A stretch of 64,000 nt of DNA from positions 1,674,001-1,738,000 of the forward strand of contig NZ_LT629771.1 of NCBI RefSeq assembly GCF_900105175.1, in the 5' to 3' direction. Made by a program: the position numbers and the translations under genes. Shown piece after piece: positions 1 to 64,000 of this stretch; position 1 is the first letter of the stretch; each line of letters begins with the position of its first letter. The notes beneath the pieces are model-generated. The model ran no database searches, was not told the DNA's origin, and saw only the letters and a program-made list of their open reading frames with translations. This stretch comes from Jiangella sp. DSM 45060 (GTDB taxonomy: Bacteria > Actinomycetota > Actinomycetes > Jiangellales > Jiangellaceae).

Positions 1-409
1 GCAGCACGGCCAGCGACTCGTCCAGCATGGCCGCCCGGACGCGGTCGTCGAGCTCCTCGCCGGTGCGGGAGAACTCCTCGCCGAACCGGTCGCTGCCCAG
101 GCCGGCGCCGAGGATGAACCGGCCGCCGGAGAGCCGGTCCAGCGACGCGGTCTCACGGGCCAGCTTGACCGGGCGGCGGCGGGCCAGCGGCGTCACCATC
201 GGCCCGAACCGCAGCCGCTCGGTCACCGCCGCGACGGCGGCGAGCGTGATCCACGGGTCGGCCGCCGCGCGCACCGGCGCACGCCAGCGCAGGTGGTCCC
301 AGACGAACAGGCCGTCCCAGCCGGCCTCCTCGGCCGCCAGCCGTACTACGACGGCGGGGTCGGCGAGCTCGTCGAACAGCGGCAGCCACAGGCCCGAGCG
401 CAGCGTCAT
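1..409 (-). CDS. LLM-class flavin-dependent oxidoreductase, partial (C-terminus outside window)
   Basis: Reading leftward from ATG 409 gives about 136 residues typical of the luciferase-like monooxygenase TIM barrel: an N-terminal segment around LFVWDHL (the usual 'WDHL' strand), then a stretch ending in a glycine-rich LGAGLGS turn and an acidic FGEEFSR segment. Enzymes of this family use FMN or coenzyme F420. A cofC-like F420 gene lies further along the window, so F420 use is possible but is inference. The gene runs off the left edge, so its length and substrate cannot be judged. No clear ribosome binding site precedes the ATG. Confidence 0.8.
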   Translation of the reverse strand, partial: MTLRSGLWLPLFDELADPAVVVRLAAEEAGWDGLFVWDHLRWRAPVRAAADPWITLAAVAAVTERLRFGPMVTPLARRRPVKLARETASLDRLSGGRFILGAGLGSDRFGEEFSRTGEELDDRVRAAMLDESLAVL

Positions 410-445
410 CGGGACACCGTAACGGTCGCCGTCGCCCTCAGGGTG

Positions 446-715
446 TCACTCGACCGTACGCAGGATCTGCTCGATCGACGTGGTGCGCGAGCGCAGCTCC
501 GCGACATCGGAGGCGGTGCGCTGCTGGGCGTCGAGCGAGGTCTCGGCGAGCTGCTCGTACCGTCCCACCAGCTGGCGCAGTTGGTCCTCCTGGGCGGCGA
601 CCAGCCGGGTCTTGCGCATCTCGAGGAACGTCGCCATCGACGCGCCGACGAGGAAGATCACCAGGGCGACCACGCCCAGGAAGATCATCGCCGCCGGCCA
701 GGTGATGTCGTCCAT
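446..715 (-). CDS. small single-pass membrane protein with coiled-coil tail
   Basis: 89 residues: one hydrophobic helix at about residues 8-30, then a charged, heptad-like region (about 35-89) rich in Gln, Glu and Leu, as expected for a coiled coil facing the cytoplasm. Its ATG overlaps the stop of the upstream ArsR gene by one base (TGATG), so the two are almost certainly co-translated. No family is recognised. The pairing suggests a membrane protein whose dose is set with the regulator; its function is unknown. Confidence 0.7.
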   Translation of the reverse strand: MDDITWPAAMIFLGVVALVIFLVGASMATFLEMRKTRLVAAQEDQLRQLVGRYEQLAETSLDAQQRTASDVAELRSRTTSIEQILRTVE

Positions 716-1032
716 CAGGACTCCTTGGAAGTGAGGGTCTGGGCCGCGGTGGCCAGTGCCTCCGCGGTCAGGTGCAGGTCGAAGGCGGTGACCTCGTAAA
801 ACTTCATCGCCTTGCCGTCGTCGGACAGCTCCAGCCGGCCGGCGACCAGCCCGGCCGCCTCGAGTTTCTGCAGGTGCATGTGCAGCAGCGGGCGGCTGAC
901 GCCGATCTCGCGGGCCAGGTGGCTGACGTAGTCGCGCCCGCCGGCCAGCGTGGCGACGATGCGCAGCCGGATGGGGTTGGCGAGCGCGGCGAGCATCTCG
1001 ACCAGCTGGTCGCCACTCGGCGCGTCGGCCAT
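715..1032 (-). CDS. ArsR/winged-helix transcriptional regulator
   Basis: 105 residues. The fold order is that of an ArsR-type winged helix: an N-terminal helix with ALANPIRLRIVATL, then a DNA-binding helix pair containing REIGVSRPLLHMHLQKLEAA, then the wing and a C-terminal helix. No cysteine pair of the metal-sensing type is seen, so the signal is unlikely to be a heavy metal. It is the first gene of a two-gene operon with the membrane protein at 446-715. Two GACAGGTGT repeats lie just upstream and may be its own operator. Confidence 0.85.
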   Translation of the reverse strand: MADAPSGDQLVEMLAALANPIRLRIVATLAGGRDYVSHLAREIGVSRPLLHMHLQKLEAAGLVAGRLELSDDGKAMKFYEVTAFDLHLTAEALATAAQTLTSKES

Positions 1033-1043
1033 CAGGACCCTCC

Positions 1044-1074
1044 GACAGGTGTTAGGAAAAGCTGACAGGTGTCA
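1044..1074. promoter_or_regulatory. candidate ArsR operator: two GACAGGTGT repeats
   Basis: GACAGGTGT occurs at 1044-1052 and again at 1064-1072, a spacing of exactly 20 bp (two helical turns). The second copy sits in a palindrome TGACA-N2-TGTCA (1063-1074). The pair lies 12-42 bp upstream of the ArsR start codon, where an autoregulatory operator would be expected. The sequence is seen; the function is inferred. Confidence 0.45.
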
Positions 1075-1110
1075 CGCTACGCTGAAACGAGGCCGGGACG
1101 CAAGAGTGCT

Positions 1111-1161
1111 TTCGCCGGCGGCGAACCGGACTCCCGGAACCGGGGCCGGCGCGGTTAGCGT
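1111..1161 (+). promoter_or_regulatory. ClgR-type box and -10 of the XRE regulator gene
   Basis: A perfect inverted repeat TTCGCCGGCGGCGAA is at 1111-1125. It keeps the CGC-N5-GCG core recalled for actinobacterial ClgR boxes. A TAGCGT -10 lies at 1156-1161, six bases before the ATG at 1168, so the transcript is probably leaderless. The box is centred about 40 bp upstream of that -10, an activator-like position. This suggests autoregulation or control by a ClgR paralogue. Confidence 0.5.
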
Positions 1162-1167
1162 GGCTCC

Positions 1168-1539
1168 ATGAGCGGCCCGGAGGAACGCGAGGAGCGGCCG
1201 ACGCCGCTGCTGCGCACGATGGTCGGCGACGTCCTGCGGCGCACGCGGCAGGAGCAGGGCCGCACGCTGGCCGACGTCGCGTCCGACGCCAAGGTCTCGA
1301 TGCCCTACCTGTCCGAGCTCGAACGCGGCCGCAAGGAGGGCTCGTCCGAGGTGCTCGCGGCGGTCTGCGACGCGCTCGGCCTCGAGCTGTCCGACCTGCT
1401 CGGCGCCGTCCGGCGCGACCTCGTCGAGCACCGCGCCACCGTCATCCGGCTCGACACCGTCCGTGCGCTGCGCCGGCGCGACCCCGTCCGCCGTCCGTCG
1501 GCCGGCCGGGGCGGCGACGTCCTCCTGCTCGCGGCGTGA
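1168..1539 (+). CDS. XRE-family regulator of the ClgR/PopR type
   Basis: 123 residues. An XRE helix-turn-helix spans about residues 18-75, with [16 protein letters not shown], then [16 protein letters not shown] and a [11 protein letters not shown] end, the pattern of the actinobacterial Clp regulators ClgR and PopR. It lies tail-to-tail with a two-gene clpP operon, the genomic setting of PopR. The protein ends in LLLAA; in Streptomyces, PopR is removed by ClpP proteolysis that needs its two C-terminal alanines, so the same feedback is likely here. ClgR or PopR cannot be separated by eye. Confidence 0.75.
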
Positions 1540-1540
1540 C

Positions 1541-1574
1541 GACGCGCCCGGCCGCGTGAGCAGCCGGGCGCGTC
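1541..1574. terminator. bidirectional hairpin between XRE gene and clpP operon
   Basis: A perfect 12-bp stem, GACGCGCCCGGC (1541-1552) pairing with 1563-1574, closes a 10-base loop. It sits between the converging ends of the XRE gene (stop at 1539) and the clpP operon (stop at 1585). There is no T-run, which is common in GC-rich actinomycetes. Confidence 0.7.
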
Positions 1575-1584
1575 GGGTGTTCCG

Positions 1585-2202
1585 TCAGCCGTAGGTCGCG
1601 CCGGCCGGCACCGCCTTCCGGCTGTCGATGATCCGGTCGGCGAGGCCGTAGGCGACCGCCTCGGCCGCGTCGAACGTCTTGTGGCGGTCGGTGTCGGCGC
1701 GGATCTTCTCCACCGGGTGACCCGTGTGCCGGCTGAGCACCGCGTCCATCTCGGCCCGCACCTTCGCCACCTCCTTGGCCTGGACGGCGAGGTCGGGCAG
1801 CGTGCCGCGGGCCTGGCTGGACGGCTGGTGCAGCATGACCTTCGCGTGCGGCAGCACGAACCGCCGCCCGGGCGCGCCGGCCGCCAGCAGCACCGCCGCG
1901 GTCTCCGACGCCTGACCCATGCAGGTGGTCGCCACTGGCGGCGTCACGAACTGCATGGTGTCGTAGATCGCGGTCAGCGCGCTGTACGTCCCGCCGGGGG
2001 AGTTGATGTACAGCCCGATCTCCAGCTCCGCGCTGACCGACTCGAGGTGCAGCAGCTGGGCCATGACGACGTTCGCGACGCCGTCGTCGATCGGCGTGCC
2101 GATGAAGACGATGCGCTCGTTCAGCAGCCGCGAGTAGATGTCGAAGGCCCGCTCGCCCGTCGGTGTCTTCTCGATCACCGTCGGGATCGTGTACTGGCTC
2201 AT
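1585..2202 (-). CDS. clpP: ClpP-family protease subunit with Glu at the catalytic Ser position
   Basis: 205 residues, second gene of a clpP pair; its ATG overlaps the upstream clpP stop (ATGA). The ClpP fold is clear: [19 protein letters not shown] (the oxyanion-loop Gly-Gly), the catalytic His in [11 protein letters not shown], and the Asp in a DTDRHKTF segment. The nucleophile region reads [13 protein letters not shown], where active ClpPs read CMGQAAS(M)xxxLL. With no gap, the Ser column holds Glu and the neighbouring Ala column holds Ser. The subunit may be inactive and work in a mixed ring with its partner, as ClpR does in chloroplasts and cyanobacteria, but this needs experiment. Confidence 0.9.
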
Positions 2203-2813
2203 GCGCCCACCCCCACGACCGGGCGCCCGGACGTGGGCCGGACGTCGTCCATGCGCTCGACGATGTGGTCGATGAAGCCGTAGGCCAGCGCCTCGTCGGC
2301 GGTGTACCAGCGGTCGCGCTGGCTGTCGGCCTCGATGCGCTCCGGCGTCTGGCCGGTGTGCTCCGCCGTCAGCCTCGTCATGAGCGTCGACGTGTAGGCG
2401 AGCTGCTGCGAGTAGATCTCGATGTCCGCCGCCGTGCCGCCGAACCCGGCCGAGCCCTGGTGCATGAGCACCTGCGCGTGCGGCAGGCTGAACCGCTTGC
2501 CCGGGGTGCCGGCGGTGAGCAGGAACTGCCCCATGCTCGCCGCTAGTCCCATGGCCAGCGTGCTGACGTCGTTCGGGATCAGCCTCATCGTGTCGTAGAT
2601 CGCCAGCCCGGCGCTGACCGAGCCGCCGGGAGAGTTGATGTAGAGGCTGATGTCGCTGCGCGGGTCCTCCGCCGACAACAACAGCAGTTGCGCGCAGAGC
2701 CGGTTGGCGATCTGGTCGTCGACCTCGGTGCCCAGGACGATGATCCGTTGGTGCAGCAGCCGGGTGGCGAGCTGGTCGTCCAGTGTCCCGGTGAGCGGTC
2801 CCGCGTTCGTCAT
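2199..2813 (-). CDS. clpP: ATP-dependent Clp protease proteolytic subunit (complete triad)
   Basis: 204 residues, first gene of the clpP pair. The three catalytic residues are present: Ser in [11 protein letters not shown], His in [11 protein letters not shown], Asp in SQRDRWYTA. The [16 protein letters not shown] substrate-groove motif is intact. ATG 2813 is preceded by an AAGGGAG ribosome site, and the 3' end shares ATGA with the next clpP. Together with an XRE regulator nearby this looks like the inducible ClpP3/ClpP4-type pair of actinomycetes rather than the housekeeping pair next to tig and clpX, neither of which is here. Confidence 0.95.
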
Positions 2814-2836
2814 GTGTGTCTCCCTTCTGCCCTCGA

Positions 2837-2885
2837 TCATTCGCCGGGCGGGAGCGCCGCTCCAACAGAATCTGCTGGCAGCAGA
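2837..2885 (-). promoter_or_regulatory. clpP operon promoter with 15-bp palindromic operator
   Basis: On the minus strand a perfect palindrome with arms TCTGCTG and CAGCAGA around one base occupies 2885-2871. It is followed closely by TTGGAG (2865-2860), 17 bases, and GAATGA (2842-2837), a plausible -35/-10 pair, then the ATG at 2813. A site directly upstream of -35 suits an activator of the PopR/ClgR type. A looser TTCGCCGGGCGGG stretch overlaps the -10 side and is a poor ClgR match. Confidence 0.55.
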
Positions 2886-2899
2886 GGCGGCGGCCGGGA

Positions 2900-3118
2900 T
2901 CAGCCGCGGCGGCCCCAGACGAGGTACGCGACGGGGCCGGTGGGCTGCACGGCCAGCGCGGGCCACCACAGCGCCTTCGGCCCGCGGACCTGGGCGGACG
3001 GACGGCGCGCGAGGTCGGCCGCCGCGAGCGCGGTGAGCACCACCTCGGCGGTGCCCACCGCGATGATCGCGGTGCGCTGCGCGGTGGAGAGGTCGCTCCA
3101 CCGCCGGGTCGACGCCAT
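2900..3118 (-). CDS. small two-helix membrane protein, PLDc_N-like
   Basis: 72 residues. Hydrophobic helices lie at about residues 15-37 and 49-67, separated by a basic loop with VRGPKALWW; the end is [13 protein letters not shown]. This pattern (a basic stretch, GPK, then P-x-GP-x-AY-x-x-WGRR) is the small PLDc_N-type membrane protein seen widely in actinobacteria, function unknown. It is a single gene read leftward between the reductase at 3131 and the clpP promoter. Confidence 0.65.
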
Positions 3119-3130
3119 GCCCCGACGCTA

Positions 3131-3730
3131 TCAGCGCACGCGGTCGTAGGTGAGGCAGATGGCGCCCGACTCCGACGTCGCCAGGTCGCCCAGCGACCAC
3201 GAGCTGCGCGGGACGCCGTCCTCGAACAGCCGGGCGCCGCCGCCCACCAGCTCGGGGCAGAGGTTCAGCGTCATGCGGTCCACCTCGCCGGCGTCGAGCA
3301 GCGTGCGGATGAGGCTCACGCTGTTCTGGATGACGATGTCGCCACCGGGCTGGGTGCGAATGGCACGCACCTCCGTGACCGGGTCGTGCTCGGCCAGCCG
3401 GGAGTTCTGCCACGGCGTCTCGGTCAGCGTCGTCGAGAACACCACCTTCTCGACGGCGTCCAGCCAGCGGGCCAGCGCGCGGTCGCGCGGCTCGGCGTTC
3501 TCGTCCTGCGCGACGGACGGCCAGAAGCCGCCGAAGCCCTGGTAGTTCTTCCGGCCGAGCAGGATCGTCGTCGCGGTGGTGGTCATCCGGACCGACTGGT
3601 CGCGCTGCGAGTCGGTGAGCGCGTGCGGCGCCACCCAGCTCATGTCGTACTCGCCGCCGGGGCCGTAGTAGCGGCCGTCCAGCGAGAGCGACAGGTTGGC
3701 GACGACGCGGCGGGTGCTGGTCTCGGTCAT
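3131..3730 (-). CDS. dihydrofolate reductase (RibD C-terminal) family protein
   Basis: 199 residues. It begins with [20 protein letters not shown], the strand-loop of RibD/DHFR-like domains, then [11 protein letters not shown] (nucleotide-binding motif), and ends with [35 protein letters not shown], the NADPH-side core. Such proteins reduce unknown substrates; the family name does not imply folate. A GGAGGA site precedes ATG 3730. It is divergent from the LuxR/ATPase regulator that starts at 3817, which may control it. Confidence 0.85.
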
Positions 3731-3816
3731 GATCGGTTCCTCCGATTCGGTGTCGGGCTGATGGATCGATCCTGTCGCCGTCCGGCGCCCGGAACATCTG
3801 CCACCTGGCCGATCTG

Positions 3817-6768
3817 ATGCGACACTCCTGGGTGATGTCCGACGTCCGCCACCTGCCGCCCGAGCTGTCGTCGTTCGTCGGCCGGGCCGGCGAGCTGGCC
3901 GCCGCCGCTGCCGACGTCCGCGCGGGCCGGCTGCTCACGCTGGCCGGGCCGGGCGGGTGCGGGAAGACCCGGCTGGCGGTCCGCGTCTGCCGGGCCCTCG
4001 CCGGCGACTGGCCGGAGGTCGTGTGGGCCGGTCTGGAGGACGTGCCGGACGGCACCGGCGACGGCGTGGTCGCGCGGGTCGCGGACCGGCTGGACCTGGC
4101 GTTGCCGGACGGGCCGGACCGCGCGGGGGCGCTGGCGCACGCGCTGCGCGGACGGCGGCTGGTGCTGGCGCTGGACAACTGCGAGCACGTCGCCGCCGAG
4201 GTCGCCGCGCTGGCCGGAGCGGTGCTGGCGCGCTGCCCCGACGTCGCGTTGCTGGCCACCGGACGGGCGTCGCTCGGCGTCGCGGGGGAGCAGGTCCATC
4301 GGGTGCCGCCGCTGGATCTCGCCGACGCGCTGGAGCTGTTCCTCGACCGCGCCGGCGCGACCGGCGACCCCGCGGCCGTGGCGGGCGCGCGCCGGGTCTG
4401 CGACCGGCTGGACCGGCTGCCGCTCGCGCTGGAGCTGGCCGCCGGCTGGGCCGGCACGCTGACGCCGGCGCAGATCGCCGACTCGCTGTCCGACCCGTAC
4501 GCGCTGCTCGACGGCGGCGCGCGGACGGCGGCGTTCCGGCAACGGACGCTCGAGGCGTCGATGCGGTGGAGCCACTCCCTGCTCGACGACGACGAGCGGG
4601 TGCTGTTCCGGCGGCTGGCCGTGTTCGAGCCCGGGTTCGCCGCCGACGCCGTCGTCGCCGTGGCCGGGCTGCCCGCGCCGGTGGCGCTGAAGGCGCTGCG
4701 CGGGCTGATCGACACCTCGCTGGTGGTCGCCGACGCGACCGGGCCGGTGGCGCGGTACCGCCTGCTCGGCGTCGTCCGGGCGTACGCGCGGGCCCGGCTG
4801 GACGAGGCGGGCGAGGCGGCCGCCGTCGGTGACCGTCACCTCTCCTGGTGCCTGGAGCGGGTGGACGCGCTGGCGCCGCTGCTGGAGACCGACCGCGACG
4901 CCTGGCGTGCGGCCGCCGGCGCCGAGTACCCGAACCTGCGGGCGGCCGCCGAGTGGGGACTGGGCGGCGACGACGGGACCGCCGGGGAGCGGCTGACCGC
5001 CGGGGAGCGGCTGACCGCCGGGCGGCGGCTGGCGGCCGGCCTGGCGTGGCTGTGGCACCTGGAGTCGCGCGGCGCCGAAGGGCTGACGCTGCTGCGGCGC
5101 GCCGCCGAGCGCGGGGCCGGTGAGCGGACGCCGTTGCAGGCGCGGGTGCTGACGGCGCTCGCGGTGGTGGCCGACACCGCCGTGCCGGGCGGCGACGGGT
5201 ACCGCGCGGCGCACGAGGCGCTGGAGCTGCCCGCCGACCCGGCGACGGCGGCGCTGGCGCGGTCGCTGGTGGCGATCGGCTGGGTCGGCGGCGACCTCGG
5301 CCGGGCCCGGGCCGAGGCGGTCCGCGCCCGCGACGATGCGGTGGCGGCCGGCGCCGGGTTCGTCGCCGACGCGTCGCAGGCGCTGATCGGCCTCGTCCAC
5401 CTGCTCCGCGACCAGCACCGCGACGCCGTCGCCGAGCTCGAACCGGCGGTCGCCGGGCTGCTCGCCCGCGGCGACCGCGCCACGGCGTCGTCGGCGCTGA
5501 GCTGGCTCGCCTCCGCCACCGCCCAACTCGGCGACGTCACCCGGGCCGCCGAGCTGGCCGAGCGCGCCGTCGAGATCGCCCAGCCGCTGCACGACGTCCA
5601 CCGCATCGCCATCGCCGCCACCAGGCTGGCCGAGCTGCGCACCCTGCAGGGCCGCCCGGACGACGCGGCCGCCGTCCTGGCCCCGGTCGACGAGATCGCC
5701 GCCGGCGCCGAGCCGCCGCCGTACCTGCCCGGGTGGGAGCGGGCGCACGCGCTCGTCGCATGGCGGCAGGGCCGGCCCGCCGACGCCGTCGAGTGGAGCC
5801 GCCGCGAGCTGCGGTGGCTGCCCGATCCGCGGGAGGAACTGCTGCTGCCGGAGAGCCGGCTGGTGCTGGCGGCGGCGCTGCGGGCCGCCGGTTCGGCGTC
5901 CGCGGCGGCCGAGGCGTCTGCCCTGCTCGCCGGCCTGGCCGCCGACGACGCCGTCCGGGACCGGCCGCGGATCCGCGCCGACCTGCTCGCCGAGCAGGCG
6001 CTGTTGGCGGGCGGTGAGGCCGGGGTGCGGGCGGGTGGTGAGGCCGGGGTGCGGGCGGGTGGTGAGGCCGGGGTGCGGGCGGGTGGTGAGGCCGGGGTGC
6101 GGGCGGGTGGTGAGGCCGGGGTGCGGGCGGGTGGTGAGGCCGGGGTGCGGGCGGGTGGTGAGGCCGGGGTGCGGGCGGGTGGTGAGGCCGGGGTGCGGGC
6201 GGGCGGTGAGGCCGGGGTGCGGGCGGGTGGTGAGGCTGGGGTGCGGGCGGGCGGTGATGCCGCGTTGCGGCTGCAGCACGAGGCGCTGCGGCTGCGCGCC
6301 GAGCACGACCTCGTCCTCGGCTGCATCGACAGTCTCGGCGCGCTGGCGGCGCTGCTGGCCGCGCGGGGAGCCGCCGAGGCGGCCGGCGTGCTGGCCGGAG
6401 CGGCCGAGCGGGCCCGGGAGGCGGCGGGGCTGCCCGGCGGACCGGTGCTCCCGGACGCCACGGCCGCAGCCGCTGTCGACCCGTCGTCCGTCGAACGGGG
6501 CCGCGCCCTGCCGCTCGCCGACGCCGTCGCCTACGCGATGCGCGCCCGCGGCCCACGCCGTCGTCCGGACCATGGCTGGGCCAGCCTCACGCCCGCCGAA
6601 CGTTCCGTCGTCGACCTCGCCGTCCAGGGACTGTCCAACCCGGAGATCGGCGCACGGCTGTTCATGAGCCGCGGCACCGTCAAGACCCACCTGGCGCACG
6701 TGTACGCGAAACTGCAGGTCGCCAACCGGACCGAACTGGCCGCCCTGCCGCGCGACCAGTCGCGGTGA
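3817..6768 (+). CDS. large AAA/TPR LuxR-type transcriptional regulator (LAL-like)
   Basis: 983 residues. An N-terminal ATPase has Walker A GPGGCGKTRLA at about residue 44 and Walker B LVLALDNCEHV at about 112. Next come a winged-helix part with RYRLLGVVRAYARARLDEAGE, a long TPR-like Ala/Leu region, and a C-terminal LuxR helix-turn-helix (LTPAERSVVDLAVQGLSNPEIG... TVKTHLAHVYAKLQVANRTEL). This is the order of LAL/COG3903-type regulators. Ten exact copies of GGEAGVRA sit at about residues 732-811. A second start, ATG 3835 (MSDVRHLPPEL), fits the usual N-terminus equally well. It is divergent from the reductase at 3131-3730, its likely target. Confidence 0.85.
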   Translation: MRHSWVMSDVRHLPPELSSFVGRAGELAAAAADVRAGRLLTLAGPGGCGKTRLAVRVCRALAGDWPEVVWAGLEDVPDGTGDGVVARVADRLDLALPDGPDRAGALAHALRGRRLVLALDNCEHVAAEVAALAGAVLARCPDVALLATGRASLGVAGEQVHRVPPLDLADALELFLDRAGATGDPAAVAGARRVCDRLDRLPLALELAAGWAGTLTPAQIADSLSDPYALLDGGARTAAFRQRTLEASMRWSHSLLDDDERVLFRRLAVFEPGFAADAVVAVAGLPAPVALKALRGLIDTSLVVADATGPVARYRLLGVVRAYARARLDEAGEAAAVGDRHLSWCLERVDALAPLLETDRDAWRAAAGAEYPNLRAAAEWGLGGDDGTAGERLTAGERLTAGRRLAAGLAWLWHLESRGAEGLTLLRRAAERGAGERTPLQARVLTALAVVADTAVPGGDGYRAAHEALELPADPATAALARSLVAIGWVGGDLGRARAEAVRARDDAVAAGAGFVADASQALIGLVHLLRDQHRDAVAELEPAVAGLLARGDRATASSALSWLASATAQLGDVTRAAELAERAVEIAQPLHDVHRIAIAATRLAELRTLQGRPDDAAAVLAPVDEIAAGAEPPPYLPGWERAHALVAWRQGRPADAVEWSRRELRWLPDPREELLLPESRLVLAAALRAAGSASAAAEASALLAGLAADDAVRDRPRIRADLLAEQALLAGGEAGVRAGGEAGVRAGGEAGVRAGGEAGVRAGGEAGVRAGGEAGVRAGGEAGVRAGGEAGVRAGGEAGVRAGGEAGVRAGGDAALRLQHEALRLRAEHDLVLGCIDSLGALAALLAARGAAEAAGVLAGAAERAREAAGLPGGPVLPDATAAAAVDPSSVERGRALPLADAVAYAMRARGPRRRPDHGWASLTPAERSVVDLAVQGLSNPEIGARLFMSRGTVKTHLAHVYAKLQVANRTELAALPRDQSR
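6010..6249 (+). repeat. 10 x 24-bp in-frame tandem repeat (GGEAGVRA) in the LuxR regulator
   Basis: Ten consecutive 24-bp units begin at 6010 and repeat every 24 bp; each encodes GGEAGVRA. They differ only in a few silent bases (GGC or GGT, one GCT). A degenerate eleventh unit encoding GGDAALRL follows at 6250-6273. The near-identity at the DNA level points to recent slippage expansion, so copy number may vary between strains. A shorter 18-bp repeat (AGERLT twice) occurs in the same gene at about 4979-5014. Confidence 0.97.
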
Positions 6769-6824
6769 GGCTCACCCCGGCGGCCGCCGGGATGCGCATC
6801 GCCCACGCGGCGCCGGAGCGGACC

Positions 6825-8555
6825 TCACCCCGGCGGTGCCGCGGATCTGGTGGCCGCACCGATGCGTTCCGGCGCGCGGATGTAGTGGTGGCCGGTCGGG
6901 CTGCGCCATCGGGTGGACCCGTCGCGATGTCGGGTGACCGACCAGCCGCCATGGTGTTTGAGCAGGTGGTGCGTGGTGCAGAGTGCGTGGCAGTTGGCCG
7001 GACTGGTGGGCCCGCCGGTCTCGAACGGCACGGCGTGGTCGACGTCGCAGGCTCGTGCGGAGCGGTGGCATCCGGGCGCGCGGCAGGTGCGGTCGCGGGC
7101 GACGATGAAGTCGGCGAGCGCCGCCGTGGGCCGGTATCTGGCGCGGCCGTGGTCGAGGAGCTGCCCCGTGCCGGGCTCGGTGCGCAGCCAGGTCCAGACC
7201 CCGGCGGCGGCGAGCTCGCGGGCGATGGCCGCGGTGATGTGCCCGTAGCCGTCGAGCTCGCCGGGGTGGTCGTCGAGGCCGATCAGCGTGCTGAAGGGCA
7301 CCGTGACCTGGACGACGACGGGACGCCGCCGCGCCGTGCCCCGGATGGCGGCGCGGGAGGCGCCGCTGGGTGCGGTCGGGCTTGCCGCGCCGTGGGCCAC
7401 GGGCGCGCGCATGACGCGGCCGGCAGCGTGGTCGCCGTCGCCGTCGCCGTCGCTGCGGTCGCCGGCGACGCGAGCGGGGCGTGCGCCCAGGGAGGTGGCG
7501 TGAGTGGTGCGTGCGCCCGGGGAGGTGGCGTGAGCGGTGCGTGCGCCCGGGGAGGTGGCGTGAGTGGGGCGTGCGCCCAGGGAGGTGGCGTGAGCGGTGC
7601 GTGCGCCCGGGCAGGAGGTGCGGTCGTGGTCGCGAGTGTCGCCGGTGCGGTCGCCGTCGCCAACGCCGCGGTCGCCGGACGGGCGTGCGGTGGGGCTGGC
7701 GTTGCAGGCGGCGAGCGCAGTCCAGGCGAGCTCGGCGAGGGCGTCGGCGCGGCGCTGGTCGTGGCTGCGGGCCGGTGCGCCGAGGGCGGCGTCGGCGCGT
7801 TTGGCGTCGGCCGCGGCGGAGTTCAGGGCGGTGGCGAGGGCCGTGGCGTCTTCGGCCGACAGGAGCGCCTCGAGGAAGGCCATTCCCTCGGCCGCCGGAG
7901 TGACAGCGGCGTAGCGACCCTCCCTCGCCTCCAGGTGGCGTTGGCCGGTCTCGGCCGGAGCGAGCTGATGCAGCAGCCGGATGACCAGCTTGCGCAGCGC
8001 GACCGCGTCGAGCCCCGGCGCGTCGGGGAGCACCGCGGACTCGACCCGGCGCCGGACGTCGGGGTCCTGGCCGCCGAGTTCGTCGGTGATGACCCGCGCC
8101 CGGCGCAGATCGATGGCCCCCGCCGACAGGGCAGCATGGGTGGCGGGGAAGTCGTGCACCAGCTGGAGCGCGTGGCCGACCTGGTGCTCGGCCTGCCGGG
8201 CGGTGACCTGACAACGTCCGGCGATCTCCACCGCCGTGTTCGTGACCGGGTTGAGCGACCGGTAGCCGGCGGCGTCCGGCCGCATCTGCGGGCGCGACGC
8301 CAGCTCCGCCAGCGTGGCCGCCTCGCTCGCGGCGACCCAGGCGGCCAGACGTGCCCACCGGGCGGCGGCCTCGACGAGGTCGTACGCCTCGGCCGCGCCG
8401 GGATCGAACGCCGCCAGGACGGCCGCCAGCAACGGCCCCGCCTCGCCGCCGGCGCACGGCTCGCGCGGCGGCGCGCAGTCGGCCGCCGCACCGGGCGAAG
8501 GCGCAGTCAGCAGCGTTTTATCGAACATGTAGTTGATCTTACTCGGTTCAGCCAT
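6825..8555 (-). CDS. DUF222 / HNH endonuclease domain protein (13E12-type)
   Basis: About 576 residues from ATG 8555; a TTG nine bases earlier is possible. The N-terminal two thirds is the Ala/Leu-rich helical DUF222 region. The C-terminus has the HNH zinc finger: CRAPGCHRSARACDVDHAVPF then NCHALCTTHHLLKHHGGW, with the metal-binding Cys and His present. A 10-residue repeat (HATSxGARxx, five units) makes a linker at about residues 312-361. The family is multicopy in actinobacteria and its role is unproven. Transcribed leftward, ending close to the regulator stop at 6768. Confidence 0.88.
   Translation of the reverse strand: MAEPSKINYMFDKTLLTAPSPGAAADCAPPREPCAGGEAGPLLAAVLAAFDPGAAEAYDLVEAAARWARLAAWVAASEAATLAELASRPQMRPDAAGYRSLNPVTNTAVEIAGRCQVTARQAEHQVGHALQLVHDFPATHAALSAGAIDLRRARVITDELGGQDPDVRRRVESAVLPDAPGLDAVALRKLVIRLLHQLAPAETGQRHLEAREGRYAAVTPAAEGMAFLEALLSAEDATALATALNSAAADAKRADAALGAPARSHDQRRADALAELAWTALAACNASPTARPSGDRGVGDGDRTGDTRDHDRTSCPGARTAHATSLGARPTHATSPGARTAHATSPGARTTHATSLGARPARVAGDRSDGDGDGDHAAGRVMRAPVAHGAASPTAPSGASRAAIRGTARRRPVVVQVTVPFSTLIGLDDHPGELDGYGHITAAIARELAAAGVWTWLRTEPGTGQLLDHGRARYRPTAALADFIVARDRTCRAPGCHRSARACDVDHAVPFETGGPTSPANCHALCTTHHLLKHHGGWSVTRHRDGSTRWRSPTGHHYIRAPERIGAATRSAAPPG
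7472..7621 (-). repeat. 5 x 30-bp tandem repeat in the DUF222/HNH gene
   Basis: Five 30-bp units start at 7472, 7502, 7532, 7562 and 7592. The core GTGCGCCC(A/G)GGGAGGTGGCG is nearly constant and gives a 10-residue His-Ala-Thr-Ser linker repeat on the minus strand. The last unit is degenerate. It is an interdomain linker that can change length without a frameshift. Confidence 0.9.
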
Positions 8556-8564
8556 CAAGATCAA
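8533..8564. promoter_or_regulatory. inverted repeat over the HNH gene start
   Basis: TTGATCTT (8533-8540) and AAGATCAA (8557-8564) form a perfect 8-bp inverted repeat with a 16-base spacer; one further base pair each side nearly matches. It covers the ATG (8555) of the HNH gene and lies 65 bp before the divergent AraC-type gene. It is unusually AT-rich for this DNA. An operator role is inferred. Confidence 0.4.
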
Positions 8565-8628
8565 TTCGATGGATCAGGGGCGGCGCGGCCGCTGGCCGAC
8601 CCGGGCCAGTCGTGGCAGGATTCTGAGG

Positions 8629-9078
<450 letters not shown>

Positions 9079-9083
9079 CGTCC

Positions 9084-9494
9084 ATGGACATCACCATCCA
9101 CAACACGTTCCTGCCGCAGACCGACCCCGACGCCGCGCTCGCGTTCTACCGCGACGTCCTCGGCTTCGAGCTGCGCATGGACGTCGGCTACGAAGGCATG
9201 CGCTGGCTCACCGTCGGGCCGCCGAACCAGCCGGGCACGTCCGTCGTCCTGCACCCGCCGGCCGCCGACCCGGGCATCACCGACGACGAGCGCCGCACCA
9301 TCCTCGAGCTCATCGCCAAGGGCACCTACGGCGCGCTCACCCTGGCCACCCCCGACCTCGACGGCGTCTTCGACCGCCTGCAGGCCAGCGGCGCCGAGGT
9401 GCTGCAAGAGCCGACCGACCAGCCGTACGGCGTGCGCGACTGCGCGTTCCGCGATCCGTCGGGCAACGTCATCCGCATCAACCAGGCATCCTGA
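9084..9494 (+). CDS. VOC / glyoxalase-like domain protein
   Basis: 136 residues with two beta-alpha-beta-beta-beta modules: TDPDAALAFYRDVLGFEL near the N-terminus and GVRDCAFRDPSGNVIRINQ at the end. This is the vicinal-oxygen-chelate fold, used for glyoxalase, dioxygenase or antibiotic-binding functions; the substrate is unknown. It follows the AraC-type gene by 5 bp. TAGCGT at 9071-9076, overlapping the AraC stop, is seven bases before the ATG and could also start a leaderless transcript. Confidence 0.85.
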   Translation: MDITIHNTFLPQTDPDAALAFYRDVLGFELRMDVGYEGMRWLTVGPPNQPGTSVVLHPPAADPGITDDERRTILELIAKGTYGALTLATPDLDGVFDRLQASGAEVLQEPTDQPYGVRDCAFRDPSGNVIRINQAS

Positions 9495-9541
9495 ACCGGC
9501 CGGCCAACCGGTCCTACCGCGAGGTCCTGCGCGACCGCGGC

Positions 9542-10702
9542 GTGGCCGGGCTGCTCGCCGGCGACCTGCTGGCCGGCGCCGGCACCGGCATGCTGCTGGT
9601 GGCGATGCCGGTGCAGACGCTGTCGATCCATGGCGACGTGCCGCGCGCCGTCGCCATTGGGCTGGTCGCGGCAGCGCCGTTCGTGCTGTCGACGATCCTC
9701 GCGTCGGTCATCGGGCTGGGCCGGGCCGGGGTGTCGCCGCGGACGCTGCTGCTCGCCGACTGCGTGCTGCGGGCGGCGACGTTCACGGTGCTCGGCGTGC
9801 TGGCGGTGACGGACCGGCTGACGCTGCCGGTGCTGATCGGCGGGCTGCTCGTGGGCTCGCTGTTCCGGCTGGCCGGGTCGAGCAGCCGCCGCCTGCTGGC
9901 CACGTCGATGGCCGGCGACGAGGGCCGGTTCGCCGTCAACGGGCTGCTCGGCCTGAACACGTCCGTCGCGCTGTACGTCGTCGGGCCGGTGCTGGGCGGC
10001 ATCGTCGTCGCGTCCGCGGGCGCTGGGGTGGCGCTGCTGGCCGACGCCGCCGGGGCGCTGGTCCTGCTGGCCGCCGTCCTGCTGTCGGCGCCGAGGGACG
10101 TGGGCCCGCGGCGCCGGCTGGTCGCGGGGGAGTCGGGCTGGCGGATCCTGCGTCGCCGGCCGGTCGCCGCGCGGCTGCTGGTCGTCGTGTTCTTCTTCAA
10201 CTTCCTCTACATGCCGATCGAGGTGGCGCTGCCGCTGTACGTCCGCGGGACGCTCGACGCCGGGGCGTCCGCGCTGGGCCTGTTGTGGGGCGCGCTGGGC
10301 GTCGGCGCGTTCGTCGGCGCCGCCCTCGTGAACCAGCTGCGCAACCTGCCGCAGCGGCACCTCCTCGTCGCGATCGTCGCGCTGTGGGGGCTGTGCCCGA
10401 TCGCGCTCTCCGTCACCGAGGACCTCACCGCCGCGATGATCGTGTTCGGCCTCGGCGGCCTGGTGTGGGCGCCGTTCACGCCGGTCGTGTACAGCTTCGT
10501 GCAGTCCGGGCTGGCGCCCGACGAGCACCAGCCGGTCGTCACGCTCTGGACCACCGGCGCGACGGTCGCCGCGCCGCTCGGGCTGCTGGCCGGCGGGCCG
10601 CTGATCGAGCTCGCCGGGGTCACCGGCGGCCTCGTGTTGTCGGGCGCGTTGACGCTGCTCCTGGTGCCGGTCGCCGCCGTCGCCGTGCTCGGGAGACGGT
10701 AA
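9542..10702 (+). CDS. MFS transporter
   Basis: 386 residues, almost wholly hydrophobic, with about 12 predicted membrane helices and a short central loop (SAPRDVGPRRRLVAGESGW). The GTG 9542 start enters directly into helix 1. The upstream in-frame codons read NRPANRSYREVLRDRG, which looks like a genuine MFS N-terminal tail, so the true start may be a non-standard CTG at 9491 overlapping the VOC stop. Substrate unknown. It is in the same direction as araC-VOC and probably in their operon. Confidence 0.8.
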   Translation: MAGLLAGDLLAGAGTGMLLVAMPVQTLSIHGDVPRAVAIGLVAAAPFVLSTILASVIGLGRAGVSPRTLLLADCVLRAATFTVLGVLAVTDRLTLPVLIGGLLVGSLFRLAGSSSRRLLATSMAGDEGRFAVNGLLGLNTSVALYVVGPVLGGIVVASAGAGVALLADAAGALVLLAAVLLSAPRDVGPRRRLVAGESGWRILRRRPVAARLLVVVFFFNFLYMPIEVALPLYVRGTLDAGASALGLLWGALGVGAFVGAALVNQLRNLPQRHLLVAIVALWGLCPIALSVTEDLTAAMIVFGLGGLVWAPFTPVVYSFVQSGLAPDEHQPVVTLWTTGATVAAPLGLLAGGPLIELAGVTGGLVLSGALTLLLVPVAAVAVLGRR

Positions 10703-10738
10703 CGGGTTTGTGCCTCGCGCCCTGACGGCGGAGGATCG

Positions 10739-11713
10739 GTGCGCATGGACGGCTCCGCGGCGGTCGAGATCGCCTGCGACGAGTCCGGCTCCGAGGGAGA
10801 GCGGCTCGCCGGCGGCAACACCGACGTCTTCGGCTACGGCAGCGTCCGCGTCGACGCCGCCGCGGCCGCCGCCTGCGTGGCCGAGCTGCGCGCCCGCATC
10901 CGCTCGCCCGCCGTCGAGTACAAGGCCAACCACCTGCTGCGCAGCAAGCACCGGGCCGCGCTGGCGTGGTTCCTCGGCGCTGACGGACCCATTGCCGGAC
11001 GCGCCCACGTCCACCTCGTCGACAAGCCGTTCCTGCTGGTCACGCGGGTGGTGGCGGCGGTGGCGGACGGTTCCGAGACCGACGCGGCCGCGCTGTACCG
11101 GGCCGGGCGGCGCGCCTTCGGGCCGCAGCGCTGGACCGCGTTCCTGACGGCGTCGAACGACCTCCTGCGCGCGGCCGGGCGGCGGCCGGCGCCGGACGAC
11201 CCGGCGGCGGCGTTCACCGTCGCGGTGTCGGCGCTGCGGGCGGACGCGGGCGCGGCCGGCGACGTCGTGGCCGCCCTGCTGGCCGGGCGGCAGCGGGCCG
11301 CGGACCTGCGCGACGCGCTCGACCGCGGGCCCGGCGCGGTCCCGTCGCTGGACCCCCTCCTGCCCGCCTTCGCCCGCGTCGTCGAGCACTGGAGCGCCGG
11401 CGGCCGGCCGGTCCGGGTGCTGCACGACGAGCAGCGCATCCTGACGCCGGAGCGCGTCGCCGGGCTGAGCGCCCTGAACGGGCGGCTGGCCGGGCTGCGC
11501 TTCGCCGACTCGATCACCGAGCCGCGCGTGCAGGTCGCCGACTTCCTCGCCGGCGTGGCCCGGCGCATCGCCGAGGACGAGCTGGCCGGAGCCCACGACC
11601 CCGAGCTCGCCGGCCTCCTCCGCCCGTACGTCGACCCCGGCTCCCCCTGGGCCGACGACGCCAGCTGGGCGGCGCTGCGCCCGGCGCCGGAGTCTGTGGG
11701 AGGGTCCGGCTAG
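10739..11713 (+). CDS. DUF3800-like protein
   Basis: 324 residues. The N-terminus has IACDESGSEGE and the C-terminus has FADSITEPRVQVADFLAGVARRI; a DESG start and a D-S...QxADxLAG end are the signature of DUF3800, an RNase H-like fold whose acidic residues suggest a nuclease, unproven. A GGAGGA site is correctly placed for GTG 10739; ATG 10745 is the alternative. No partner gene makes its role clear. Confidence 0.65.
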   Translation: MRMDGSAAVEIACDESGSEGERLAGGNTDVFGYGSVRVDAAAAAACVAELRARIRSPAVEYKANHLLRSKHRAALAWFLGADGPIAGRAHVHLVDKPFLLVTRVVAAVADGSETDAAALYRAGRRAFGPQRWTAFLTASNDLLRAAGRRPAPDDPAAAFTVAVSALRADAGAAGDVVAALLAGRQRAADLRDALDRGPGAVPSLDPLLPAFARVVEHWSAGGRPVRVLHDEQRILTPERVAGLSALNGRLAGLRFADSITEPRVQVADFLAGVARRIAEDELAGAHDPELAGLLRPYVDPGSPWADDASWAALRPAPESVGGSG

Positions 11714-11723
11714 CGTCGGACCG

Positions 11724-12412
11724 GTGGAGCTTCGCGACCGGGTGGCCGTCGTCACCGGCGGTGCTGCCGGCGTCGGCCGGGCTGTCGTGTCGGCGCTGGC
11801 GGGACGCGGTGCCGTCGTCCTGGTCGCCGATGTCGACGGCGGGCGGTGCGCCGCCACGGTGGCCGAGGTCGAAGCGGCCGGTGGGCGCGCCACGCCGCTC
11901 GTCGTCGACGTGTGCGCCGACGACGCCGCTGAGGCCGCGGGGCGGCGGTTCCCGGACGCCGCGCCTGGCGAGTGGGGCCGCGTACTCGAGCTCAACCTGG
12001 GCGCGCCGATGCGGTTGACGCAGGCCGCGCTGGGGCCGCTGCGGGCGGCCGGCGGTGGTGCGGTCGTGAACGTGGCGTCGGGGGCGGGGCTGGAGCTGTC
12101 GCCGTACGGGTCGCCGGAGTACGGGGCGGCGAAGGCGGGCCTGATCCGGTTCACCGCCGCGGTCGCCGGGTTACGGGAACGGTTCGGGGTGCGGGTCAAC
12201 TGCCTGGTGCCGGGCTGGATCGGCCTGCCGCGCGCACGCCGCACTGGCCGCCATGCCACCGGCGCAACGCGCCCGGACACCACCGTTCGTGCCGCCTGAG
12301 AGCGTTGCGGCGGCGGTGCTGCAGCTCGCCGGGTCCGACGATCTCGGCCGCGTCCTGGTGCTGCGCGGCGGGCGGGCGCCGGGGCTGCTCGACCCGGCGC
12401 CCTTCGAGTAGG
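11724..12412 (+). pseudogene. short-chain dehydrogenase (SDR) with +1 frameshift
   Basis: From GTG 11724 the frame gives a normal SDR: Rossmann TGGAAGVGRAV, a catalytic Ser in NVASGAG, and a Tyr-x3-Lys in EYGAAKAGL. After VPGWIGLPR (about 12231) this frame becomes Arg/Thr junk and stops at 12299. The frame one base later continues as HAALAAMPPAQRARTPPF... and ends GLLDPAPFE at 12412, a proper SDR C-terminus. One extra base in the CGCGCGC run at about 12228-12235, or a sequencing error there, explains this. TAGCGT (11711-11716) is seven bases before the start. An IS element begins 87 bp downstream. Confidence 0.8.
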
Positions 12413-12498
12413 CCGCGGCAGGGCGCCGCGAAAACCCCTCGCGTATGGCCCCGCCGGCACCGTAGGCTCGCGGCCGTGCGCAGCCCGGAAGCGTCCCG

Positions 12499-13523
12499 CT
12501 AGGGAGTGTCTGACGGATCATGGGAGCCAGGTGAGTAGCGCGGCGAGGTGGAGTGCACCAAGGTAGTTGCGGGCGTGCTTGTCGTAGCGACTGGCCAGGC
12601 CGCGCCAGTGTTTGAGCTGGCAGAAGCCGCGTTCGACGACGTTGCGTCGCCGGTAGAGGGTCTTGTCGAACCCGACCGGGCGCCCGCCGGCTGAGCCGCG
12701 GCGGCGTCGGTTGGCCTGCTGATCGGCCGGTTCTGGAATGGTGTGGGCGATGTTGCGGCGACGGAGCAGTTCCCGGTTCGCGCGCGAGCTGTAGCCCTTG
12801 TCGGCCAGCACGTAGTCCGGCCGGGTGCGTGGCCGCCCGCCTGCGGGCCTGGCCACCCGTAATCCGGCCATGAGCTGCGGGAACTGGGTGGTGTCGTTGA
12901 CGTTGCCCGCCGTCAGGTGCAGCACCAGCGGCCGGCCCCGCCCGTCGACGAGTGCATGGATCTTGGTGGTCAGCCCGCCCCGGGACCGGCCGATCGCATG
13001 ATCGGCCGGCTCGGCCACCACCGCGGCGACGGGGTGATCGCCACGCGAACACCTGTCATTCGGTCCTGCCCCCCGCGTCCGGCGCCGGTGCGGGCCCGGA
13101 CACGGTCGCGGCGTTGCCACCCACACGCCGAGCCGACGCCCCGTGCTGGTGCACCCGCACCAGCGAGGAGTCCACCGCGACCAGCCAATCCAACTCGCCC
13201 CGAGCATCAGCATCGGCCTGCGCCGCGGCCAGCAACCGCGCCCACGTGCCATCCGAACTCCACCGATTGAGCCGCTCATACGCGGTCTGCCACGGCCCGA
13301 ACCGCCCCTGCGGGATCTCCCGCCACGCTGCCCCGGTCCGGAACTTCCACGCGATCGCCTCGATCACCTGCCGGTGATCACGCCACCGCCCACCCCGCCG
13401 AGGCGTCCGGTCCGGCAGCCGCGGCTCCAACCACGACCACGCCTCATCCGACAACACCCGCCGCTCAACCACACCCAGCATCTTGGACCGAACAAAGACC
13501 AAGATCCGTCAGACACTCCCTAG
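12499..13523. mobile_element. IS5-family insertion sequence (IS427-like group)
   Basis: The ends are perfect inverted repeats: GGAGTGTCTGACGGATC at 12503-12519 and its reverse complement at 13503-13519. CTAG flanks both ends (12499-12502 and 13520-13523), consistent with duplication of a CTAG or TA target. It is about 1.02 kb and carries one transposase in two overlapping frames. The match of both ends, all DDE residues and no internal stop other than the frameshift suggest a recent, possibly active insertion. Confidence 0.93.
12518..13502 (-). CDS. IS5-family transposase made by programmed frameshift (orfA + orfB)
   Basis: orfA (13502 to 13056, 148 residues) has the N-terminal helix-turn-helix (IEAIAWKFRTGAAWREIP) and the first catalytic Asp in VAVDSSLVRVHQHGA. 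orfB, in the frame one base further on, has the second Asp in YVLADKGY and the Glu in YRRRNVVERGFCQLK, an exact Y-(2)-R-(3)-E-(6)-K signature, ending at 12518. The frames overlap at a G6 run (13074-13069) just before the orfA stop, a typical slippery site. A +1 (or -2) shift gives the full DDE enzyme. Confidence 0.9.
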
Positions 13524-13524
13524 C

Positions 13525-13546
13525 CGCCACCGGCCGACCGGTGGCG
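13525..13546. terminator. hairpin just right of the IS element
   Basis: A perfect 9-bp stem, CGCCACCGG (13525-13533) with 13538-13546, encloses a 4-base loop. It lies immediately outside the right IS end and 92 bp before the MFS gene. Before the IS inserted it probably ended the SDR transcript. Confidence 0.55.
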
Positions 13547-13637
13547 TGGCTCGACGCTGCCCGCATGCGCTCGCGCGGACCCCACCGCACTCCGGCCAGA
13601 CGCGTCCATCACCGTTCCGGGTCTCGTGGAGTCCGTC

Positions 13638-14804
13638 ATGTCCGTCGTCGTCTATCTGCTCGCCCTGGCCGTGTTCGCCCAGGGCACGTCCGAGTTCATG
13701 CTGGCCGGCCTGGTGCCGGAGATCGCCGCCGGCCTGTCCGTGTCCGTCGCGGCCGCCGGCTCGCTGACGTCCGCCTACGCCGTGGGCATGGTGGTGGGCG
13801 CGCCGGCGATGGCGCTGCTCAGCCGCCGGTGGTCGCCGCGGTCGGCGCTGCTCGCCTTCCTGTCCGCCTTCCTCGTCGCGCACGTCGTGGCCGCGACGAC
13901 CGGCAGCTACGCGGTGCTGGTCGCGACGCGCGTGGTCGCGGCGGTGGCGAACGCCGGGTTCTTGGCCGTCGCGCTGGGGACGGCCGCAGCGATGGCGGGG
14001 CCGCGGAACACCGGGCGGGCGATCTCGGTGCTGCTGGGCGGCGTGACGGTCGCCTGCATCGCGGGGGTGCCGGGCGGTGCGCTGCTCGGCCAGGTGTGGG
14101 GCTGGCGCGCGCCGTTCTGGGCGGTGGCCGCCGTGTGCGTGCCCGCGCTCGTGGCCATCGTCCGCGCCGTGCCGCGCGCACCCGCGGAGCAGCCGGCGCC
14201 GGCCGGCGCCTGGGCCGAGCTGGCGGTGCTGCGCCGGCCCCGGCTCCGGCTGGTCCTGCTGCTCGGCGCGCTCGTCAACGCCGCCACGTTCGGCGCGTTC
14301 ACCTACGTCGCGCCGGTGGTCACCGAGGTCGCGCGGCTCGGCGACGGCTGGGTGCCGCCGGCGCTGGCGCTGTTCGGGCTCGGGTCGTTCGCCGGGGTGA
14401 CGATCGGCGGCCGGGTGGCCGACCGGCCCGGCTCACGGCGCACGCTGGCCGCCCTCACGACGGCGCTGCTGGCCGGCTGGGTGCTGACGGCGCTGCTGGC
14501 GCACCGGCCGCCGGTCCTGCTGGTGCTGCTGGCCGTGCAGGGGACGCTGTCGTTCGCCGTCGGGTCGGCGCTGATCGCGCGGGCCGTCCAGGCGGCGACG
14601 GGCGCGCCGCGGCTGGCCGGCGCCTACGCGACGGCGGCCATGAACGCCGGTGCCGCGGCGGGCCCGTGGCTGGCCGGCGCCGCGCTGACGGCGGGCCACC
14701 GGGCCCCGCTGTGGGTGAGCGCCGCGCTGGTCGCCGCGGCCGCGGTGACGGCGGCCGCGGCCGTCGCCGTCAGCCGTCCTCGGCGCTTCGCAGCACGCCG
14801 GTGA
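13638..14804 (+). CDS. MFS transporter, DHA1 drug-efflux type (Cmx/AraJ-like)
   Basis: About 388 residues from ATG 13638; GTG 13626 is four codons earlier. Twelve hydrophobic helices are visible. The start ALAVFAQGTSEFMLAGLVPEIA is the signature of the DHA1 branch that includes AraJ and the chloramphenicol exporter Cmx. Motif A is degenerate (LLSRRWSPRSALL) and motif C-like PGGALLGQVWGWRAPFW follows helix 5. The last 35 bp overlap, tail to tail, the ndgR gene on the other strand. Confidence 0.85.
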   Translation: MSVVVYLLALAVFAQGTSEFMLAGLVPEIAAGLSVSVAAAGSLTSAYAVGMVVGAPAMALLSRRWSPRSALLAFLSAFLVAHVVAATTGSYAVLVATRVVAAVANAGFLAVALGTAAAMAGPRNTGRAISVLLGGVTVACIAGVPGGALLGQVWGWRAPFWAVAAVCVPALVAIVRAVPRAPAEQPAPAGAWAELAVLRRPRLRLVLLLGALVNAATFGAFTYVAPVVTEVARLGDGWVPPALALFGLGSFAGVTIGGRVADRPGSRRTLAALTTALLAGWVLTALLAHRPPVLLVLLAVQGTLSFAVGSALIARAVQAATGAPRLAGAYATAAMNAGAAAGPWLAGAALTAGHRAPLWVSAALVAAAAVTAAAAVAVSRPRRFAARR

Positions 14805-15492
14805 GGTGCTCGGCGGCGGCGAGTACCGCGGGCGCGTGCACCCGCCCCGGCTGCCGGGTGAGCCGCTCGATCGGCCCGGAGACGGAGACGGCGGCGACGA
14901 CGCGGCCGCTGGAGGAGCGGATGGGCGCCGACACCGACGCGACGCCCGGCTCGCGCTCGCCGACGCTCTGCGCCCAGCCGCGACGGCGGACGGCGGCCAG
15001 CATGGTGGCGGTGAAACGCGCCCCCTGCAGGCCGCGGTGCATGCGCTCGGGCTCTTCCCAGGCCAGCAGCACCTGGGCCGCCGACCCGGCCAGCATGGTG
15101 ACGGTGGCGCCGACGGGGATGGTGTCGCGCAGGCCGCTGGGGCGCTCGGCGGCGGCGACGCAGATGCGTTGGTCGCCCTGACGGCGGAAGAGCTGCGTGC
15201 TCTCGCCGGTGGCCTCGCGCAGCCTGGCCAGGACGGGGCCGGCGGCGGCCAGCAGGCGGTCCTCGCCCGCGGCGGTGGCCAGCTCGCCGAGGCGCGGCCC
15301 CAGGACGAAGCGGCCGTGGAGGTCGCGGGAGACGAGCCGGTGGTGCTCCAGCGCTACGGCGAGACGGTGGGCCGTCGGCCGGGCGAGTCCGGTGGAGGCC
15401 ACCAGGTTGGCGAGGGTGGCCGGGCCCGCCTCGAGGGCGGACAAGACGAGCGCCGCCTTGTCTAGAACGCCGACTCCGCTAGAGTTGTCCAT
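14770..15492 (-). CDS. ndgR: IclR-family regulator of leucine genes (NdgR/LtbR/AreB type)
   Basis: 240 residues from ATG 15492. The N-terminus SSGVGVLDKAALVLSALE and helix-turn-helix ATLANLVASTGLARPTAHRL, then the effector domain with GLRDTIPVGATVTMLAGSAA and GWAQSVGEREPGVASVSAP, match the NdgR/LtbR group closely. In Streptomyces and Corynebacterium these IclR proteins sit divergent to leuCD and control leucine and related amino-acid genes, as here. A 25-bp inverted repeat in the shared region is the likely operator. The 3' end overlaps the MFS gene. Confidence 0.93.
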   Translation of the reverse strand: MDNSSGVGVLDKAALVLSALEAGPATLANLVASTGLARPTAHRLAVALEHHRLVSRDLHGRFVLGPRLGELATAAGEDRLLAAAGPVLARLREATGESTQLFRRQGDQRICVAAAERPSGLRDTIPVGATVTMLAGSAAQVLLAWEEPERMHRGLQGARFTATMLAAVRRRGWAQSVGEREPGVASVSAPIRSSSGRVVAAVSVSGPIERLTRQPGRVHAPAVLAAAEHLTGVLRSAEDG

Positions 15493-15502
15493 GACTCGAT
15501 AT

Positions 15503-15527
15503 TGCCATCTCAACATGCGAGATCGCA
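15503..15527. promoter_or_regulatory. candidate NdgR operator between ndgR and leuC
   Basis: TGC-N-ATCTC (15503-15511) and GAGAT-N-GCA (15519-15527) form an inverted repeat, 8 of 9 pairs, around a 7-base spacer. It lies 11 bp upstream of the ndgR start and 45 bp upstream of leuC. No leader peptide rich in Leu codons or attenuator is seen before leuC, so control by this repressor is the simpler model. Confidence 0.5.
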
Positions 15528-15572
15528 AGTGGTGTGTATCCACCGAGATCAGACCGACGAACGGAGCAGGTG

Positions 15573-16982
15573 ATGGGCAAGACCCTGGCGGAGAAGGTGT
15601 GGGACGCGCATGTCGTGCGTCGAGCCGAGGGTGAGCCTGACCTCCTCTACATCGATCTTCATCTTGTCCACGAAGTGACCAGTCCGCAAGCCTTCGACGG
15701 CCTGCGACTGGCCGGCCGCCCGGTCCGCCGTCCGGACCTCACGCTGGCCACCGAGGACCACAACACCCCGACGCTCGACATCGACAAGCCGATCGCCGAC
15801 CTCACCAGCCGCACGCAGATCGAGACGCTGCGGAAGAACTGCGAGGAGTTCGGCGTGCGCATCCACTCGCTGGGTGACGTCGAGCAGGGCATCGTGCACG
15901 TCGTCGGCCCGCAGCTGGGCCTGACGCAGCCGGGTCTGACGGTGGTCTGCGGCGACTCTCACACGTCGACGCACGGGGCGTTCGGCGCGCTGGCGTTCGG
16001 CATCGGCACCTCTGAGGTCGAGCACGTGCTCGCCACCCAGACGCTGCCGCTGCGGCCGTTCAAGACGATGGCGATCAATGTCGAGGGAACGCTGAAGCCG
16101 GGCGTGACCGCGAAGGACATCATCCTCGCGGTCATCGCCAAGATCGGCACCGGCGGCGGTCAGGGCTACGTCCTCGAGTACCGCGGCGAGGCCGTCCGCG
16201 CGCTGTCGATGGAAGCGCGCATGACGATCTGCAACATGTCCATCGAGGCCGGCGCCCGCGCCGGCATGATCGCGCCCGACGACACCACGTTCGCCTACAT
16301 CGACGGCCGCCCGCACGCGCCGCAGGGCAAGGAGTGGGACGCCGCGCTGGAGTACTGGCGAACGCTCTACACCGACGACGACGCCGTGTTCGACGCCGAG
16401 GTGACGATCGACGCCGACGCGCTCGAGCCGTTCGTCACGTGGGGGACCAACCCGGGGCAGGGGCTGCCGCTGTCGGCATCCGTCCCCGACCCCGACAGCT
16501 TCGCCGACGAGTCCGAGAAGGCCGCCGCCCGGCGGGCGCTGGAGTACATGGCGCTCGAGGCCGGCACGCCGCTGCGCGACATCGCCGTCGACACCGTGTT
16601 CATCGGGTCGTGCACCAACGGCCGCATCGAGGACCTGCGCGCCGCGGCCGCCGTCGTCAAGGGCCGCAAGAAGGCCGACACCGTCCGCGTGCTCGTCGTG
16701 CCCGGGTCGGCGAAGGTCCGGCTGCAGGCCGAGGAGGAGGGCCTGGACCAGGTCTTCACCGAGTTCGGCGCCGAGTGGCGGCACGCCGGCTGTTCGATGT
16801 GTCTGGGCATGAACCCCGACCAGCTGGCGCCCGGCGAGCGCAGCGCGTCCACGTCCAACCGCAACTTCGAGGGCCGCCAGGGCAAGGGCGGCCGCACCCA
16901 TCTGGTCAGCCCGCTGGTGGCCGCGGCGACGAGCGTGCGCGGCACGCTGTCGTCGCCGGCCGACCTCGAGCCGGCGTCGTAG
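15573..16982 (+). CDS. leuC: 3-isopropylmalate dehydratase large subunit
   Basis: 469 residues, the usual length. It isomerises 2- to 3-isopropylmalate in leucine synthesis with LeuD. Visible aconitase-family motifs: [24 protein letters not shown], and the three 4Fe-4S cysteines in [13 protein letters not shown] and [16 protein letters not shown] 15573 is chosen because GGAGCAGG lies just upstream and the N-terminus [15 protein letters not shown] is standard. leuD follows 10 bp later. Divergent from ndgR. Confidence 0.98.
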
Positions 16983-16992
16983 GAGACAGGTC

Positions 16993-17583
16993 ATGGAGAA
17001 GTTCATCCGGCACACCGGCGTCGGTGTCCCGCTGCGGCGCAGCAACGTCGACACCGACCAGATCATCCCGGCGGTGTACCTCAAGCGGGTCACCCGCACC
17101 GGGTTCGAGGACGGCCTGTTCGCGGCGTGGCGCGGCGACGACACGTTCGTGCTGAACAACCCGGCGTTCGCGGCCGGCTCGGTGCTCGTCGCCGGTCCCG
17201 ACTTCGGCACCGGGTCGTCGCGCGAGCACGCCGTCTGGGCGCTCAAGGACTACGGCTTCAAGGCGGTGCTGTCGTCGCGGTTCGCCGACATCTTCCGCGG
17301 CAACTCCGGCAAGCAGGGGCTGCTCACCGGCCAGCTCAGCCAGGACGACGTCGAGCTGATCTGGAAGGCGCTCGAGAACGCGCCCGGCACCGAGGTGACC
17401 GTCGACCTCGACCAGCGCGTCGTCACCTGTGGCGAGATCGTCGCGCCCATGCAGGTCGACGACTACACCCGCTGGCGGCTGATGGAGGGGCTCGACGACA
17501 TCGGCCTCACGTTGCGCCACACCGACGCCATCGACGACTTCGAGGCGGCCCGCGCGTCGCACAAGCCGCGCACGCTGGTCTGA
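16993..17583 (+). CDS. leuD: 3-isopropylmalate dehydratase small subunit
   Basis: 196 residues, full length. The N-terminal [21 protein letters not shown] and the [17 protein letters not shown] loop (the swivel domain motif) are conserved, followed by [17 protein letters not shown]. An AGGAGA site precedes the ATG, 10 bp after leuC. It partners LeuC in leucine synthesis. Confidence 0.98.
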
Positions 17584-17600
17584 TATCCCTGATCCGCTGC

Positions 17601-17656
17601 CCTCAGCCGTCTATGGTGGGTGAGATGAACTCGCCCGCCGGGCGAGACGGCTGAGG
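17601..17656. promoter_or_regulatory. hup leader inverted repeats and -10
   Basis: CCTCAGCCGTCT (17601-17612) and AGACGGCTGAGG (17645-17656) form a perfect 12-bp inverted repeat. Inside is a second hairpin TCGCCC-GCC-GGGCGA (17631-17645). The right outer arm ends in the GAGGAG ribosome site of hup (GTG 17664). TATGGT at 17612-17617 is a plausible -10. On a leuCD read-through RNA this would fold and hide the ribosome site; on an RNA from the local promoter the left arm would be missing. Confidence 0.5.
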
Positions 17657-17663
17657 AGCAACG

Positions 17664-18677
17664 GTGGGGAAGAAGAAACTGATCGACCGCATTGCCGACG
17701 GTTTCGACGGCAACCGCGAGGTGGCGCAGCACGCTCTCGACTCCGTCGTCGAGGGCATCCAGCGTTCGCTGGCCGCGGGCGAGAAGGTCGCCGTCAAGGG
17801 GCTCGGCGTCTTCGACCGCGACAAGGACAAGAGCGCCAAGAACAAGAAGAAGGCCAAGAAGCGCACGGTGGCCACGTTCAGCCCGGCCGACGAGCTGCAG
17901 GACGTCGTCGCGGGCGTGAAGAAGGCGAGCACACGCGTCCGCGAGTCACTGTCGCTGGTGCCGGCCCAGGCCGCCGCGGTGGCCGAGTCGGCGACGCGTT
18001 CGGTGTCGGGCGCCGCCAAGCAGGTGGCCGACGCCGTCCGCGGCGACAAGGACGACGCGGCGCCGGCCGCGAAGGCGCCTGCGAAGGCCCCGGCGAAGAA
18101 GGCGGCGTCGACGGCGCGCAAGGTGCCGGCCAGCCGGCCGGCGGCGCCGAAGAAGGCGGCCGGACCGGCCCGCAGGACCACGACGGCGGCGAAGAAGACG
18201 GCCGCCCCGGCCGCGCGCAAGACGACCGCCGCGAAGAAGACGACGGCCCCGGCCGCGAAGAAGGCCACCACGGCGACGGCGGCCGCGAAGAAGACGACGG
18301 CCCCGGCCGCGAAGAAGGCCACGACGGCGACGGCTGCCGCGAAGAAGACGACGGCCCCCGCGGCGAAGAAGACGACGACCGCGACGGCTGCCAAGAAGAC
18401 GACGGCGGCGGCGAAGAAGACGACGACCGCGACGGCTGCCAAGAAGACGACGGCGGCGGCGAAGAAGACCACGACCGCCCGCAAGACCACGACCGCCAAG
18501 AAGACGGCGGCCCGCACGACCTCGGCGGCGAAGAAGACCGCGGCACCGGCCGCCGGCGCCGCCACGGCCGCCAAGAAGACCACGGCGACCCCCGCCAAGC
18601 GGGCGGCCGCCACGCCGGTCACTCCGGCCACCACGTCGGCGCCGGGCACCACCACGCCGCCGTCGACGCGCACCTGA
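17664..18677 (+). CDS. hup: HU-like histone protein with long Lys/Ala-rich C-terminal tail
   Basis: 337 residues. Residues 1-90 are HU-like (KKKLIDRIADGFDGNREVAQ, then EKVAVKGLGVFDRD), but the usual DNA-binding arm is replaced by a Lys-rich stretch (KSAKNKKKAKKR), so it is a divergent HU. The remaining 250 residues are almost only Ala, Lys, Thr and Pro in repeats such as TTAPAAKK and TTTATAAKK, like a histone H1 tail. Actinobacterial HupB/HupS have shorter tails of this kind that help compact DNA. Start GTG 17664 follows GAGGAG. It is next to leuCD, as in Streptomyces. Confidence 0.88.
   Translation: MGKKKLIDRIADGFDGNREVAQHALDSVVEGIQRSLAAGEKVAVKGLGVFDRDKDKSAKNKKKAKKRTVATFSPADELQDVVAGVKKASTRVRESLSLVPAQAAAVAESATRSVSGAAKQVADAVRGDKDDAAPAAKAPAKAPAKKAASTARKVPASRPAAPKKAAGPARRTTTAAKKTAAPAARKTTAAKKTTAPAAKKATTATAAAKKTTAPAAKKATTATAAAKKTTAPAAKKTTTATAAKKTTAAAKKTTTATAAKKTTAAAKKTTTARKTTTAKKTAARTTSAAKKTAAPAAGAATAAKKTTATPAKRAAATPVTPATTSAPGTTTPPSTRT
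18231..18484 (+). repeat. in-frame Lys/Ala/Thr/Pro repeats in the hup tail
   Basis: Two near-identical 54-bp units (encoding AKKTTAPAAKKATTATAA) lie in tandem from 18231, followed by a third diverged copy and two 45-bp-like units encoding KKTTAAAKKTTTATA. The DNA is conserved as well as the protein, so tail length is probably variable through slippage. Confidence 0.85.
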
Positions 18678-18700
18678 ACAGCGGCACCCGAGCAGCACCC

Positions 18701-18735
18701 GAGCCGGGCGGCGGCCACCAGGCCCCGCCCGGCTC
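18701..18735. terminator. strong hairpin between hup and cofC
   Basis: A perfect 11-bp stem GAGCCGGGCGG (18701-18711) with 18725-18735, plus an inner GGCC-ACCA-GGCC stem, separates the converging hup and cofC genes. It most likely ends transcription in both directions. Confidence 0.75.
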
Positions 18736-18761
18736 GCCGCCGTCCGGACCTCCGTCCGGCC

Positions 18762-19406
18762 TCAGAGCGCGACGTCCAGCTCGGCCAGCAACGCGGCCGT
18801 CCGCGGCCCCACACCGAGGCGGCGGGCGTCCCAGAGGTCGACGGCGGTGTCGACGTCGCGGCGAACCGTCGTGACGTCGTCGAGGTCCAGCTCGACGACG
18901 CCGGCCAGCCGGTGCGCGGCCCGCGACCGGCCGCCGAAGGCCGGCTCGAACGCGGCGCCCGGGCCGGCGGCGTAGCTGGTGGTGCCGATGCCCGCGGCGT
19001 CGGCGAGGAACGACCGCGGGTGCGCCGCGGCCGCGTCGAGCACGCGCGTCAGCTCGGCCGGGCGCAGAGCCGGGAGGTCGGCCGAAAGCGTCGCCACGGC
19101 CGCCGCGACGTCGTCGGCGCGCGCCACCGTCGCGCCGTGCCGCAGCGCCGCGTTCAGCCCCGCGTCGGGCGTGTCGGCCACGACCTCGGCCCCGAGCACC
19201 ACGGCCTCGGCGGCCGCCTCGTCGTCGTCGGTGACGACGATGACGCGCGCCACCGGCGGGGCGTCGAGGGCGGCCTGGACGGTGTCGGCGGCGAACGCCC
19301 GGGCGAACCGCGGGCGATGCTCGCCGACGGCGTCGGCGAGTCGGGTCTTGGCGTGCTCGGGTCGCTTGACGGGGATCACGATCGTCCAGCGCTGTGGTGT
19401 CGTCAT
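18762..19406 (-). CDS. cofC: 2-phospho-L-lactate / phosphoenolpyruvate guanylyltransferase (F420 synthesis)
   Basis: 214 residues from ATG 19406. It has the nucleotidyltransferase start WTIVIPVKRPEHAKTRLA (the K-x-x-x-x-AKTRL GTP motif), then VIVVTDDDEAAAEA, ATLSADLPAL and DAAGIGTTSYAAG, matching CofC/FbiD. The enzyme makes the activated precursor of the F420 side chain. In actinobacteria it lies next to plsC and gpsA, as here. Single gene, leftward, ending at the hup hairpin. Confidence 0.9.
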   Translation of the reverse strand: MTTPQRWTIVIPVKRPEHAKTRLADAVGEHRPRFARAFAADTVQAALDAPPVARVIVVTDDDEAAAEAVVLGAEVVADTPDAGLNAALRHGATVARADDVAAAVATLSADLPALRPAELTRVLDAAAAHPRSFLADAAGIGTTSYAAGPGAAFEPAFGGRSRAAHRLAGVVELDLDDVTTVRRDVDTAVDLWDARRLGVGPRTAALLAELDVAL

Positions 19407-19520
19407 CGGGATCCAGTCTGACCCATCGGCTCGTGCGGCGCGCCGGTGGCCGGTTCGACTCGCACACCTCCGTGGAGCGACACTGTCTGCGGGCATTCAC
19501 GTGGGCGGAGGGAGAGGTAC

Positions 19521-20309
19521 GTGGCGGGACCGAGTGCGAACGGGCCGGCCGGGGTGGGGTTCGCGTTCAAGTTCATCGCAACCCTGATCCGTCCGTTCCT
19601 CATGGCCTTCACCCGGCAGAACTGGCGCGGCGGCGAGAACATTCCGCCGGGCGGCACCGGGGTGATCGTCGCGGGCAACCACATCTCGCACTTCGACCCG
19701 CTGTCGTTCGCGCACTTCCTGTGGGACAACGGCCGCGCCACCCGGTACCTCGCGAAGTCCGGCGTGTTCCGCGTGCCGGTGTTCGGGCGGCTCATCACGG
19801 CCGCCGGGCAGATCCCGGTCTACCGCGAGTCGCGCGATGCCTCGCAGGCGTACCGCGCCGCCGTCGCCGCCGTCAAGGCCGGTGAGCTGGTCGCGATCTA
19901 CCCCGAGGGCACCATCTCGCGCGACCCCGACCTCTGGCCGATGGTCGGCAAGACCGGCGCCGCGCGGGTCGCGCTGGAGACCGGCTGCGACGTCATCCCG
20001 GTCGCGCAGTGGGGCGCCAACCACGTGCTGGCGCCGTACTCCAAGCGCATCCGGCTGCTGCCGCGCAAGACGATGTCCGTCATCGCCGGTCCGCCGATCC
20101 CGCTCGACGACCTGCGCGGCCGGCCGGTCGACTCCACCGTCCTGCGCATCGCCACCGACCGCATCATGGCGGCCATCACCGCGCAGCTGGCGCAGATCCG
20201 CGGCGAGGTCGCGCCGGCCGAGCGGTTCGACCCCAAGGCGGTCGGGCTGCCGCCGGTCGGCGACCCGAAGCAGCGGCCCCAGGAAGAGCAGCCGGAGGAG
20301 CAGCCGTGA
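19521..20309 (+). CDS. plsC: 1-acylglycerol-3-phosphate O-acyltransferase (PlsC family)
   Basis: 262 residues from GTG 19521, which follows GGAGGGAGAGG. The acyltransferase motifs are present: NHISHFD (HX4D), FGRLITAAGQIPVYR, and YPEGTIS. It adds the second acyl chain in phospholipid synthesis. It has a short hydrophobic N-terminal segment and a Glu/Gln/Pro-rich tail. The stop shares GTGA with gpsA, so the two are coupled. Confidence 0.92.
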   Translation: MAGPSANGPAGVGFAFKFIATLIRPFLMAFTRQNWRGGENIPPGGTGVIVAGNHISHFDPLSFAHFLWDNGRATRYLAKSGVFRVPVFGRLITAAGQIPVYRESRDASQAYRAAVAAVKAGELVAIYPEGTISRDPDLWPMVGKTGAARVALETGCDVIPVAQWGANHVLAPYSKRIRLLPRKTMSVIAGPPIPLDDLRGRPVDSTVLRIATDRIMAAITAQLAQIRGEVAPAERFDPKAVGLPPVGDPKQRPQEEQPEEQP

Positions 20310-21313
20310 CCCGCGCCGCCGTCTTCGGGGCCGGCTCGTGGGGGACGGCCTTCGCGCTCGTGCTCGCCGACGCCGGCGCCGACGTCACCATCTGGGGCCG
20401 CCGCCCGGAGCTGTGCGACGCCATCAACGCCACCCACACGAACCCCGACTACCTGCCCGGCGTCGGGCTGCCGCCGGCGATCCGGGCCACCCACGACCCC
20501 GCCGAGGCCGCGCACGGCACCGACCTCGTCGTGCTGGCGGTGCCGTCGCAGTCGCTGCGCGACAACCTCTCGACCTGGGCGCCGGCGCTGCCGTCGTCCG
20601 CGGCGCTGGTCAGCCTGATGAAGGGGGTCGAGCTCGGCACGGCGAAGCGCATGAGCGAGGTCATCGACGACGTCACCGGCGCCGGACCGGGCCGCATCGC
20701 CGCCGTCTCCGGTCCCAACCTCGCCCGCGAGATCGCCCAGCGCCAGCCCGCCGCCAGCGTCGTCGCGGCCGCCGACGACGACCTCGCGAAGGCCATCCAG
20801 CGGGCCTGCCACTCGCCGCACTTCCGCCCGTACACCAACCACGACCTCGTCGGGGCCGAGCTGGGCGGCGCGGTGAAGAACGTCATCGCGCTGGCCGTCG
20901 GCATCGCCGCCGGGCTCGGCTTCGGCGACAACGCCCGCGCCAGCGTCATCACCCGCGGGCTGGCCGAGACCGCGCGGCTGGGCGCCGCGCTCGGCGCCGA
21001 CGCCTACACGTTCTCCGGACTGGCCGGGCTCGGCGACCTCGCCGCCACCTGCATGTCGCCGCTGTCGCGCAACCGCTCGTTCGGCGAGCAGCTGGGCCGC
21101 GGCAGCACCGTCGCCGAGATCGTCGCCGGCACCCGGCAGGTCGCCGAGGGGGTCAAGTCGTGCGAGTCGATCCTCGACCTCGCCGGCCGCCACGGCGTCG
21201 ACATGCCGATCGTCCAGCACGTCACCGGGGTGGTCCGGGGCGAGCTCACACCGGCCGAGATGGTGGGCTCGCTGCTGTCCCGGTCGGCCAAGCCCGAACG
21301 ACACGGGCATTGA
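20306..21313 (+). CDS. gpsA: NAD(P)H-dependent glycerol-3-phosphate dehydrogenase
   Basis: 335 residues. N-terminal Rossmann motif VFGAGSWGTAFALVLAD, VSLMKGVE, the GPNLAREIA loop, and the catalytic region GAELGGAVKNVIALAVGIAAGLGFGDNARASVITRGLAE are standard for GpsA. It supplies sn-glycerol 3-phosphate for the lipids that PlsC acylates. GTG 20306 overlaps the plsC stop by four bases; ddl follows 19 bp later. Confidence 0.97.
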   Translation: MTRAAVFGAGSWGTAFALVLADAGADVTIWGRRPELCDAINATHTNPDYLPGVGLPPAIRATHDPAEAAHGTDLVVLAVPSQSLRDNLSTWAPALPSSAALVSLMKGVELGTAKRMSEVIDDVTGAGPGRIAAVSGPNLAREIAQRQPAASVVAAADDDLAKAIQRACHSPHFRPYTNHDLVGAELGGAVKNVIALAVGIAAGLGFGDNARASVITRGLAETARLGAALGADAYTFSGLAGLGDLAATCMSPLSRNRSFGEQLGRGSTVAEIVAGTRQVAEGVKSCESILDLAGRHGVDMPIVQHVTGVVRGELTPAEMVGSLLSRSAKPERHGH

Positions 21314-21332
21314 GGACGGTAGGGTCGGCGCG

Positions 21333-22445
21333 GTGAACTACTCGCAGGACCGTCGCATCAGGGTCGCCGTCGTCTTCGGCGGCCGAAGCTCCGAGCACGA
21401 GATCTCGTGCGTCACGGCCGGGGGCGTGCTGGCCGCGCTCGACCCGCGCCGCTACGAGGTGCTGCCGATCGGCATCACGACGTCCGGCCGCTGGGTTCTG
21501 ACCACGGCCGATCCGGAGCGCCTGGCCATCCACGGCAGCACCATGCCGACGGTCGACGACGAGGGCGGCACCGTCGTGCTGCCCGGACGGGGCGAGCTGG
21601 CGGTGCAGTCGCCGGGCGAAGTGCCGCACGCGCTGGGCACCGTCGACGTCGTGTTCCCGCTGCTGCACGGCCCGTACGGCGAGGACGGCACCATCCAGGG
21701 GCTGCTCGAGCTGGCCGACGTCCGCTACGTCGGGTCCGGCGTGCTGGCCTCCGCCGTCGGCATGGACAAACACGTCATGAAGCTGCTGCTGGCCGGCGCC
21801 GGGCTGCCCGTCACCCGGCACGTCCTGGTGCGCCCGTCGGCGTGGGAGCCGCAGCGCGACCGCGTCATCGCCGAGGCCGAGGCGTTCGGCTACCCGGTGT
21901 TCGTCAAGCCGGCTCGCGCCGGGTCGAGCATGGGCGTCAGCAAGGCCCGCGACGCCGCCGAGCTGGAGGCCGCGGTCCTCGCCGCCCGCGAGCACGACCC
22001 CAAGGTGCTGATCGAGGAGGCCGTCACCGGCCGCGAGGTCGAGTGCGGCGTGCTCGAGGGCCAGGGCGGCGGCGAGCCCGAGGCGAGCGTCGTCGGCGAG
22101 ATCCGCCTCGGCGCGGGGCACGAGCTGTACGACTTCGAGGCCAAGTACCTGCCCGGCGACGACGTGTCGCTCGACATCCCCGCCGACCTCCCGGCCGAGG
22201 TCGCCGAGCGGGTCCGGCGGATGTCCATCGAGGCGTTCCAGGCGCTGTCCTGCGAGAGCCTCGCCCGCGTCGACTTCTTCCTCCGCGACGACGGCTCGCT
22301 CGTGGTGAACGAGCTGAACACGATGCCGGGCTTCACCCCGACGTCGATGTTCCCGCAGCTGTGGGCGAAGACCGGCATCGACTACCCGTCGCTGGTCGAC
22401 CGCCTCGTCGACACCGCCCTGCGCCGTCCCACCGGTCTGCGCTAG
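21333..22445 (+). CDS. ddl: D-alanine--D-alanine ligase
   Basis: 370 residues. ATP-grasp ligase for the D-Ala-D-Ala end of peptidoglycan precursors. Motifs: VFGGRSSEHEISCVTAGGVL, LLHGPYGEDGTIQGLLEL, FVKPARAGSSMGVSK, and the metal-binding VNELNTMPGFTPTSMFPQLW. Start GTG 21333 fits the usual N-terminus. Third gene of plsC-gpsA-ddl. Its TAG stop shares the palindrome CTAG with the stop of the convergent GNAT gene. Confidence 0.97.
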   Translation: MNYSQDRRIRVAVVFGGRSSEHEISCVTAGGVLAALDPRRYEVLPIGITTSGRWVLTTADPERLAIHGSTMPTVDDEGGTVVLPGRGELAVQSPGEVPHALGTVDVVFPLLHGPYGEDGTIQGLLELADVRYVGSGVLASAVGMDKHVMKLLLAGAGLPVTRHVLVRPSAWEPQRDRVIAEAEAFGYPVFVKPARAGSSMGVSKARDAAELEAAVLAAREHDPKVLIEEAVTGREVECGVLEGQGGGEPEASVVGEIRLGAGHELYDFEAKYLPGDDVSLDIPADLPAEVAERVRRMSIEAFQALSCESLARVDFFLRDDGSLVVNELNTMPGFTPTSMFPQLWAKTGIDYPSLVDRLVDTALRRPTGLR

Positions 22446-22948
22446 GCCGCCTTGCGCGCGTACACGACGACGTCCAGGCCCTCGTGCGTCGCCTCTTCCC
22501 AGAGCGTGAAGCCGAGGCGGCGCATGACGGCGATCGACCTCGTGTTGGCCGGGATGGTGATGGAGATCAGCCGCGGCAGGCCCAGCTCGCCGAACGCGTG
22601 CTCCATCCACGCCGTCGCGGCCTCGGTGGCGTAGCCGTGCCCCCACGCGTGCGCCGCGAGCCGCCAGCCGATCTCGACGTCGTCGGGGTACCAGCGGTGG
22701 CTGCTGATGCCGGTGAAGCCGAGGAACGCGCCGTCCTCGCGCCGCTCGACGGCGGCCAGGCCGAACCCGTCGCGCAGGTGGCGTTCGCGGATGACGGCGA
22801 GCAGCCGGTCGGACCCGGCGCGGTCCAGCGGGCCGGTGGTGAAGTGCTCCATGACGGCGGGGTCGGCGTTCAGGTCGGCGAACGCGTCGGCGTCGCGGGG
22901 CTCCATCGGGCGCAGGGTGAGACGGTCCGTCGTCAGGGTGGTGGGCAT
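22442..22948 (-). CDS. GNAT N-acetyltransferase, RimJ/RimL type
   Basis: 168 residues. LTTDRLTLRPMEPRDADAFADL at the N-terminus, GFTGISSHRWYPDDVEIGWRLAAHAWGHGYATEAATA (acetyl-CoA loop) and IPANTRSIAVMRRLGF near the end are the RimJ/L-like pattern. The substrate is unknown. It converges on ddl with stops overlapping by three bases. Confidence 0.9.
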   Translation of the reverse strand: MPTTLTTDRLTLRPMEPRDADAFADLNADPAVMEHFTTGPLDRAGSDRLLAVIRERHLRDGFGLAAVERREDGAFLGFTGISSHRWYPDDVEIGWRLAAHAWGHGYATEAATAWMEHAFGELGLPRLISITIPANTRSIAVMRRLGFTLWEEATHEGLDVVVYARKAA

Positions 22949-22957
22949 CGTCCGACG

Positions 22958-23419
22958 CTAGCGCAGGCCGCGCTCCGGGTCGGTGTCGAGGATCGCCGTC
23001 GCGAGGTCGGTCAGCACGTTCGCCTCAGGCGCGTAGTCGTCGGGCACGGCGACCTCGATCAGCACCTCCCGGTCGACGGCGGTGAAGAAGGTGCCGCCCT
23101 CGCCCTCGTCGGCCAGCCAGCCGACGCCGTCGACGTCGAACAGCTGGGCGTCCGGGCGGTAGGAGGCGGGCATCGCGACGCCGCAGCGCAGCACGATCGC
23201 CGGCTGACCCCATGCGGCCACGTACTCCGAGGACGGGTCGACGTCACGCTCGATCGCGTCGTCGACGGTGTCGGGGAGGGCGTCCTGGAGGGCGGCGCAG
23301 ACGTCCGCGCTGCCGGGCTCGGGCTCGTGCGGCGTGACGTCGACGGCGCCGAACCCGCAGCCGGCCAGCACCGTCGCGAGGAGGATGACGGCCGGCGTCA
23401 GATATGGACGACTGGGCAC
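22958..23419 (-). CDS. DUF3515 lipoprotein
   Basis: 153 residues from GTG 23419. A lipoprotein signal peptide (hydrophobic stretch PAVILLATVLAGC) has a good LAGC lipobox, so the mature protein is anchored outside the membrane. The secreted part has one Cys pair candidate (VCAALQ and LRCGVAMP) and the DUF3515 pattern. In actinobacteria this gene typically sits between ddl and thiL, as here. Its start overlaps the upstream AsnC-type gene by 22 bp. Function unknown. Confidence 0.85.
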   Translation of the reverse strand: MPSRPYLTPAVILLATVLAGCGFGAVDVTPHEPEPGSADVCAALQDALPDTVDDAIERDVDPSSEYVAAWGQPAIVLRCGVAMPASYRPDAQLFDVDGVGWLADEGEGGTFFTAVDREVLIEVAVPDDYAPEANVLTDLATAILDTDPERGLR

Positions 23420-23634
23420 GTGAGCGTGCGGGTGATGCCGTCGACCGTCTGCACGCGGGCGACCACGAGCTTCCCCAGATCGTCGACGTTGCCGGCCTCG
23501 GCCCGCACGATGACGTCGTACGGGCCGGTGACGTCCTCGGCGAGCGTGACGCCGTCGATCTCGGAGATCTTCCGGGCGACCTCGGCGGCCTTGCCCACCT
23601 CGGTCTGGATCAGGATGTAAGCCTGTACGACCAC
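23398..23634 (-). CDS. Lrp/AsnC ligand-binding (RAM) domain protein without DNA-binding domain
   Basis: 78 residues from GTG 23634. It is only the ligand-binding RAM domain: VQAYILIQTEVGKAAEVARKI, GPYDVIVRAEA, and a TRTLTCPVV end. There is no helix-turn-helix. Such stand-alone domains bind amino acids or modify Lrp complexes. It overlaps and precedes the DUF3515 gene, and lies divergent to thiL; this trio order is conserved in actinobacteria. Confidence 0.9.
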   Translation of the reverse strand: MVVQAYILIQTEVGKAAEVARKISEIDGVTLAEDVTGPYDVIVRAEAGNVDDLGKLVVARVQTVDGITRTLTCPVVHI

Positions 23635-23719
23635 GGGTTTGCCCTCCCACGCGTGTTGTGTGCGAAGGGGTCAACCTACCTGGTCGAGGAAACGTGCGGG
23701 AGAAGAGGGAGCGCAGAGA

Positions 23720-24670
23720 ATGCCCGACAGCGTTGGCGAGCTGGGAGAGTTCGGCCTCATCGGCGCCGTGACCGCACGGCTGCCGCAGGGCCCGGACGTC
23801 CTCCTCGGCCCCGGCGACGACTCCGCCGTGGTCGCGGCGCCCGACGGCCGCGTCGTGGTGACGACCGATCTCCTGGTGGAGAACCGGCACTTCCGCCGCG
23901 ACTGGTCCGACCCCGCCGACGTCGGTCACAAGGCGGCCGCGCAGAACCTGTCCGACATCGAGGCGATGGGCGCCCGGCCCACCTCTCTGGTCGTCGGGCT
24001 GGGCCTGCCGGCCGACCTCCCGGCGTCCTGGGCGGTCGCGCTCTCCGCCGGTCTGGGCGAGGAGGCCGCCCTGGTCGGCGCCTCCGTCGTCGGGGGCGAC
24101 GTCGTACGCTCGCCGCTGGTCGTCGTCTCGGTGACGGCGCTCGGCACCCTGGGCGGCGCCGCGCCCGTCACCCGATCCGGCGCCCGCCCCGGCGACGTCG
24201 TCGCGGTGTGCGGGCGGCTCGGCTGGGCCGAGGCCGGCTACCAGGTGCTGAGCCGCGGGTTCCGCACGCCGCGCCTGGTGGTCGAGGCGCACCGGCGGCC
24301 CCAGGTCCCATACGGCGCGGGTGTGGAGGCGGCTGCTCTCGGCGCCACCGCCATGTGCGACGTGAGCGACGGCCTGCTGGGCGACCTGGGCCACGTGGCC
24401 GACGCCAGCTCCGTCTCCATCGACGTCGATCCTGCTCTCCTGGAGGTGGCCGCGCCGCTGCGCGAGGTCGCCTCAGCCCTGGGCGCCGATCCGCTCACCT
24501 GGGTCCTCACCGGCGGCGACGACAACGCCCTCGTGGCGACGTTCCCCGCCGGGACCGAACTGCCCGAGCGGTGGACCGTCATCGGCGCTGTGGCCGCCGG
24601 CTCCGGCGTGACCGTCGACGGTGCGGAGTACGCCGCGCCCGGCGGCCACGACCACTTCGCCGGCCCCTGA
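23720..24670 (+). CDS. thiL: thiamine-monophosphate kinase
   Basis: 316 residues from ATG 23720, with GGGAG upstream. Makes thiamine pyrophosphate from thiamine monophosphate. Motifs: GELGEFGLIGAVTARLP, GPGDDSAVV, TTDLLVENRHFRRDW (metal binding), and NLSDIEAMGARP. No TPP riboswitch is seen upstream. An inverted repeat 17 bp after the stop may be its terminator. Confidence 0.95.
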   Translation: MPDSVGELGEFGLIGAVTARLPQGPDVLLGPGDDSAVVAAPDGRVVVTTDLLVENRHFRRDWSDPADVGHKAAAQNLSDIEAMGARPTSLVVGLGLPADLPASWAVALSAGLGEEAALVGASVVGGDVVRSPLVVVSVTALGTLGGAAPVTRSGARPGDVVAVCGRLGWAEAGYQVLSRGFRTPRLVVEAHRRPQVPYGAGVEAAALGATAMCDVSDGLLGDLGHVADASSVSIDVDPALLEVAAPLREVASALGADPLTWVLTGGDDNALVATFPAGTELPERWTVIGAVAAGSGVTVDGAEYAAPGGHDHFAGP

Positions 24671-24687
24671 CCATCGACTGGCCGATC

Positions 24688-24734
24688 GTGGAGAAATCGG
24701 GGTTCCCGGTCCGCCGGATCTCCGATTTCTCCAC
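24688..24734. terminator. hairpin after thiL
   Basis: GTGGAGAAATCGG (24688-24700) pairs perfectly with CCGATTTCTCCAC (24722-24734), 13 bp, around a 21-base loop, 17 bp after the thiL stop. It can serve as a terminator; being AT-richer than its surroundings it could also be a dispersed palindromic repeat. Confidence 0.55.
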
Positions 24735-24920
24735 CCTCAACGACGCCGCTTGGCCTGGCGGCAGGCCGGCAGGGCGCGCCAGCGTGGCGCGACGTTGTCG
24801 GTGCCCGCCCGTAGGGTGGGCCCCACCCGGGCCGGGAGGGGTCTACCTACCACGGGCCACCCGACGCGACTCGAGCAGCGCCGCGGTGAACTCGCGCCGC
24901 TTCCCTCGGTCGGCTTTCGC

Positions 24921-24978
24921 GCCATGATCGTCCAGGTTCTGTGGTGCTATCACGCCCCGAAACCTGGATGATCATGGC
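24921..24978. repeat. palindromic intergenic element with 18-bp arms
   Basis: GCCATGATCGTCCAGGTT (24921-24938) and AACCTGGATGATCATGGC (24961-24978) pair in 17 of 18 positions; the loop holds GTG-CTAT-CAC, a further short stem. The ends include the self-complementary ATGATCAT. The form is that of a dispersed REP-like palindrome. Only one copy is in this window. Confidence 0.7.
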
Positions 24979-25160
24979 CCGGAGAGAGGCCAGCGGACGG
25001 CGACCCGGAGCGGAGCCGGTGGCCGAACCCGACGCGGCCAGAGGCGGCTAGCGAACCGGGACCAGCAGCGGAGTCGGTAGCCGAAACCCCACCTACGGCC
25101 AGTCAGCGGCCAGCGGAGCCGAACTCCAGCAGAGCTGCAAGCCGGGCCCATTTCCGGCCG

Positions 25161-25289
25161 GCCCCCTGACGCTGCTTTCACGGGGGCGCGGGCGGCCGGG
25201 TCAAGCGGTCCTCCGTCGCGCGAAGCGCCCAAGCAGAGGTCCGCTTGAGGCGGCCTCCCGCGCCCCCGACAATGGAAGCAGCAGGGGGC
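25161..25289. repeat. 129-bp imperfect palindrome
   Basis: The left arm from GCCCCCTG (25161) through GGGGGCGCGGG to TCAAGCGG and CCTC (about 25213) matches the reverse complement of the right arm, GAGG (25236) through CCGCTTGA, CCCGCGCCCCC and AAGCAGC to CAGGGGGC (25289), with a few mismatches and small gaps. The loop contains GCGCGAAGCGC. Folded as RNA it would be one long stem. Possible uses: a non-coding RNA, a miniature mobile element, or a structural repeat. Confidence 0.75.
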
Positions 25290-25373
25290 AGGCGGAACGC
25301 GGCAGAACAGAGCCAACGCGAGCCCAGCCAACGCGGAAACAAATCAACGCGAAAGAAGCCACCGAACGACAAC

Positions 25374-25401
25374 GAACCGCCCCCCACCAGGGGAGCGGTT
25401 C
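25374..25401 (-). terminator. rpmB terminator hairpin
   Basis: GAACCGC (25374-25380) and GCGGTTC (25395-25401) with extra CCCC/GGGG pairing form a compact hairpin 20 bp after the rpmB stop (25421), reading leftward. Confidence 0.65.
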
Positions 25402-25420
25402 ATGGTCGTTCAGGCAAGCG

Positions 25421-25609
25421 TCAGCGGCGCGCGACCTTGCCGGCCTTGAGGCACGAGGTGCAGACGTTCAGCCGCTTGGGGGTGCCCCCGACGACCGTCC
25501 GCACGGTCTGGATGTTCGGGTTCCAGCGACGCGGGGTCCGGCGGTGCGAGTGCGAGATCGAGTTGCCGAAGCCCGGGCCCTTGCCGCAGACATCGCAGGT
25601 GGCAGCCAC
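25421..25609 (-). CDS. rpmB: 50S ribosomal protein L28
   Basis: 62 residues from GTG 25609, with AGGAG six bases upstream. The L28 sequence has [28 protein letters not shown] and a zinc-type second pair [11 protein letters not shown], so this is the zinc-binding (C+) form. TTGACC about 45 bp upstream is a likely -35. Divergent from the DAK2 gene, the usual actinobacterial order. Confidence 0.97.
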
Positions 25610-25743
25610 GGAGACTCCTACTGAGACGGATGATGGAAGACAACGGTCAACGTGCCCGCACCAGCACACCCGGCGCGAACAACCGCCCCAGCATACCGGG
25701 CCGCCGCGCCAGATAACAAACCGGCGCGGGGTAGTCTCGCCGG

Positions 25744-27357
25744 GTGCCACCGGTTCCCGACGCTGAGATCGTGCTGCGCTGGTGCCGCGCCGGGCTCGAC
25801 GCGCTCGCGGCGGCCAGAGAAGAGATCGACGCGCTGAACGTGTATCCGGTGCCGGACGGCGACACGGGAACCAACCTGTATCTCACCATGGAGGCCGCCC
25901 TCCAGCACGCCGAGGACGCCGAGCCGACGCTGGCGGCCACGGCCGAGGCGGCCGCGCGCGGAGCGCTCATGGGCGCCCGCGGCAACTCCGGCATCATCGT
26001 CGCGCAGATGCTGCGCGGCGTGGCCGACGTGCTCGGACGGGAGGGGACGACGCTCGCGGACGGGCGGGCGCTCGCCGACGGGCTGGCGGAGGCCGCGACC
26101 GCGGCGCGCGACGCCGTCGCCGACCCCGTCGAGGGCACCATCCTCAGCGTCGCCCGGGCCGCCGCCGACGCCGCCCGACGCCGGGCGAGCACAGACGACC
26201 GAACCCTCCCCGCCGTCGCGCTCGCCGCGGCCGCCGCCGCCCACGAGGCCCTCGACCGGACCCCCGCCCAGCTGGACGTCCTGCGCCGGGCGGGCGTGGT
26301 CGACGCGGGCGGGAGGGGGCTGACGGTGCTGCTGGACGCGTTCGACACCGTGCTGACCGGACGGCGGCCGCTGCCTGGCCCGCGGACCGTCGGCACCCAC
26401 ACCGTACCTGCCCCTGCCTACACGGGTTGCGGCCCTCAAACAGGTCCCGCCTACGAGGTCATGTACCTCCTCGACGCCCCGCACGAGCGGATCGACCCGC
26501 TCAAGCGGACCCTCGCCGGCATCGGCGACTCGCTGGTCGTCAGCGGCGCCGGCGAGGAGTGGAACGTGCACGTCCACACCGACGACGCGGGCGCGGCCAT
26601 CGAGGCGGGCATCGCCGCCGGCCGGCCGCACCGCATCAGCGTCACCTACCTGCCCGTCCAGCACCAAGCGCCGAAGGCGACGGCGCACCAGCGGGTGGTC
26701 GTCGCGTTCGCCGCCGGCGACGGGCTGGCCGAGCTGTTCGCCGAGGCCGGAGCGGTCGTCGTCGCGACGGCGACGGGGCACCGGCCGTCGACCGGCGAGA
26801 TGCTGGCCGCCGTCGACCGCGGCGACGACACCCGCACGGGCGACGTCGTCATCCTGCCGAACGAGCGCGACGCGGTCCCGGTGGCCGAGGCCGCCGCCGC
26901 GGAGCTGCGCACCCACGGCAGGAGGGCGGCCGTCATCCCGACGGTCGCGCAGGTCCAGGGCCTCGCCGCCCTCGCCGTCCACGAGCCGCACCGCGCCTTC
27001 GACGCCGACGTCGTCGCCATGACCGCCGCCGCGGGTCAGACCCGCCACGGCGCCGTCACCGTCGCCGCCCGCGAAGCCGTCACGATGGCCGGGGTGTGCC
27101 GGCCGGGCGACGTGCTCGGGGTGGTCGACGGCGACTTCGCGGTGATCGGCGCGGACCTGCTGGAGGTGGCCACCGAGGTGGTCGCCCGTATGCTCGCGGC
27201 AGGGGGCGAGCTGGTCACGGTTGTCACCGGCGACGCCGCCACCGAGGGCCTCGCCGACGGCGTCGCCCGCGCGGTCCGCCGCGGCCACCCTGAAGCCGAC
27301 ACCGTCGTCTACCGCGGCGGTCAACCCCGCTACCCGCTACTGCTCGGAGTCGAGTGA
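25744..27357 (+). CDS. DAK2-domain protein (FakA-like kinase/phosphatase family)
   Basis: 537 residues. The N-terminal DhaL/DAK2 domain has [18 protein letters not shown] (Mg/ATP-binding Asp residues) and [18 protein letters not shown]; a middle segment is followed by a C-terminal domain with [14 protein letters not shown] and [16 protein letters not shown]. FakA family members phosphorylate fatty acids bound to DegV/FakB; the substrate here is not known. TAGTCT (25732-25737) is six bases before the GTG, suggesting leaderless mRNA. Its TGA overlaps the recG start. Confidence 0.9.
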
Positions 27358-29540
27358 TGGTCGGATTCGACACGCAGCTGACCTCCGTGGTCGGCGACAA
27401 GACCGCCAAGGCGCTGGCGAAGACGCTGGACCTGCAGACCGTCGGCGACCTCATGCGCCACTACCCGCGCCGCTACGTGCAGCGCGGCGAGCTGACCGAG
27501 CTCAGCTCGTTGCGCGACGACGAGCTCGTCACCGTCGTCGCGCGGGTGAAGAGCGTGTCGCGGCGGCACATGAAGAACCGCCGCGGCACGCTGCTGGAGG
27601 CGGTCGTCACCGACGGCACCGGCGAGCTGCGGCTGACCTTCTTCAACCAGGCGTGGCGCGAGCGCGACCTGCGGCCCGACCGCATCGGGCTGTTCGCCGG
27701 CAAGGTCGGCACGTTCCGCGACCAGCGCCAGCTCGCGCACCCCGAGTACCAGATGTTCCCCGACGACGTCACCGACTTCCAGCAGGCGGCCGAGGAGTAC
27801 GCCGACGAGATCATCCCGGTCTACCCGGCCAGCGAGAAGGTGCCGTCGTGGCTGGTCGCGAAGTCGGTCGAGGTGACGCTGCAGCAGCTCGGCGACCTCC
27901 CCGACCCGTTGCCCGACGAGGTGCTGCGCAAGCGCCGGCTGCCCGGCCTCGTCGCGGCGCTGAACGCCGTGCACCGTCCGAAGGCCATCGAGAAGGCGTG
28001 GACGGCGCAGCGGCGGCTGCGCTTCGAGGAGGCCTTCGTCCTGCAGACGGAGCTGGCCCGGCGCCGCCTGTCGACGGCCGCGCTGCCGGCGCATCCGCGC
28101 CGGGCCACGCCGGGCGGGCTGGTCGACGCGCTGGACGAGCGGCTGCCGTTCGAGCTGACGGAGGGTCAGCGGCAGGTCGGCGATCAGCTGGCCGCCGAGC
28201 TGGACACCCCGCACCCGATGCACCGGCTGCTGCAGGGCGAGGTCGGCGCCGGCAAGACCGTCGTCGCGCTGCGGGCCATGCTCGCCGTCGTCGACGCCGG
28301 GGGACAGGCCGCGCTGCTGGCCCCGACGGAAGTGCTGGCCCAGCAGCACCACCGCTCGCTGACGGCGATGCTCGGCGAGCTCGCGCAGGCCGGCATGCTC
28401 GGCGGCGCCGACCAGGGCACCCGGGTGGCGCTGCTCACCGGCTCGATGTCGACGGCGCAGCGCCGCACCGCGCTGAACGAGATCGTCACCGGCGACGCCG
28501 GCATCGTCGTCGGCACCCACGCGCTGCTGGAGGAGAACGTCCAGTTCTTCGACCTCGGCCTGGTCGTCGTCGACGAACAGCACCGGTTCGGCGTCGAGCA
28601 GCGGGCCGCGCTGGCCGCCAAGAGCCGCGACGGCACGCGGCCGCACGTGCTGGTCATGACCGCGACGCCGATCCCGCGGACGGTCGCCATGACGGTCTTC
28701 GGCGACCTCGAGATCTCCACGCTCTCCGACGTCCCGCGCGGCCGCGCCGACGTCGCCACGCACGTCGTCCCGGTCGACGAGAAGCCGCACTACCTCGACC
28801 GCGCCTGGCAGCGGGTGCGCGAGGAGGTCGAGAAGGGTCACCGCGTCTACATCGTCTGCCCGCGCATCGGTGACGACGACACCGGCTCGGCCGACGAGGA
28901 ACCGCCGCCGGCCGACGATGACAAGCGCCGCCCGGCCGCCGTCCTCGAGCTGGCCGAGCACCTGCGCACCGGCCCGCTGCAGGGCGTCGGCCTGGACGTC
29001 CTGCACGGCCGGCTGCCGTCGGAGACGAAGGACGCGGTCATGGCGGCGTTCGCGGCCGGCACGACACCGGTCGTGGTGGCGACCACCGTCATCGAGGTCG
29101 GCATCGACGTGCCGACGGCGTCGATGATGGTCATCGTCGACGCCGACCGGTTCGGCGTGTCGCAGCTGCACCAGCTGCGCGGCCGCATCGGCCGTGGCGC
29201 CATCCCGGGCGTGTGCCTGCTGGTCACCGAGGCGCCGCCGGGCACGCCCGCGCGCGAGCGGCTGGACGCCGTCGCCAAGACCCGCGACGGGTTCGAGCTC
29301 TCGCAGGTCGACCTCGAGCACCGCCGCGAGGGCGACGTGCTCGGCGCGTCGCAGTCCGGCCACCGGTCCAGCCTCAAGCTGCTCCGGGTCATCCGCGACG
29401 TCGAGATCATCGAGCAGGCCCGCGAGGACGCCGGCGCCGTCGTCGAGGCCGACCCCGACCTCGCCGCGCACCCGGCCCTGCTGGACGCCGTCAGGGCCGC
29501 GCTGGCCGAGCAGGAGGCCGACTACCTCGACAAGGCGTGA
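27357..29540 (+). CDS. recG: ATP-dependent DNA helicase RecG
   Basis: About 727 residues. N-terminal wedge/OB domain (LMRHYPRRYVQRGELTEL), helicase Walker A LLQGEVGAGKTVVALRA, DEQHRFGVEQR (DExH-like Walker B), MTATPIPRTVAMTVFG, and C-terminal TTVIEVGIDVPTASMMVI and QLHQLRGRIGRG motifs. It reverses stalled replication forks. A GTG lies directly before the ATG (GTGATG); the DAK2 stop overlaps either choice. An insertion rich in Asp/Glu/Pro (about residues 505-525) follows the IVCPRIG motif. Confidence 0.97.
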   Translation: MVGFDTQLTSVVGDKTAKALAKTLDLQTVGDLMRHYPRRYVQRGELTELSSLRDDELVTVVARVKSVSRRHMKNRRGTLLEAVVTDGTGELRLTFFNQAWRERDLRPDRIGLFAGKVGTFRDQRQLAHPEYQMFPDDVTDFQQAAEEYADEIIPVYPASEKVPSWLVAKSVEVTLQQLGDLPDPLPDEVLRKRRLPGLVAALNAVHRPKAIEKAWTAQRRLRFEEAFVLQTELARRRLSTAALPAHPRRATPGGLVDALDERLPFELTEGQRQVGDQLAAELDTPHPMHRLLQGEVGAGKTVVALRAMLAVVDAGGQAALLAPTEVLAQQHHRSLTAMLGELAQAGMLGGADQGTRVALLTGSMSTAQRRTALNEIVTGDAGIVVGTHALLEENVQFFDLGLVVVDEQHRFGVEQRAALAAKSRDGTRPHVLVMTATPIPRTVAMTVFGDLEISTLSDVPRGRADVATHVVPVDEKPHYLDRAWQRVREEVEKGHRVYIVCPRIGDDDTGSADEEPPPADDDKRRPAAVLELAEHLRTGPLQGVGLDVLHGRLPSETKDAVMAAFAAGTTPVVVATTVIEVGIDVPTASMMVIVDADRFGVSQLHQLRGRIGRGAIPGVCLLVTEAPPGTPARERLDAVAKTRDGFELSQVDLEHRREGDVLGASQSGHRSSLKLLRVIRDVEIIEQAREDAGAVVEADPDLAAHPALLDAVRAALAEQEADYLDKA

Positions 29541-29541
29541 C

Positions 29542-29703
29542 GGGGTGTCTCCCGGGTCCGTGGCCTACTGCGCGACGCCCAGGCGGCGCCTCGCTGCGTT
29601 CTCGTCAGTCGTCATAGAACCCCGCTATGCCTCCTTCCTCGCACCTTGCGAGGCATCCACCTGGACGCCGCTCGCTACGGCCGAGACCCGGGAGACACAC
29701 CCC
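29542..29703. repeat. 162-bp nested palindromic element after recG
   Basis: GTGTCTCCCGGGTC (about 29545-29558) pairs perfectly with GACCCGGGAGACAC (29685-29698), with GGG/CCC beyond. Inside, an imperfect stem pairs GGCCTACTGCGC... with ...GCTACGGCC, and the centre holds CATAG-CTATG and TCGCA-TGCGA hairpins. It starts right after the recG stop and its right arm also encodes the last residues of the convergent membrane protein. It may act as a bidirectional terminator or be a dispersed repeat. Confidence 0.7.
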
Positions 29704-30049
29704 GGGCGATCCCGGACCCGATGACGGCCGCCGCCAGCAGCGCGGCCAGCCGTAGCGCCGCCGGGGCGCCGTCCAGGGCCAGCGCACCGCCGTTGCCCAG
29801 CAGGAACGCGGTCGCGACGCACCAGCCGACGGCCGCGATGCACAGCGCCGCCACCAGGTGCGCCGCCCACGCCGCGTACACGCCGACGACGATCACCATC
29901 AGCCCCACGCGGACCTCGCCGTGCGCGGCGGGGACGGCGAGCGCGGCGACGCAGCCGCCGGCGGCGAGGACGGCGTACCCGGTGGCCAGCACGACCTCCA
30001 GCGGCCAGCCGGCGGCCCGGGCGACGAACGGGGCGGGGGAGTCGGTCAC
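29675..30049 (-). CDS. four-helix membrane protein of unknown function
   Basis: 124 residues from GTG 30049. Four hydrophobic helices are apparent (about 17-38, 46-65, 67-86, 97-114). No family is recognised. The last residues (GVSPGSRP) are encoded by the right arm of the palindromic element at 29542-29703, so the natural C-terminus may have been altered by that element. Converges on recG. Confidence 0.6.
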   Translation of the reverse strand: MTDSPAPFVARAAGWPLEVVLATGYAVLAAGGCVAALAVPAAHGEVRVGLMVIVVGVYAAWAAHLVAALCIAAVGWCVATAFLLGNGGALALDGAPAALRLAALLAAAVIGSGIARGVSPGSRP

Positions 30050-30183
30050 GTGCCCAGGCTCCGCCGCGGGACGGCGCCCGAGCGGTGCTCCCTACGGGTT
30101 CCTGACGCCGCGCGGGCGAATCTCAACGCTTTCTTGACGCCCGGCGGCCGGTTCGGGCCGGGTGGCCGTGCTGGAATCGAGAC

Positions 30184-31155
30184 GTGATCGTGGACAAGGC
30201 CGTCTATCGCGACGGCGAGCGCGAAGAGATCGACGGCGACATCAGCGAGGCGTTCGAGCGGGCCAAGGCACGCGGCGACTGCTTCCTGTGGATCGGCCTG
30301 TTCGAGCCGGCGCACGAGGAGTTCGACCTCATCGTCGACGAGCTGAAGCTGCACCCGCTCGCGGTCGACGACGCCGTCAACGCCCACCAGCGGCCGAAGC
30401 TGGAGCTGTACGGCGACACCGTCTTCGCCGTGTTCAAGACGCTCGAGCACCGCGACGACGCCGCCACGCTCGACGTCGGCGAGATCATGATGTTCATCGG
30501 CGACGACTTCGTCATCACCGTCAGGCACGGCGCCATCAACCCGCTCGACACCGTCCGGCACCGGGTCGAGTCGGAGAAGTGGCTGCTCGACGCGGGCCCG
30601 GCCGGTGTGCTGTACGCCGTCAGCGACCTCATAGCCGACAGCTACACGCGGCTGGCCCGGCAGGTCGAGGCGGACGTCATCGAGACCGAGCGGCTGGTGT
30701 TCCAGCCCGGCGCCGCCGACGCCACCGAGGCGATCTACTCGCTGAAGCGGCAGGTGCTGCAGTTCCGCATCGCGGTCGACCCGCTGGTGCCGGTCATGGA
30801 GGATCTCACCCGGGGCCGGGTCGCGCTGTGCGCCGGCCTGAGCGAGTACTTCCGCGACATCCTCGACCACCTGTTGCGCGTCGACCGCATGGTCGAGGCG
30901 CAGAACGAGCTGCTCACGGGCGCGCTGGCGGCGAACCTGTCGCTGGTGACCATGCAGCAGAACATCGACCTGCGCAAGATCTCGGCGTGGGCCGCGATCG
31001 TGGCCGTGCCGACGATGATCGCCGGGGTCTACGGCATGAACTTCGACCACATGCCCGAACTGCACTGGTCGTTCGGCTACCCGCTGGCCGTGGGCGTCAT
31101 GATAGGCGCGTGTCTGTTGCTCTATCGCAAGCTGCGCCGCAGCGGCTGGCTCTGA
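30184..31155 (+). CDS. corA: CorA-type magnesium/cobalt transporter
   Basis: 323 residues from GTG 30184. A long cytoplasmic alpha/beta domain is followed by two C-terminal membrane helices; the first ends in the family signature YGMNF, and the last ends with a basic tail (YRKLRRSGWL). HPLAVDDAVNAHQRPKLE is the conserved N-terminal motif. A homopentameric Mg2+ channel in the cytoplasmic membrane. It stands alone, 28 bp before rsmD. Confidence 0.93.
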   Translation: MIVDKAVYRDGEREEIDGDISEAFERAKARGDCFLWIGLFEPAHEEFDLIVDELKLHPLAVDDAVNAHQRPKLELYGDTVFAVFKTLEHRDDAATLDVGEIMMFIGDDFVITVRHGAINPLDTVRHRVESEKWLLDAGPAGVLYAVSDLIADSYTRLARQVEADVIETERLVFQPGAADATEAIYSLKRQVLQFRIAVDPLVPVMEDLTRGRVALCAGLSEYFRDILDHLLRVDRMVEAQNELLTGALAANLSLVTMQQNIDLRKISAWAAIVAVPTMIAGVYGMNFDHMPELHWSFGYPLAVGVMIGACLLLYRKLRRSGWL

Positions 31156-31183
31156 GGTCCGTACCACCTGGTACGGTCCGCCG

Positions 31184-31744
31184 GTGACGCGCATCGTGGC
31201 CGGCGCGGCGGGCGGCCGGCGGCTGTCCGTACCGCCCGGCAACCGCACCCGGCCGACGTCCGACCGCGTGCGCGAGGCGCTGTTCTCGTCGCTGGCGGCG
31301 ACGTTCGGCGGCGGCCTCGGCGGGCTGCGCGTGCTCGACCTCTACGCGGGCAGCGGCGCGCTCGGCCTGGAGGCGCTGTCGCGCGGCGCGGAGCACTGCC
31401 TGCTGGTCGAGTCCGACGCCCGCGCGGCGGCCGTGATCAGGGCGAACGTCAAGGCGGTGGGGCTGCCCGGCGCGGTCGTCGTGGCGGCCACGGCGGAACG
31501 CACCCTGGCCACGCCGCCGGACGCGCCGTACGACATCGTGCTGGCCGATCCGCCGTACGCGATGGTTGACGCCGAGCTGAGTGGGGTACTCGTCTCGCTG
31601 ACGGCGGGCTGGCTCTCCCCGGACGCGGTGGTCGTCGTCGAACGCGACCGCCGCAGCGCGCCGTTGACCTGGCCCGACGACATCGAGCCCGGCCGGGAAC
31701 GGCGGTACGGCGAGACCGTGCTCTGGTACGGTCGCGCCCGGTGA
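31184..31744 (+). CDS. rsmD: 16S rRNA (guanine(966)-N2)-methyltransferase
   Basis: 186 residues, GTG start. TRIVAGAAGGRRLSVPPG and RPTSDRVREALFSSL open the protein, LDLYAGSGALGLEALSRGA binds S-adenosylmethionine, and LADPPY is the catalytic D-P-P-Y of N2-guanine methylases. It precedes coaD by 18 bp, the usual bacterial pairing. Confidence 0.95.
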   Translation: MTRIVAGAAGGRRLSVPPGNRTRPTSDRVREALFSSLAATFGGGLGGLRVLDLYAGSGALGLEALSRGAEHCLLVESDARAAAVIRANVKAVGLPGAVVVAATAERTLATPPDAPYDIVLADPPYAMVDAELSGVLVSLTAGWLSPDAVVVVERDRRSAPLTWPDDIEPGRERRYGETVLWYGRAR

Positions 31745-31762
31745 GATGACACAGGAGGACAC

Positions 31763-32242
31763 GTGCGCCGCTGTCTGTGCCCAGGCTCGTTCGACCCGGT
31801 CACGAACGGTCACCTCGACGTCATCGAGCGGGCCGCGAGCCTGTTCGACGAGGTCGTCGTCGCCGTCGGGGTGCACCCGTCGAAAAAGGGGCTGTTCTCC
31901 GTCGACGAGCGCATCGACCTGCTCGAGAAGGTATGCGCGCACCTGCCGGCTGTCCGGGTCGAGAGCTTCGAGGGGCTCTTGGTCGATTTCGCCCGCCGGC
32001 TCGACATCCCGGCTGTCGTGAAAGGGCTGCGCGCGGTCACCGATTTCGACTATGAACTTCAGATGGCGCAGATGAGCCACCGCCTGACGGGATTGGAGAC
32101 GCTGTTCGTGGCGACCAATCCCGACTACTCCTTCCTTTCGTCCTCGTTGGTGAAAGAGGTAGCGTCCTACGGCGGTGACGTCGCTGGGCTGGTGCCCGAC
32201 GTGGTGCTCCAGCGGCTGCATGAGAGATTGGGACGCCGGTGA
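31763..32242 (+). CDS. coaD: pantetheine-phosphate adenylyltransferase
   Basis: 159 residues from GTG 31763 after an AGGAGG site. Nucleotidyltransferase motifs: CPGSFDPVTNGHLDVI (with the T/H-x-G-H site), VVKGLRAVTDFDYELQMAQMN-like segment, and SFLSSSLVKEVASYGGDV. Fourth step of coenzyme A synthesis. Confidence 0.97.
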   Translation: MRRCLCPGSFDPVTNGHLDVIERAASLFDEVVVAVGVHPSKKGLFSVDERIDLLEKVCAHLPAVRVESFEGLLVDFARRLDIPAVVKGLRAVTDFDYELQMAQMSHRLTGLETLFVATNPDYSFLSSSLVKEVASYGGDVAGLVPDVVLQRLHERLGRR

Positions 32243-32266
32243 TCCTGCTCCGGCACACCTAGGGGG

Positions 32267-32914
32267 ATGGTCATGGAGGTTCATGACAAGATCGCCGAGA
32301 TCGTCACACTCGTCGACTCGGCGCGGACGATGCCCATGTCGTCCACCGCAATGGTGAACAAACAACAGTTGCTGACCCTGCTCGACGAGGTCCGCGAGGG
32401 ATTGCCGGCGAATCTGCAGGCGGCCGAAGCGGTCCTGGGGCAGCGCGAGGCGCTGCTGATCGAGGCGCGCGGCAACGCCGAGCGCATCATCGCCAACGCC
32501 AACTCCGAGCAGGCCCGGCTGGTGGCCGACCACGCCGTCACGCAGGCCGCCCGGCAGGAGGCCGAGGAGATCCTGCGGCAGGCCCGTGAGCAGGCCGAGA
32601 ACATCCGCAGCGACGCCGACGACTACGTCGACGCGAAGCTGGCCCGGCTGGAGATCTCCGCGGCCCGCATCGTCGAGACCGTCCGCGACGGCCGCGAGCA
32701 GCTGCGCCACCCCACGGCCTACGAGGAGCTGTCGCAGCGGCGCAACGGCAACGCGGTCGTCGTCCCGCAGCTCGACGGCGGGCAGGACGACTTCAGCGCC
32801 GGCTCCGACGGCCGGGCCGAGCGGTTCGGGCCGGACGCCGACGACTCGCCGGACGAGCCCGGCTCCGGCGGACGCGACGCGCGGCCCGACAAGCTCACGT
32901 CGGGTTTGGGATAG
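32267..32914 (+). CDS. DivIVA/SepIVA-like coiled-coil protein
   Basis: 215 residues (ATG 32267, or ATG 32273 two codons later). The N-terminus has VHDKIAEIVTLVDSARTMPMS, then MVNKQQLLTLLDEVREGLPANLQAAEAVL, then a long Ala/Glu/Gln coiled coil (about 70-150) and a disordered acidic tail. This matches the actinobacterial coiled-coil protein between coaD and yceD, related to SepIVA, which takes part in septum and polar growth in mycobacteria. The function here is inferred. Confidence 0.75.
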   Translation: MVMEVHDKIAEIVTLVDSARTMPMSSTAMVNKQQLLTLLDEVREGLPANLQAAEAVLGQREALLIEARGNAERIIANANSEQARLVADHAVTQAARQEAEEILRQAREQAENIRSDADDYVDAKLARLEISAARIVETVRDGREQLRHPTAYEELSQRRNGNAVVVPQLDGGQDDFSAGSDGRAERFGPDADDSPDEPGSGGRDARPDKLTSGLG

Positions 32915-32943
32915 CGGGCCGCCGTCTAGTACCATCGGTCGTC

Positions 32944-32960
32944 GGCCTCACGCTGAGGCC
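32944..32960. promoter_or_regulatory. short hairpin before yceD
   Basis: GGCCTCA-CGC-TGAGGCC is a perfect 7-bp stem with a 3-base loop in the 55-bp gap between the coiled-coil gene and yceD. It could be a weak terminator or attenuator in front of the ribosomal-protein operon. Confidence 0.4.
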
Positions 32961-32969
32961 GAGGTTGGC

Positions 32970-33593
32970 ATGCCCTTACCAGCACGAGAGTTGACTACGC
33001 TGAGCACGCTCGATCCGCGCGCCCCGTTCGTACTCGCCACGCACGAGCTCGGACGACGGCCGGGTTCGACCCAGAAGGTCTCTCTCACGGTAGCGGCGCC
33101 CGCTGATCTCGGACTCGGTGCGGTGGTCGGGGTGCCCGACGGGGCCGACATCGAGCTGGACCTCCGGCTCGAGTCGGTCATGGAGGGCGTGTTGGTGTCC
33201 GGCACCGTCCGGGCGCCGTACACCGGCGAGTGCGTGCGCTGCCTGGAGCCCGTCGACGGCGAAGTCGTCGCCGAGGTCCAGGAACTGTACGTCTACCCAG
33301 AACGGGCCGACGACCCCGACACCGAGACCGACGACGAAGAACTGCGGGTCGAGGACGACCTCCTCGACCTCGAACAACCGGTCCGGGACGCGGTGGTGCT
33401 CGCACTGCCGCAGTCGCCGGTCTGCCGGGACGACTGCCCGGGCCTGTGCCCGGACTGCGGCGCCCGGCTGGCCGACGACCCGGATCACACGCACGACACC
33501 ACCGATCCACGGTGGGCGGCCCTGGCCGGGTTGCTCGCCGACGACACGAACGAGACCGGCTCGAACAGGGCCGGCCCGACGGAAGAGAGCTAG
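32970..33593 (+). CDS. YceD / DUF177 family protein (23S rRNA accumulation factor type)
   Basis: 207 residues from ATG 32970; TTG 32991 is an alternative that gives the more usual N-terminus just before [20 protein letters not shown]. The zinc-type cysteines of the family are present: VRCLEP near the middle and [16 protein letters not shown] near the end. YceD is always next to rpmF and acts in 23S rRNA or L32 assembly. Here rpmF starts three bases after its stop. Confidence 0.93.
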
Positions 33594-33595
33594 CC

Positions 33596-33799
33596 GTGGC
33601 CGTCCCGAAGCGGAAGATGTCGCGCAGCAACACCCGCCACCGCCGTTCGCAGTGGAAGGCGAAGCTGCCGCAGGTCCAGCAGCGCACCGTCAACGGGCGC
33701 ACCACCTGGGTCGTCGCGCACCGCGCCACCGTGGTCGAGGACTCCCAGGGCACGCCGCTGTTCCTGGAGTACAACGGCCGCCAGGTCGGCGACGTCTGA
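33596..33799 (+). CDS. rpmF: 50S ribosomal protein L32
   Basis: 67 residues from GTG 33596. [20 protein letters not shown] is the standard L32 start. The usual zinc cysteines (CxxC) are absent, so this is the zinc-free (C-) form, in contrast with L28 in this window. Coupled to yceD. Confidence 0.96.
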
Positions 33800-33821
33800 G
33801 GGCTCGCGTAGGAGCCCGCAG

Positions 33822-34562
33822 GTGACGTCCGAGGCCCCATCCCTGTCCGTGCTGGAGGGGCGCCTCGGCGTGCCCATCGAACCGCAGCTGCTGCAGCTGG
33901 CGCTGACCCACCGCTCGTACGCGTACGAGAACGGCGGGCTGCCGACCAACGAGCGGCTGGAGTTCCTGGGCGACGCCGTGCTCGGCCTGGTCGTCACCGA
34001 CGCGCTGTACCGGCTGCACCCCGATCTCTCCGAGGGGCAGCTGGCGAAGCTGCGGGCCGCCGTGGTCAACATGCGCGCGCTCGCCTCCGTCGCCCGCGAG
34101 CTCGAGCTGGGCCGGTTCGTCCGGCTCGGCCGCGGTGAGGAGACCACCGGCGGGCGCGACAAGTCGTCCATCCTCGCCGACACCGTCGAGGCGCTCATCG
34201 GCGCCGTCTACCTCGACCGCGGGCTGGTCGAGACGTCCGCGCTGGTGCACCGCCTGGTCGACGACCTCATCGAGGCGTCCGCGCTGCTCGGCGCCGGGCT
34301 CGACTGGAAGACGTCGCTGCAGGAGCTGACGTCGCGGCACGCGCTCGGTGTCCCCGAGTACCGCATCGCCGAGGACGGCCCCGACCACGCGAAGACGTTC
34401 ACCGCCGACGTCGTGGTCAGCGGCGAGGTGCGCGGCACCGGCACCGGCCGCAGCAAGAAGGAGGCCGAGGCGCGCGCCGCCGAACTGGCCTGGAAGGCGC
34501 TCAGCGAGGCCGCCGAGGCCGAGCAGGCCGCGGCCGGCGACCCCGGTGCCCGAACTCCCTGA
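33822..34562 (+). CDS. rnc: ribonuclease III
   Basis: 246 residues, GTG start. The nuclease signature [15 protein letters not shown] and the second metal site [15 protein letters not shown] are intact, followed by a double-strand RNA-binding domain ([16 protein letters not shown] ... [18 protein letters not shown]). It processes rRNA and mRNA. mutM begins inside its last 17 bases. Confidence 0.97.
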
Positions 34563-35406
34563 GGTCGAGGTCGTCCGGCGTGGCCTCGCCGCGCACGCCG
34601 TCGGCCGCGTCATCGACCACGTCGAGGTGACGCACGCCCGCGCCGTCCGCCGGCACGTCGCCGGCCCCGCCGACTTCGCCGGCTCGCTGACGAAGGCCGC
34701 GTTCACCGACGCCCGGCGGCGCGGCAAGTACCTGTGGCTGCCGCTCGACGACGGCGTCCGCGCGGTGGTCGGGCACCTCGGCATGAGCGGCCAGCTGCTG
34801 GTCCAGCCGGGCGCCGCGCCCGACGAGACGCACCTGCGGGTCCGGTTCGTCTTCGCCGACGGCGACCCCGAGCTGCGCTTCGTCGACCAGCGCACCTTCG
34901 GCGGCCTGGCCGTCGCCGGGCTGGGTCCCGACGGCGTGCCCGTCCCGATCGCGCACATCGCGCCCGACCCACTGGACCCCGCGTTCGACGACGAGGCGTT
35001 CCGGCTGGCGCTGGGGCGCCGCCGCACCGGCGTCAAACGGGCGTTGCTGGACCAGTCGCTGATCTCCGGCGTCGGCAACATCTACGCCGACGAAGCGCTG
35101 TGGCGCGCGAAGCTGCACTTCGCCCGGCCCACCGAGACCCTGCGCCGGCCCGACGTCGCCCGGCTGCTGCAGGCGGTGCGCGAGGTCATGGCGGCCGCGC
35201 TCGAGCAGGGCGGCACGTCGTTCGACAGCCTCTACGTGAACGTCAACGGCGAGAGCGGGTACTTCGACCGCTCGCTGGACGCCTACGGGCAGGAGGGGCG
35301 TCCGTGCCGCCGCTGCGGCACCCCGATCCGGCGTGACCCGTTCATGAACAGATCGTCGTACACCTGCCCCCGCTGCCAGCCTCGGCCGCGGCATGCGCGC
35401 TGGTGA
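34546..35406 (+). CDS. mutM: formamidopyrimidine-DNA glycosylase
   Basis: 286 residues from GTG 34546. After the start, [13 protein letters not shown] gives the catalytic Pro2/Glu3; Lys in [17 protein letters not shown] and the helix-two-turn-helix [24 protein letters not shown] follow; a zinc finger [24 protein letters not shown] ends the protein. Removes 8-oxoguanine. Its last codons (HARW, stop) lie in a 22-bp direct repeat found again at 35866. Confidence 0.97.
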
Positions 35407-35887
35407 GACCGCAGCACCCCACGCCCCTGGGTCAGTCCGTGCTGGTGGGGCGGGTGCCGGGAGGCGCCTGCTGGTCGACGTCGGTCCACACCTCGGTCAG
35501 CCGCTGGATCAGCCCGTCGCGCAGGTGCGCGAACGTCGCGCACTCGAAATGCTGGATCCCGGTGTCGGCGCGCCCGGTGACGTGGGAACGGCACGCCGCC
35601 GCGTCGCCGGCTCCGACGAGCTCCTCGACGCGCAGCCGGTCGAAGCCGGGGTACTCGGCGTTGAGGCGGATCCAGGCGTCGTGGCCGAAGGTCTCGCCCG
35701 TGTGCACGTACCGGCAGGTGAAGTCCGGGTGGAGGTACTGCCCGAGGTCGCCCCATCGTCGTTCGTCGATGGCGATCATCAGAGCTCTCAACGCGGATTC
35801 CGCCTCCATGGTCGCGGACCCTACCGCGACGACCGCCGGAGCCGGGGTGCGGCCGGTCCCTCCGGGGCATGCGCGCTGGTGAGACCG
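35390..35887. repeat. 22-bp direct repeats flanking a SnoaL gene at the mutM 3' end
   Basis: The 22-base sequence that starts GGCATGCGCGC and ends TGGTGAGACCG occurs at 35390-35411 (the last codons of mutM and its stop) and at 35866-35887. The copies are identical and 476 bp apart, with only the SnoaL-like gene between them. This is the pattern of an inserted cassette that duplicated its target at a gene end, or of a partial gene duplication. Confidence 0.85.
35432..35809 (-). CDS. SnoaL/NTF2-like protein
   Basis: 125 residues from ATG 35809. The cone-like fold pattern is seen: ALRALMIAIDERRWGDLGQYLHPDFTCRY, TGETFGHDAWIRLNAEYPGF, and a C-terminal strand pair around FAHLRDGLIQRLTEVW. Family members are polyketide cyclases, hydrolases or binding proteins; the role here is unknown. 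It is enclosed by a 22-bp direct repeat, and opposite in direction to its neighbours, so it is probably an insertion into the mutM-smc region. Confidence 0.75.
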   Translation of the reverse strand: MEAESALRALMIAIDERRWGDLGQYLHPDFTCRYVHTGETFGHDAWIRLNAEYPGFDRLRVEELVGAGDAAACRSHVTGRADTGIQHFECATFAHLRDGLIQRLTEVWTDVDQQAPPGTRPTSTD

Positions 35888-36038
35888 GTTGAGGGATTCC
35901 TTCGAACGAGTTGACCGAGAGGCACGTCCGGTGAGATGCTGGTACGCGTTGCGGCCTGTGCGTCTACGGTCAGACGGGTGCCGCGTCACACACGAAAAGT
36001 GATCATCACATTCTCAGGCCTTCTGGAGGGCTTCGACA

Positions 36039-36239
36039 ATGGCGAAGGCGCTGTTGGGTTATGTCGGGGGAACTGATCCAAGGCTCACTACCGAGGTACA
36101 GCGCTTGCGCAGGCGGGTGACCGACCTCGAAGCGCAGGTGCTGCGGCTTCAGGTCGAGAACGACCAGCTTGCCGAAGCAGCTGTCGAGCACGGCAGGCTC
36201 CTCGACGACACGCACGTGCCGCAACCGGCCCTGACCTGA
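36039..36239 (+). CDS. small conserved actinobacterial coiled-coil protein
   Basis: 66 residues. MAKALLGYVGGTDPRLTTEVQRLRRRVTDLEAQ..., that is, a fixed N-terminal motif followed by a heptad repeat of Leu. The same small protein is recalled from many actinobacteria; its function is unknown. It lies 46 bp before smc and reads the same way. Confidence 0.75.
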   Translation: MAKALLGYVGGTDPRLTTEVQRLRRRVTDLEAQVLRLQVENDQLAEAAVEHGRLLDDTHVPQPALT

Positions 36240-36285
36240 GCCCAGCGGTTGTAGGCTGGCCCCCACATGCAGGGGAGTCGGTCCA

Positions 36286-39200
36286 TTGCACCTGAAGAAC
36301 TTGACGTTACGGGGATTCAAGTCCTTCGCGTCGTCCACGACGCTACGCCTGGAACCGGGCATCACCTGTGTCGTCGGGCCCAACGGGTCGGGTAAGTCGA
36401 ACGTCGTCGACGCCCTGGCGTGGGTCATGGGCGAGCAGGGGGCCAAGAGCCTGCGCGGCGGCAAGATGGAGGACGTCATCTTCGCCGGCACCGCGGGGCG
36501 TCCCGCGCTCGGCCGCGCCGAGGTCGTCCTCACCATCGACAACACCGACGGCGCGCTGCCGATCGAGTACTCCGAGGTCACCATCTCGCGGACGATGTTC
36601 CGCAACGGCGGCTCCGAGTACGCCATCAACGGCCAGTCCTGCCGGTTGCTGGACGTGCAGGAGCTGTTGTCCGACTCCGGCATCGGCCGCGAGATGCACG
36701 TCATCGTCGGCCAGGGCCAGCTCGACGCCGTCCTGTCCGCCACGCCCGACGACCGCCGAGGCTTCGTCGAGGAGGCGGCCGGCGTCCTCAAGCACCGCAA
36801 GCGCAAGGAGAAGGCGCTGCGCAAGCTCGAGGCTATGGCCGCGAACCTCACCCGCGTGCAGGACCTCACCGCCGAGCTGCGCCGCCAGCTCGGGCCGCTG
36901 GGCCGGCAGGCCGAGCTGGCCCGCAAGGCCGCCACCATCCAGTCCGACCTGCGCGACTCCCGGCTGCGGGTGCTCGCCGACGAACTGGTGCAGGCCCGGG
37001 CCAGCTTCGAGCAGGAGGTCGCCGACGAGACCGCGCTGAAGGCCCGGCAGGCCGAGCTGGCCCGCGCGCTGGAACAGGCGCGCGCCGCCGAGGCCCGGCT
37101 GGAGGCCGAGGTCGCCCAGGTGGCGCCGCGGCTGACGCAGGCCTCCGACGCCTGGTACCAGCTGTCCGGGCTGCGCGAGCGGGTCCGCGGCACCGCGTCG
37201 CTGGCCACCGAGCGGGCCCGGCACCTGTCCGCCGCCGGCGAGGCGCCGCGGTCCGGCCGCGACCCCGACGAGCTCGAGCAGGAGGCCGCCGCCGTCCGCG
37301 AGCAGGAGGCCGAGCTCGAGGAGCAGATCGCCGCCGCCCGCGAGGCGCTCGACGACGCGCTCGAGACCAGCCGCGTCGCCGAGGAGGCGGCCCAGGCCGA
37401 GGAGCGCCGGCTGGCCGCCGCCGTCCGGGCCAGCGCCGACCGCCGCGAGGGCGTGGCCCGGCTGTCCGGCCAGCTCGACGGCGCCCGCCGCCGGGCCGCC
37501 GCGGCCGAGGCCGAGCTGACCCGCCTCGGCGCCGCCCGCGAGGAGGCGCGCCGCCGTGCCACCGCCGCCGAGCACGAGTACACCGCGCTCGAGACCACCA
37601 TCGCCGGGCTGTCCGTCGGCGAGGACGGCCTCGACAGCGAGCACGAGCGGGCCGCCGCCGCGCTGGCCGCCGCCGACGACGTCCTCACGAAGCTGCGCGA
37701 GCAGGAGCGCGCCGCCGAGGGCGAGCGGGCCGCGCTGGTGGCCCGGCACGAGGCGCTGCAGATGGGGCTGGCCCGCCGCGACGGCTCCGAGGCGCTGCTG
37801 GCCGCGTCCGACCGGCTGTCCGGTGTGCTCGGTTCGGTGGCCGCGCTGCTCACGGTCGAGTCCGGCTGGGAGGCCGCGGTCGCCACCGCACTGGGCGCCG
37901 CGTCCGACGCCGTCGCCGTCGAGTCCGTCGACGACGCCGTGGCCGCGCTGCGGCTGCTCCGCGACGACGACCTCGGCCGGGCCGGGCTGCTGGTCGGCGG
38001 CGCGCCGTACGACGACCCCGGCGCGTGGCAGCCGCTGCCGGGCGGGCTGCGCTACGTCGTCGACCTCGTCACCGCGCCGGCCGAGCTGCGGCCCGCGCTC
38101 ACGAACCTGTTGCGCGGCGTCGCTGCCGTCGACGACCTCGCCGCCGCCCGCGCGCTGGTCGCCGAGCTGCCCGAACTCGTCGCCGTCACCCGCGACGGCG
38201 ACCTCCTCGGCCGCGACCGCGCCTACGGCGGGTCCAGCAGCGCGCCCAGCCTGCTGGAGGTGCAGGCCGCCGTCGACGAAGCCGCCGACCGCCTGGCCAT
38301 CGCCACCGGCAAGGCCGAGGACCTCGGCCGCAAGCTGGCCGCCGCCGAGCGCACCCGCGCCGAGGCGGCCGCGGCCGAGTCCGCCGCGCTGACGAAGCTG
38401 CGCGAGTCCGACGCCGAGCTGTCCTCCGTCGCCGAGCAGCTGGGCCGGTTGAGCGGCACCGCTCGGGCCGCCTCCGAGGAGGCCGAGCGGCTGGCCGAGT
38501 CCGTCGCCCGGGCCGAGGAGACCCGCGACCGCGACCTCGGCGCGCTGGAAGAGATGGAAGAGCGGCTCGCCGCCGCCGAGGAGGCCGGCGACGACGACGT
38601 CGAGCCGTCCACCGACGAGCGCGACCGCCTCGCCGAGCGGTCCCGCGCCGCCCGGCAGGCCGAGACCGAGGCGCGGCTGGCGCTGCGCACCGGGGAAGAG
38701 CGGGCCCGCGCGCTGACCGGCCGGGCCGAGAGCCTCGAGCGGGCCGCCCGGCAGGAGCGCGCCGCCCGCGAGGCCGCCGTCGCCGCCGCCCGCCGCCGGG
38801 CCGCGGAGGCCCGGGTCGCCGCCGCCGTCGGCCGCGGCGCCGCCGTCGTGTTGCGGTACCTGGAGCGGTCGCTCGAGCTGGCCGCCGCCGAACGCGACGA
38901 GGTGCAGGAACTGCGGGCCGAGCGCGAGCAGGCGCTGACGGCCGAGCGGGCGCGGGTGCGCGAGGTGTCGGCGGAGCTGGACGAGATCACGTCCACCGTC
39001 CACCGCGACGAACTGGCCCGCGCCGAGCACCGCATGCGGGTCGAGGCGCTGGAGACCAAGGCGCTGGAGGAGCTGGGCGTCGACCCTGCCACGCTGGTCG
39101 ACGAGTACGGCCCGCACCTGCCCGTCCCCGTTCCGCCCGGCGACGACGGCGAGCCGCGCGAGCCGATCCCGTACGTCCGCGAGCAGCAGCTCAAGCGGCT

Positions 39201-39837
39201 CAAGGCGGCCGAGCGCGGGCTGTCCGCGCTGGGCAAGGTCAACCCGCTGGCGCTGGAGGAGTTCGCGGCGCTGGAAGAGCGGCACGCGTTCCTCACCGAG
39301 CAGCTGGAGGACCTGAAGAAGACCCGCGCCGACCTCCTCGACATCGTCAAGGAGGTCGACGACCGCGTCCAGCAGGTGTTCGCGTCCGCGTTCGAGGACA
39401 CCGCCCGCGAGTTCGCCGACGTCTTCTCCCGGCTGTTTCCCGGCGGCGAGGGCAAGCTGGTGCTGACCGAGCCCGACGACATGCTCACCACCGGCATCGA
39501 GGTCGAGGCCAGGCCGCCGGGCAAGAAGGTCAAGCGGCTGTCGCTGCTGTCCGGCGGCGAGCGCTCGCTGGTGGCCGTCGCGTTCCTGGTGGCGCTGTTC
39601 AAGGCGCGGCCGAGCCCGTTCTACATCCTCGACGAGGTCGAGGCGGCGCTCGACGACACCAACCTCGGCCGGCTGCTCACCATCTACGAAGAGCTGCGCG
39701 AGCGCAGCCAGCTCATCGTCATCACCCACCAGAAGCGCACCATGGAGATCGCCGACGCCCTCTACGGCGTCTCCATGCGCGGCGACGGCGTCACGGCGGT
39801 CATCTCGCAGCGCATCCGGGAGTCCGAGCCGGTCTGA
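36286..39837 (+). CDS. smc: chromosome segregation protein SMC
   Basis: 1183 residues, TTG start. Head: LTLRGFKSFASSTTL and Walker A GPNGSGKSNVVDA near residue 35; coiled coil; a hinge at about 500-660 around GVLGSVAALLTVESGWEAAV; second coiled coil; C-terminal head with LLSGGERSLVAVAFLVAL (signature) and FYILDEVEAALDDTN (Walker B). The length and order are standard. It loads on DNA with ScpA/ScpB (not in this window) to organise the chromosome. TAGGCT at 36252-36257 may be a -10. Confidence 0.97.
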   Translation: MHLKNLTLRGFKSFASSTTLRLEPGITCVVGPNGSGKSNVVDALAWVMGEQGAKSLRGGKMEDVIFAGTAGRPALGRAEVVLTIDNTDGALPIEYSEVTISRTMFRNGGSEYAINGQSCRLLDVQELLSDSGIGREMHVIVGQGQLDAVLSATPDDRRGFVEEAAGVLKHRKRKEKALRKLEAMAANLTRVQDLTAELRRQLGPLGRQAELARKAATIQSDLRDSRLRVLADELVQARASFEQEVADETALKARQAELARALEQARAAEARLEAEVAQVAPRLTQASDAWYQLSGLRERVRGTASLATERARHLSAAGEAPRSGRDPDELEQEAAAVREQEAELEEQIAAAREALDDALETSRVAEEAAQAEERRLAAAVRASADRREGVARLSGQLDGARRRAAAAEAELTRLGAAREEARRRATAAEHEYTALETTIAGLSVGEDGLDSEHERAAAALAAADDVLTKLREQERAAEGERAALVARHEALQMGLARRDGSEALLAASDRLSGVLGSVAALLTVESGWEAAVATALGAASDAVAVESVDDAVAALRLLRDDDLGRAGLLVGGAPYDDPGAWQPLPGGLRYVVDLVTAPAELRPALTNLLRGVAAVDDLAAARALVAELPELVAVTRDGDLLGRDRAYGGSSSAPSLLEVQAAVDEAADRLAIATGKAEDLGRKLAAAERTRAEAAAAESAALTKLRESDAELSSVAEQLGRLSGTARAASEEAERLAESVARAEETRDRDLGALEEMEERLAAAEEAGDDDVEPSTDERDRLAERSRAARQAETEARLALRTGEERARALTGRAESLERAARQERAAREAAVAAARRRAAEARVAAAVGRGAAVVLRYLERSLELAAAERDEVQELRAEREQALTAERARVREVSAELDEITSTVHRDELARAEHRMRVEALETKALEELGVDPATLVDEYGPHLPVPVPPGDDGEPREPIPYVREQQLKRLKAAERGLSALGKVNPLALEEFAALEERHAFLTEQLEDLKKTRADLLDIVKEVDDRVQQVFASAFEDTAREFADVFSRLFPGGEGKLVLTEPDDMLTTGIEVEARPPGKKVKRLSLLSGGERSLVAVAFLVALFKARPSPFYILDEVEAALDDTNLGRLLTIYEELRERSQLIVITHQKRTMEIADALYGVSMRGDGVTAVISQRIRESEPV

Positions 39838-40011
39838 CCTTCCCTTGGGGGAATGTAGCGCGCTTCGTTGGGTACTGGAACGGTCCCCTGTGACGCGTGG
39901 GGCAACCGGACGGACACGCCGCGCGTCTTTCGGGAGACGGGGTCGCACCTGCGCTACCGTCGGTGTTGCAGGTGTGAAAGATGTTACTGCTGTGACCAAC
40001 GGGGGTGTCAC

Positions 40012-40350
40012 ATGACGGCAGTAGTCGTGGCGATGCTGGTGATCGTGATGGTGGCGACGGCCGTGCTGGCCGCCGTCGGCGCGTACTACCACCTGGCCAG
40101 CTCGGCCATGGTGCGGCGAAGACTGCGCCGCTGGCGGTTCCTCGCGGTGGCCCGCCTGGACGATTGGCGCGCGGCGTCGTTCCACGCCCTGCGCGTCGCC
40201 CGCCGCGGCATCGCCCGGCGCCTGACCCGGCCCGCGCCGTCCTCCTCCGCCGCGGAGTCCGCGGACGCTCCGGAGGCGGAGCCGGCCAGCGCTCCCGCGG
40301 CGTTGCCCCGCATCGGCGGCGCCTCCGGCGTGACCCACCGCGCCGCCTGA
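40012..40350 (+). CDS. small single-pass membrane protein
   Basis: 112 residues from ATG 40012. One N-terminal membrane helix (VVVAMLVIVMVATAVLAAVGA), a strongly basic middle (MVRRRLRRWRF ... RVARRGIARRL) and an Ala/Pro/Ser-rich tail. It lies between smc and ftsY. No family is recognised. The 174 bp before it holds no other gene. Confidence 0.55.
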   Translation: MTAVVVAMLVIVMVATAVLAAVGAYYHLASSAMVRRRLRRWRFLAVARLDDWRAASFHALRVARRGIARRLTRPAPSSSAAESADAPEAEPASAPAALPRIGGASGVTHRAA

Positions 40351-40399
40351 CCGCGTGGCCGCACCGGGTGGTCCGGTGCTGCGCTGAGAACGTGCGAGG

Positions 40400-41590
40400 A
40401 TGGCGGCCGTGGAGTACATCGTCATCGTCGCAGCCGTCGTGGTCGTCCTGGGCATCGCCCTCGCAGCGTTCCTGGTGCCTCGCCGCCGGCGCGGCCAGGT
40501 CGAGGCGCCCGCGCCGCGGCCCGGCACCGACGTCCTGCCCGGGGTCGGCGACGACGCCACCACGCCGGTCGAGGAGCAGCGCACGCCGATCTCCGACGTC
40601 GAGCTGCCCGAGGCGCCGGCCGAGCCCGTCGTCGAGGAGCCGGTCCTCGAACGTCCCGAACCGGCCGCCGGACGGCTGACCCGGCTGCGCTCGCGGCTGT
40701 CCCGCTCGCAGTCCGGCTTCGGCAAGGGCCTGCTCAGCCTGCTCTCGCGTGAGCGTCTCGACGACGAGACGTGGGAGGAGATCGAGGACACCCTGCTGAC
40801 GGCCGACCTCGGCGTCGCGCCGGCGCAGGAGCTGGTCGAGCGGCTGCGCACCCGGGCCCGCGTCGAGGGCGTGCAGAGCCCCGAGGCCGCGCGCACCCTG
40901 CTGCGCGAGGAGCTGCTCGCGCTCGTCGACCCCGCGCTGGACCGCGCGCTGCGCACCGAGCGGCACGTCGAGGACGGCCGCCCCGCCGTCGTCCTGGTGG
41001 TCGGCGTCAACGGCACCGGCAAGACCACGACGGTCGGCAAGCTGGCCCGCGTCCTCGTCGCCGAGGACCGCGACGTCGTCCTCGGCGCCGCCGACACGTT
41101 CCGCGCGGCAGCCGCCGACCAGCTCACCACCTGGGGCGACCGCGTCGGCGTCCTCACCGTCCGCGGCCCCGAGGGCGGCGACCCCGCCAGCGTCGCCTTC
41201 GACGCCGTCAAGGTGGGCATCGAGCAGGAGGCCGACACCGTCCTCGTCGACACCGCCGGCCGGCTGCAGACCAAGGTCGGCCTGATGGACGAGCTGGGCA
41301 AGGTCAAGCGGGTCATCGAGAAGCACGGCCCGGTCGACGAGGTGCTCCTCGTCCTCGACGCCACCACCGGCCAGAACGGCCTCGTGCAGGCCCGCGTCTT
41401 CGGCGAGGTCGTCGACGTCACCGGCATCGTGCTGACGAAGCTCGACGGCACCGCCAAGGGCGGCATCGTGGTCGCCGTCCAGCGCGAGCTGGGCGTCCCC
41501 GTCAAGCTGGTCGGCCTCGGTGAGGGGCCCGACGATCTCGCACCGTTCGACCCCGAGGCCTTCGTCGACGGCATCCTGGGCGAGTCCTGA
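40400..41590 (+). CDS. ftsY: signal recognition particle receptor FtsY
   Basis: 396 residues from ATG 40400; GTG 40409 is an alternative. An N-terminal membrane helix, typical of actinobacterial FtsY, and an acidic A region precede the NG domain: VVGVNGTGKTTTVGKLA (G1), DTAGRLQTKVGLMDEL (G3), TKLDGTAKGGIVVAV (G4) and LVGLGEGPDDLAPFDP (closing loop). It docks ribosome-SRP complexes to the membrane. A 60-residue reading frame on the opposite strand over its end is not convincing. Confidence 0.96.
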   Translation: MAAVEYIVIVAAVVVVLGIALAAFLVPRRRRGQVEAPAPRPGTDVLPGVGDDATTPVEEQRTPISDVELPEAPAEPVVEEPVLERPEPAAGRLTRLRSRLSRSQSGFGKGLLSLLSRERLDDETWEEIEDTLLTADLGVAPAQELVERLRTRARVEGVQSPEAARTLLREELLALVDPALDRALRTERHVEDGRPAVVLVVGVNGTGKTTTVGKLARVLVAEDRDVVLGAADTFRAAAADQLTTWGDRVGVLTVRGPEGGDPASVAFDAVKVGIEQEADTVLVDTAGRLQTKVGLMDELGKVKRVIEKHGPVDEVLLVLDATTGQNGLVQARVFGEVVDVTGIVLTKLDGTAKGGIVVAVQRELGVPVKLVGLGEGPDDLAPFDPEAFVDGILGES

Positions 41591-41798
41591 CGCACGTCCG
41601 AATCAAGAACGCCAGCACGACCAGCGGCCAGAAATCCCGAAGGATCTGACCCATGATCATGGTGTGACGACGAAGCCTCTCCAAGCGCTCCAGCGTCGAA
41701 CGTCCTCGCCCGTTGCTACGACTGAGACAAGCCCTCCGTCAACGGGTAGGCCTGATCGTGGTTGGGTTTAGGTGCGTCAACACCCATGATCCCAGCTA

Positions 41799-41836
41799 AG
41801 CCCCGGTGTGTGCTGCTACGACTCCACACCGGGGCT
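41799..41836. terminator. strong hairpin in the ftsY-MMPL gap
   Basis: AGCCCCGGTGTG (41799-41810) and CACACCGGGGCT (41825-41836) make a perfect 12-bp stem around a 14-base loop, followed by TCTT on the plus strand. It lies between the converging ftsY and MMPL genes. The rest of 41591-41798 shows no gene; it contains GTCAACGGGT and GCGTCAACACCC, similar short pieces of unknown meaning. Confidence 0.8.
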
Positions 41837-41858
41837 TCTTGCGGCCTGCCGCTGTCGC

Positions 41859-44084
41859 CTAGGTCCGCACAGGCTCCGGCTCTCGCTCCGTGGCCGGCGG
41901 CAGGAAGAGCTCCGGCCGTCCCTCGACGTAGAGCTGCGGCATCCGCCGGTCCAGCCACCGCGGCGACCACCAGTTGGCCCGGCCGAGCACGTGCATCACG
42001 GCGGGGACGAGCAGCATGCGCACGATGGTCGCGTCGATGAGGATCGCGGCCGCCATGCCGACGCCGAGCGACTTCAGCACGACGTCCGGGCTGGGCACCA
42101 GCGCCGCGAACACCGTCACCATGATCGCCGCGGCCGCCGTGATGACCCGGCCGGTCCCGGCCAGCCCGTCGACGATCGCGCGGGCGTTGCTGCCGGTGCG
42201 CAGCCACGACTCGCGCATGCGGCTGATCAGGAACACCTCGTAGTCCATCGACAGCCCGAACAGCACCGCGAACATCACCACCGGCACGTACGCGGGCATC
42301 GGCGTCTCGGTCTCGACGCCGATCAGCTGGCCGACCCAGCCGCCCTCCAGCACCAGCGCCACCACGCCGTACGCGGCGGCGACGGAGAGCAGGTTCATCA
42401 CCGCGGCGGTCAGCATGATGATCACGCTGCGGAACGACACCAGCAGCAGGATCATCGACACCGTCACGACGCCGCCGATCAGCAGCGGCAGCCCGTCGGC
42501 CATCGACTCGTTGACGTCGATCGCCGCGGCCGTCACGCCGCCGACGTGCACGTCGACGGGCGCGCCCGGCAGCACGTCGTCGCGCAGGGTGTGGACGAGG
42601 TCCTCGGTCGCGGCGTCCTGCGGCCCGCCCGACGGGATGACGGTGAGCAGCGCGGCGTCGCCGGCCTCGGTGACGACCGGCGGCAGGACGGCGGCGACCC
42701 CGGGCGTCGCCGCGACGGTGTCGGCCAGCGCGGGCAGCGCGCCGGCGTCGGCCCCGCCGCCGGGCAGGTCCGCCACCAGCAGCAGCGGCCCGTTCGCGCC
42801 CGCGCCGAACCCGTCGGCGAGCAGGTCGTACGCCTGCCGGCTGGAGTGGCCGGCCGGGTCGTTCCCGGCGTCGGGGAAGCCGAACCGGGCGCCCAGGAAC
42901 GGCGCCGCCAACGCCAGCATCAGCCCGCCGCCGAGCACGACGGCGAGGACGTTGCGGCGCTCGATCAGCCGGCTCCACCGCAGCCACGCCCGCGACGGCG
43001 CCACGTGCCCGCCCTCGGCGACGGTCACCGCGCCGCGCCGCCGCCCGATCGGCAGCCGCCACCGCTCGATGCGGTGCCCGAAGAAGCCGAGCAGCGCCGG
43101 GAACAGCGTCGCGGCGGCCGCCATCACGACGAGGACGGCGACCATCGTCACGACGGCCGCGCCGCGCATGAACGACAGCCCCATCGCGAACAGCCCGAAC
43201 ATGCTCACCATCACCGTGCCGCCGGCCACCATGACGGCCCGCCCGGCGGTGTCGAGCGTCGCGACGGCCGCGTCCGGCGGTTCCAGCCCGGCCGCCCGCC
43301 ACTCGCGGAACCGCGTCACCATGAGCAGCACGTAGTCGATGCCCAGCGCGATGCCCATCAGCGACGCCAGGATCGGCGCCCAGTCGGGCACGTCCATCAC
43401 CGCCGCGACCAGCCCGGCCAGCGTCGAGCTGATCGCCAGCCCGGCGACGGCGACGCCGATCGGCAGGCCGGCCGCCACCACCGTCCCGAACGTCACCAGC
43501 AGGATGACGGCCGCGGCGACCAGCCCGACCATCTCGCTGCCGAACTCGCCGGACTCGGCGATGCGGATGGTGTCGCCGCCCAGCGCGACGTCCAGCCCGG
43601 GCCGCTCGGCCGCCTCCGCCGCGGCCAGCAGCCGCTCGGTGTCCTCGACCGGCATGTTCTCCGGCGCGTCGACGCCGAGGTTCAGCCGCGCCGTCAGCGT
43701 GCGGCCGTCCGGCGCCAGCCCGCCGGGCGCCGTGTACGGGTCGTCGACGGCCGTGACGTGCGGCAGCGTGCGCAGCTCGTCCAGCAGCGCGCCGACGTCG
43801 GCCTGCACGGACGGGTCGGTCACCGGACCCTCGGAGCGCACGACCACGTCCACCGGCTCGCCGGCCTGCGCCGGGAACCGGTCGGTGAGCAGCCGCTGCG
43901 CCTGCTGCGAGTCGCTGCCCGGGCTGGAGTAGTCGACCTCGTAGTCGCCGCCGAACGCCGCGGCCAGACCGACGGCGACGGCCAGCGCCGCCGCCCAGCC
44001 GATCAGCACCCGCCAGCGGTGCCGGAACGCCACGCCGGCCAGCCGCCCCAGCGGCCCCGGCCTCTGCCTCGGTGTAGTCGTCAT
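41859..44084 (-). CDS. MMPL-family (RND-type) membrane transporter
   Basis: 741 residues from ATG 44084. Two repeats, each of one membrane helix, a large external domain and five more helices, as in MmpL proteins. LMGIALGIDYVLLMVTRFREW and MFAVLFGLSMDYEVFLISRMRE carry the conserved membrane Asp/Tyr (G-x-x-x-D-Y) of the proton pathway in both halves. Family members export lipids or drugs. It is divergent from a two-component system, a common arrangement that suggests control by it. Confidence 0.93.
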   Translation of the reverse strand: MTTTPRQRPGPLGRLAGVAFRHRWRVLIGWAAALAVAVGLAAAFGGDYEVDYSSPGSDSQQAQRLLTDRFPAQAGEPVDVVVRSEGPVTDPSVQADVGALLDELRTLPHVTAVDDPYTAPGGLAPDGRTLTARLNLGVDAPENMPVEDTERLLAAAEAAERPGLDVALGGDTIRIAESGEFGSEMVGLVAAAVILLVTFGTVVAAGLPIGVAVAGLAISSTLAGLVAAVMDVPDWAPILASLMGIALGIDYVLLMVTRFREWRAAGLEPPDAAVATLDTAGRAVMVAGGTVMVSMFGLFAMGLSFMRGAAVVTMVAVLVVMAAAATLFPALLGFFGHRIERWRLPIGRRRGAVTVAEGGHVAPSRAWLRWSRLIERRNVLAVVLGGGLMLALAAPFLGARFGFPDAGNDPAGHSSRQAYDLLADGFGAGANGPLLLVADLPGGGADAGALPALADTVAATPGVAAVLPPVVTEAGDAALLTVIPSGGPQDAATEDLVHTLRDDVLPGAPVDVHVGGVTAAAIDVNESMADGLPLLIGGVVTVSMILLLVSFRSVIIMLTAAVMNLLSVAAAYGVVALVLEGGWVGQLIGVETETPMPAYVPVVMFAVLFGLSMDYEVFLISRMRESWLRTGSNARAIVDGLAGTGRVITAAAAIMVTVFAALVPSPDVVLKSLGVGMAAAILIDATIVRMLLVPAVMHVLGRANWWSPRWLDRRMPQLYVEGRPELFLPPATEREPEPVRT

Positions 44085-44216
44085 ACCGTGATCCTCGAAG
44101 GACGGCGCCACCCCCGTCGTCCGCCGCCGAGCGCGTCCGGCTACGCCACCGGGAGTAGCCCGCTGCGCCGGGTGGACGACGCCGGGCGTGGGTGCGCGTC
44201 GCTACCATCGCTTGCC

Positions 44217-45413
44217 ATGGAGCGGTTGGTACGGCGCCTCCCGACGTTGTCGGCGCGCGCCCAGGACGTGCTGATCGCCGGTTTCGTCACACTGCTGCAG
44301 GTGCAGGGCACGCATTCGGCGATCGAGCGCGAGCCCGAGCTGGGCGGGCCGGCCGAGGCGCTCGGCATCCCCGGCAACGCGCTGCTCCTGCTCAGCGGCC
44401 TGGTGCTGCTCGTGCGGCGGCGCTGGCCGATCCCGGTTTTCATCGTGACCGGCCTGGTCAGCGTCGCCTACTTCGGCTCCGGGTTCCCCGACGGCCCCGG
44501 CTGGCTGTCGCTGTTCGTGGCCATCTACACGGTGACGGCGCACGGCGACGGGCGGCGCTCGCTGGTCGTCGTCGCGAACGGGCTGACGGTGCTGGCCGTC
44601 GTCTGGATCGCGACAGCCGAGGGCGGGACCGAGCGCATCGGCTGGCTGGCGTTCCGCATCGGCGCCACCATCATGGCCGCCGCGCTGGGCGAGTCGGTCC
44701 GCTCCCGTCGCGTCATCGCCGCCGACGCCGTCCAGCGGGCCGAGGTGGCCGAACGGACCCGCGACGAAGAGGCGCGCCGCCGGGTCGACGCCGAGCGGCT
44801 GCGCATCGCCCGCGAGGTGCACGACACCGTCGCGCACGCCATCGCGATCATCAACGTGCAGGCCGGCGTCACGGCGCACGTGCTGGACAAGCGGCCCGAG
44901 CGGGCCCGCGAGACGCTGCTGACGATCGAGCAGACCAGCGCCCGCGCGCTGCGCGAGATGCGCTCCGTCCTGGGCGTGCTCCGCGGCGACGACGACGGCT
45001 CGCCCGGGCCGAGCCTGGGCGCGCTGGACGAGTTGGTCGCCGTCGGGCGGCGGGCCGGTCTGGACGTCACGGTGACGGGGTCGGTGCCCGCCGGGGTGGT
45101 GCCCGACGACGTCGACCGCGCCGCCTACCGCATCGTCCAGGAGGGCATCACCAACATCATCCGGCACGCCGGGCCGGCCCGCGTCACCATCGGCCTCGAG
45201 CTGGCCGGCGGCGAGCTGCGGGTCTCGATCGCCGACGACGGCGGCGAGCTGAGCGGCCCGGCCGGCCCGCCGGTCGAGCCCGGCCGCGGCCTGGCCGGCA
45301 TGCGGGAGCGCTGCGAGCTGCTCGGCGGCACGTTCGAGGCCGGACCTGACGGCGACGGTTTCAAGGTGTCCGCCCGGCTGCCGCTGAACCGCGTCGAGGC
45401 CACCGCCCGATGA
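44217..45413 (+). CDS. sensor histidine kinase, NarL-partner type
   Basis: 398 residues from ATG 44217. Four to five N-terminal membrane helices (to about residue 165), a HisKA_3 dimerisation region with the phosphorylated His in LRIAREVHDTVAHAIAIINVQAG, and a HATPase_c domain (AYRIVQEGITNIIRHAG, ADDGG, GRGLAGMRERCELLGG). TACCAT (44203-44208) upstream may be a -10. Its stop overlaps the response regulator start (ATGA). The stimulus is unknown. Confidence 0.93.
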   Translation: MERLVRRLPTLSARAQDVLIAGFVTLLQVQGTHSAIEREPELGGPAEALGIPGNALLLLSGLVLLVRRRWPIPVFIVTGLVSVAYFGSGFPDGPGWLSLFVAIYTVTAHGDGRRSLVVVANGLTVLAVVWIATAEGGTERIGWLAFRIGATIMAAALGESVRSRRVIAADAVQRAEVAERTRDEEARRRVDAERLRIAREVHDTVAHAIAIINVQAGVTAHVLDKRPERARETLLTIEQTSARALREMRSVLGVLRGDDDGSPGPSLGALDELVAVGRRAGLDVTVTGSVPAGVVPDDVDRAAYRIVQEGITNIIRHAGPARVTIGLELAGGELRVSIADDGGELSGPAGPPVEPGRGLAGMRERCELLGGTFEAGPDGDGFKVSARLPLNRVEATAR

Positions 45414-46090
45414 CGTCCACCACCGTCCGCGTCGTCCTCGCCGACGACCAGGTGCTCGTGCGCACCGGCTTCCGCGTCCTCCTCGACGTCGAGGACGACA
45501 TCGACGTCGTCGGCGAGGCGGCCACCGGCGCCGAGGCGATCGAGCGCTGCCGCGAGTCCCGTCCCGACGTCGTGCTGATGGACATCCGCATGCCCGGCCT
45601 CGACGGCATCGAGGCGACCCGCCGCATCGCCGCCATCCCCGGCCTCGAGCGGGTGAAGGTGCTGATCCTCACCACGTACGACACCGAGGAATACGTGTTC
45701 GACGCGCTCGAGGCCGGCGCCAGCGGGTTCCTCCTCAAGGACGCCGGCCCGCAGGAGCTGCTGCACGCCATCCGCGTCGTCGCCGCCGGTGAGGCGCTGC
45801 TCGCGCCCAAGATCACCCGCCGGCTGATCGCCCAGTTCACCGCGGTCCGCGCGGCCCACCAGGTGGCCGAGGACCGCCTGGGCGTGCTCACCCAGCGCGA
45901 GCGCGAGGTGCTCGCCCTCGTCGGCACCGGCCGGTCCAACGCCGAGATCGGCGCCGAGCTGTCGCTCAGCCCGGCCACCGCCAAGACCCACGTCAGCCGG
46001 GCGATGATCAAGCTGGGCGCCCGCGACCGCGCCCAGCTCGTCGTCATCGCCTACCAGACCGGCCTCGTCAGCGCCCGCCCGCCGGCCTGA
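45410..46090 (+). CDS. NarL/FixJ-type response regulator
   Basis: 226 residues. Receiver domain with VVLADDQVLVR (acidic pocket), phosphorylated Asp in VVLMDIRMPGLDGIEA, Thr in LILTTYDTEEYV and Lys in GFLLKDAGPQELL. LuxR-type C-terminal helix-turn-helix: LTQREREVLALVGTGRSNAEIGAELSLSPATAKTHV. Translationally coupled to the kinase. Its likely targets include the divergent MMPL gene. Confidence 0.95.
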   Translation: MTSTTVRVVLADDQVLVRTGFRVLLDVEDDIDVVGEAATGAEAIERCRESRPDVVLMDIRMPGLDGIEATRRIAAIPGLERVKVLILTTYDTEEYVFDALEAGASGFLLKDAGPQELLHAIRVVAAGEALLAPKITRRLIAQFTAVRAAHQVAEDRLGVLTQREREVLALVGTGRSNAEIGAELSLSPATAKTHVSRAMIKLGARDRAQLVVIAYQTGLVSARPPA

Positions 46091-46148
46091 CGCCGGCGGT
46101 GACGGCGGGGGATACGGCCGGCAGACGCCGCGGCGGCAGGCTGCCCCC

Positions 46149-46379
46149 ATGCCCCGTCCGCGTTGGTGTGTCGTCGTCGTCCGCTGCTGGGTGGACGGCC
46201 AGGACCTGAAGGTCCGGATGCTGGCGACCGGTGACGTCGAGGGCCGCCTGGTGCGCGGCTCCGCGGCGGCGGCCGGCGAGCAGCTGGGCCGCTGGCTGGC
46301 CGCGCTGCTGGCGCTGGAGCCGCCGCCCGATGACGATGGCCGAGACGACGGCCGAGACGAGCCGGAGACGCCACGGTGA
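46149..46379 (+). CDS. small hypothetical protein before the unusual operon
   Basis: 76 residues. A basic N-terminus, then VVVVRCWVDGQDLKVRMLATGDVEGRLVRGSAAAAGEQLGRWLAALL, which looks like a short beta-hairpin plus helix, then an acidic tail. Codon use fits a real gene. It starts 58 bp after the response regulator and ends 58 bp before the 731-residue protein. A possible -10 (TACGGT 46403-46408) after its stop suggests it may be transcribed apart from the operon. Function unknown. Confidence 0.55.
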   Translation: MPRPRWCVVVVRCWVDGQDLKVRMLATGDVEGRLVRGSAAAAGEQLGRWLAALLALEPPPDDDGRDDGRDEPETPR

Positions 46380-46437
46380 CGATCACGGACACGGACGCCG
46401 CCTACGGTCCCTCCCGTAGTCGTCCCCGGAGGTCGTC

Positions 46438-48633
46438 ATGAACACGCCCGCCATGGTGTCGCCCTTCGTCGGCAGCGCGTTGCAGGCCGAGCGGCCGCCC
46501 GAGCAGGAGGCCGGGCCCACGCTGCCCGGGCTGCTCTCGCCGTTCTCGGCCAGCCGCCTCGAAGCGGGCGGCGACGACGGCGAGCTGTTCGAGGACCTGC
46601 TCGCCGAACTGGAGGACGAGTCGTTCGACGAGGCCGTCGAAGCGCTGGTCGACGAGGCCGCGGCGATGCACCTGACGGCTCCGTGGGACGGTGAGGTGGA
46701 CGGCCGGGACGCCCAGCTGGAGGCGTGGTCGGCCCGGCTGCTCGACGAGGCGCGGCGGGTGCTCGACCACCTGGAGGAGACGTTCGCCGGGCGCACCCCG
46801 GAGTCGGTCGCCGAGGACGAGATCGAGCTGGCCGCGGCGCAGTCGCGCACCGACACGATGAGCCCGGCCGCCGAGCAGTTCCTGGGCGGCCTGGTCAGCA
46901 AGGTGAAGAGCGGCTTCGCGAAGGTCAAGTCCGCCGCCGCGGCCGTGGCCCGCACCGGACTGGGCGTGCTCGGCAGCATCACCGGCCTGGGCCAGCTCAC
47001 CGGCATCCTCAAGAAGCTGGTCGAGCCGCTGGTCAAGCGGGTGCTCAACGCCGCGCGCAACCGGCTGCCGGCGTCGTTGCAGGGCCCGGCGACCGCCCTG
47101 GCGGCCAAGCTCGGCATCCGCGTCCCGGAGACCGGCCGCGAGGTCGCCGAGGACTTCGACCGGCAGTACGCGCAGGCGCTCACCGTCACCGACGAGGCGG
47201 CGGCCGAGGAACTGCTCGCCGCCGCCGACGACGCCGGGCGGGCGGCGGGCGAGGACCCGGTCGCCGGGCTCGACGCCGCCCGCGCGCGGCTGGCCGCCGA
47301 ACTGGCCGAGGCGACGCCGGGCGAGGCGCCGGTCGCGCCGGTGGAGCAGTTCGTCCCCGCCGTCACGGCGGCCATGCCCCTGGTGCGCACCGCGGTCCGG
47401 CTGATCGGCCGGGACCGCGTGAAGCGGCTGCTGGCCGCGCCCTTGGCCGCGTTCATCGCGCCGTTCGTCGGCCACCAGGCGGCGCGGTCGCTGGCCCCGC
47501 CGATCGCGGACACCGGGATGAAGCTGTTGCGCCTGGAGCACGAGGAGGCCGCGGTGCTCGGGGCGGAGGCGCTGGTGTCGACGCTGGAGGAGACGGTGCG
47601 GCAGGTGCTCTCGCTGCCGGCGGAGTCGCTGGCCGACGACGTCCGCGTCGCGGCCGAGGTGCAGGAGGCGTTCGCCGAGGCGGCCGCCCGGTACCTGCCG
47701 CCGCGGGTGCTCCGGGCCGACCTGGGGGAGGACGAGGCCGAGCCCGAGGCCGGCGGGTGGATCATGATGCCGCGCGGCCCGCGCCCGCGCTACCGCTACC
47801 GCGCCTACACCCACCCCTACCGGGTGCTGCTCAGCCGTCCCACGGCCCGGGCGATCGTCGTCAGCGGCGAGGAGACGCTCGAGGAGCGGCTGCTCGACGA
47901 CGGCGTCGCCGCCTGGCCGGCCGAGGTCGAGGTGCAGCTGTTCGAGGCGATGACGGGCACCCGGCGCGGCCACCTGGCCACTGCGGACGAGGAGGACGGC
48001 ACGCTGTCGCCGGACGAGTTCGGCGAGCTGACGCCGCAGGTGGCGGGCGCGCTGCTGCAGCGCCCGGCGCTCGGCGCCCACGGCTCGCGTGCCGCCGGCG
48101 CCCGGGCCGGAGTGGTCGCCGCGCCGGGGCAGCGGCTGTTCCGCGTCGTCGTCCCCGGACGGCCCGGGCACGCGCGGCGGGTGCGGCGGCTGGCCGTCCG
48201 CGTCGACCTGTCCGGACCGGCCCCGCGGCTGCGGGTGCACCTGCGCATCGGCGAGCGGATGGCGCACTCCCTGGCCGCGCAGCTGGACCGCCGCGCGCAC
48301 ACCCAGGTCGTCGCGGCCGTCCGGCGGCTGCTGGGCCCGCCCGTCCGCGACTGGCTGGCGCGGCGGCTGGGCCGGTCCCGCGCCCTGAACGCGCCGCGCC
48401 CCATGCCGCCCGAGCGCCGCCGCGCGCTGGCCGAGGCGCTGGCGGAGGGGATGATCACCGCGCTGGCCAAGGAGCTGCCGGCGGCCGGCCCGACGCTGGC
48501 CGGCGCCGCCCAGGACCCGGCCGCCGGTCTGACCCTGACGTTCACGTTCCCGTTCGCCAGTCGCGACGCGCTCGCGGCCGGCACACCCGGAACGCCCGTG
48601 CTCGCGATACGCCCAGGGCTGCGCCATGGCTGA
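46438..48633 (+). CDS. large protein with N-terminal SPF motifs and amphipathic basic region; unrecognised function
   Basis: 731 residues, no signal peptide. The N-terminus has two SPF motifs (MVSPFVG, LLSPFSASRLE). Residues about 45-125 form an acidic helical block (FEDLLAELEDESFDEAVEALV ...). About 146-227 is an amphipathic, Lys-rich, Gly-rich stretch (FLGGLVSKVKSGFAKVKSA, then LKKLVEPLVKRVLNAARNRLP) that could insert in membranes. Then come helical and mixed regions, including a YRYRAYTHPYRVL segment. The layout resembles uncharacterised proteins recalled from environmental bacteria; no function is assigned. First long gene of the operon; GGAGG precedes ATG, and its end overlaps the next gene by 8 bp. 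Confidence 0.75.
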   Translation: MNTPAMVSPFVGSALQAERPPEQEAGPTLPGLLSPFSASRLEAGGDDGELFEDLLAELEDESFDEAVEALVDEAAAMHLTAPWDGEVDGRDAQLEAWSARLLDEARRVLDHLEETFAGRTPESVAEDEIELAAAQSRTDTMSPAAEQFLGGLVSKVKSGFAKVKSAAAAVARTGLGVLGSITGLGQLTGILKKLVEPLVKRVLNAARNRLPASLQGPATALAAKLGIRVPETGREVAEDFDRQYAQALTVTDEAAAEELLAAADDAGRAAGEDPVAGLDAARARLAAELAEATPGEAPVAPVEQFVPAVTAAMPLVRTAVRLIGRDRVKRLLAAPLAAFIAPFVGHQAARSLAPPIADTGMKLLRLEHEEAAVLGAEALVSTLEETVRQVLSLPAESLADDVRVAAEVQEAFAEAAARYLPPRVLRADLGEDEAEPEAGGWIMMPRGPRPRYRYRAYTHPYRVLLSRPTARAIVVSGEETLEERLLDDGVAAWPAEVEVQLFEAMTGTRRGHLATADEEDGTLSPDEFGELTPQVAGALLQRPALGAHGSRAAGARAGVVAAPGQRLFRVVVPGRPGHARRVRRLAVRVDLSGPAPRLRVHLRIGERMAHSLAAQLDRRAHTQVVAAVRRLLGPPVRDWLARRLGRSRALNAPRPMPPERRRALAEALAEGMITALAKELPAAGPTLAGAAQDPAAGLTLTFTFPFASRDALAAGTPGTPVLAIRPGLRHG

Positions 48634-49891
48634 GCCGGATCCGGCCGAGCCCGAGCGCGCGCAGCTGGCGGCGGAGATCGCGCACTGGCGCAACGCGGTC
48701 GACGCGCTGGCCGACCTCGACACCATCGCCGCGCCCGCCGCCTGGGCGGGCCTGGAGGAGTACCTGCGCATGCGGGTGCGCGACCGGCTCGCCGCGGTGG
48801 TCGCGGACCTCTCGCTGGAGGCCGCGCGCTGCTCGACGGCCCTGAGCCGCGGCGACGACACCGGCGCGGTGCGCCGCGCCGTGCTCGCGCTGCGCCGGCG
48901 CTACCTGCAGGTCGAGACCATTCTCGACTTCTACGGCGACGCGGTCGGCTCGCGCACCAACCCGGCGCTCGCCGCCGTGCTGAGCGGCCTGGACGTCATC
49001 GCCGGCGACAGCCTCGACGTGATCCTCGGCCGGGTCGGCATCGCGACGCCGCCGGCCGTCGTCTACCTCGACAAGGGCCTCGGGGCGGCGATCCTGCGCG
49101 CGGACGTCCGGCTCTGGGACCGCACCAGCCCGTCGCCCGTCGCGGCGATCAAGCTCACCCGGCACAACCTGAGCTACCCGACCGCCATCCTGCACGAATG
49201 TGGTCACCAGGTCGGCCACCTGACCGGCTGGAACGCGGAGCTGGCCGACGCGCTCGCGCTGGCGCTGGCGCCGCGGTCCCGCGAGCTGGCCGAGGCGTGG
49301 CGCTCGTGGGCGAGCGAGCTGGCGGCCGACGTCCACGCGTTCGCCCTGGCCGGCTGGGCGCCGTTGCCGGCGCTGGCCAACGTGGTCGACGGCGGCACCG
49401 CGGCGGTCTACCAGGCGGTCCCCGGCGACCCGCACCCGTTCCCGTGGATCCGGGTGATCGTCAACGCCGCGCTGTGCCGGAGCTGGTTCGGCGCCGGCCC
49501 GTGGGACGGCCTGGCCGTCGCCTGGGCGCGCCGCCACCCGCCGGAACGGGCGCCGTCCGAGATCGCCGGCCTGGCCCGGCTCAGCGTGGACGCGCTCGAC
49601 GACATCGTCCGGGTCTGCACCCGGCAGCCGATGGCCGCGTTCGGCGGCCGGCCGCTGTCCGCCGTCGCCGACCCGGCCCGCCGGTCGCCCGAGGCGCTCG
49701 ACGCCCTGGCCCGCCGCGCCGGGCCGTCGCTGCTGACCTCGCAGTACCTCGCCCGCCGGGAGCCGCTGGCCGTGCTGGCCTGGCTCGCGATCCGCCCGGT
49801 CGCCGACCCGGCGAACGGCGCCGCCCACCGCCGGGACCTGCTCGACTGGCTGGCCCGGCTCTCGCCCGGTGCGCCCGCGCGGGCCGCCTGA
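48626..49891 (+). CDS. putative zinc metallopeptidase-like protein (HEXXH)
   Basis: 421 residues. LHECGHQVGHLTGWN at residues about 189-203 is an HEXXH zinc motif (His190, Glu191, His194). Glu231 in SELAADVHAF, 37 residues on, is placed to be the third zinc ligand as in gluzincins, with Asp235 following. No signal peptide or membrane segment is seen, so it acts inside the cell or is exported by another route. The rest matches no family I know. Overlaps the preceding gene by 8 bp (coupled). It may mature or trim another product of the operon; that is inference. Confidence 0.65.
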   Translation: MAEPDPAEPERAQLAAEIAHWRNAVDALADLDTIAAPAAWAGLEEYLRMRVRDRLAAVVADLSLEAARCSTALSRGDDTGAVRRAVLALRRRYLQVETILDFYGDAVGSRTNPALAAVLSGLDVIAGDSLDVILGRVGIATPPAVVYLDKGLGAAILRADVRLWDRTSPSPVAAIKLTRHNLSYPTAILHECGHQVGHLTGWNAELADALALALAPRSRELAEAWRSWASELAADVHAFALAGWAPLPALANVVDGGTAAVYQAVPGDPHPFPWIRVIVNAALCRSWFGAGPWDGLAVAWARRHPPERAPSEIAGLARLSVDALDDIVRVCTRQPMAAFGGRPLSAVADPARRSPEALDALARRAGPSLLTSQYLARREPLAVLAWLAIRPVADPANGAAHRRDLLDWLARLSPGAPARAA

Positions 49892-49913
49892 CCCACTGGA
49901 GGAGGAGATCGAC

Positions 49914-50420
49914 ATGTCCGCTGACCGACCGCCGGACGGCGGCCTGCCGTCCGAGGCGACGCTGCGCGAGTTCGTGACGGCGCTGCACGACGTCGCCACC
50001 GCGATCACCCAGCACACCACCGAGCTGCACGACGACCGGCGTCGCGGCGACGGTGATCGGCCGGCCTCCGCGGCCCAGCGGCGCGCCGTCCTCGACTACC
50101 GGGTGCTCGGCGCCCTGACCGGCCGGCTCGCGGCGGGCGGCGTCCTGGTGAGCGCGCGGCGGTTCCAGGACAAGGACCGGGAACGCGTCGAGCTGCAGCC
50201 GCTCCCGGCGACCGCGGCCCGGGTGGCCGTGCAGGCCGCCGGCGAGAAGGAGCCGGAACTGCTCGGCATCGACCGCGGCTCCGGCTCCTCCGGGACCGTC
50301 ACGCTCGACCGCACCCGCGGCAAGGACATCGCGCGCCTCGAGGTGTGGAACGGCGCCGGCCAGCCAATCCGGCTGGGACCCCGGCTGCCGCGGCTGCCGG
50401 CCCAGACTCCGGTCGACTGA
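49914..50420 (+). CDS. 168-residue hypothetical protein of the operon
   Basis: From ATG 49914, preceded by a strong GGAGGAGGAGA site, 22 bp after the peptidase-like gene. N-terminal helix (EATLREFVTALHDVATAITQHTTELHDD), then a beta-rich half with SARRFQDKDRERVELQPLP and GTVTLDRTRGKDIARLEVWNGAGQPIRLGPRLP. No known domain is recognised. The strong ribosome site suggests it is made in quantity. It may be a structural or adaptor part. Confidence 0.65.
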   Translation: MSADRPPDGGLPSEATLREFVTALHDVATAITQHTTELHDDRRRGDGDRPASAAQRRAVLDYRVLGALTGRLAAGGVLVSARRFQDKDRERVELQPLPATAARVAVQAAGEKEPELLGIDRGSGSSGTVTLDRTRGKDIARLEVWNGAGQPIRLGPRLPRLPAQTPVD

Positions 50421-50442
50421 CCCGCCGAAGGGGGCCCACGAC

Positions 50443-51747
50443 ATGTTCAGGAACCTTGCCCAGCTGTTCGCCGGAACACCCGGCCGCGACCGCCGCGACG
50501 TCTTCCTCGTCCACCCGATCCAGCTCAGCCGCTGGCTCGACGAGGCGTGGGACAGCGCCCGGACGGTGCCCGCGTTCGGCGACCCGACCACCCTCGAACC
50601 GTTCCTCGGCGCCGCCGACGTCGTGGAGACGCTGAACCTGCCCCGGCCGCAGGTGACCGGCGGCGCCGAGGTCGCGCCGTCCGGCGTGGTGCTGGCCGAC
50701 CCCGACGTCTTCGGCGGCCAGGCGCTGCGGCTGCAGGCCAGCGGGCTGGCGTGGGACCACCTGGCGTACGCGTACCTCGTCGAGTCGACCGGGGTGTTCG
50801 AGGTGCTGGCCGAGGTGGTCCGCCGCCTGGTCACCGGCGAGACCCTGGACACGCTCTCTGCCGGGGGACTGCGCTGGGTGCGGGCCACCGAGGAGCTGTT
50901 CTTCCGCGACCCGCCGCTGTTCTCCATCGGCGGCGTCACCAGCGCCGTGCGGCCGGACGACCGGGTCAACCGGCGCAACTGCATGTGGCGGATGTTCGGC
51001 ATGGACCTCCCGCACCCGATCCCGGCCCGCTGGGCGCGGCCCGGCTCGGCCGGCGAGCAGGACTGGAAGTCCGACACCGGCAGCGGCGTCAACACCGGGT
51101 TCCGGGAGAAGTGGACGGAGCTGCTGCGGCAGGTGTGGCTCGGCATCGAGAACGCCCGCAACGAGAGCGGGCCGAACGCCACCGACAAGGAGTACGTGGC
51201 GTTCCTGTGCACCGCGCTGAAGGACATGATGGCCATGCGCCGCCGTGGTGGGCAGCTCGCCCGCGAGGAGTTCGTGTACGTCGCCACGATGAGCTGGTTC
51301 CACCTGACCCTCGAGACCCCCGACACGCCGATCGTGGTCGACCTGCGGGCCGACGCGACCAACGCGGCGGACCGGCTGGCGAAGATCGCCCAGCGGGTCG
51401 GCCTGCAGCCGGCCGCGCGATCGCGCGAGCTGTTCGAGCTCGCCGACCTGATGTCGGCGATGCTGCGGGCGATCGAGCTGGGCGTGTTCGACACCGGGGA
51501 GAAGGCGGAGACGCTCTACGTGCCGCTGGCCGGCGGCGTCAACGCCCAGTTGCTGCAGGACATGAACCGGATCATCGACCTGTGGCAGTCCGCCACCGGC
51601 GACCGGGTCAAGGACCGGCCGGTCGGCGGCGTGGCCGGGAGCCTGAGCGCCCAGCCGCTGCGCATCCCGGCGCCGCCGCCGCCCGTGCCGTCGCCGCCCA
51701 CCCCGGCGCCGGCGCCCGCCGTCGCCGCCACCAACGGCCGCGGCTGA
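50443..51747 (+). CDS. 434-residue hypothetical protein of the operon
   Basis: Starts 22 bp after the previous gene. N-terminus MFRNLAQLFAG, then FLVHPIQLSRWLDEAWDSARTVPAFGDPTTLEPFLGAADVV; central helical region with LGIENARNESGPNATDKEYVAFL and MAMRRRGGQLAREEFVYVATMSW; a Pro/Ala-rich disordered tail (PAPPPPVPSPPTPAP). No signal peptide or membrane helix. No family is recognised. The tail suggests an extended linker or a surface for partner binding. Confidence 0.65.
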   Translation: MFRNLAQLFAGTPGRDRRDVFLVHPIQLSRWLDEAWDSARTVPAFGDPTTLEPFLGAADVVETLNLPRPQVTGGAEVAPSGVVLADPDVFGGQALRLQASGLAWDHLAYAYLVESTGVFEVLAEVVRRLVTGETLDTLSAGGLRWVRATEELFFRDPPLFSIGGVTSAVRPDDRVNRRNCMWRMFGMDLPHPIPARWARPGSAGEQDWKSDTGSGVNTGFREKWTELLRQVWLGIENARNESGPNATDKEYVAFLCTALKDMMAMRRRGGQLAREEFVYVATMSWFHLTLETPDTPIVVDLRADATNAADRLAKIAQRVGLQPAARSRELFELADLMSAMLRAIELGVFDTGEKAETLYVPLAGGVNAQLLQDMNRIIDLWQSATGDRVKDRPVGGVAGSLSAQPLRIPAPPPPVPSPPTPAPAPAVAATNGRG

Positions 51748-51760
51748 GACGGAGGCCGTG

Positions 51761-53284
51761 ATGACGAGCGAACCGCTCACCGCCACCCTCCTGGAGTCGC
51801 CGTTCGCGCCGGCCGAGGCGACGCCCGAGCCGGCCGGGGAGCAGGAGTCGTGGGGACACCTCTACGAGGCGCCGGGCGGCGAGCCGGCGTTCGAGGAACA
51901 GGCCGCGCCCACCCTGTCGCGGCTGACCCGGACGTTCCCGCCGGAGGCGCTCTCCGAGCTGCCCGACGTGCTGCGGGCCAAACCGCTGGTGAGCGCCGAG
52001 GTGACGGTGCGGACCGAACGGATCCTGTGGATGATCGCCGGGGCGCGGGCGAACGTCGGCGCGGAACCGGGCTGGGGCGACCGCCTGCTGGTCGACCTGC
52101 CCGACCTCCCCAAGGCCGGGCCCAGCAGCACCGTGCACGTGCTGGTCGTCGAGACCGTGCCGTTCGACGTCGTCGAGCAGGACAAGCTCCGGGCGTTCCA
52201 CCGCTTCTGCCAGAAGGCGCACCCGTCGAAGGTGCCGCCGTTCGACGCGGTCTCGGTCGGGCCGTGGACGCTGAACCGCTGGCTGGAGGAGGCGCTGGAG
52301 CTCGCCCCCGGCTCGCTGGCCGCGGCGGCCGGGCTCTCCACGCAGCTGACGGTCGACCAGGCGGCCACCTACAAGCTGGTCGTGTACGCGCTGCTGCCGC
52401 GGACCGTCGGTGCGGTCGTGGCGCCGATGGACCAGCGGTCGCTGCGCGGCTTCCCGTTCGCGAAGGCCACGCTGACGGAGGAGCACGAGCGGCTGATCGC
52501 CTCGCTGGCGCGCGAGATCGTCCGCAGCTGGTACTCGCGGCGTATCGTGACGAAGATCGTCGTGCAGGGCCACACCGACCCCGTCGGCACCCGCGCCTAC
52601 AACCTGGACCTCGGCCGCCGCCGGGCCCAGGCGGTCGCCGCCCGGCTCAAGGAGCTGGTCGCCCAGCAGGCCGGCCGGCTGCCCGTCGGCACGGTGGAGC
52701 GCATCGAGTACGTCATCGAGAGCTACGGCGAGGACCGGCCGTTCTCGACCCGGCTGCACACCCTGAACCGCCGGGTCGAGGTCACCGTGTACCGCGACTA
52801 CACACCGCCGCCGGACCCGCTGGTGCTGGACGAGGTGATCGTGCGGGTGACCCCGCTGCTGTCGTCGCCCACGCTGACGCCGGAGGCGGTGAAGCGGCTG
52901 AAGTGCGTGCTGGCCAAGATCAAGCAGCCCGGCATGGACGACCGGTTCGCCACCGACACCCAGGTGTTCCTCATCAAGCGCGACAACCAGATGCCCAGGC
53001 CGGAGGAGTGGAGCCGCGTGCTGAGCCGGCTGCTGCACCCGGACCTGTTCGGCCCGCAGGTGCCCGAGGACCGGCTCACCACCAACCTGCGGCTGCTCGA
53101 CGAGGACATCGCCGGCGGCATCGTGAAGATGAGCCAGATCATCGCCTACGCCTCCGGCGCCGAGTGGGGCTTGGGGCTGCTGGCCCTGCCGAAGGCGTTC
53201 AAGCAGTTCAACGCCTGGATCATCGAGCGGTTGAAGAATCAGGCGAGCATCTACAGCTGCTACGCGGAGGACTTCCTCGAGTAG
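51761..53284 (+). CDS. OmpA-like domain protein with N-terminal ESPF motif, no signal peptide
   Basis: About 507 residues from ATG 51761 (GGAGG five bases upstream; GTG 51758 is adjacent). The N-terminus has LLESPFAPAEA and an acidic stretch. A domain at about 245-345 is OmpA-C-like: KIVVQGHTDPVGTRAYNLDLGRRRAQAV, then YGEDRPFS and LNRRVEVTVYRD, the usual peptidoglycan-binding pattern. Yet there is no Sec signal or lipobox, which is unusual. The last third is helical. The last gene of the operon, 13 bp after its neighbour, followed by a strong hairpin. It may bind cell wall after non-Sec export, or OmpA-like folding may serve another use. Confidence 0.75.
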   Translation: MTSEPLTATLLESPFAPAEATPEPAGEQESWGHLYEAPGGEPAFEEQAAPTLSRLTRTFPPEALSELPDVLRAKPLVSAEVTVRTERILWMIAGARANVGAEPGWGDRLLVDLPDLPKAGPSSTVHVLVVETVPFDVVEQDKLRAFHRFCQKAHPSKVPPFDAVSVGPWTLNRWLEEALELAPGSLAAAAGLSTQLTVDQAATYKLVVYALLPRTVGAVVAPMDQRSLRGFPFAKATLTEEHERLIASLAREIVRSWYSRRIVTKIVVQGHTDPVGTRAYNLDLGRRRAQAVAARLKELVAQQAGRLPVGTVERIEYVIESYGEDRPFSTRLHTLNRRVEVTVYRDYTPPPDPLVLDEVIVRVTPLLSSPTLTPEAVKRLKCVLAKIKQPGMDDRFATDTQVFLIKRDNQMPRPEEWSRVLSRLLHPDLFGPQVPEDRLTTNLRLLDEDIAGGIVKMSQIIAYASGAEWGLGLLALPKAFKQFNAWIIERLKNQASIYSCYAEDFLE

Positions 53285-53324
53285 GCCTAGGCGAGTCGCG
53301 ATCATGGGAGTACAACATTGACTA

Positions 53325-53358
53325 GGCCGGATCCACGAGCCATCGCGTGGATCCGGCC
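53325..53358 (+). terminator. strong hairpin ending the unusual operon
   Basis: GGCCGGATCCACG (53325-53337) pairs perfectly with CGTGGATCCGGCC (53346-53358), 13 bp around an 8-base loop, 40 bp after the OmpA-like gene and 17 bp before the BTAD regulator. No T-run. It separates the regulator from the operon. Confidence 0.8.
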
Positions 53359-53375
53359 CATGGGGGGTGTCGCTG

Positions 53376-54086
53376 ATGGCCGCGGTGAACCAGATGGCTG
53401 ACCTGCACGTCATCGGGGCCTTCGAGGTGCTCGTCGCCGGTGTCCCGGTGGCGCTGCCCGCCGGTCCGCGGCGGCTGCTGGCCTACCTCGCCGTCAACGG
53501 CGGCGCCCAGCGCCGCGACGCGGTGACGGGGCAGCTGTGGGGCTGGGTGCCGCAGGCGCAGGCGCGGGCACGGCTGCGCACGGCGCTGTGGCGGATCGGC
53601 CAGCTCCCGGCCGGCCTGGTCCGCAGCGGTCGCGACGAGCTCCAGCTGCGGCCATCGGTGCGGGTCGACCTCGCCGAGAGCGCGGGGCTCGCGCGCGGCC
53701 TGCTCGACCCGTCCGGCCGCGACCGGCTGCCCGACTCGGCCGACCTGCTCACCGACGACATCCTCCCCGGCTGGGACGAGGACTGGCTGCAGCTCGAGCG
53801 CGAGCGGCACCGTCAGCTGCGCATCCACGCCCTCGAGGCGCTCAGCCGCCGCCTCACCGCGGCCGGCCGGTTCGGCGCGGCCATCGACGTGGCGTACCGG
53901 GCGATCGCGGCCGAGCCGCTGCGGGAGTCGGCGTGGTGCGCGTTGATCCGCGCCCACCTGGCCGAGGGCAACCGCTCGGTCGCCTCGCACCAGCTCGGCG
54001 AGTACCGGCGGCTGCTGGCCGACGAGCTGGGAGTCGACCCGTCCGAGACGATCGAGGCGCTGCTCAGCCCAGCAGGGGGTGCGTGA
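53376..54086 (+). CDS. BTAD (SARP-type) regulator without effector domain
   Basis: About 236 residues from ATG 53376 (GGGGGG eight bases upstream; GTG 53367 possible). N-terminal OmpR/SARP winged helix: LHVIGAFEVLVAGVPVALPAGPRRLLAYLAV and ARARLRTALWRI. C-terminal BTAD TPR-like domain: WLQLERERHRQLRIHALEALS through GEYRRLLADELGVDPSETIEAL. No ATPase or sensor domain. SARP-type proteins activate clustered genes by binding repeats; it lies just after the unusual operon, so it is the best candidate regulator. Confidence 0.85.
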   Translation: MAAVNQMADLHVIGAFEVLVAGVPVALPAGPRRLLAYLAVNGGAQRRDAVTGQLWGWVPQAQARARLRTALWRIGQLPAGLVRSGRDELQLRPSVRVDLAESAGLARGLLDPSGRDRLPDSADLLTDDILPGWDEDWLQLERERHRQLRIHALEALSRRLTAAGRFGAAIDVAYRAIAAEPLRESAWCALIRAHLAEGNRSVASHQLGEYRRLLADELGVDPSETIEALLSPAGGA

Positions 54087-54217
54087 CGGATAGTGGTGGA
54101 TGCGGGCGGCGTCCAGGGGCCGGTCCAGCAAGGCGTCGAAGTAGCTCGATGCGCTGCGCCGTCGGGTGATGACACAACGCAGCTGGTCGGTTCCTGGGCG
54201 TCGATCCGCGCCGCCGA

Positions 54218-54239
54218 AGATCCGTCAGGTACCCCCTAG
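54218..54239. repeat. relic end of an IS5-family element
   Basis: This 22-bp sequence, AGATCCGTCAG-N5-CCCTAG, matches the right end of the intact IS at 13502-13523 in 18 of 22 positions, including an 11-base exact run and the terminal CCCTAG with the same spacing. The lysE stop codon (54227-54225) lies inside it. The 131 bp between the BTAD gene and this site shows no gene and may be the decayed remainder of the element. Confidence 0.6.
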
Positions 54240-54827
54240 GAGGCGGGCGCCGATCGCGAGCATGACGACGGCGATCAGCCCGTCCAGCACCCGCCAGGCG
54301 CCCGGCCGCTCGAACACCGCGCTGAGCGAGCGTGCGCCGAACCCGAGCGCGGTGAACCAGCTCAGCGACGCCGCCATCGCGCCCGCGCCGTACAGCCAGC
54401 GGCCGTCGTCGCCGTGCTGGTTGGCCAGCGCGCCGAGCAGCACGACGGTGTCGAGGTACACGTGCGGGTTGAGGAAGGTGAAGCCGAGGCAGGCGAGCAC
54501 CGCCGCCCGCGCGGTCGCGGCCGCGCCCGCCCCGGCGACCAGCGACGACGGCCGCAGCGCCCGCCGCGCCGCCAGCGCGCCGTACCCGAGCACGAACGCC
54601 GCCCCGCCGTAGCGCGCCACGTCCAGCGCCCACGGGTGCGTCGTCAGCGCCGCGCCGAGTCCGGCGATCCCGGCGCCGATCAGCACGGCGTCGGCCACCG
54701 CGCACACCGCGACGACAGGGACGACGTGGCGGCGCGCGAGCCCCTGGCGCAGGACGAACGCGTTCTGGGCGCCGATCGCGACGATCAGCGAGAGGGAGGT
54801 GGCGAACCCGACGACGGCACTGGACAC
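54225..54827 (-). CDS. lysE: LysE/ArgO-family amino-acid exporter
   Basis: 200 residues, about six membrane helices. [23 protein letters not shown] and [23 protein letters not shown] are the LysE/ArgO signatures. It exports lysine and arginine or related amino acids. Divergent from the LysG/ArgP-type regulator, as in Corynebacterium glutamicum. Its last four codons and stop are within an IS-end relic, so the C-terminus may have been replaced. Confidence 0.93.
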
Positions 54828-54897
54828 GTCCTCGACGCTAGGGTCGGGGTGAGCCGTAGACCAGCTAAAGTTTCTACGCCTTCCTTAGCATGGCTTC

Positions 54898-55794
54898 ATG
54901 ATGCGCATCGACCTCGCCCAGCTCAGCGCGTTCGCCGCCGTCGTCGAGGAGGGCAGCTTCGAGGCCGCCGCCCGCCGGCTGCACGTCACGCCGTCCGCGG
55001 TGAGCCAGCGGGTCAAGGCGCTGGAGTCGCGGCTGGGCCGCGTCCTGGTCAGCCGCACCCGTCCGGCCGGCGCCACGGAGGCCGGGCAGTGGCTGGCCCG
55101 GTACGCGCGCCAGGTGCGGCTGCTGGAGAGCGAGGCGCTGTCCGGCCTGGCCTCCGGCGACGTCGAGGTGCGGCTGGCGGTCGCCGTCAACGCGGACTCG
55201 TTGGCGACGTGGTTCCTGCCGGCGCTGACGGGGCTGGCGGACGAGCGCGGCGCCCGGTTCGAGCTGCACCAGGAGGACCAGGACCACTCGGCGACGCTGC
55301 TGCGCGAGGGCGCCGTCATGGCCGCCGTCACCGCCGACGCGCACGCCGTGCAGGGCTGCGGCGTGCGCCCGCTCGGCCGCATGCGCTACCTCGGCGTCTC
55401 CACCCCGGCGTTCGCCGGCCGATGGTTCCCGGACGGCCCGACGGCGGCGGCGCTCGGCGCGGCCACCACGCTGGTCTTCAACCGCAAGGACGCGCTGCAG
55501 TCGCGGTTCGCCCGCGAGCTCGCCGGCCGCCGGGTCGACCCGCCGGTCACCGTGCTGCCGTCGTCGGTGGGGTTCGCCGACGCGACGATCCTGGGGCTGG
55601 CGTGGGCGATGCTGCCCGAGTCGATGGCCCGCGCCGCCCTCGACGACGGCCGGCTGGTCGAGATCGCTCCGGGCCGCCACCTCGACGTGCCGCTGTACTG
55701 GCAGCGCTGGAAGCTGGCGTCGCCGCTGCTGGACGAGCTGACCGACGCCGTCGTCGCGGCGGCCGCGGCTCAGCTGCGGGCGCCGAAGCCGTAG
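54898..55794 (+). CDS. lysG: LysR-family regulator of the LysG/ArgP type
   Basis: 298 residues (ATG 54898, or 54901). Helix-turn-helix at the N-terminus: LAQLSAFAAVVEEGSFEAAARRLHVTPSAVSQRVKALE; effector domain with FNRKDALQSRFARE and LPSSVGFADATILGLAWAMLP, as in ArgP/LysG. It senses basic amino acids and turns on the divergent exporter. The 70-bp shared region is AT-richer and holds GCTAAAGTTTCTACG, a likely LysR site. The 3' end overlaps the convergent TetR gene by 25 bp. Confidence 0.93.
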   Translation: MMRIDLAQLSAFAAVVEEGSFEAAARRLHVTPSAVSQRVKALESRLGRVLVSRTRPAGATEAGQWLARYARQVRLLESEALSGLASGDVEVRLAVAVNADSLATWFLPALTGLADERGARFELHQEDQDHSATLLREGAVMAAVTADAHAVQGCGVRPLGRMRYLGVSTPAFAGRWFPDGPTAAALGAATTLVFNRKDALQSRFARELAGRRVDPPVTVLPSSVGFADATILGLAWAMLPESMARAALDDGRLVEIAPGRHLDVPLYWQRWKLASPLLDELTDAVVAAAAAQLRAPKP

Positions 55795-56363
55795 ATCGTC
55801 GTGCGGGCGAGCGCCTCGGCGTCCTCCGGCCGGGGGAGCGCGACACCGGTGAGGATGCGCAGCACGATCATCCCGGTGAACCAGTCGAACACCAGTTGGC
55901 GGTCGACGTCCGGGGGGAGCTCGCCGCGGGCGATCGCGCGGTCGAAGACGGCGCTGGACCCGGCCAGCCGGGTGGCCAGCGAGGCGCGGTACAGCTCGGC
56001 GACCCGGGGGTCGCGGGCGGCCTCCTTCACGGCCAGCCGGAAGAACGCCAGGCCGTCGTCGCTGCCGGCCAGGGTCAGGATGTCGGTGTAGATCTCGGCG
56101 AGGTCGCCGTGCAGCGAGCCGGTGTCGGGGACCCGCACCTCCAGCTCGAACAGCGTCTCGGCGGCGGCCAGTGCCAGGTCGTCCTTGCTGGCCCAGCGGC
56201 GGTACAGCGTCGCCTTGCCGACCCCGGCCCGCTCGGCCACCGCGTCGACCGTCATGCCGTCGACGCCGCGCTCGAGCAGCAGGCCGGCCGCGGCCTCCCG
56301 GATGCGGCGGTCCGCCTCCGGGTCGCGCGGCCGGCCGCGCCGGGGCTCAGCCGGGTTGCTCAT
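55770..56363 (-). CDS. TetR-family regulator
   Basis: 197 residues. RGRPRDPEADRRIREAAAGLL and the helix-turn-helix MTVDAVAERAGVGKATLYRRWASKDDL are TetR; the C-terminal ligand domain is of the common TetR_C type. Second gene of an operon with the MFS transporter, whose end it overlaps by 17 bp. It should repress the operon through the repeats at 57912-57967 until an exported compound binds. Confidence 0.93.
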   Translation of the reverse strand: MSNPAEPRRGRPRDPEADRRIREAAAGLLLERGVDGMTVDAVAERAGVGKATLYRRWASKDDLALAAAETLFELEVRVPDTGSLHGDLAEIYTDILTLAGSDDGLAFFRLAVKEAARDPRVAELYRASLATRLAGSSAVFDRAIARGELPPDVDRQLVFDWFTGMIVLRILTGVALPRPEDAEALARTTIYGFGARS

Positions 56364-57897
56364 CGCGGGCGTGGCTGGGCAGCCACAGCAGCGCGACCAG
56401 CGCGCCGACCAGGACGACGATCCCGGCGACGGCGGTCGTCGTGGTCATGGCGTCGACGAACGCGGCGTCGGCGGCGTGGACGAGGGCGGCGGCGGGCTCG
56501 GCGGGCAGCTCGCCGGCGGCGGCGTACGCGCCCTGGATGCTGTCCTCGGCGGCGTGCGCGGCCTCGGCGGGCAGCTGAGCGGCGGCGTCGTCCACCTGCG
56601 CAGAGTAGACCGAGTTCAGCACCGAGATCAGCACCGCGACGCCCAGCGCGCCGCCGACCTGCCGGACGGTGTCGTTGACCGCCGAGCCGACGCCGGCCTT
56701 GGCCCGCGGCACCGCGCCCATCACCGACTCCGTCGCCGGGCCCATCGCGAACGCCATGCCGAACCCCATGACGATCGTCGCGGTGAGGCCGCGCGGCGCG
56801 TAGCCGCTCTCGACCGTCGTCCCGGTGAAGATCCAGAACGACACCGCCAGCAGCGCCAGCCCGAACACCGTCGGCCACTTCTCGCCGACCCGCTGCGCGA
56901 CCGCCATGGCCGCCGGGCCGCCGAGGACCAGGCCGATCGCCAGCGGCAGGATGCGCAGCCCCGCCTCCAGCGGCGTGTAGCCGAGCACCGTCTGCAGGTA
57001 CACGGACAGGAAGAACGCGGCGCCCATCATCGCGAAGAACACCAGCGTGATCGAGATGGCCGGGACGCTGAAGCGGCGGTTCAGGAAGAACTCGACCGGC
57101 AGCATCGGGTGCGGGTGGCGGCGCTCCCAGAGCACGAAGCCGGCCAGGATCGCCAGCGACGCCGCGACCGACCCGAGCGTGACGCCGTCCGTCCAGCCGC
57201 GTTCGGGCGCCTCGATCAGCGCCCAGACCAGCGCGACCAGCCCGGCGCACGACAGCGCCGCGCCGACGAGGTCCAGCCGCGGCGCCGTCCGGTCCCGCGA
57301 CTCGGGCACCAGCCAGAACCCGAGCAGCAGCGCGGCGCCCGCGATCGGGACGTTGATCATCAGCGCCGAGCCCCACCAGAAGTGCTCGAGCAGCCAGCCG
57401 CCGACGGCCGGGCCGCCCGCGATGCCGATGCCGGCCATCGCCGCCCACACGCCGATGGCCCGCTTGCGCTCCTTCGGGTCGCGGAACACGTCGATGAGGA
57501 TCGACAGCGTGCTCGGCATGATCAGCGCGCCGCCCAGCCCCATCACCGTCCGCGCGGCGATGACGGTGGTGGGGTCGCTCGACATGGCGCCCCAGACGCT
57601 CGCGGCGGCGAACACCACCAGGCCCGCGGCGAGGGCGAGCTTGCGCCCGTACTTGTCGCCCCACGCGCCGGCCGTCAGCAGCAGCCCGGCGAACGCCAGG
57701 GTGTAGGCGTCGATGATCCACTGCAGCTCGCTGGCGGTGGCGCCGAGGTCGCGCTGCATGGTCGGGATCGCCGTGTTCAGCACGGTGGTGTCCATGCCGA
57801 TGAGCACCAGGCTCAGCGACAACACCCCGAGCGTCGCCCAGCGGCGCCGGTGCCGGGTGGAGGTGGCGTACTCGGTGTCGGGCGGTGCGAGGGACAT
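56347..57897 (-). CDS. MFS transporter, DHA2 / EmrB-QacA type
   Basis: About 516 residues from ATG 57897, with GGAG seven bases upstream (GTG 57903 possible). Fourteen membrane helices. LIGMDTTVLNTAIPTMQRDL (motif D1) and GAWGDKYGRKLAL (motif A) define the DHA2 group; PAVGGWLLEHFWWGSALMINVPIA is motif C-like. It exports drugs or secondary metabolites by proton antiport. The TetR gene follows it. Confidence 0.93.
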   Translation of the reverse strand: MSLAPPDTEYATSTRHRRRWATLGVLSLSLVLIGMDTTVLNTAIPTMQRDLGATASELQWIIDAYTLAFAGLLLTAGAWGDKYGRKLALAAGLVVFAAASVWGAMSSDPTTVIAARTVMGLGGALIMPSTLSILIDVFRDPKERKRAIGVWAAMAGIGIAGGPAVGGWLLEHFWWGSALMINVPIAGAALLLGFWLVPESRDRTAPRLDLVGAALSCAGLVALVWALIEAPERGWTDGVTLGSVAASLAILAGFVLWERRHPHPMLPVEFFLNRRFSVPAISITLVFFAMMGAAFFLSVYLQTVLGYTPLEAGLRILPLAIGLVLGGPAAMAVAQRVGEKWPTVFGLALLAVSFWIFTGTTVESGYAPRGLTATIVMGFGMAFAMGPATESVMGAVPRAKAGVGSAVNDTVRQVGGALGVAVLISVLNSVYSAQVDDAAAQLPAEAAHAAEDSIQGAYAAAGELPAEPAAALVHAADAAFVDAMTTTTAVAGIVVLVGALVALLWLPSHARDEQPG

Positions 57898-57911
57898 GGC
57901 CACTCCGGGAT

Positions 57912-57967
57912 GATTACGAGACTGATGAGTTCTGGAAATAGATACTAGACCTGGGAGTCTCGTAATC
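57912..57967. promoter_or_regulatory. TetR operator: 12-bp inverted repeat before the MFS/TetR operon
   Basis: GATTACGAGACT (57912-57923) and AGTCTCGTAATC (57956-57967) are perfect inverted copies 32 bp apart, between 15 and 70 bp upstream of the MFS start. AT-rich DNA between them (ATAGATACTAG) is a likely -10 area. Two TetR dimers or a loop could block the promoter. Confidence 0.65.
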
Positions 57968-58021
57968 GGAACCCGTCGCGCACGTGTGCTCCGTCACCGG
58001 GTGAGTAGATTTCGGGAACGG

Positions 58022-58048
58022 TGTCGAAACGGGGCGGTCGCGTTCGTA
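58022..58048 (+). promoter_or_regulatory. candidate ECF42-type promoter
   Basis: TGTCGA at 58022-58027, 17 bases, then CGTA at 58045-58048, 54 bp before the first gene of the RibD/DGPF/sigma cluster. The recalled ECF42 consensus is TGTCGA (-35) and CG(A/T)C (-10), so this matches the -35 fully and 3 of 4 in the -10. It implies the sigma factor at 59662 transcribes its own cluster. Confidence 0.5.
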
Positions 58049-58101
58049 GCAGGGGTGAGAGGCCGCCCACCGGGACGGCACCGAGGAGAGGAACCGCGAT
58101 C

Positions 58102-58707
58102 ATGCGACTGACCGTCACCACCAACGTCTCCGTCGACGGCGTGATGCAGGGGCTCGGCGGGCCGGACGAGGACCGCCGCGGCGGGTTCGAGCGCGGCGGC
58201 TGGGCGCTGCCGCTGTTCGACGGCGAAGGCGAGACGTACCTCAGCGAGATCTACGGGCGCGCCGACGCGTTCCTGTTCGGCCGCCGGACGTACGAGATCT
58301 TCGCCGCCTCGTGGGGGACGTGGGCCGACCCCGGCGACAGCCTCATCTGGACGGCGCTGAACACGCGGCCCAAGTATGTCGCCTCGGCCACGCTCACCGG
58401 CCCGGCGTGGGCGGAGACCACCGTCGTGGCCGGCGACGTCGCGACGATCCGGGAGCTGAAGGCCCGGCCGGGCGGTGAGCTGCAGGTGCACGGCAGCGGC
58501 GAGCTGGCCCGCTGGCTGCTCGCGAACGACCTCGTCGACGAGCTGACGCTGCTGACCTATCCGGTCGTCGTCGGCCAGGGCCGGCGGCTGTTCCCGGACG
58601 ACGGCCCCGACGCGGCGCTCGAGCTGGCCGGCGCGCGGGCCTTCGCCAACGGCATCACGGCGCACGTGTACCGGCCGGCCGGACGCCCGCAATACGCCGC
58701 GAGCTGA
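58102..58707 (+). CDS. RibD-C/DHFR-family protein, copy 1
   Basis: 201 residues from ATG 58102, after GAGGAGAGG. LTVTTNVSVDGVMQGLGG, LFGRRTYEIFAASW (nucleotide-binding) and LVDELTLLTYPVVVGQGRRLFPDDGP are the RibD C-terminal pattern. About half of its residues are identical to the next gene, so the pair is a tandem duplication. First gene of the sigma-factor cluster; the substrate is unknown. Confidence 0.9.
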   Translation: MRLTVTTNVSVDGVMQGLGGPDEDRRGGFERGGWALPLFDGEGETYLSEIYGRADAFLFGRRTYEIFAASWGTWADPGDSLIWTALNTRPKYVASATLTGPAWAETTVVAGDVATIRELKARPGGELQVHGSGELARWLLANDLVDELTLLTYPVVVGQGRRLFPDDGPDAALELAGARAFANGITAHVYRPAGRPQYAAS

Positions 58708-58719
58708 CGGGGCACGATC

Positions 58720-59322
58720 ATGAAGCTGACCACCGTCATGCAGGTCTCCGTCGACGGCGTCATGCAGGCCAACGGCGGGTCGCACCCCGACCTCGACCCC
58801 GGGTTCGACCGCGGCGGCTGGGCGCTGCCGCTGTTCGACGACGAGGCGCTCGGCTACGTCGACGAGTTGTGCGAGCGGGCCGCCGCGTTCCTGTTCGGCC
58901 GCCGCACCTACGAGTTCTTCGCCGGCACGTGGGGCGCGATCGACGCGATGGCGGACACCCGCATCGGGCGCGCGTTCAACGCCCGGCCCAAGTACGTCGC
59001 CTCGACGACGCTCACCGACCCGGGCTGGGCGCCCGCCACCGTCGTCGGCGGCGTGGACGCCATCCGCGAGCTGAAGGGCGCCCCGGGTGGCGAGCTGCAG
59101 GTGCACGGCAGTGGCCGGCTGGTCCGCGCACTGCTCGCGAACGACCTCGTCGACGAGCTGACGCTGCTCGTCGCGCCGGTGGTCGTCGGCCGGGGCACCA
59201 GGCTGTTCCCGGACGACGGCCCGGACCTCGCGCTCGAGCTCCTCGAGTCGCGCGCCTTCCCGAAGGGCTTCGCGCTCCAGGTCTACCGACCGGCCGGACG
59301 TCCGCGGTACGCCACGGCGTGA
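58720..59322 (+). CDS. RibD-C/DHFR-family protein, copy 2
   Basis: 200 residues, 12 bp after copy 1. LTTVMQVSVDGVMQANGG, LFGRRTYEFFAGTW, and LVDELTLLVAPVVVGRGTRLFPDDGP align to copy 1 with no large gaps. Both are complete, so the duplication has been kept, perhaps as a heteromer or for two substrates. Confidence 0.9.
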   Translation: MKLTTVMQVSVDGVMQANGGSHPDLDPGFDRGGWALPLFDDEALGYVDELCERAAAFLFGRRTYEFFAGTWGAIDAMADTRIGRAFNARPKYVASTTLTDPGWAPATVVGGVDAIRELKGAPGGELQVHGSGRLVRALLANDLVDELTLLVAPVVVGRGTRLFPDDGPDLALELLESRAFPKGFALQVYRPAGRPRYATA

Positions 59323-59341
59323 CACAGGAGATGATGCCGAG

Positions 59342-59665
59342 ATGAAGTACATGGTTTCCGTGATCGACAACCGCACCGGCTCGGCCACGGACGACGAGAT
59401 GACGGCCATCCGCGCGTTCAACGAGCGGCTCCAGGCCGACGGCAACTGGGTGTTCGCCGCCGGCCTCGCGGCGCCCGAGGCGTCCACCGTCATCGACAAC
59501 CGGAGTGGCGAGGCGCTGATCACCGACGGCCCGTTCCTGGAGACGAAGGAGTACTTCGCCGGCTTCTGGATCATGGCGGCGCCCGACCTCGACGTCGCAC
59601 TCCGGCTCGCCGCCGAGGGATCGAAGGCCTGCAACCGCCCGGTCGAGGTGCGTCCGCTGCTGTGA
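59342..59665 (+). CDS. YCII-related (DGPF-domain) protein
   Basis: 107 residues. It carries the family motif DGPFLETKEYFAGFW in the second half and KYMVSVIDNRTG at the start. DGPF proteins are the recognised partner of ECF42 sigma factors. Its stop overlaps the sigma start (GTGA). Confidence 0.92.
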   Translation: MKYMVSVIDNRTGSATDDEMTAIRAFNERLQADGNWVFAAGLAAPEASTVIDNRSGEALITDGPFLETKEYFAGFWIMAAPDLDVALRLAAEGSKACNRPVEVRPLL

Positions 59666-60906
59666 CCGCCGCCGACGTCAGCGCGGCGATCACCCGGGCG
59701 CACCAGGACGAGTGGGCGCGCGTGGTCGCCTCCGTGACCAAGCGCTTCGGCGACCTCGACGTCGCCGAGGAGGCCGCCGCCGAGGCGTTCGCGGCCGCCG
59801 TCGAGCGATGGCCGTCCGACGGCGTCCCGCCCAACCCCGGCGCGTGGCTGACCACCACCGCCAACCGCCGCGCGATCGACCGGCTCCGGCGCGAGTCCAA
59901 GCGCGACGACAAGCAGAGGGAGGCACGGCTCGTGTTCGGCGACGACCCACCTGTGCCGCTCGGTCCCATCGACGACGACCGGCTGCGGCTGATCTTCACC
60001 TGCTGCCACCCGGCGCTGGCGATGCCGACCCGGGTGGCCCTGACGCTGCGCATGGTCGGCGGCCTGACGGTGCCCGAGATCGCCCGCGCCTTCCTGGTGC
60101 AGGAGACCACCATGGGGCAGCGCATCAGCCGCGCGAAGGCCAAGATCAAGGCGGCCCGCATCCCGTACCGCGTGCCGGGCGCGGCGGACCTCCCGGCCCG
60201 CGTCTCCGGCGTGCTCGCCGTCCTCTACCTCGTCTACAACGAGGGCTACCTCGCCACCGGCCCGGACACCGACCCCGTCCGTGCCGACCTCACCGCCGAG
60301 GCGATCCGGCTCACCCGCCTCATCCGCGCCCTGCTGCCCGACGACGGCGAGGTGGCCGGCCTGCTGGCGCTGATGCTGCTCACCGAGGCCCGCCGCCCGG
60401 CCCGGGTGTCCTCGGCCGGCGAGCTGGTCGCGCTCGACGAGCAGGACCGCGGCACGTGGGACGAGGCGCTGGTCGCCGAGGGCCACCGGCTGGTGCGCGA
60501 GCGGCTGGCCTCCGGGGTGGCGCCGGGGCGCTACCAGCTGCTCGCCGCGATCAACGCCGTGCACACTTCCGCCCGCGACCTCGGCGACACCGACTGGTCG
60601 CAGATCCTCGCCCTCTACGACCAGCTCGCCACCCTCGACCCGTCGCCGGTCGTCGCCCTCAACCGGGCCGTCGTCGTGGGTGAGCTCGACGGCCCCGCCG
60701 TCGCCCTGGCCAGCGTCGACCGCTTGGGGGACGACCTCGCCGGCTACCACGCCTTCCACGCCACCCGGGCCGAACTGCTGCGCCGACTCGGCCGCGACGC
60801 AGAAGCGCGGGCGGCGTACGACGAGGCGATCGCGCTGGCCGGCAACACCGCCGAGGCCGCCGCCCTGACCCGTCGCCGCGACCGGCTGGAACCGGACACT
60901 CCTTGA
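59662..60906 (+). CDS. ECF42-type RNA polymerase sigma factor with C-terminal TPR-like extension
   Basis: 414 residues, GTG start. Sigma region 2 (VAEEAAAEAFAAAVERWP ... NPGAWLTTTANRRAIDRLRR), region 4 (LTLRMVGGLTVPEIARAFLVQETTMGQRISRAK), then a long helical extension (LYLVYNEGYLATGPD, ALNRAVVVGELDGPAVALA) that ECF42 proteins need for activity. No anti-sigma gene is near. The C-terminus and the DGPF partner fix the group. Confidence 0.93.
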   Translation: MTAADVSAAITRAHQDEWARVVASVTKRFGDLDVAEEAAAEAFAAAVERWPSDGVPPNPGAWLTTTANRRAIDRLRRESKRDDKQREARLVFGDDPPVPLGPIDDDRLRLIFTCCHPALAMPTRVALTLRMVGGLTVPEIARAFLVQETTMGQRISRAKAKIKAARIPYRVPGAADLPARVSGVLAVLYLVYNEGYLATGPDTDPVRADLTAEAIRLTRLIRALLPDDGEVAGLLALMLLTEARRPARVSSAGELVALDEQDRGTWDEALVAEGHRLVRERLASGVAPGRYQLLAAINAVHTSARDLGDTDWSQILALYDQLATLDPSPVVALNRAVVVGELDGPAVALASVDRLGDDLAGYHAFHATRAELLRRLGRDAEARAAYDEAIALAGNTAEAAALTRRRDRLEPDTP

Positions 60907-60936
60907 CGCGGCCCTGTGCCGGTCGAGGCGGTCGGG

Positions 60937-61131
60937 TCACTGCTCGTCGGTGAAGATGCCCTCGATCGGCAGGTCGAACAGCCTGGCGAGACGGAACGCC
61001 ACGGGCAGGCTGGGGTCGAACTTCCCGGTCTCGATCGCGTTGATCGACTGCCGTGACACGCCGACGCGTTGCGCCAGGTCGGCTTGCGTCCAGGCGCGTT
61101 CGGCCCGGAGCTCTGCAATGCGGTTCTTCAT
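60937..61131 (-). CDS. small XRE-type regulator (YozG-like)
   Basis: 64 residues, only a helix-turn-helix: MKNRIAELRAERAWTQADLAQRVGVSRQSINAIETGKFDPSLPVA. Its ATG overlaps the stop of the membrane protein gene (ATGA), so it is made with it. Such two-gene units are common and poorly understood. Two identical inverted sites upstream of the operon are its probable operators. Confidence 0.92.
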   Translation of the reverse strand: MKNRIAELRAERAWTQADLAQRVGVSRQSINAIETGKFDPSLPVAFRLARLFDLPIEGIFTDEQ

Positions 61132-61544
61132 CGGTACCTGAACTGGCCGGCGACGAAGGCCGTCATGTAGACCACTCCCAGCATCGCGGGGAAGAGCGCC
61201 AGGTCGAGGTCGCGGGTGACGAGGCCGGCGGCGTCGGCGGCGGCGTAGGCGAAGCCGGCGACCCAGCCCACGCCGAGGGTGACCGCCAGCGCATCCTGCA
61301 TGATCTTGCGCTGCAGGTCGTCGAGTGCTCTGAGGAAGCGCGCGAAGGCGACGATCCAGATGATGCCGACGAGAACGTTGACCGCGACCGCGGCCCAGCT
61401 CGCCGCCGTCTGGTCGTCCCACGCGACCTCGGGGCCGAATCTGGCCGCGGCCAGGGTCGCCGCCCAGGCGAGTGTCCAGAGCACGAGCTGAGCGGTCGCC
61501 CGGTTCGACTCTCGATAGCTTGCGGTCTCGTTGAGTGCTCGCAC
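61128..61544 (-). CDS. four-helix membrane protein paired with XRE regulator
   Basis: 138 residues with about four membrane helices (about 18-35, 49-68, 86-104, 114-132) and a cytoplasmic loop FARFLRALDDLQRKIMQDALA between helices 2 and 3. Similar proteins always sit beside a YozG-type regulator. Function unknown; it may sequester the regulator at the membrane. Confidence 0.8.
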   Translation of the reverse strand: MRALNETASYRESNRATAQLVLWTLAWAATLAAARFGPEVAWDDQTAASWAAVAVNVLVGIIWIVAFARFLRALDDLQRKIMQDALAVTLGVGWVAGFAYAAADAAGLVTRDLDLALFPAMLGVVYMTAFVAGQFRYR

Positions 61545-61568
61545 GGCCGCCTCCCTTCCATTCCCTGA

Positions 61569-61613
61569 GTCAAGTGTGCTTGACTCGCTGCTAGCGTGTC
61601 AAGCACACTTGAC
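61569..61613. promoter_or_regulatory. two identical inverted 16-bp operators before the XRE operon
   Basis: GTCAAGTGTGCTTGAC at 61569-61584 and its exact reverse complement GTCAAGCACACTTGAC at 61598-61613 are separated by 13 bp (29 bp centre to centre). Each has GTCAAG/CTTGAC arms. They include TTGACA- and TTGACT-like -35 elements and lie 25-69 bp upstream of the operon, an autorepressor position. Confidence 0.7.
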
Positions 61614-61649
61614 GCGGGGATCACCGTTGTCGACGACCACATCGAGGTA

Positions 61650-61676
61650 GAACGTCCGTTCGAATCGGGGTAGCCT
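61650..61676 (+). promoter_or_regulatory. LexA-type SOS box and promoter of alkB
   Basis: GAACGTCCGTTC at 61650-61661 fits the actinobacterial LexA box GAAC-N4-GTTC; the right half extends to GTTCGA. TAGCCT at 61671-61676 is the -10, six bases before the ATG, so the box covers the -35. LexA bound here would block the promoter, so DNA damage should induce alkB. Confidence 0.65.
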
Positions 61677-61682
61677 GGCGGC

Positions 61683-62315
61683 ATGACCGTTGCCTTCCAA
61701 GCCTCCCTGCTCGACACGGCCGGCGGTGCCACGCTCGGTGCGCTCGGCGGCGCCGTCGAGCGCACCGTGCTCACCCAGGGCGCCTGGGTCGACGTCCGGC
61801 GGGGGTGGGTCGCCGGGTCCGACCAGCTGTTCACCGGGCTGGTCGAGGCGGTGCCGTGGCGGGCCGAGCGGCGCACCATGTACGAGCGGGTGGTCGACGT
61901 CCCGCGGCTGGTGCGCTTCTACGGCGACGGCGAGCCGCTGCCCGACCCCCTGCTCACCGAGGCGCGCGAGGCGCTGAGCCGGCACTACGCCGCCGAGCTG
62001 GGCGAGCCGTTCACCACCGCCGGCATGTGCTTCTACCGCGACGGCCGCGACAGCGTCGCCTGGCACGGCGACACCATCGGGCGCAGCCGCACCGAGGACA
62101 CCATGGTCGCCATCGTCTCGCTCGGCGCGCCGCGTGCCCTGCTGCTGCGCCAGCGCGGCGGCGGCAGCGCCACCCTCCGCTTCGCCGTCGGCCACGGCGA
62201 CCTCCTGGTCATGGGCGGGTCCTGCCAGCGGACGTGGGAGCACGCTGTACCGAAGACGGCGAAGCCGGTCGGACCGCGCATCAGCGTCCAGTTCCGGCCC
62301 ACGGGAGTCCGCTAG
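61683..62315 (+). CDS. alkB: alpha-ketoglutarate-dependent DNA dealkylase, AlkB family
   Basis: 210 residues. The Fe(II)-binding H-x-D is in WHGDTIG, the second His in TWEHAVPKT, and the 2-oxoglutarate Arg in RISVQFR. FYRDGRDSVAWHGD is a strong AlkB motif. It oxidatively repairs alkylated DNA or RNA bases. Leaderless start (TAGCCT six bases before the ATG) with a LexA-type box on the -35. Confidence 0.93.
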   Translation: MTVAFQASLLDTAGGATLGALGGAVERTVLTQGAWVDVRRGWVAGSDQLFTGLVEAVPWRAERRTMYERVVDVPRLVRFYGDGEPLPDPLLTEAREALSRHYAAELGEPFTTAGMCFYRDGRDSVAWHGDTIGRSRTEDTMVAIVSLGAPRALLLRQRGGGSATLRFAVGHGDLLVMGGSCQRTWEHAVPKTAKPVGPRISVQFRPTGVR

Positions 62316-62376
62316 CCGGTGCCCGCCACGCCACGGGGTACTACGCTCCCGGCAACCACACGGGAGGGGCGGGATC

Positions 62377-63210
62377 ATGCTGGCGCAGGTCGCGGAGGGT
62401 GTGCAGGTCCACCAGAGCGCGTTGCTCGAGAACAACGCGGTCGTCGTGCAGGGGCGCGACGGCGTCCTGGTCGTCGATCCCGGCCTCACGACCGGCGAGC
62501 TGACCTGCCTCGCGACCGACCTGTCCGGGGCGGGCCAGTCGGTGGTGGCGGGTTTCGCGACCCATCCCGACTGGGACCACGTGCTCTGGCACGCCGATCT
62601 GGGCGACGTGCCCCGCTACGGCACGGCCCGCTGCGCGGCCTTCATGCGAGACGTGCTGTCGGACGCGGACTGGCGGGCCCGCGCCGCCGAAGGGCTGCCG
62701 CCCGAGATCGCCGGCGACGTGCCGCTGGACCTCTTCGGCCGCATCGCCGGCCTGCCCGAAGGAACCGAGCGGGTGCCCTGGGACGGCCCCGCAGTCCGGA
62801 TCATCGAGCATCGAGGGCACGCACCGGGCCACGCCGCGCTGCTGGTCGAGGAGCCCGGTGTGCTCGTCGCCGGCGACATGCTCTCTGACGTCCTGGTCCC
62901 GATGCTCGACGTCGGCGCCGCCACGGACCCGATCGAGGACTACCTCGCCGCGCTGCGGCTGTTCGACGACGTGGCGGGCGACGTCGAGGTCGTCGTGCCG
63001 GGCCACGGGTCCGTCGGCGGGGCCGATCAGCTCCGCGCGCGCATCGACCTCGACCGCGCCTACGTGCACGCCCTGCGCGACGGCCGCGAACCCGGCGATC
63101 CGCGCATCGGCCCGTCGGCCGAGCCCGGCTGGGAGTGGGTGGTCGACGTGCACACCGGGCAGCGCGACAGCCTCGCCCGGCGACGCGAGCGGGACGCGAC
63201 GCCCGAGTAA
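62377..63210 (+). CDS. metallo-beta-lactamase-fold hydrolase
   Basis: 277 residues from ATG 62377 (GGGAGGGG upstream). The zinc motif reads THPDWDHVLWH (a variant of HxHxDH with Pro-Asp in place of the first xH), followed by EHRGHAPGHAALL, LVAGDMLSD, and VVPGHGSVG. The fold is clear. The missing first His suggests a changed metal site. Substrate unknown. Confidence 0.85.
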   Translation: MLAQVAEGVQVHQSALLENNAVVVQGRDGVLVVDPGLTTGELTCLATDLSGAGQSVVAGFATHPDWDHVLWHADLGDVPRYGTARCAAFMRDVLSDADWRARAAEGLPPEIAGDVPLDLFGRIAGLPEGTERVPWDGPAVRIIEHRGHAPGHAALLVEEPGVLVAGDMLSDVLVPMLDVGAATDPIEDYLAALRLFDDVAGDVEVVVPGHGSVGGADQLRARIDLDRAYVHALRDGREPGDPRIGPSAEPGWEWVVDVHTGQRDSLARRRERDATPE

Positions 63211-63217
63211 CCGCTCG

Positions 63218-63799
63218 TCAGGGCAGCGCCGGCTCGGCGAGCGCGGCCAGGGCGGCGGCGTGATCGCAGGCCAGCGCCGGGTCGCCGCCGACGGCGGTGG
63301 AGTCGAGGCGGGACGTCTCGGTGACGGCGAGGCTGACGACGCAGCCGCCGGTGGTCCCGGTGAACGTCACGGCCTCGTGCGTCCCGACCGGCGGCAGCGG
63401 CTGGACGTCCGTCGCGACGATGTCCGCGGCGCCGAGGCCGTCGAACAGCTCGATCGACACGGTGAAGCTCTCGTCCAGCGTCGCGCCCTCGAGCCGGTAC
63501 CGGCACACCCGCGCCTCGCCGAGCTCCTTCGCCTCGCCGCCGGTCAGCCCGAGCGACGCCAGCGCGGCGGCGTCGGCCATCGCGCACGGGTCCAGCGCGG
63601 CCAGCCCGGTGTCGTCACCGCCCGGTGACGGCGACGCCGACGGCTCGGACGGCGCCGCGGACGGCTCGGACGGGACCGCGGACGGCTCGCCGGTCGCGGG
63701 GCCGGTCGCCGTGGGCGCGTCGCCGGCCGGGTCGTCGTCCCCGCCGCAGCCGGTCAGCAGGAGCAGGACGGCGGCGGCGGCAGCTGGTATCCGTGGCAC
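63218..63799 (-). CDS. secreted lipoprotein (DUF3558-like)
   Basis: 193 residues from GTG 63799. Lipoprotein signal (AAAAAVLLLLTGCGG) with Cys17 in the lipobox, a Pro/Ser/Glu-rich linker (EPSAVPSEPSAAPSEPSA), then a domain starting LDPCAMADAAAL with CRYR and GCVVSL cysteines, the DUF3558-type arrangement. It would be anchored outside the membrane. Function unknown. Confidence 0.8.
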   Translation of the reverse strand: MPRIPAAAAAVLLLLTGCGGDDDPAGDAPTATGPATGEPSAVPSEPSAAPSEPSASPSPGGDDTGLAALDPCAMADAAALASLGLTGGEAKELGEARVCRYRLEGATLDESFTVSIELFDGLGAADIVATDVQPLPPVGTHEAVTFTGTTGGCVVSLAVTETSRLDSTAVGGDPALACDHAAALAALAEPALP

Positions 63800-63880
63800 G
63801 GCGCATCATCCTGGCACGCGTCCCGGCCCGCCGCGGCCGGTTCGGCGCCGAGCAGGCCACTTCCACCTGCCGCGGCCGGT

Positions 63881-64000
63881 TCACCACCACCCGCGCCGCG
63901 CCGCCTGGATCCCGGCCTGGAACCGGTTCGTCGCCTGCAGCTGGTCGAACAGCCGCCGGGTGCGCCGTCGCATCGTCCGCGTCGACAGCCCGAGCTGCCG
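63881..64000 (-). CDS. C-terminus of a LuxR-like/helix-turn-helix regulator (partial)
   Basis: The last 39 codons of a gene that enters from the right edge: RQLGLSTRTMRRRTRRLFDQLQATNRFQAGIQAARRGWW. Helix-turn-helix with the LSTRTMRRR recognition helix and a RFQAG... end like LuxR-type proteins common in actinomycetes. Nothing can be said of its N-terminus. Confidence 0.75.
   Translation of the reverse strand, partial: RQLGLSTRTMRRRTRRLFDQLQATNRFQAGIQAARRGWW

What the first reader, a model, noticed from the sequence alone, without database searches (positions are those of the whole stretch)
46438..53284. Five-gene operon of unrecognised long proteins: candidate undescribed system
Five genes (731, 421, 168, 434 and 507 aa) are tightly packed (8-bp overlap, then gaps of 22, 22 and 13 bp) and end at a perfect 13-bp hairpin. 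Only two parts look familiar: an HEXXH site and an OmpA-like domain. The mix of a membrane-active-looking protein with SPF motifs, a peptidase, an OmpA domain without a signal peptide and two unknown proteins suggests a supramolecular or exported assembly. It resembles cargo-type proteins recalled near extracellular contractile injection systems, but no sheath, tube or baseplate gene is in this window.
Basis: partly seen in the sequence, partly recalled or inferred. Interest (0 to 1): 0.85.

Follow-up and report, generated by a model that had tools for sequence, protein, structure and literature searches.

The report
Undescribed modular cell-wall effector operon
A mobile block of seven bacterial genes carries four families of unknown proteins plus a swappable 'cargo' gene that usually encodes an enzyme aimed at bacterial cell walls, and cargo and core share a short SPF tag, so it looks like a new kind of effector-delivery or lysis system rather than part of a known injection machine.

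Summary
The window is from a Jiangella genome (actinobacterium). The five genes are four conserved core genes (P1-P4) plus one variable slot (P5). P1-P4, in the same order, occur in 15 genomes of 8 actinobacterial genera, with the same 8-bp P1/P2 overlap in 10 of 11 loci measured. The fifth slot holds different proteins: amidase-like, M23, VanY, phage-tail lysozyme, pesticin-like, DUF4056, PLD or, here, OmpA. Most are peptidoglycan-directed; none has a signal-peptide-like start. P1 (12/12) and cargo (9/15) share an N-terminal [S/T]PF motif rare elsewhere (3/190). P2 is a conserved predicted gluzincin. Congeners lacking the operon show an 8.1-kb island holding exactly P0, P1-P5, a hairpin and a BTAD regulator. 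P1-P4 match no Pfam, NCBIfam, PHROG or PADLOC model above chance. The injection-system reading fails: this genome has a sheath gene 140 kb away, but 10 of 15 carriers have none, and 10 of 15 lack type VII EccB. Best reading: an undescribed modular effector system in which SPF-tagged cell-wall enzymes are carried through or released at membranes by P1, possibly activated by P2. The modular design is well supported; the delivery step is inferred.

The parts
46097..54237 (.). 8.1-kb accessory island: window bases present here but absent in congeners that keep both flanking genes (response regulator and LysE-like)
   Evidence: blastn of window 45300-55900 against empty sites of G144, G183, G075, G059: homology stops at about 46075-46097 and resumes at about 54238-54248
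46149..46379 (+). P0: small conserved protein (76 aa), similar to 60-90 aa proteins next to the operon in other carriers
46438..48633 (+). P1: 731 aa core protein; disordered acidic N-terminus with two SPF motifs, then cationic amphipathic helices, then an alpha/beta C-terminal part; candidate membrane-active carrier or pore
   Evidence: P1 homologues aligned, AlphaFold model, charge profile, motif statistics
46459..46467 (+). first SPF motif of P1 (residues 8-10)
46537..46545 (+). second SPF motif of P1 (residues 34-36)
46864..47112 (+). P1 residues 143-225, cationic amphipathic helices (net charge of this region +4 to +20 in homologues)
48626..49891 (+). P2: 421 aa predicted gluzincin metallopeptidase, gene overlaps P1 by 8 bp
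   Evidence: HExxH-(35-38)-E-xxx-D in 16/16 homologues; alignments A1, A3, A6
49193..49207 (+). HECGH zinc-binding site of P2 (residues 190-194); predicted third ligand E231 at 49316-49318
49914..50420 (+). P3: 168 aa, weakly conserved, in the same position in the other loci
   Evidence: alignment A7
50443..51747 (+). P4: 434 aa, strongly conserved all-helical protein of unknown fold, proline-rich tail
   Evidence: alignment A4, AlphaFold pLDDT 66 / pTM 0.70, dN/dS 0.07
51761..53284 (+). P5: variable cargo slot; here a 507-aa protein with N-terminal SPF tag and an OmpA-like (peptidoglycan-binding type) domain
   Evidence: slot content in other loci
51797..51805 (+). SPF motif of the cargo (residues 13-15)
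52451..52747 (+). OmpA-like domain of the cargo (residues 231-329), with HTDxxG...YNxxLxxRRRA signature
   Evidence: Pfam PF00691 E 4e-10, PDB matches
53325..53358 (.). 13-bp hairpin (8-nt loop) between cargo and regulator, largely conserved in Jiangella; no T-run follows, so terminator or leader structure of the regulator
53367..54086 (+). REG: 239 aa BTAD-type (SARP-like) transcriptional regulator, conserved with the operon in several carriers
   Evidence: Pfam BTAD E 4e-18; homologues beside the operon in G134, L032, L033, L036, L037

Best explanation
An accessory, horizontally moving effector system. The core P1-P4 is constant and the last gene or genes of the operon are interchangeable effectors, mostly enzymes or binding proteins directed at peptidoglycan. 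P1 and the cargo carry the same N-terminal SPF tag inside an acidic leader; the tag is proposed to bring cargo and P1 together (or both to the same receptor, P4 being the candidate adaptor). P1 has an acidic N-terminal part followed by cationic amphipathic helices, as expected of a latent membrane-inserting protein. P2, a predicted metallopeptidase whose gene overlaps P1, is proposed to cleave P1 and/or the tag to switch the complex on. The signal-peptide-less cell-wall enzymes then reach peptidoglycan, of a competitor or of the producing cell. Expression is presumably controlled by the BTAD regulator. Shown: constant core, variable slot, shared tag, conserved protease site, island boundaries, no dependence on an injection-system sheath or type VII EccB. 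Inferred: tag function, membrane activity, proteolytic activation, regulation, target.
For: Core in fixed order with an 8-bp P1/P2 overlap in 10 of 11 loci measured. P1, P2 and P4 distance matrices are correlated (Mantel r 0.80-0.95; 0.55-0.91 without G134; all p about 0.0002), though shared descent of the carriers contributes to this. Variable slot with amidase-like, M23, VanY, Phage_lysozyme2, pesticin-like, PG_binding, DUF4056, PLD and OmpA domains, assembled from shared modules. [S/T]PF in the first 100 residues: 12/12 P1, 9/15 cargo, 3/190 background; Fisher p 7e-10 for cargo, not corrected for relatedness. In the fused Geodermatophilus cargo the tag occurs twice, the second copy just ahead of a module shared with three other cargos. 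P2 zinc-site spacing in 16/16, including proteobacterial relatives. P1 acidic-then-cationic charge pattern in 12/12. Island is exactly P0-P5 plus hairpin plus REG. Distant relatives on Rhizobium, Ensifer and Paraburkholderia megaplasmids again place an acidic amphipathic protein ahead of P2, and two of the loci carry PG_binding/glucosaminidase/GIY-YIG proteins.
Against: No experiment. P1 and P4 models are of moderate or low confidence and match no known fold, so pore and adaptor roles are guesses. Six of 15 cargos lack a [S/T]PF motif in the first 100 residues; in G134 a related MPF motif lies near the C-terminus instead. The OmpA cargo of this window binds rather than cuts peptidoglycan as far as can be told. 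No immunity gene is evident after the cargo, unlike typical interbacterial toxin loci. Not every cargo is clearly cell-wall directed (DUF2515-like, PLD, unknown).
Confidence: 0.5

Rival explanations
1. Programmed self-lysis or wall remodelling: P1 acts like a holin, the cargo like an endolysin, and the P2 protease triggers it, to release contents or for developmental cell death.
For: No immunity gene seen behind the cargo; cargo without signal-peptide-like start; endolysin-like domains; single operon with a BTAD regulator.
Against: Cargo is diverse and mosaic, more like an arms race than a housekeeping lysin; some cargos are not lysins (OmpA, DUF2515-like, PLD); patchy, island-like distribution.
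Confidence: 0.2
2. Effectors loaded in trans by the genome's contractile injection system.
For: This genome has a sheath gene with tube- and baseplate-like neighbours 140 kb away; BTAD regulators and peptidoglycan hydrolases are reported in eCIS loci (PMC8213781).
Against: Sheath absent in 10 of 15 carriers, including a single-contig Jiangella genome (G134); sheath-bearing Jiangella without the operon. No SPF-tagged effector seen beside the CIS of this genome: the only [S/T]PF protein in the two fetched 20-kb stretches lies upstream of the cluster and is not effector-like.
Confidence: 0.05
3. Anti-phage or stress-triggered abortive system in which P2 activates a P1 pore (gasdermin-like logic) and the cargo finishes the cell.
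For: Protease gene overlapping the gene of a putative membrane-active protein; island carriage at a site of recurrent gene gain.
Against: No PADLOC match for P1-P4 (the OmpA domain matches ZorB through the shared OmpA-type domain); no nuclease, NADase or sensor domain typical of defence in the core; cargo is mainly cell-wall directed.
Confidence: 0.1
4. An intracellular protein assembly (compartment or storage body) that sequesters tagged cargo.
For: A short shared tag on scaffold and cargo is reminiscent of encapsulin cargo-loading peptides (own knowledge); no secretion signal.
Against: No shell-like fold or capsid-family match; cell-wall enzymes make little sense inside the cytoplasm unless later released.
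Confidence: 0.1

Closest known systems
Polymorphic effector/toxin systems (constant delivery part, variable effectors)
   Same: Constant core followed by interchangeable, mosaic effector genes at the 3' end; effectors overlap in type (amidase, lysozyme, M23, pesticin-like).
   Different: Core proteins P1-P4 match none of the families tested; no immunity gene seen; tag is a short N-terminal SPF motif.
Extracellular contractile injection systems (eCIS) with DUF4157 metallopeptidase and effectors at the 3' end (PMC8213781)
   Same: HExxH protein in the operon, BTAD regulator, peptidoglycan-degrading effectors at the 3' end.
   Different: No sheath, tube or baseplate gene in the operon, and no sheath in 10 of 15 carriers; P2 does not match DUF4157; P1, P3 and P4 have no match.
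Gluzincin metallopeptidases (MA clan, thermolysin-like zinc site)
   Same: P2 has HExxH, then E 35-38 residues later followed by xxxD, invariant in 16 sequences from actinobacteria, alpha- and betaproteobacteria.
   Different: No family-level match in Pfam or PDB; rest of the protein unrelated to anything found.
OmpA/Pal C-terminal peptidoglycan-binding domains
   Same: P5 residues 231-343, with the HTDxxG...YNxxLxxRRRA signature.
   Different: Sits in a protein without signal peptide, between two regions of unknown fold.

Membership tests
Contractile injection system | sheath gene in or near the locus | tested here: not met
   No sheath in the operon; nearest 140 kb away in this genome; absent in 10 of 15 carrier genomes
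Contractile injection system | DUF4157 metallopeptidase marker | tested here: not met
   P2 has HExxH but no Pfam match at E 1
Type VII secretion (ESX) | EccB (PF05108) in the genome | tested here: not met
   Absent in 10 of 15 carriers, including all five Jiangella
Polymorphic toxin system | constant part with variable effector domains | tested here: met
   Cargo slot varies between loci while P1-P4 stay
Polymorphic toxin system | cognate immunity gene after the effector | tested here: inconclusive
   No conserved small gene seen behind the cargo in the gene calls, but immunity proteins were not searched by family
Polymorphic toxin system | effectors toxic and delivered to other cells | not testable with these tools
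   needs expression and competition assays
Gluzincin metallopeptidase (P2) | HExxH plus downstream E (third ligand) and xxxD | tested here: met
   16/16 sequences
Gluzincin metallopeptidase (P2) | fold of a known family | not tested
   P2 was not folded (two structure jobs used for P1 and P4); no convincing sequence match in PDB
Anti-phage defence system | match to a known defence protein family | tested here: not met
   PADLOC: only the OmpA domain against ZorB and the regulator against a TPR model
Phage or prophage module | homologues in phage genomes | tested here: not met
   No match of the cargo or the P2-like protein in phages; P4 pattern scan of viral contigs found no relative; no PHROG match for P1-P4
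OmpA C-terminal-like domain (cargo) | Pfam PF00691 over its cut-off | tested here: met
   40.3 bits against cut-off 27.2

The most novel reading that the evidence does not exclude
A previously undescribed protein-delivery apparatus, unrelated to secretion systems or phage tails, in which a proteolytically activated membrane-active protein (P1) and SPF-tagged cell-wall enzymes breach a cell envelope; actinobacterial and proteobacterial versions share the metallopeptidase and the overall layout.
Probability: 0.35. Interest if true: 0.9.

Novelty: categorically new. Interest (0 to 1): 0.78.

Why it matters
If right, bacteria have another way to bring enzymes without signal peptides to cell walls, built from protein families with no annotation. 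It would give a function to four unknown families at once, explain a short recurring SPF tag, and supply a set of cell-wall enzymes found through the cargo slot. Delivery of such enzymes by Gram-positive bacteria is poorly understood outside type VII secretion, and this locus occurs in genomes without the type VII gene tested.

Tried and rejected
Pfam, NCBIfam, PHROGs, PADLOC and PDB-sequence searches of P1-P4: nothing above chance (P3 was not searched against PDB). Fold searches of P1 and P4: Foldseek E about 1 or worse; VIA-align Z at most 6.7 (TIPE3, 128 residues, rmsd 5.4) for P4 and 5.7 for P1, within the range expected by chance for helical models. A cyanophage pre-ejectosome row (Z 5.5, 78 residues) and a phage ejectosome row (E 3.8) were noted and rejected as too weak. 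P4 against the large third protein of the proteobacterial loci: no relation (hhalign probability 0.5%); against the L022 388-aa protein: only a 40-column hint. P1 against the proteobacterial acidic amphipathic proteins: 71% probability over 71 columns, suggestive only. A combined actino-proteobacterial P2 alignment was too diverse for the pattern search, so the 12 genome loci come from actinobacterial patterns and are a lower bound. Direct repeats as SARP sites upstream: nothing convincing. Literature: no description found, but only open-access papers are held. One profile hit in a distant actinobacterial genome (G561) is a 95-residue fragment near a contig end and was not used.
Full report
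Observation. The window is G000:C1:1674001-1738000 of a closed 7.49-Mb genome of the genus Jiangella: the scan for relatives returned J. muralis and J. anatolica contigs whose lengths match the contigs of genus members G227 and G113. The genes are under purifying selection between congeners (dN/dS 0.06-0.42).

What the unit is. Within the genus, 5 of 12 genomes carry the operon. Congeners without it keep the two flanking genes, and their homology to the window stops at about 46097 and resumes at about 54238. The 8.1-kb block between is therefore the unit gained or lost as a piece; it contains P0 (76 aa), P1-P5, the hairpin and a BTAD regulator, and no further called gene. In another Jiangella (G134) a diverged copy sits elsewhere in the chromosome, again with regulator, P0, P1 (33%), P2 (47%), a 106-aa protein in the P3 place, and P4 (39%), but with a different protein in the P5 place.

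Co-occurrence. A scan of about 85,000 species gave 12 loci, two of them the Jiangella already mentioned. The ten others (Amycolatopsis x3, Cellulomonas x2, Naasia, Geodermatophilus, Streptomyces, Nocardioides, Salinibacterium) have P1-P2-P3-P4 in the same order and strand. The P1/P2 overlap is 8 bp in 10 of the 11 loci measured (17 bp in the other). P1, P2 and P4 distance matrices are correlated (Mantel r 0.80-0.95, and 0.55-0.91 without G134). In an even sample of 297 genomes of the class only Jiangella matched P4, so the system is rare and patchy.

The fifth slot is cargo. After P4 come one or two genes that differ from locus to locus: VanY (G134), DUF4056 and DUF2515-like (Amycolatopsis, Cellulomonas), PG_binding with Phage_lysozyme2 (Naasia), pesticin-like lysozyme just below the curated cut-off plus a module shared with other cargos (Geodermatophilus), Amidase_2 just below cut-off (Streptomyces), M23 + PG_binding + PLD (Nocardioides), M23 + PG_binding (Salinibacterium), and here an OmpA-like domain. 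The cargos share modules in different combinations. None of the 15 has a strongly hydrophobic, signal-peptide-like start.

The tag. [S/T]PF occurs in the first 100 residues of 12/12 P1 proteins and 9/15 cargos but 3/190 background proteins from the same loci (Fisher p 7e-10 for cargo; shuffled N-termini give 0.5 of 15 on average). The fused Geodermatophilus cargo has the motif at residue 13 and again at 1048, just before a module shared with three other cargos. G134 has a related MPF motif near the C-terminus of its cargo. The surrounding leader is acid-rich. That the motif is a sorting or assembly tag is an inference.

P1. An AlphaFold model from 14 sequences (pLDDT 67, pTM 0.34) has a disordered N-terminus carrying the SPF motifs, helices to about residue 420 and an alpha/beta C-terminal part. 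The first 145 residues are strongly acidic (net -15 to -29) and the next 80 cationic (+4 to +20) in all 12 homologues, with amphipathic helices there in the window protein. This fits a latent membrane-active protein, but nothing here shows membrane activity.

P2. HExxH followed 35-38 residues later by E-xxx-D is invariant in 16 sequences, four of them from Alpha- and Betaproteobacteria. This is the zinc site of gluzincin peptidases (established knowledge of thermolysin-like enzymes). The gene overlap with P1 suggests P1 as substrate or partner (inference).

P4. The best conserved core protein (dN/dS 0.07; 36-98% identity) is all helical with no known fold found (pLDDT 66, pTM 0.70). Its role as adaptor is a guess.

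Distant relatives. P2 also finds megaplasmid loci in Rhizobium, Ensifer and Paraburkholderia (about 30%). There the gene just before P2 again encodes an acidic protein with a glycine-rich or amphipathic segment, and two of the loci carry genes with PG_binding, glucosaminidase, DUF2272 or GIY-YIG domains. P4 is not detectably present there. Whether these loci work the same way is open.

Not a contractile injection cargo. The genome has a sheath gene at 1,867,319 with tube- and baseplate-like neighbours, 140 kb from the operon. Among 12 Jiangella, the operon is in 5 and the sheath in 3, with one genome in common. Of ten other carriers, six have no sheath. EccB of type VII secretion is missing in 10 of 15 carriers, including all Jiangella. 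The operon is therefore not tied to either machine.

Novelty. None of P1-P4 matches Pfam, NCBIfam, PHROGs or PADLOC above chance, and P1, P2 and P4 match no PDB sequence convincingly; no relatives were found in phage records and no paper describing it in the open-access library. The design (constant core, swappable effectors) is like known polymorphic effector systems; the core is not a member of any that could be tested.

Limits. No immunity gene is evident behind the cargo, so either the effectors do not threaten the producer or the system is suicidal; this separates the main explanation from the self-lysis rival and needs an experiment. Sheath and EccB absence in draft genomes is weaker evidence than in G134, which is a single contig. 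The loci share ancestry, so the motif p-value overstates independence.

Noticed in passing
G000:C1:1866047-1878625 (loci L008, L009): An eCIS-like cluster (sheath, tube-like proteins, baseplate-like proteins) lies about 140 kb downstream of the operon, followed by very large proteins on the opposite strand; its own effectors were not examined.
   Followed up: partly
L039-L042, site between response regulator and LysE-like gene: The insertion site is a place of recurrent gene gain in Jiangella: different congeners carry a 683-aa protein, oxidoreductase-like genes or a MazF-like toxin-antitoxin pair there instead of the operon (names by sequence appearance).
   Followed up: partly
L034:17563-21204: In Geodermatophilus the operon is directly followed by what look like an integrase, an excisionase and a relaxase/helicase gene (by sequence appearance only).
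   Followed up: no
L019-L022: Proteobacterial relatives of P2 sit in larger loci with an aminotransferase-like protein, an amidohydrolase-like protein and a strongly conserved 540-724 aa protein (alignment A9) without Pfam match in the one member scanned (L019).
   Followed up: partly
L022:1561-1662: The plasmid record carries a predicted 'GIM-2 beta-lactamase' of only 102 bp, probably a spurious resistance call.
   Followed up: no
window 58102-59322: Two adjacent genes of 201 and 200 aa look like tandem paralogues (shared LTxxxxxSVDGVMQ start).
   Followed up: no
window 12518-13021: A transposase-like fragment (GRSRGGLTTKIHALVDGRGRPL) with an incomplete frame.
   Followed up: no
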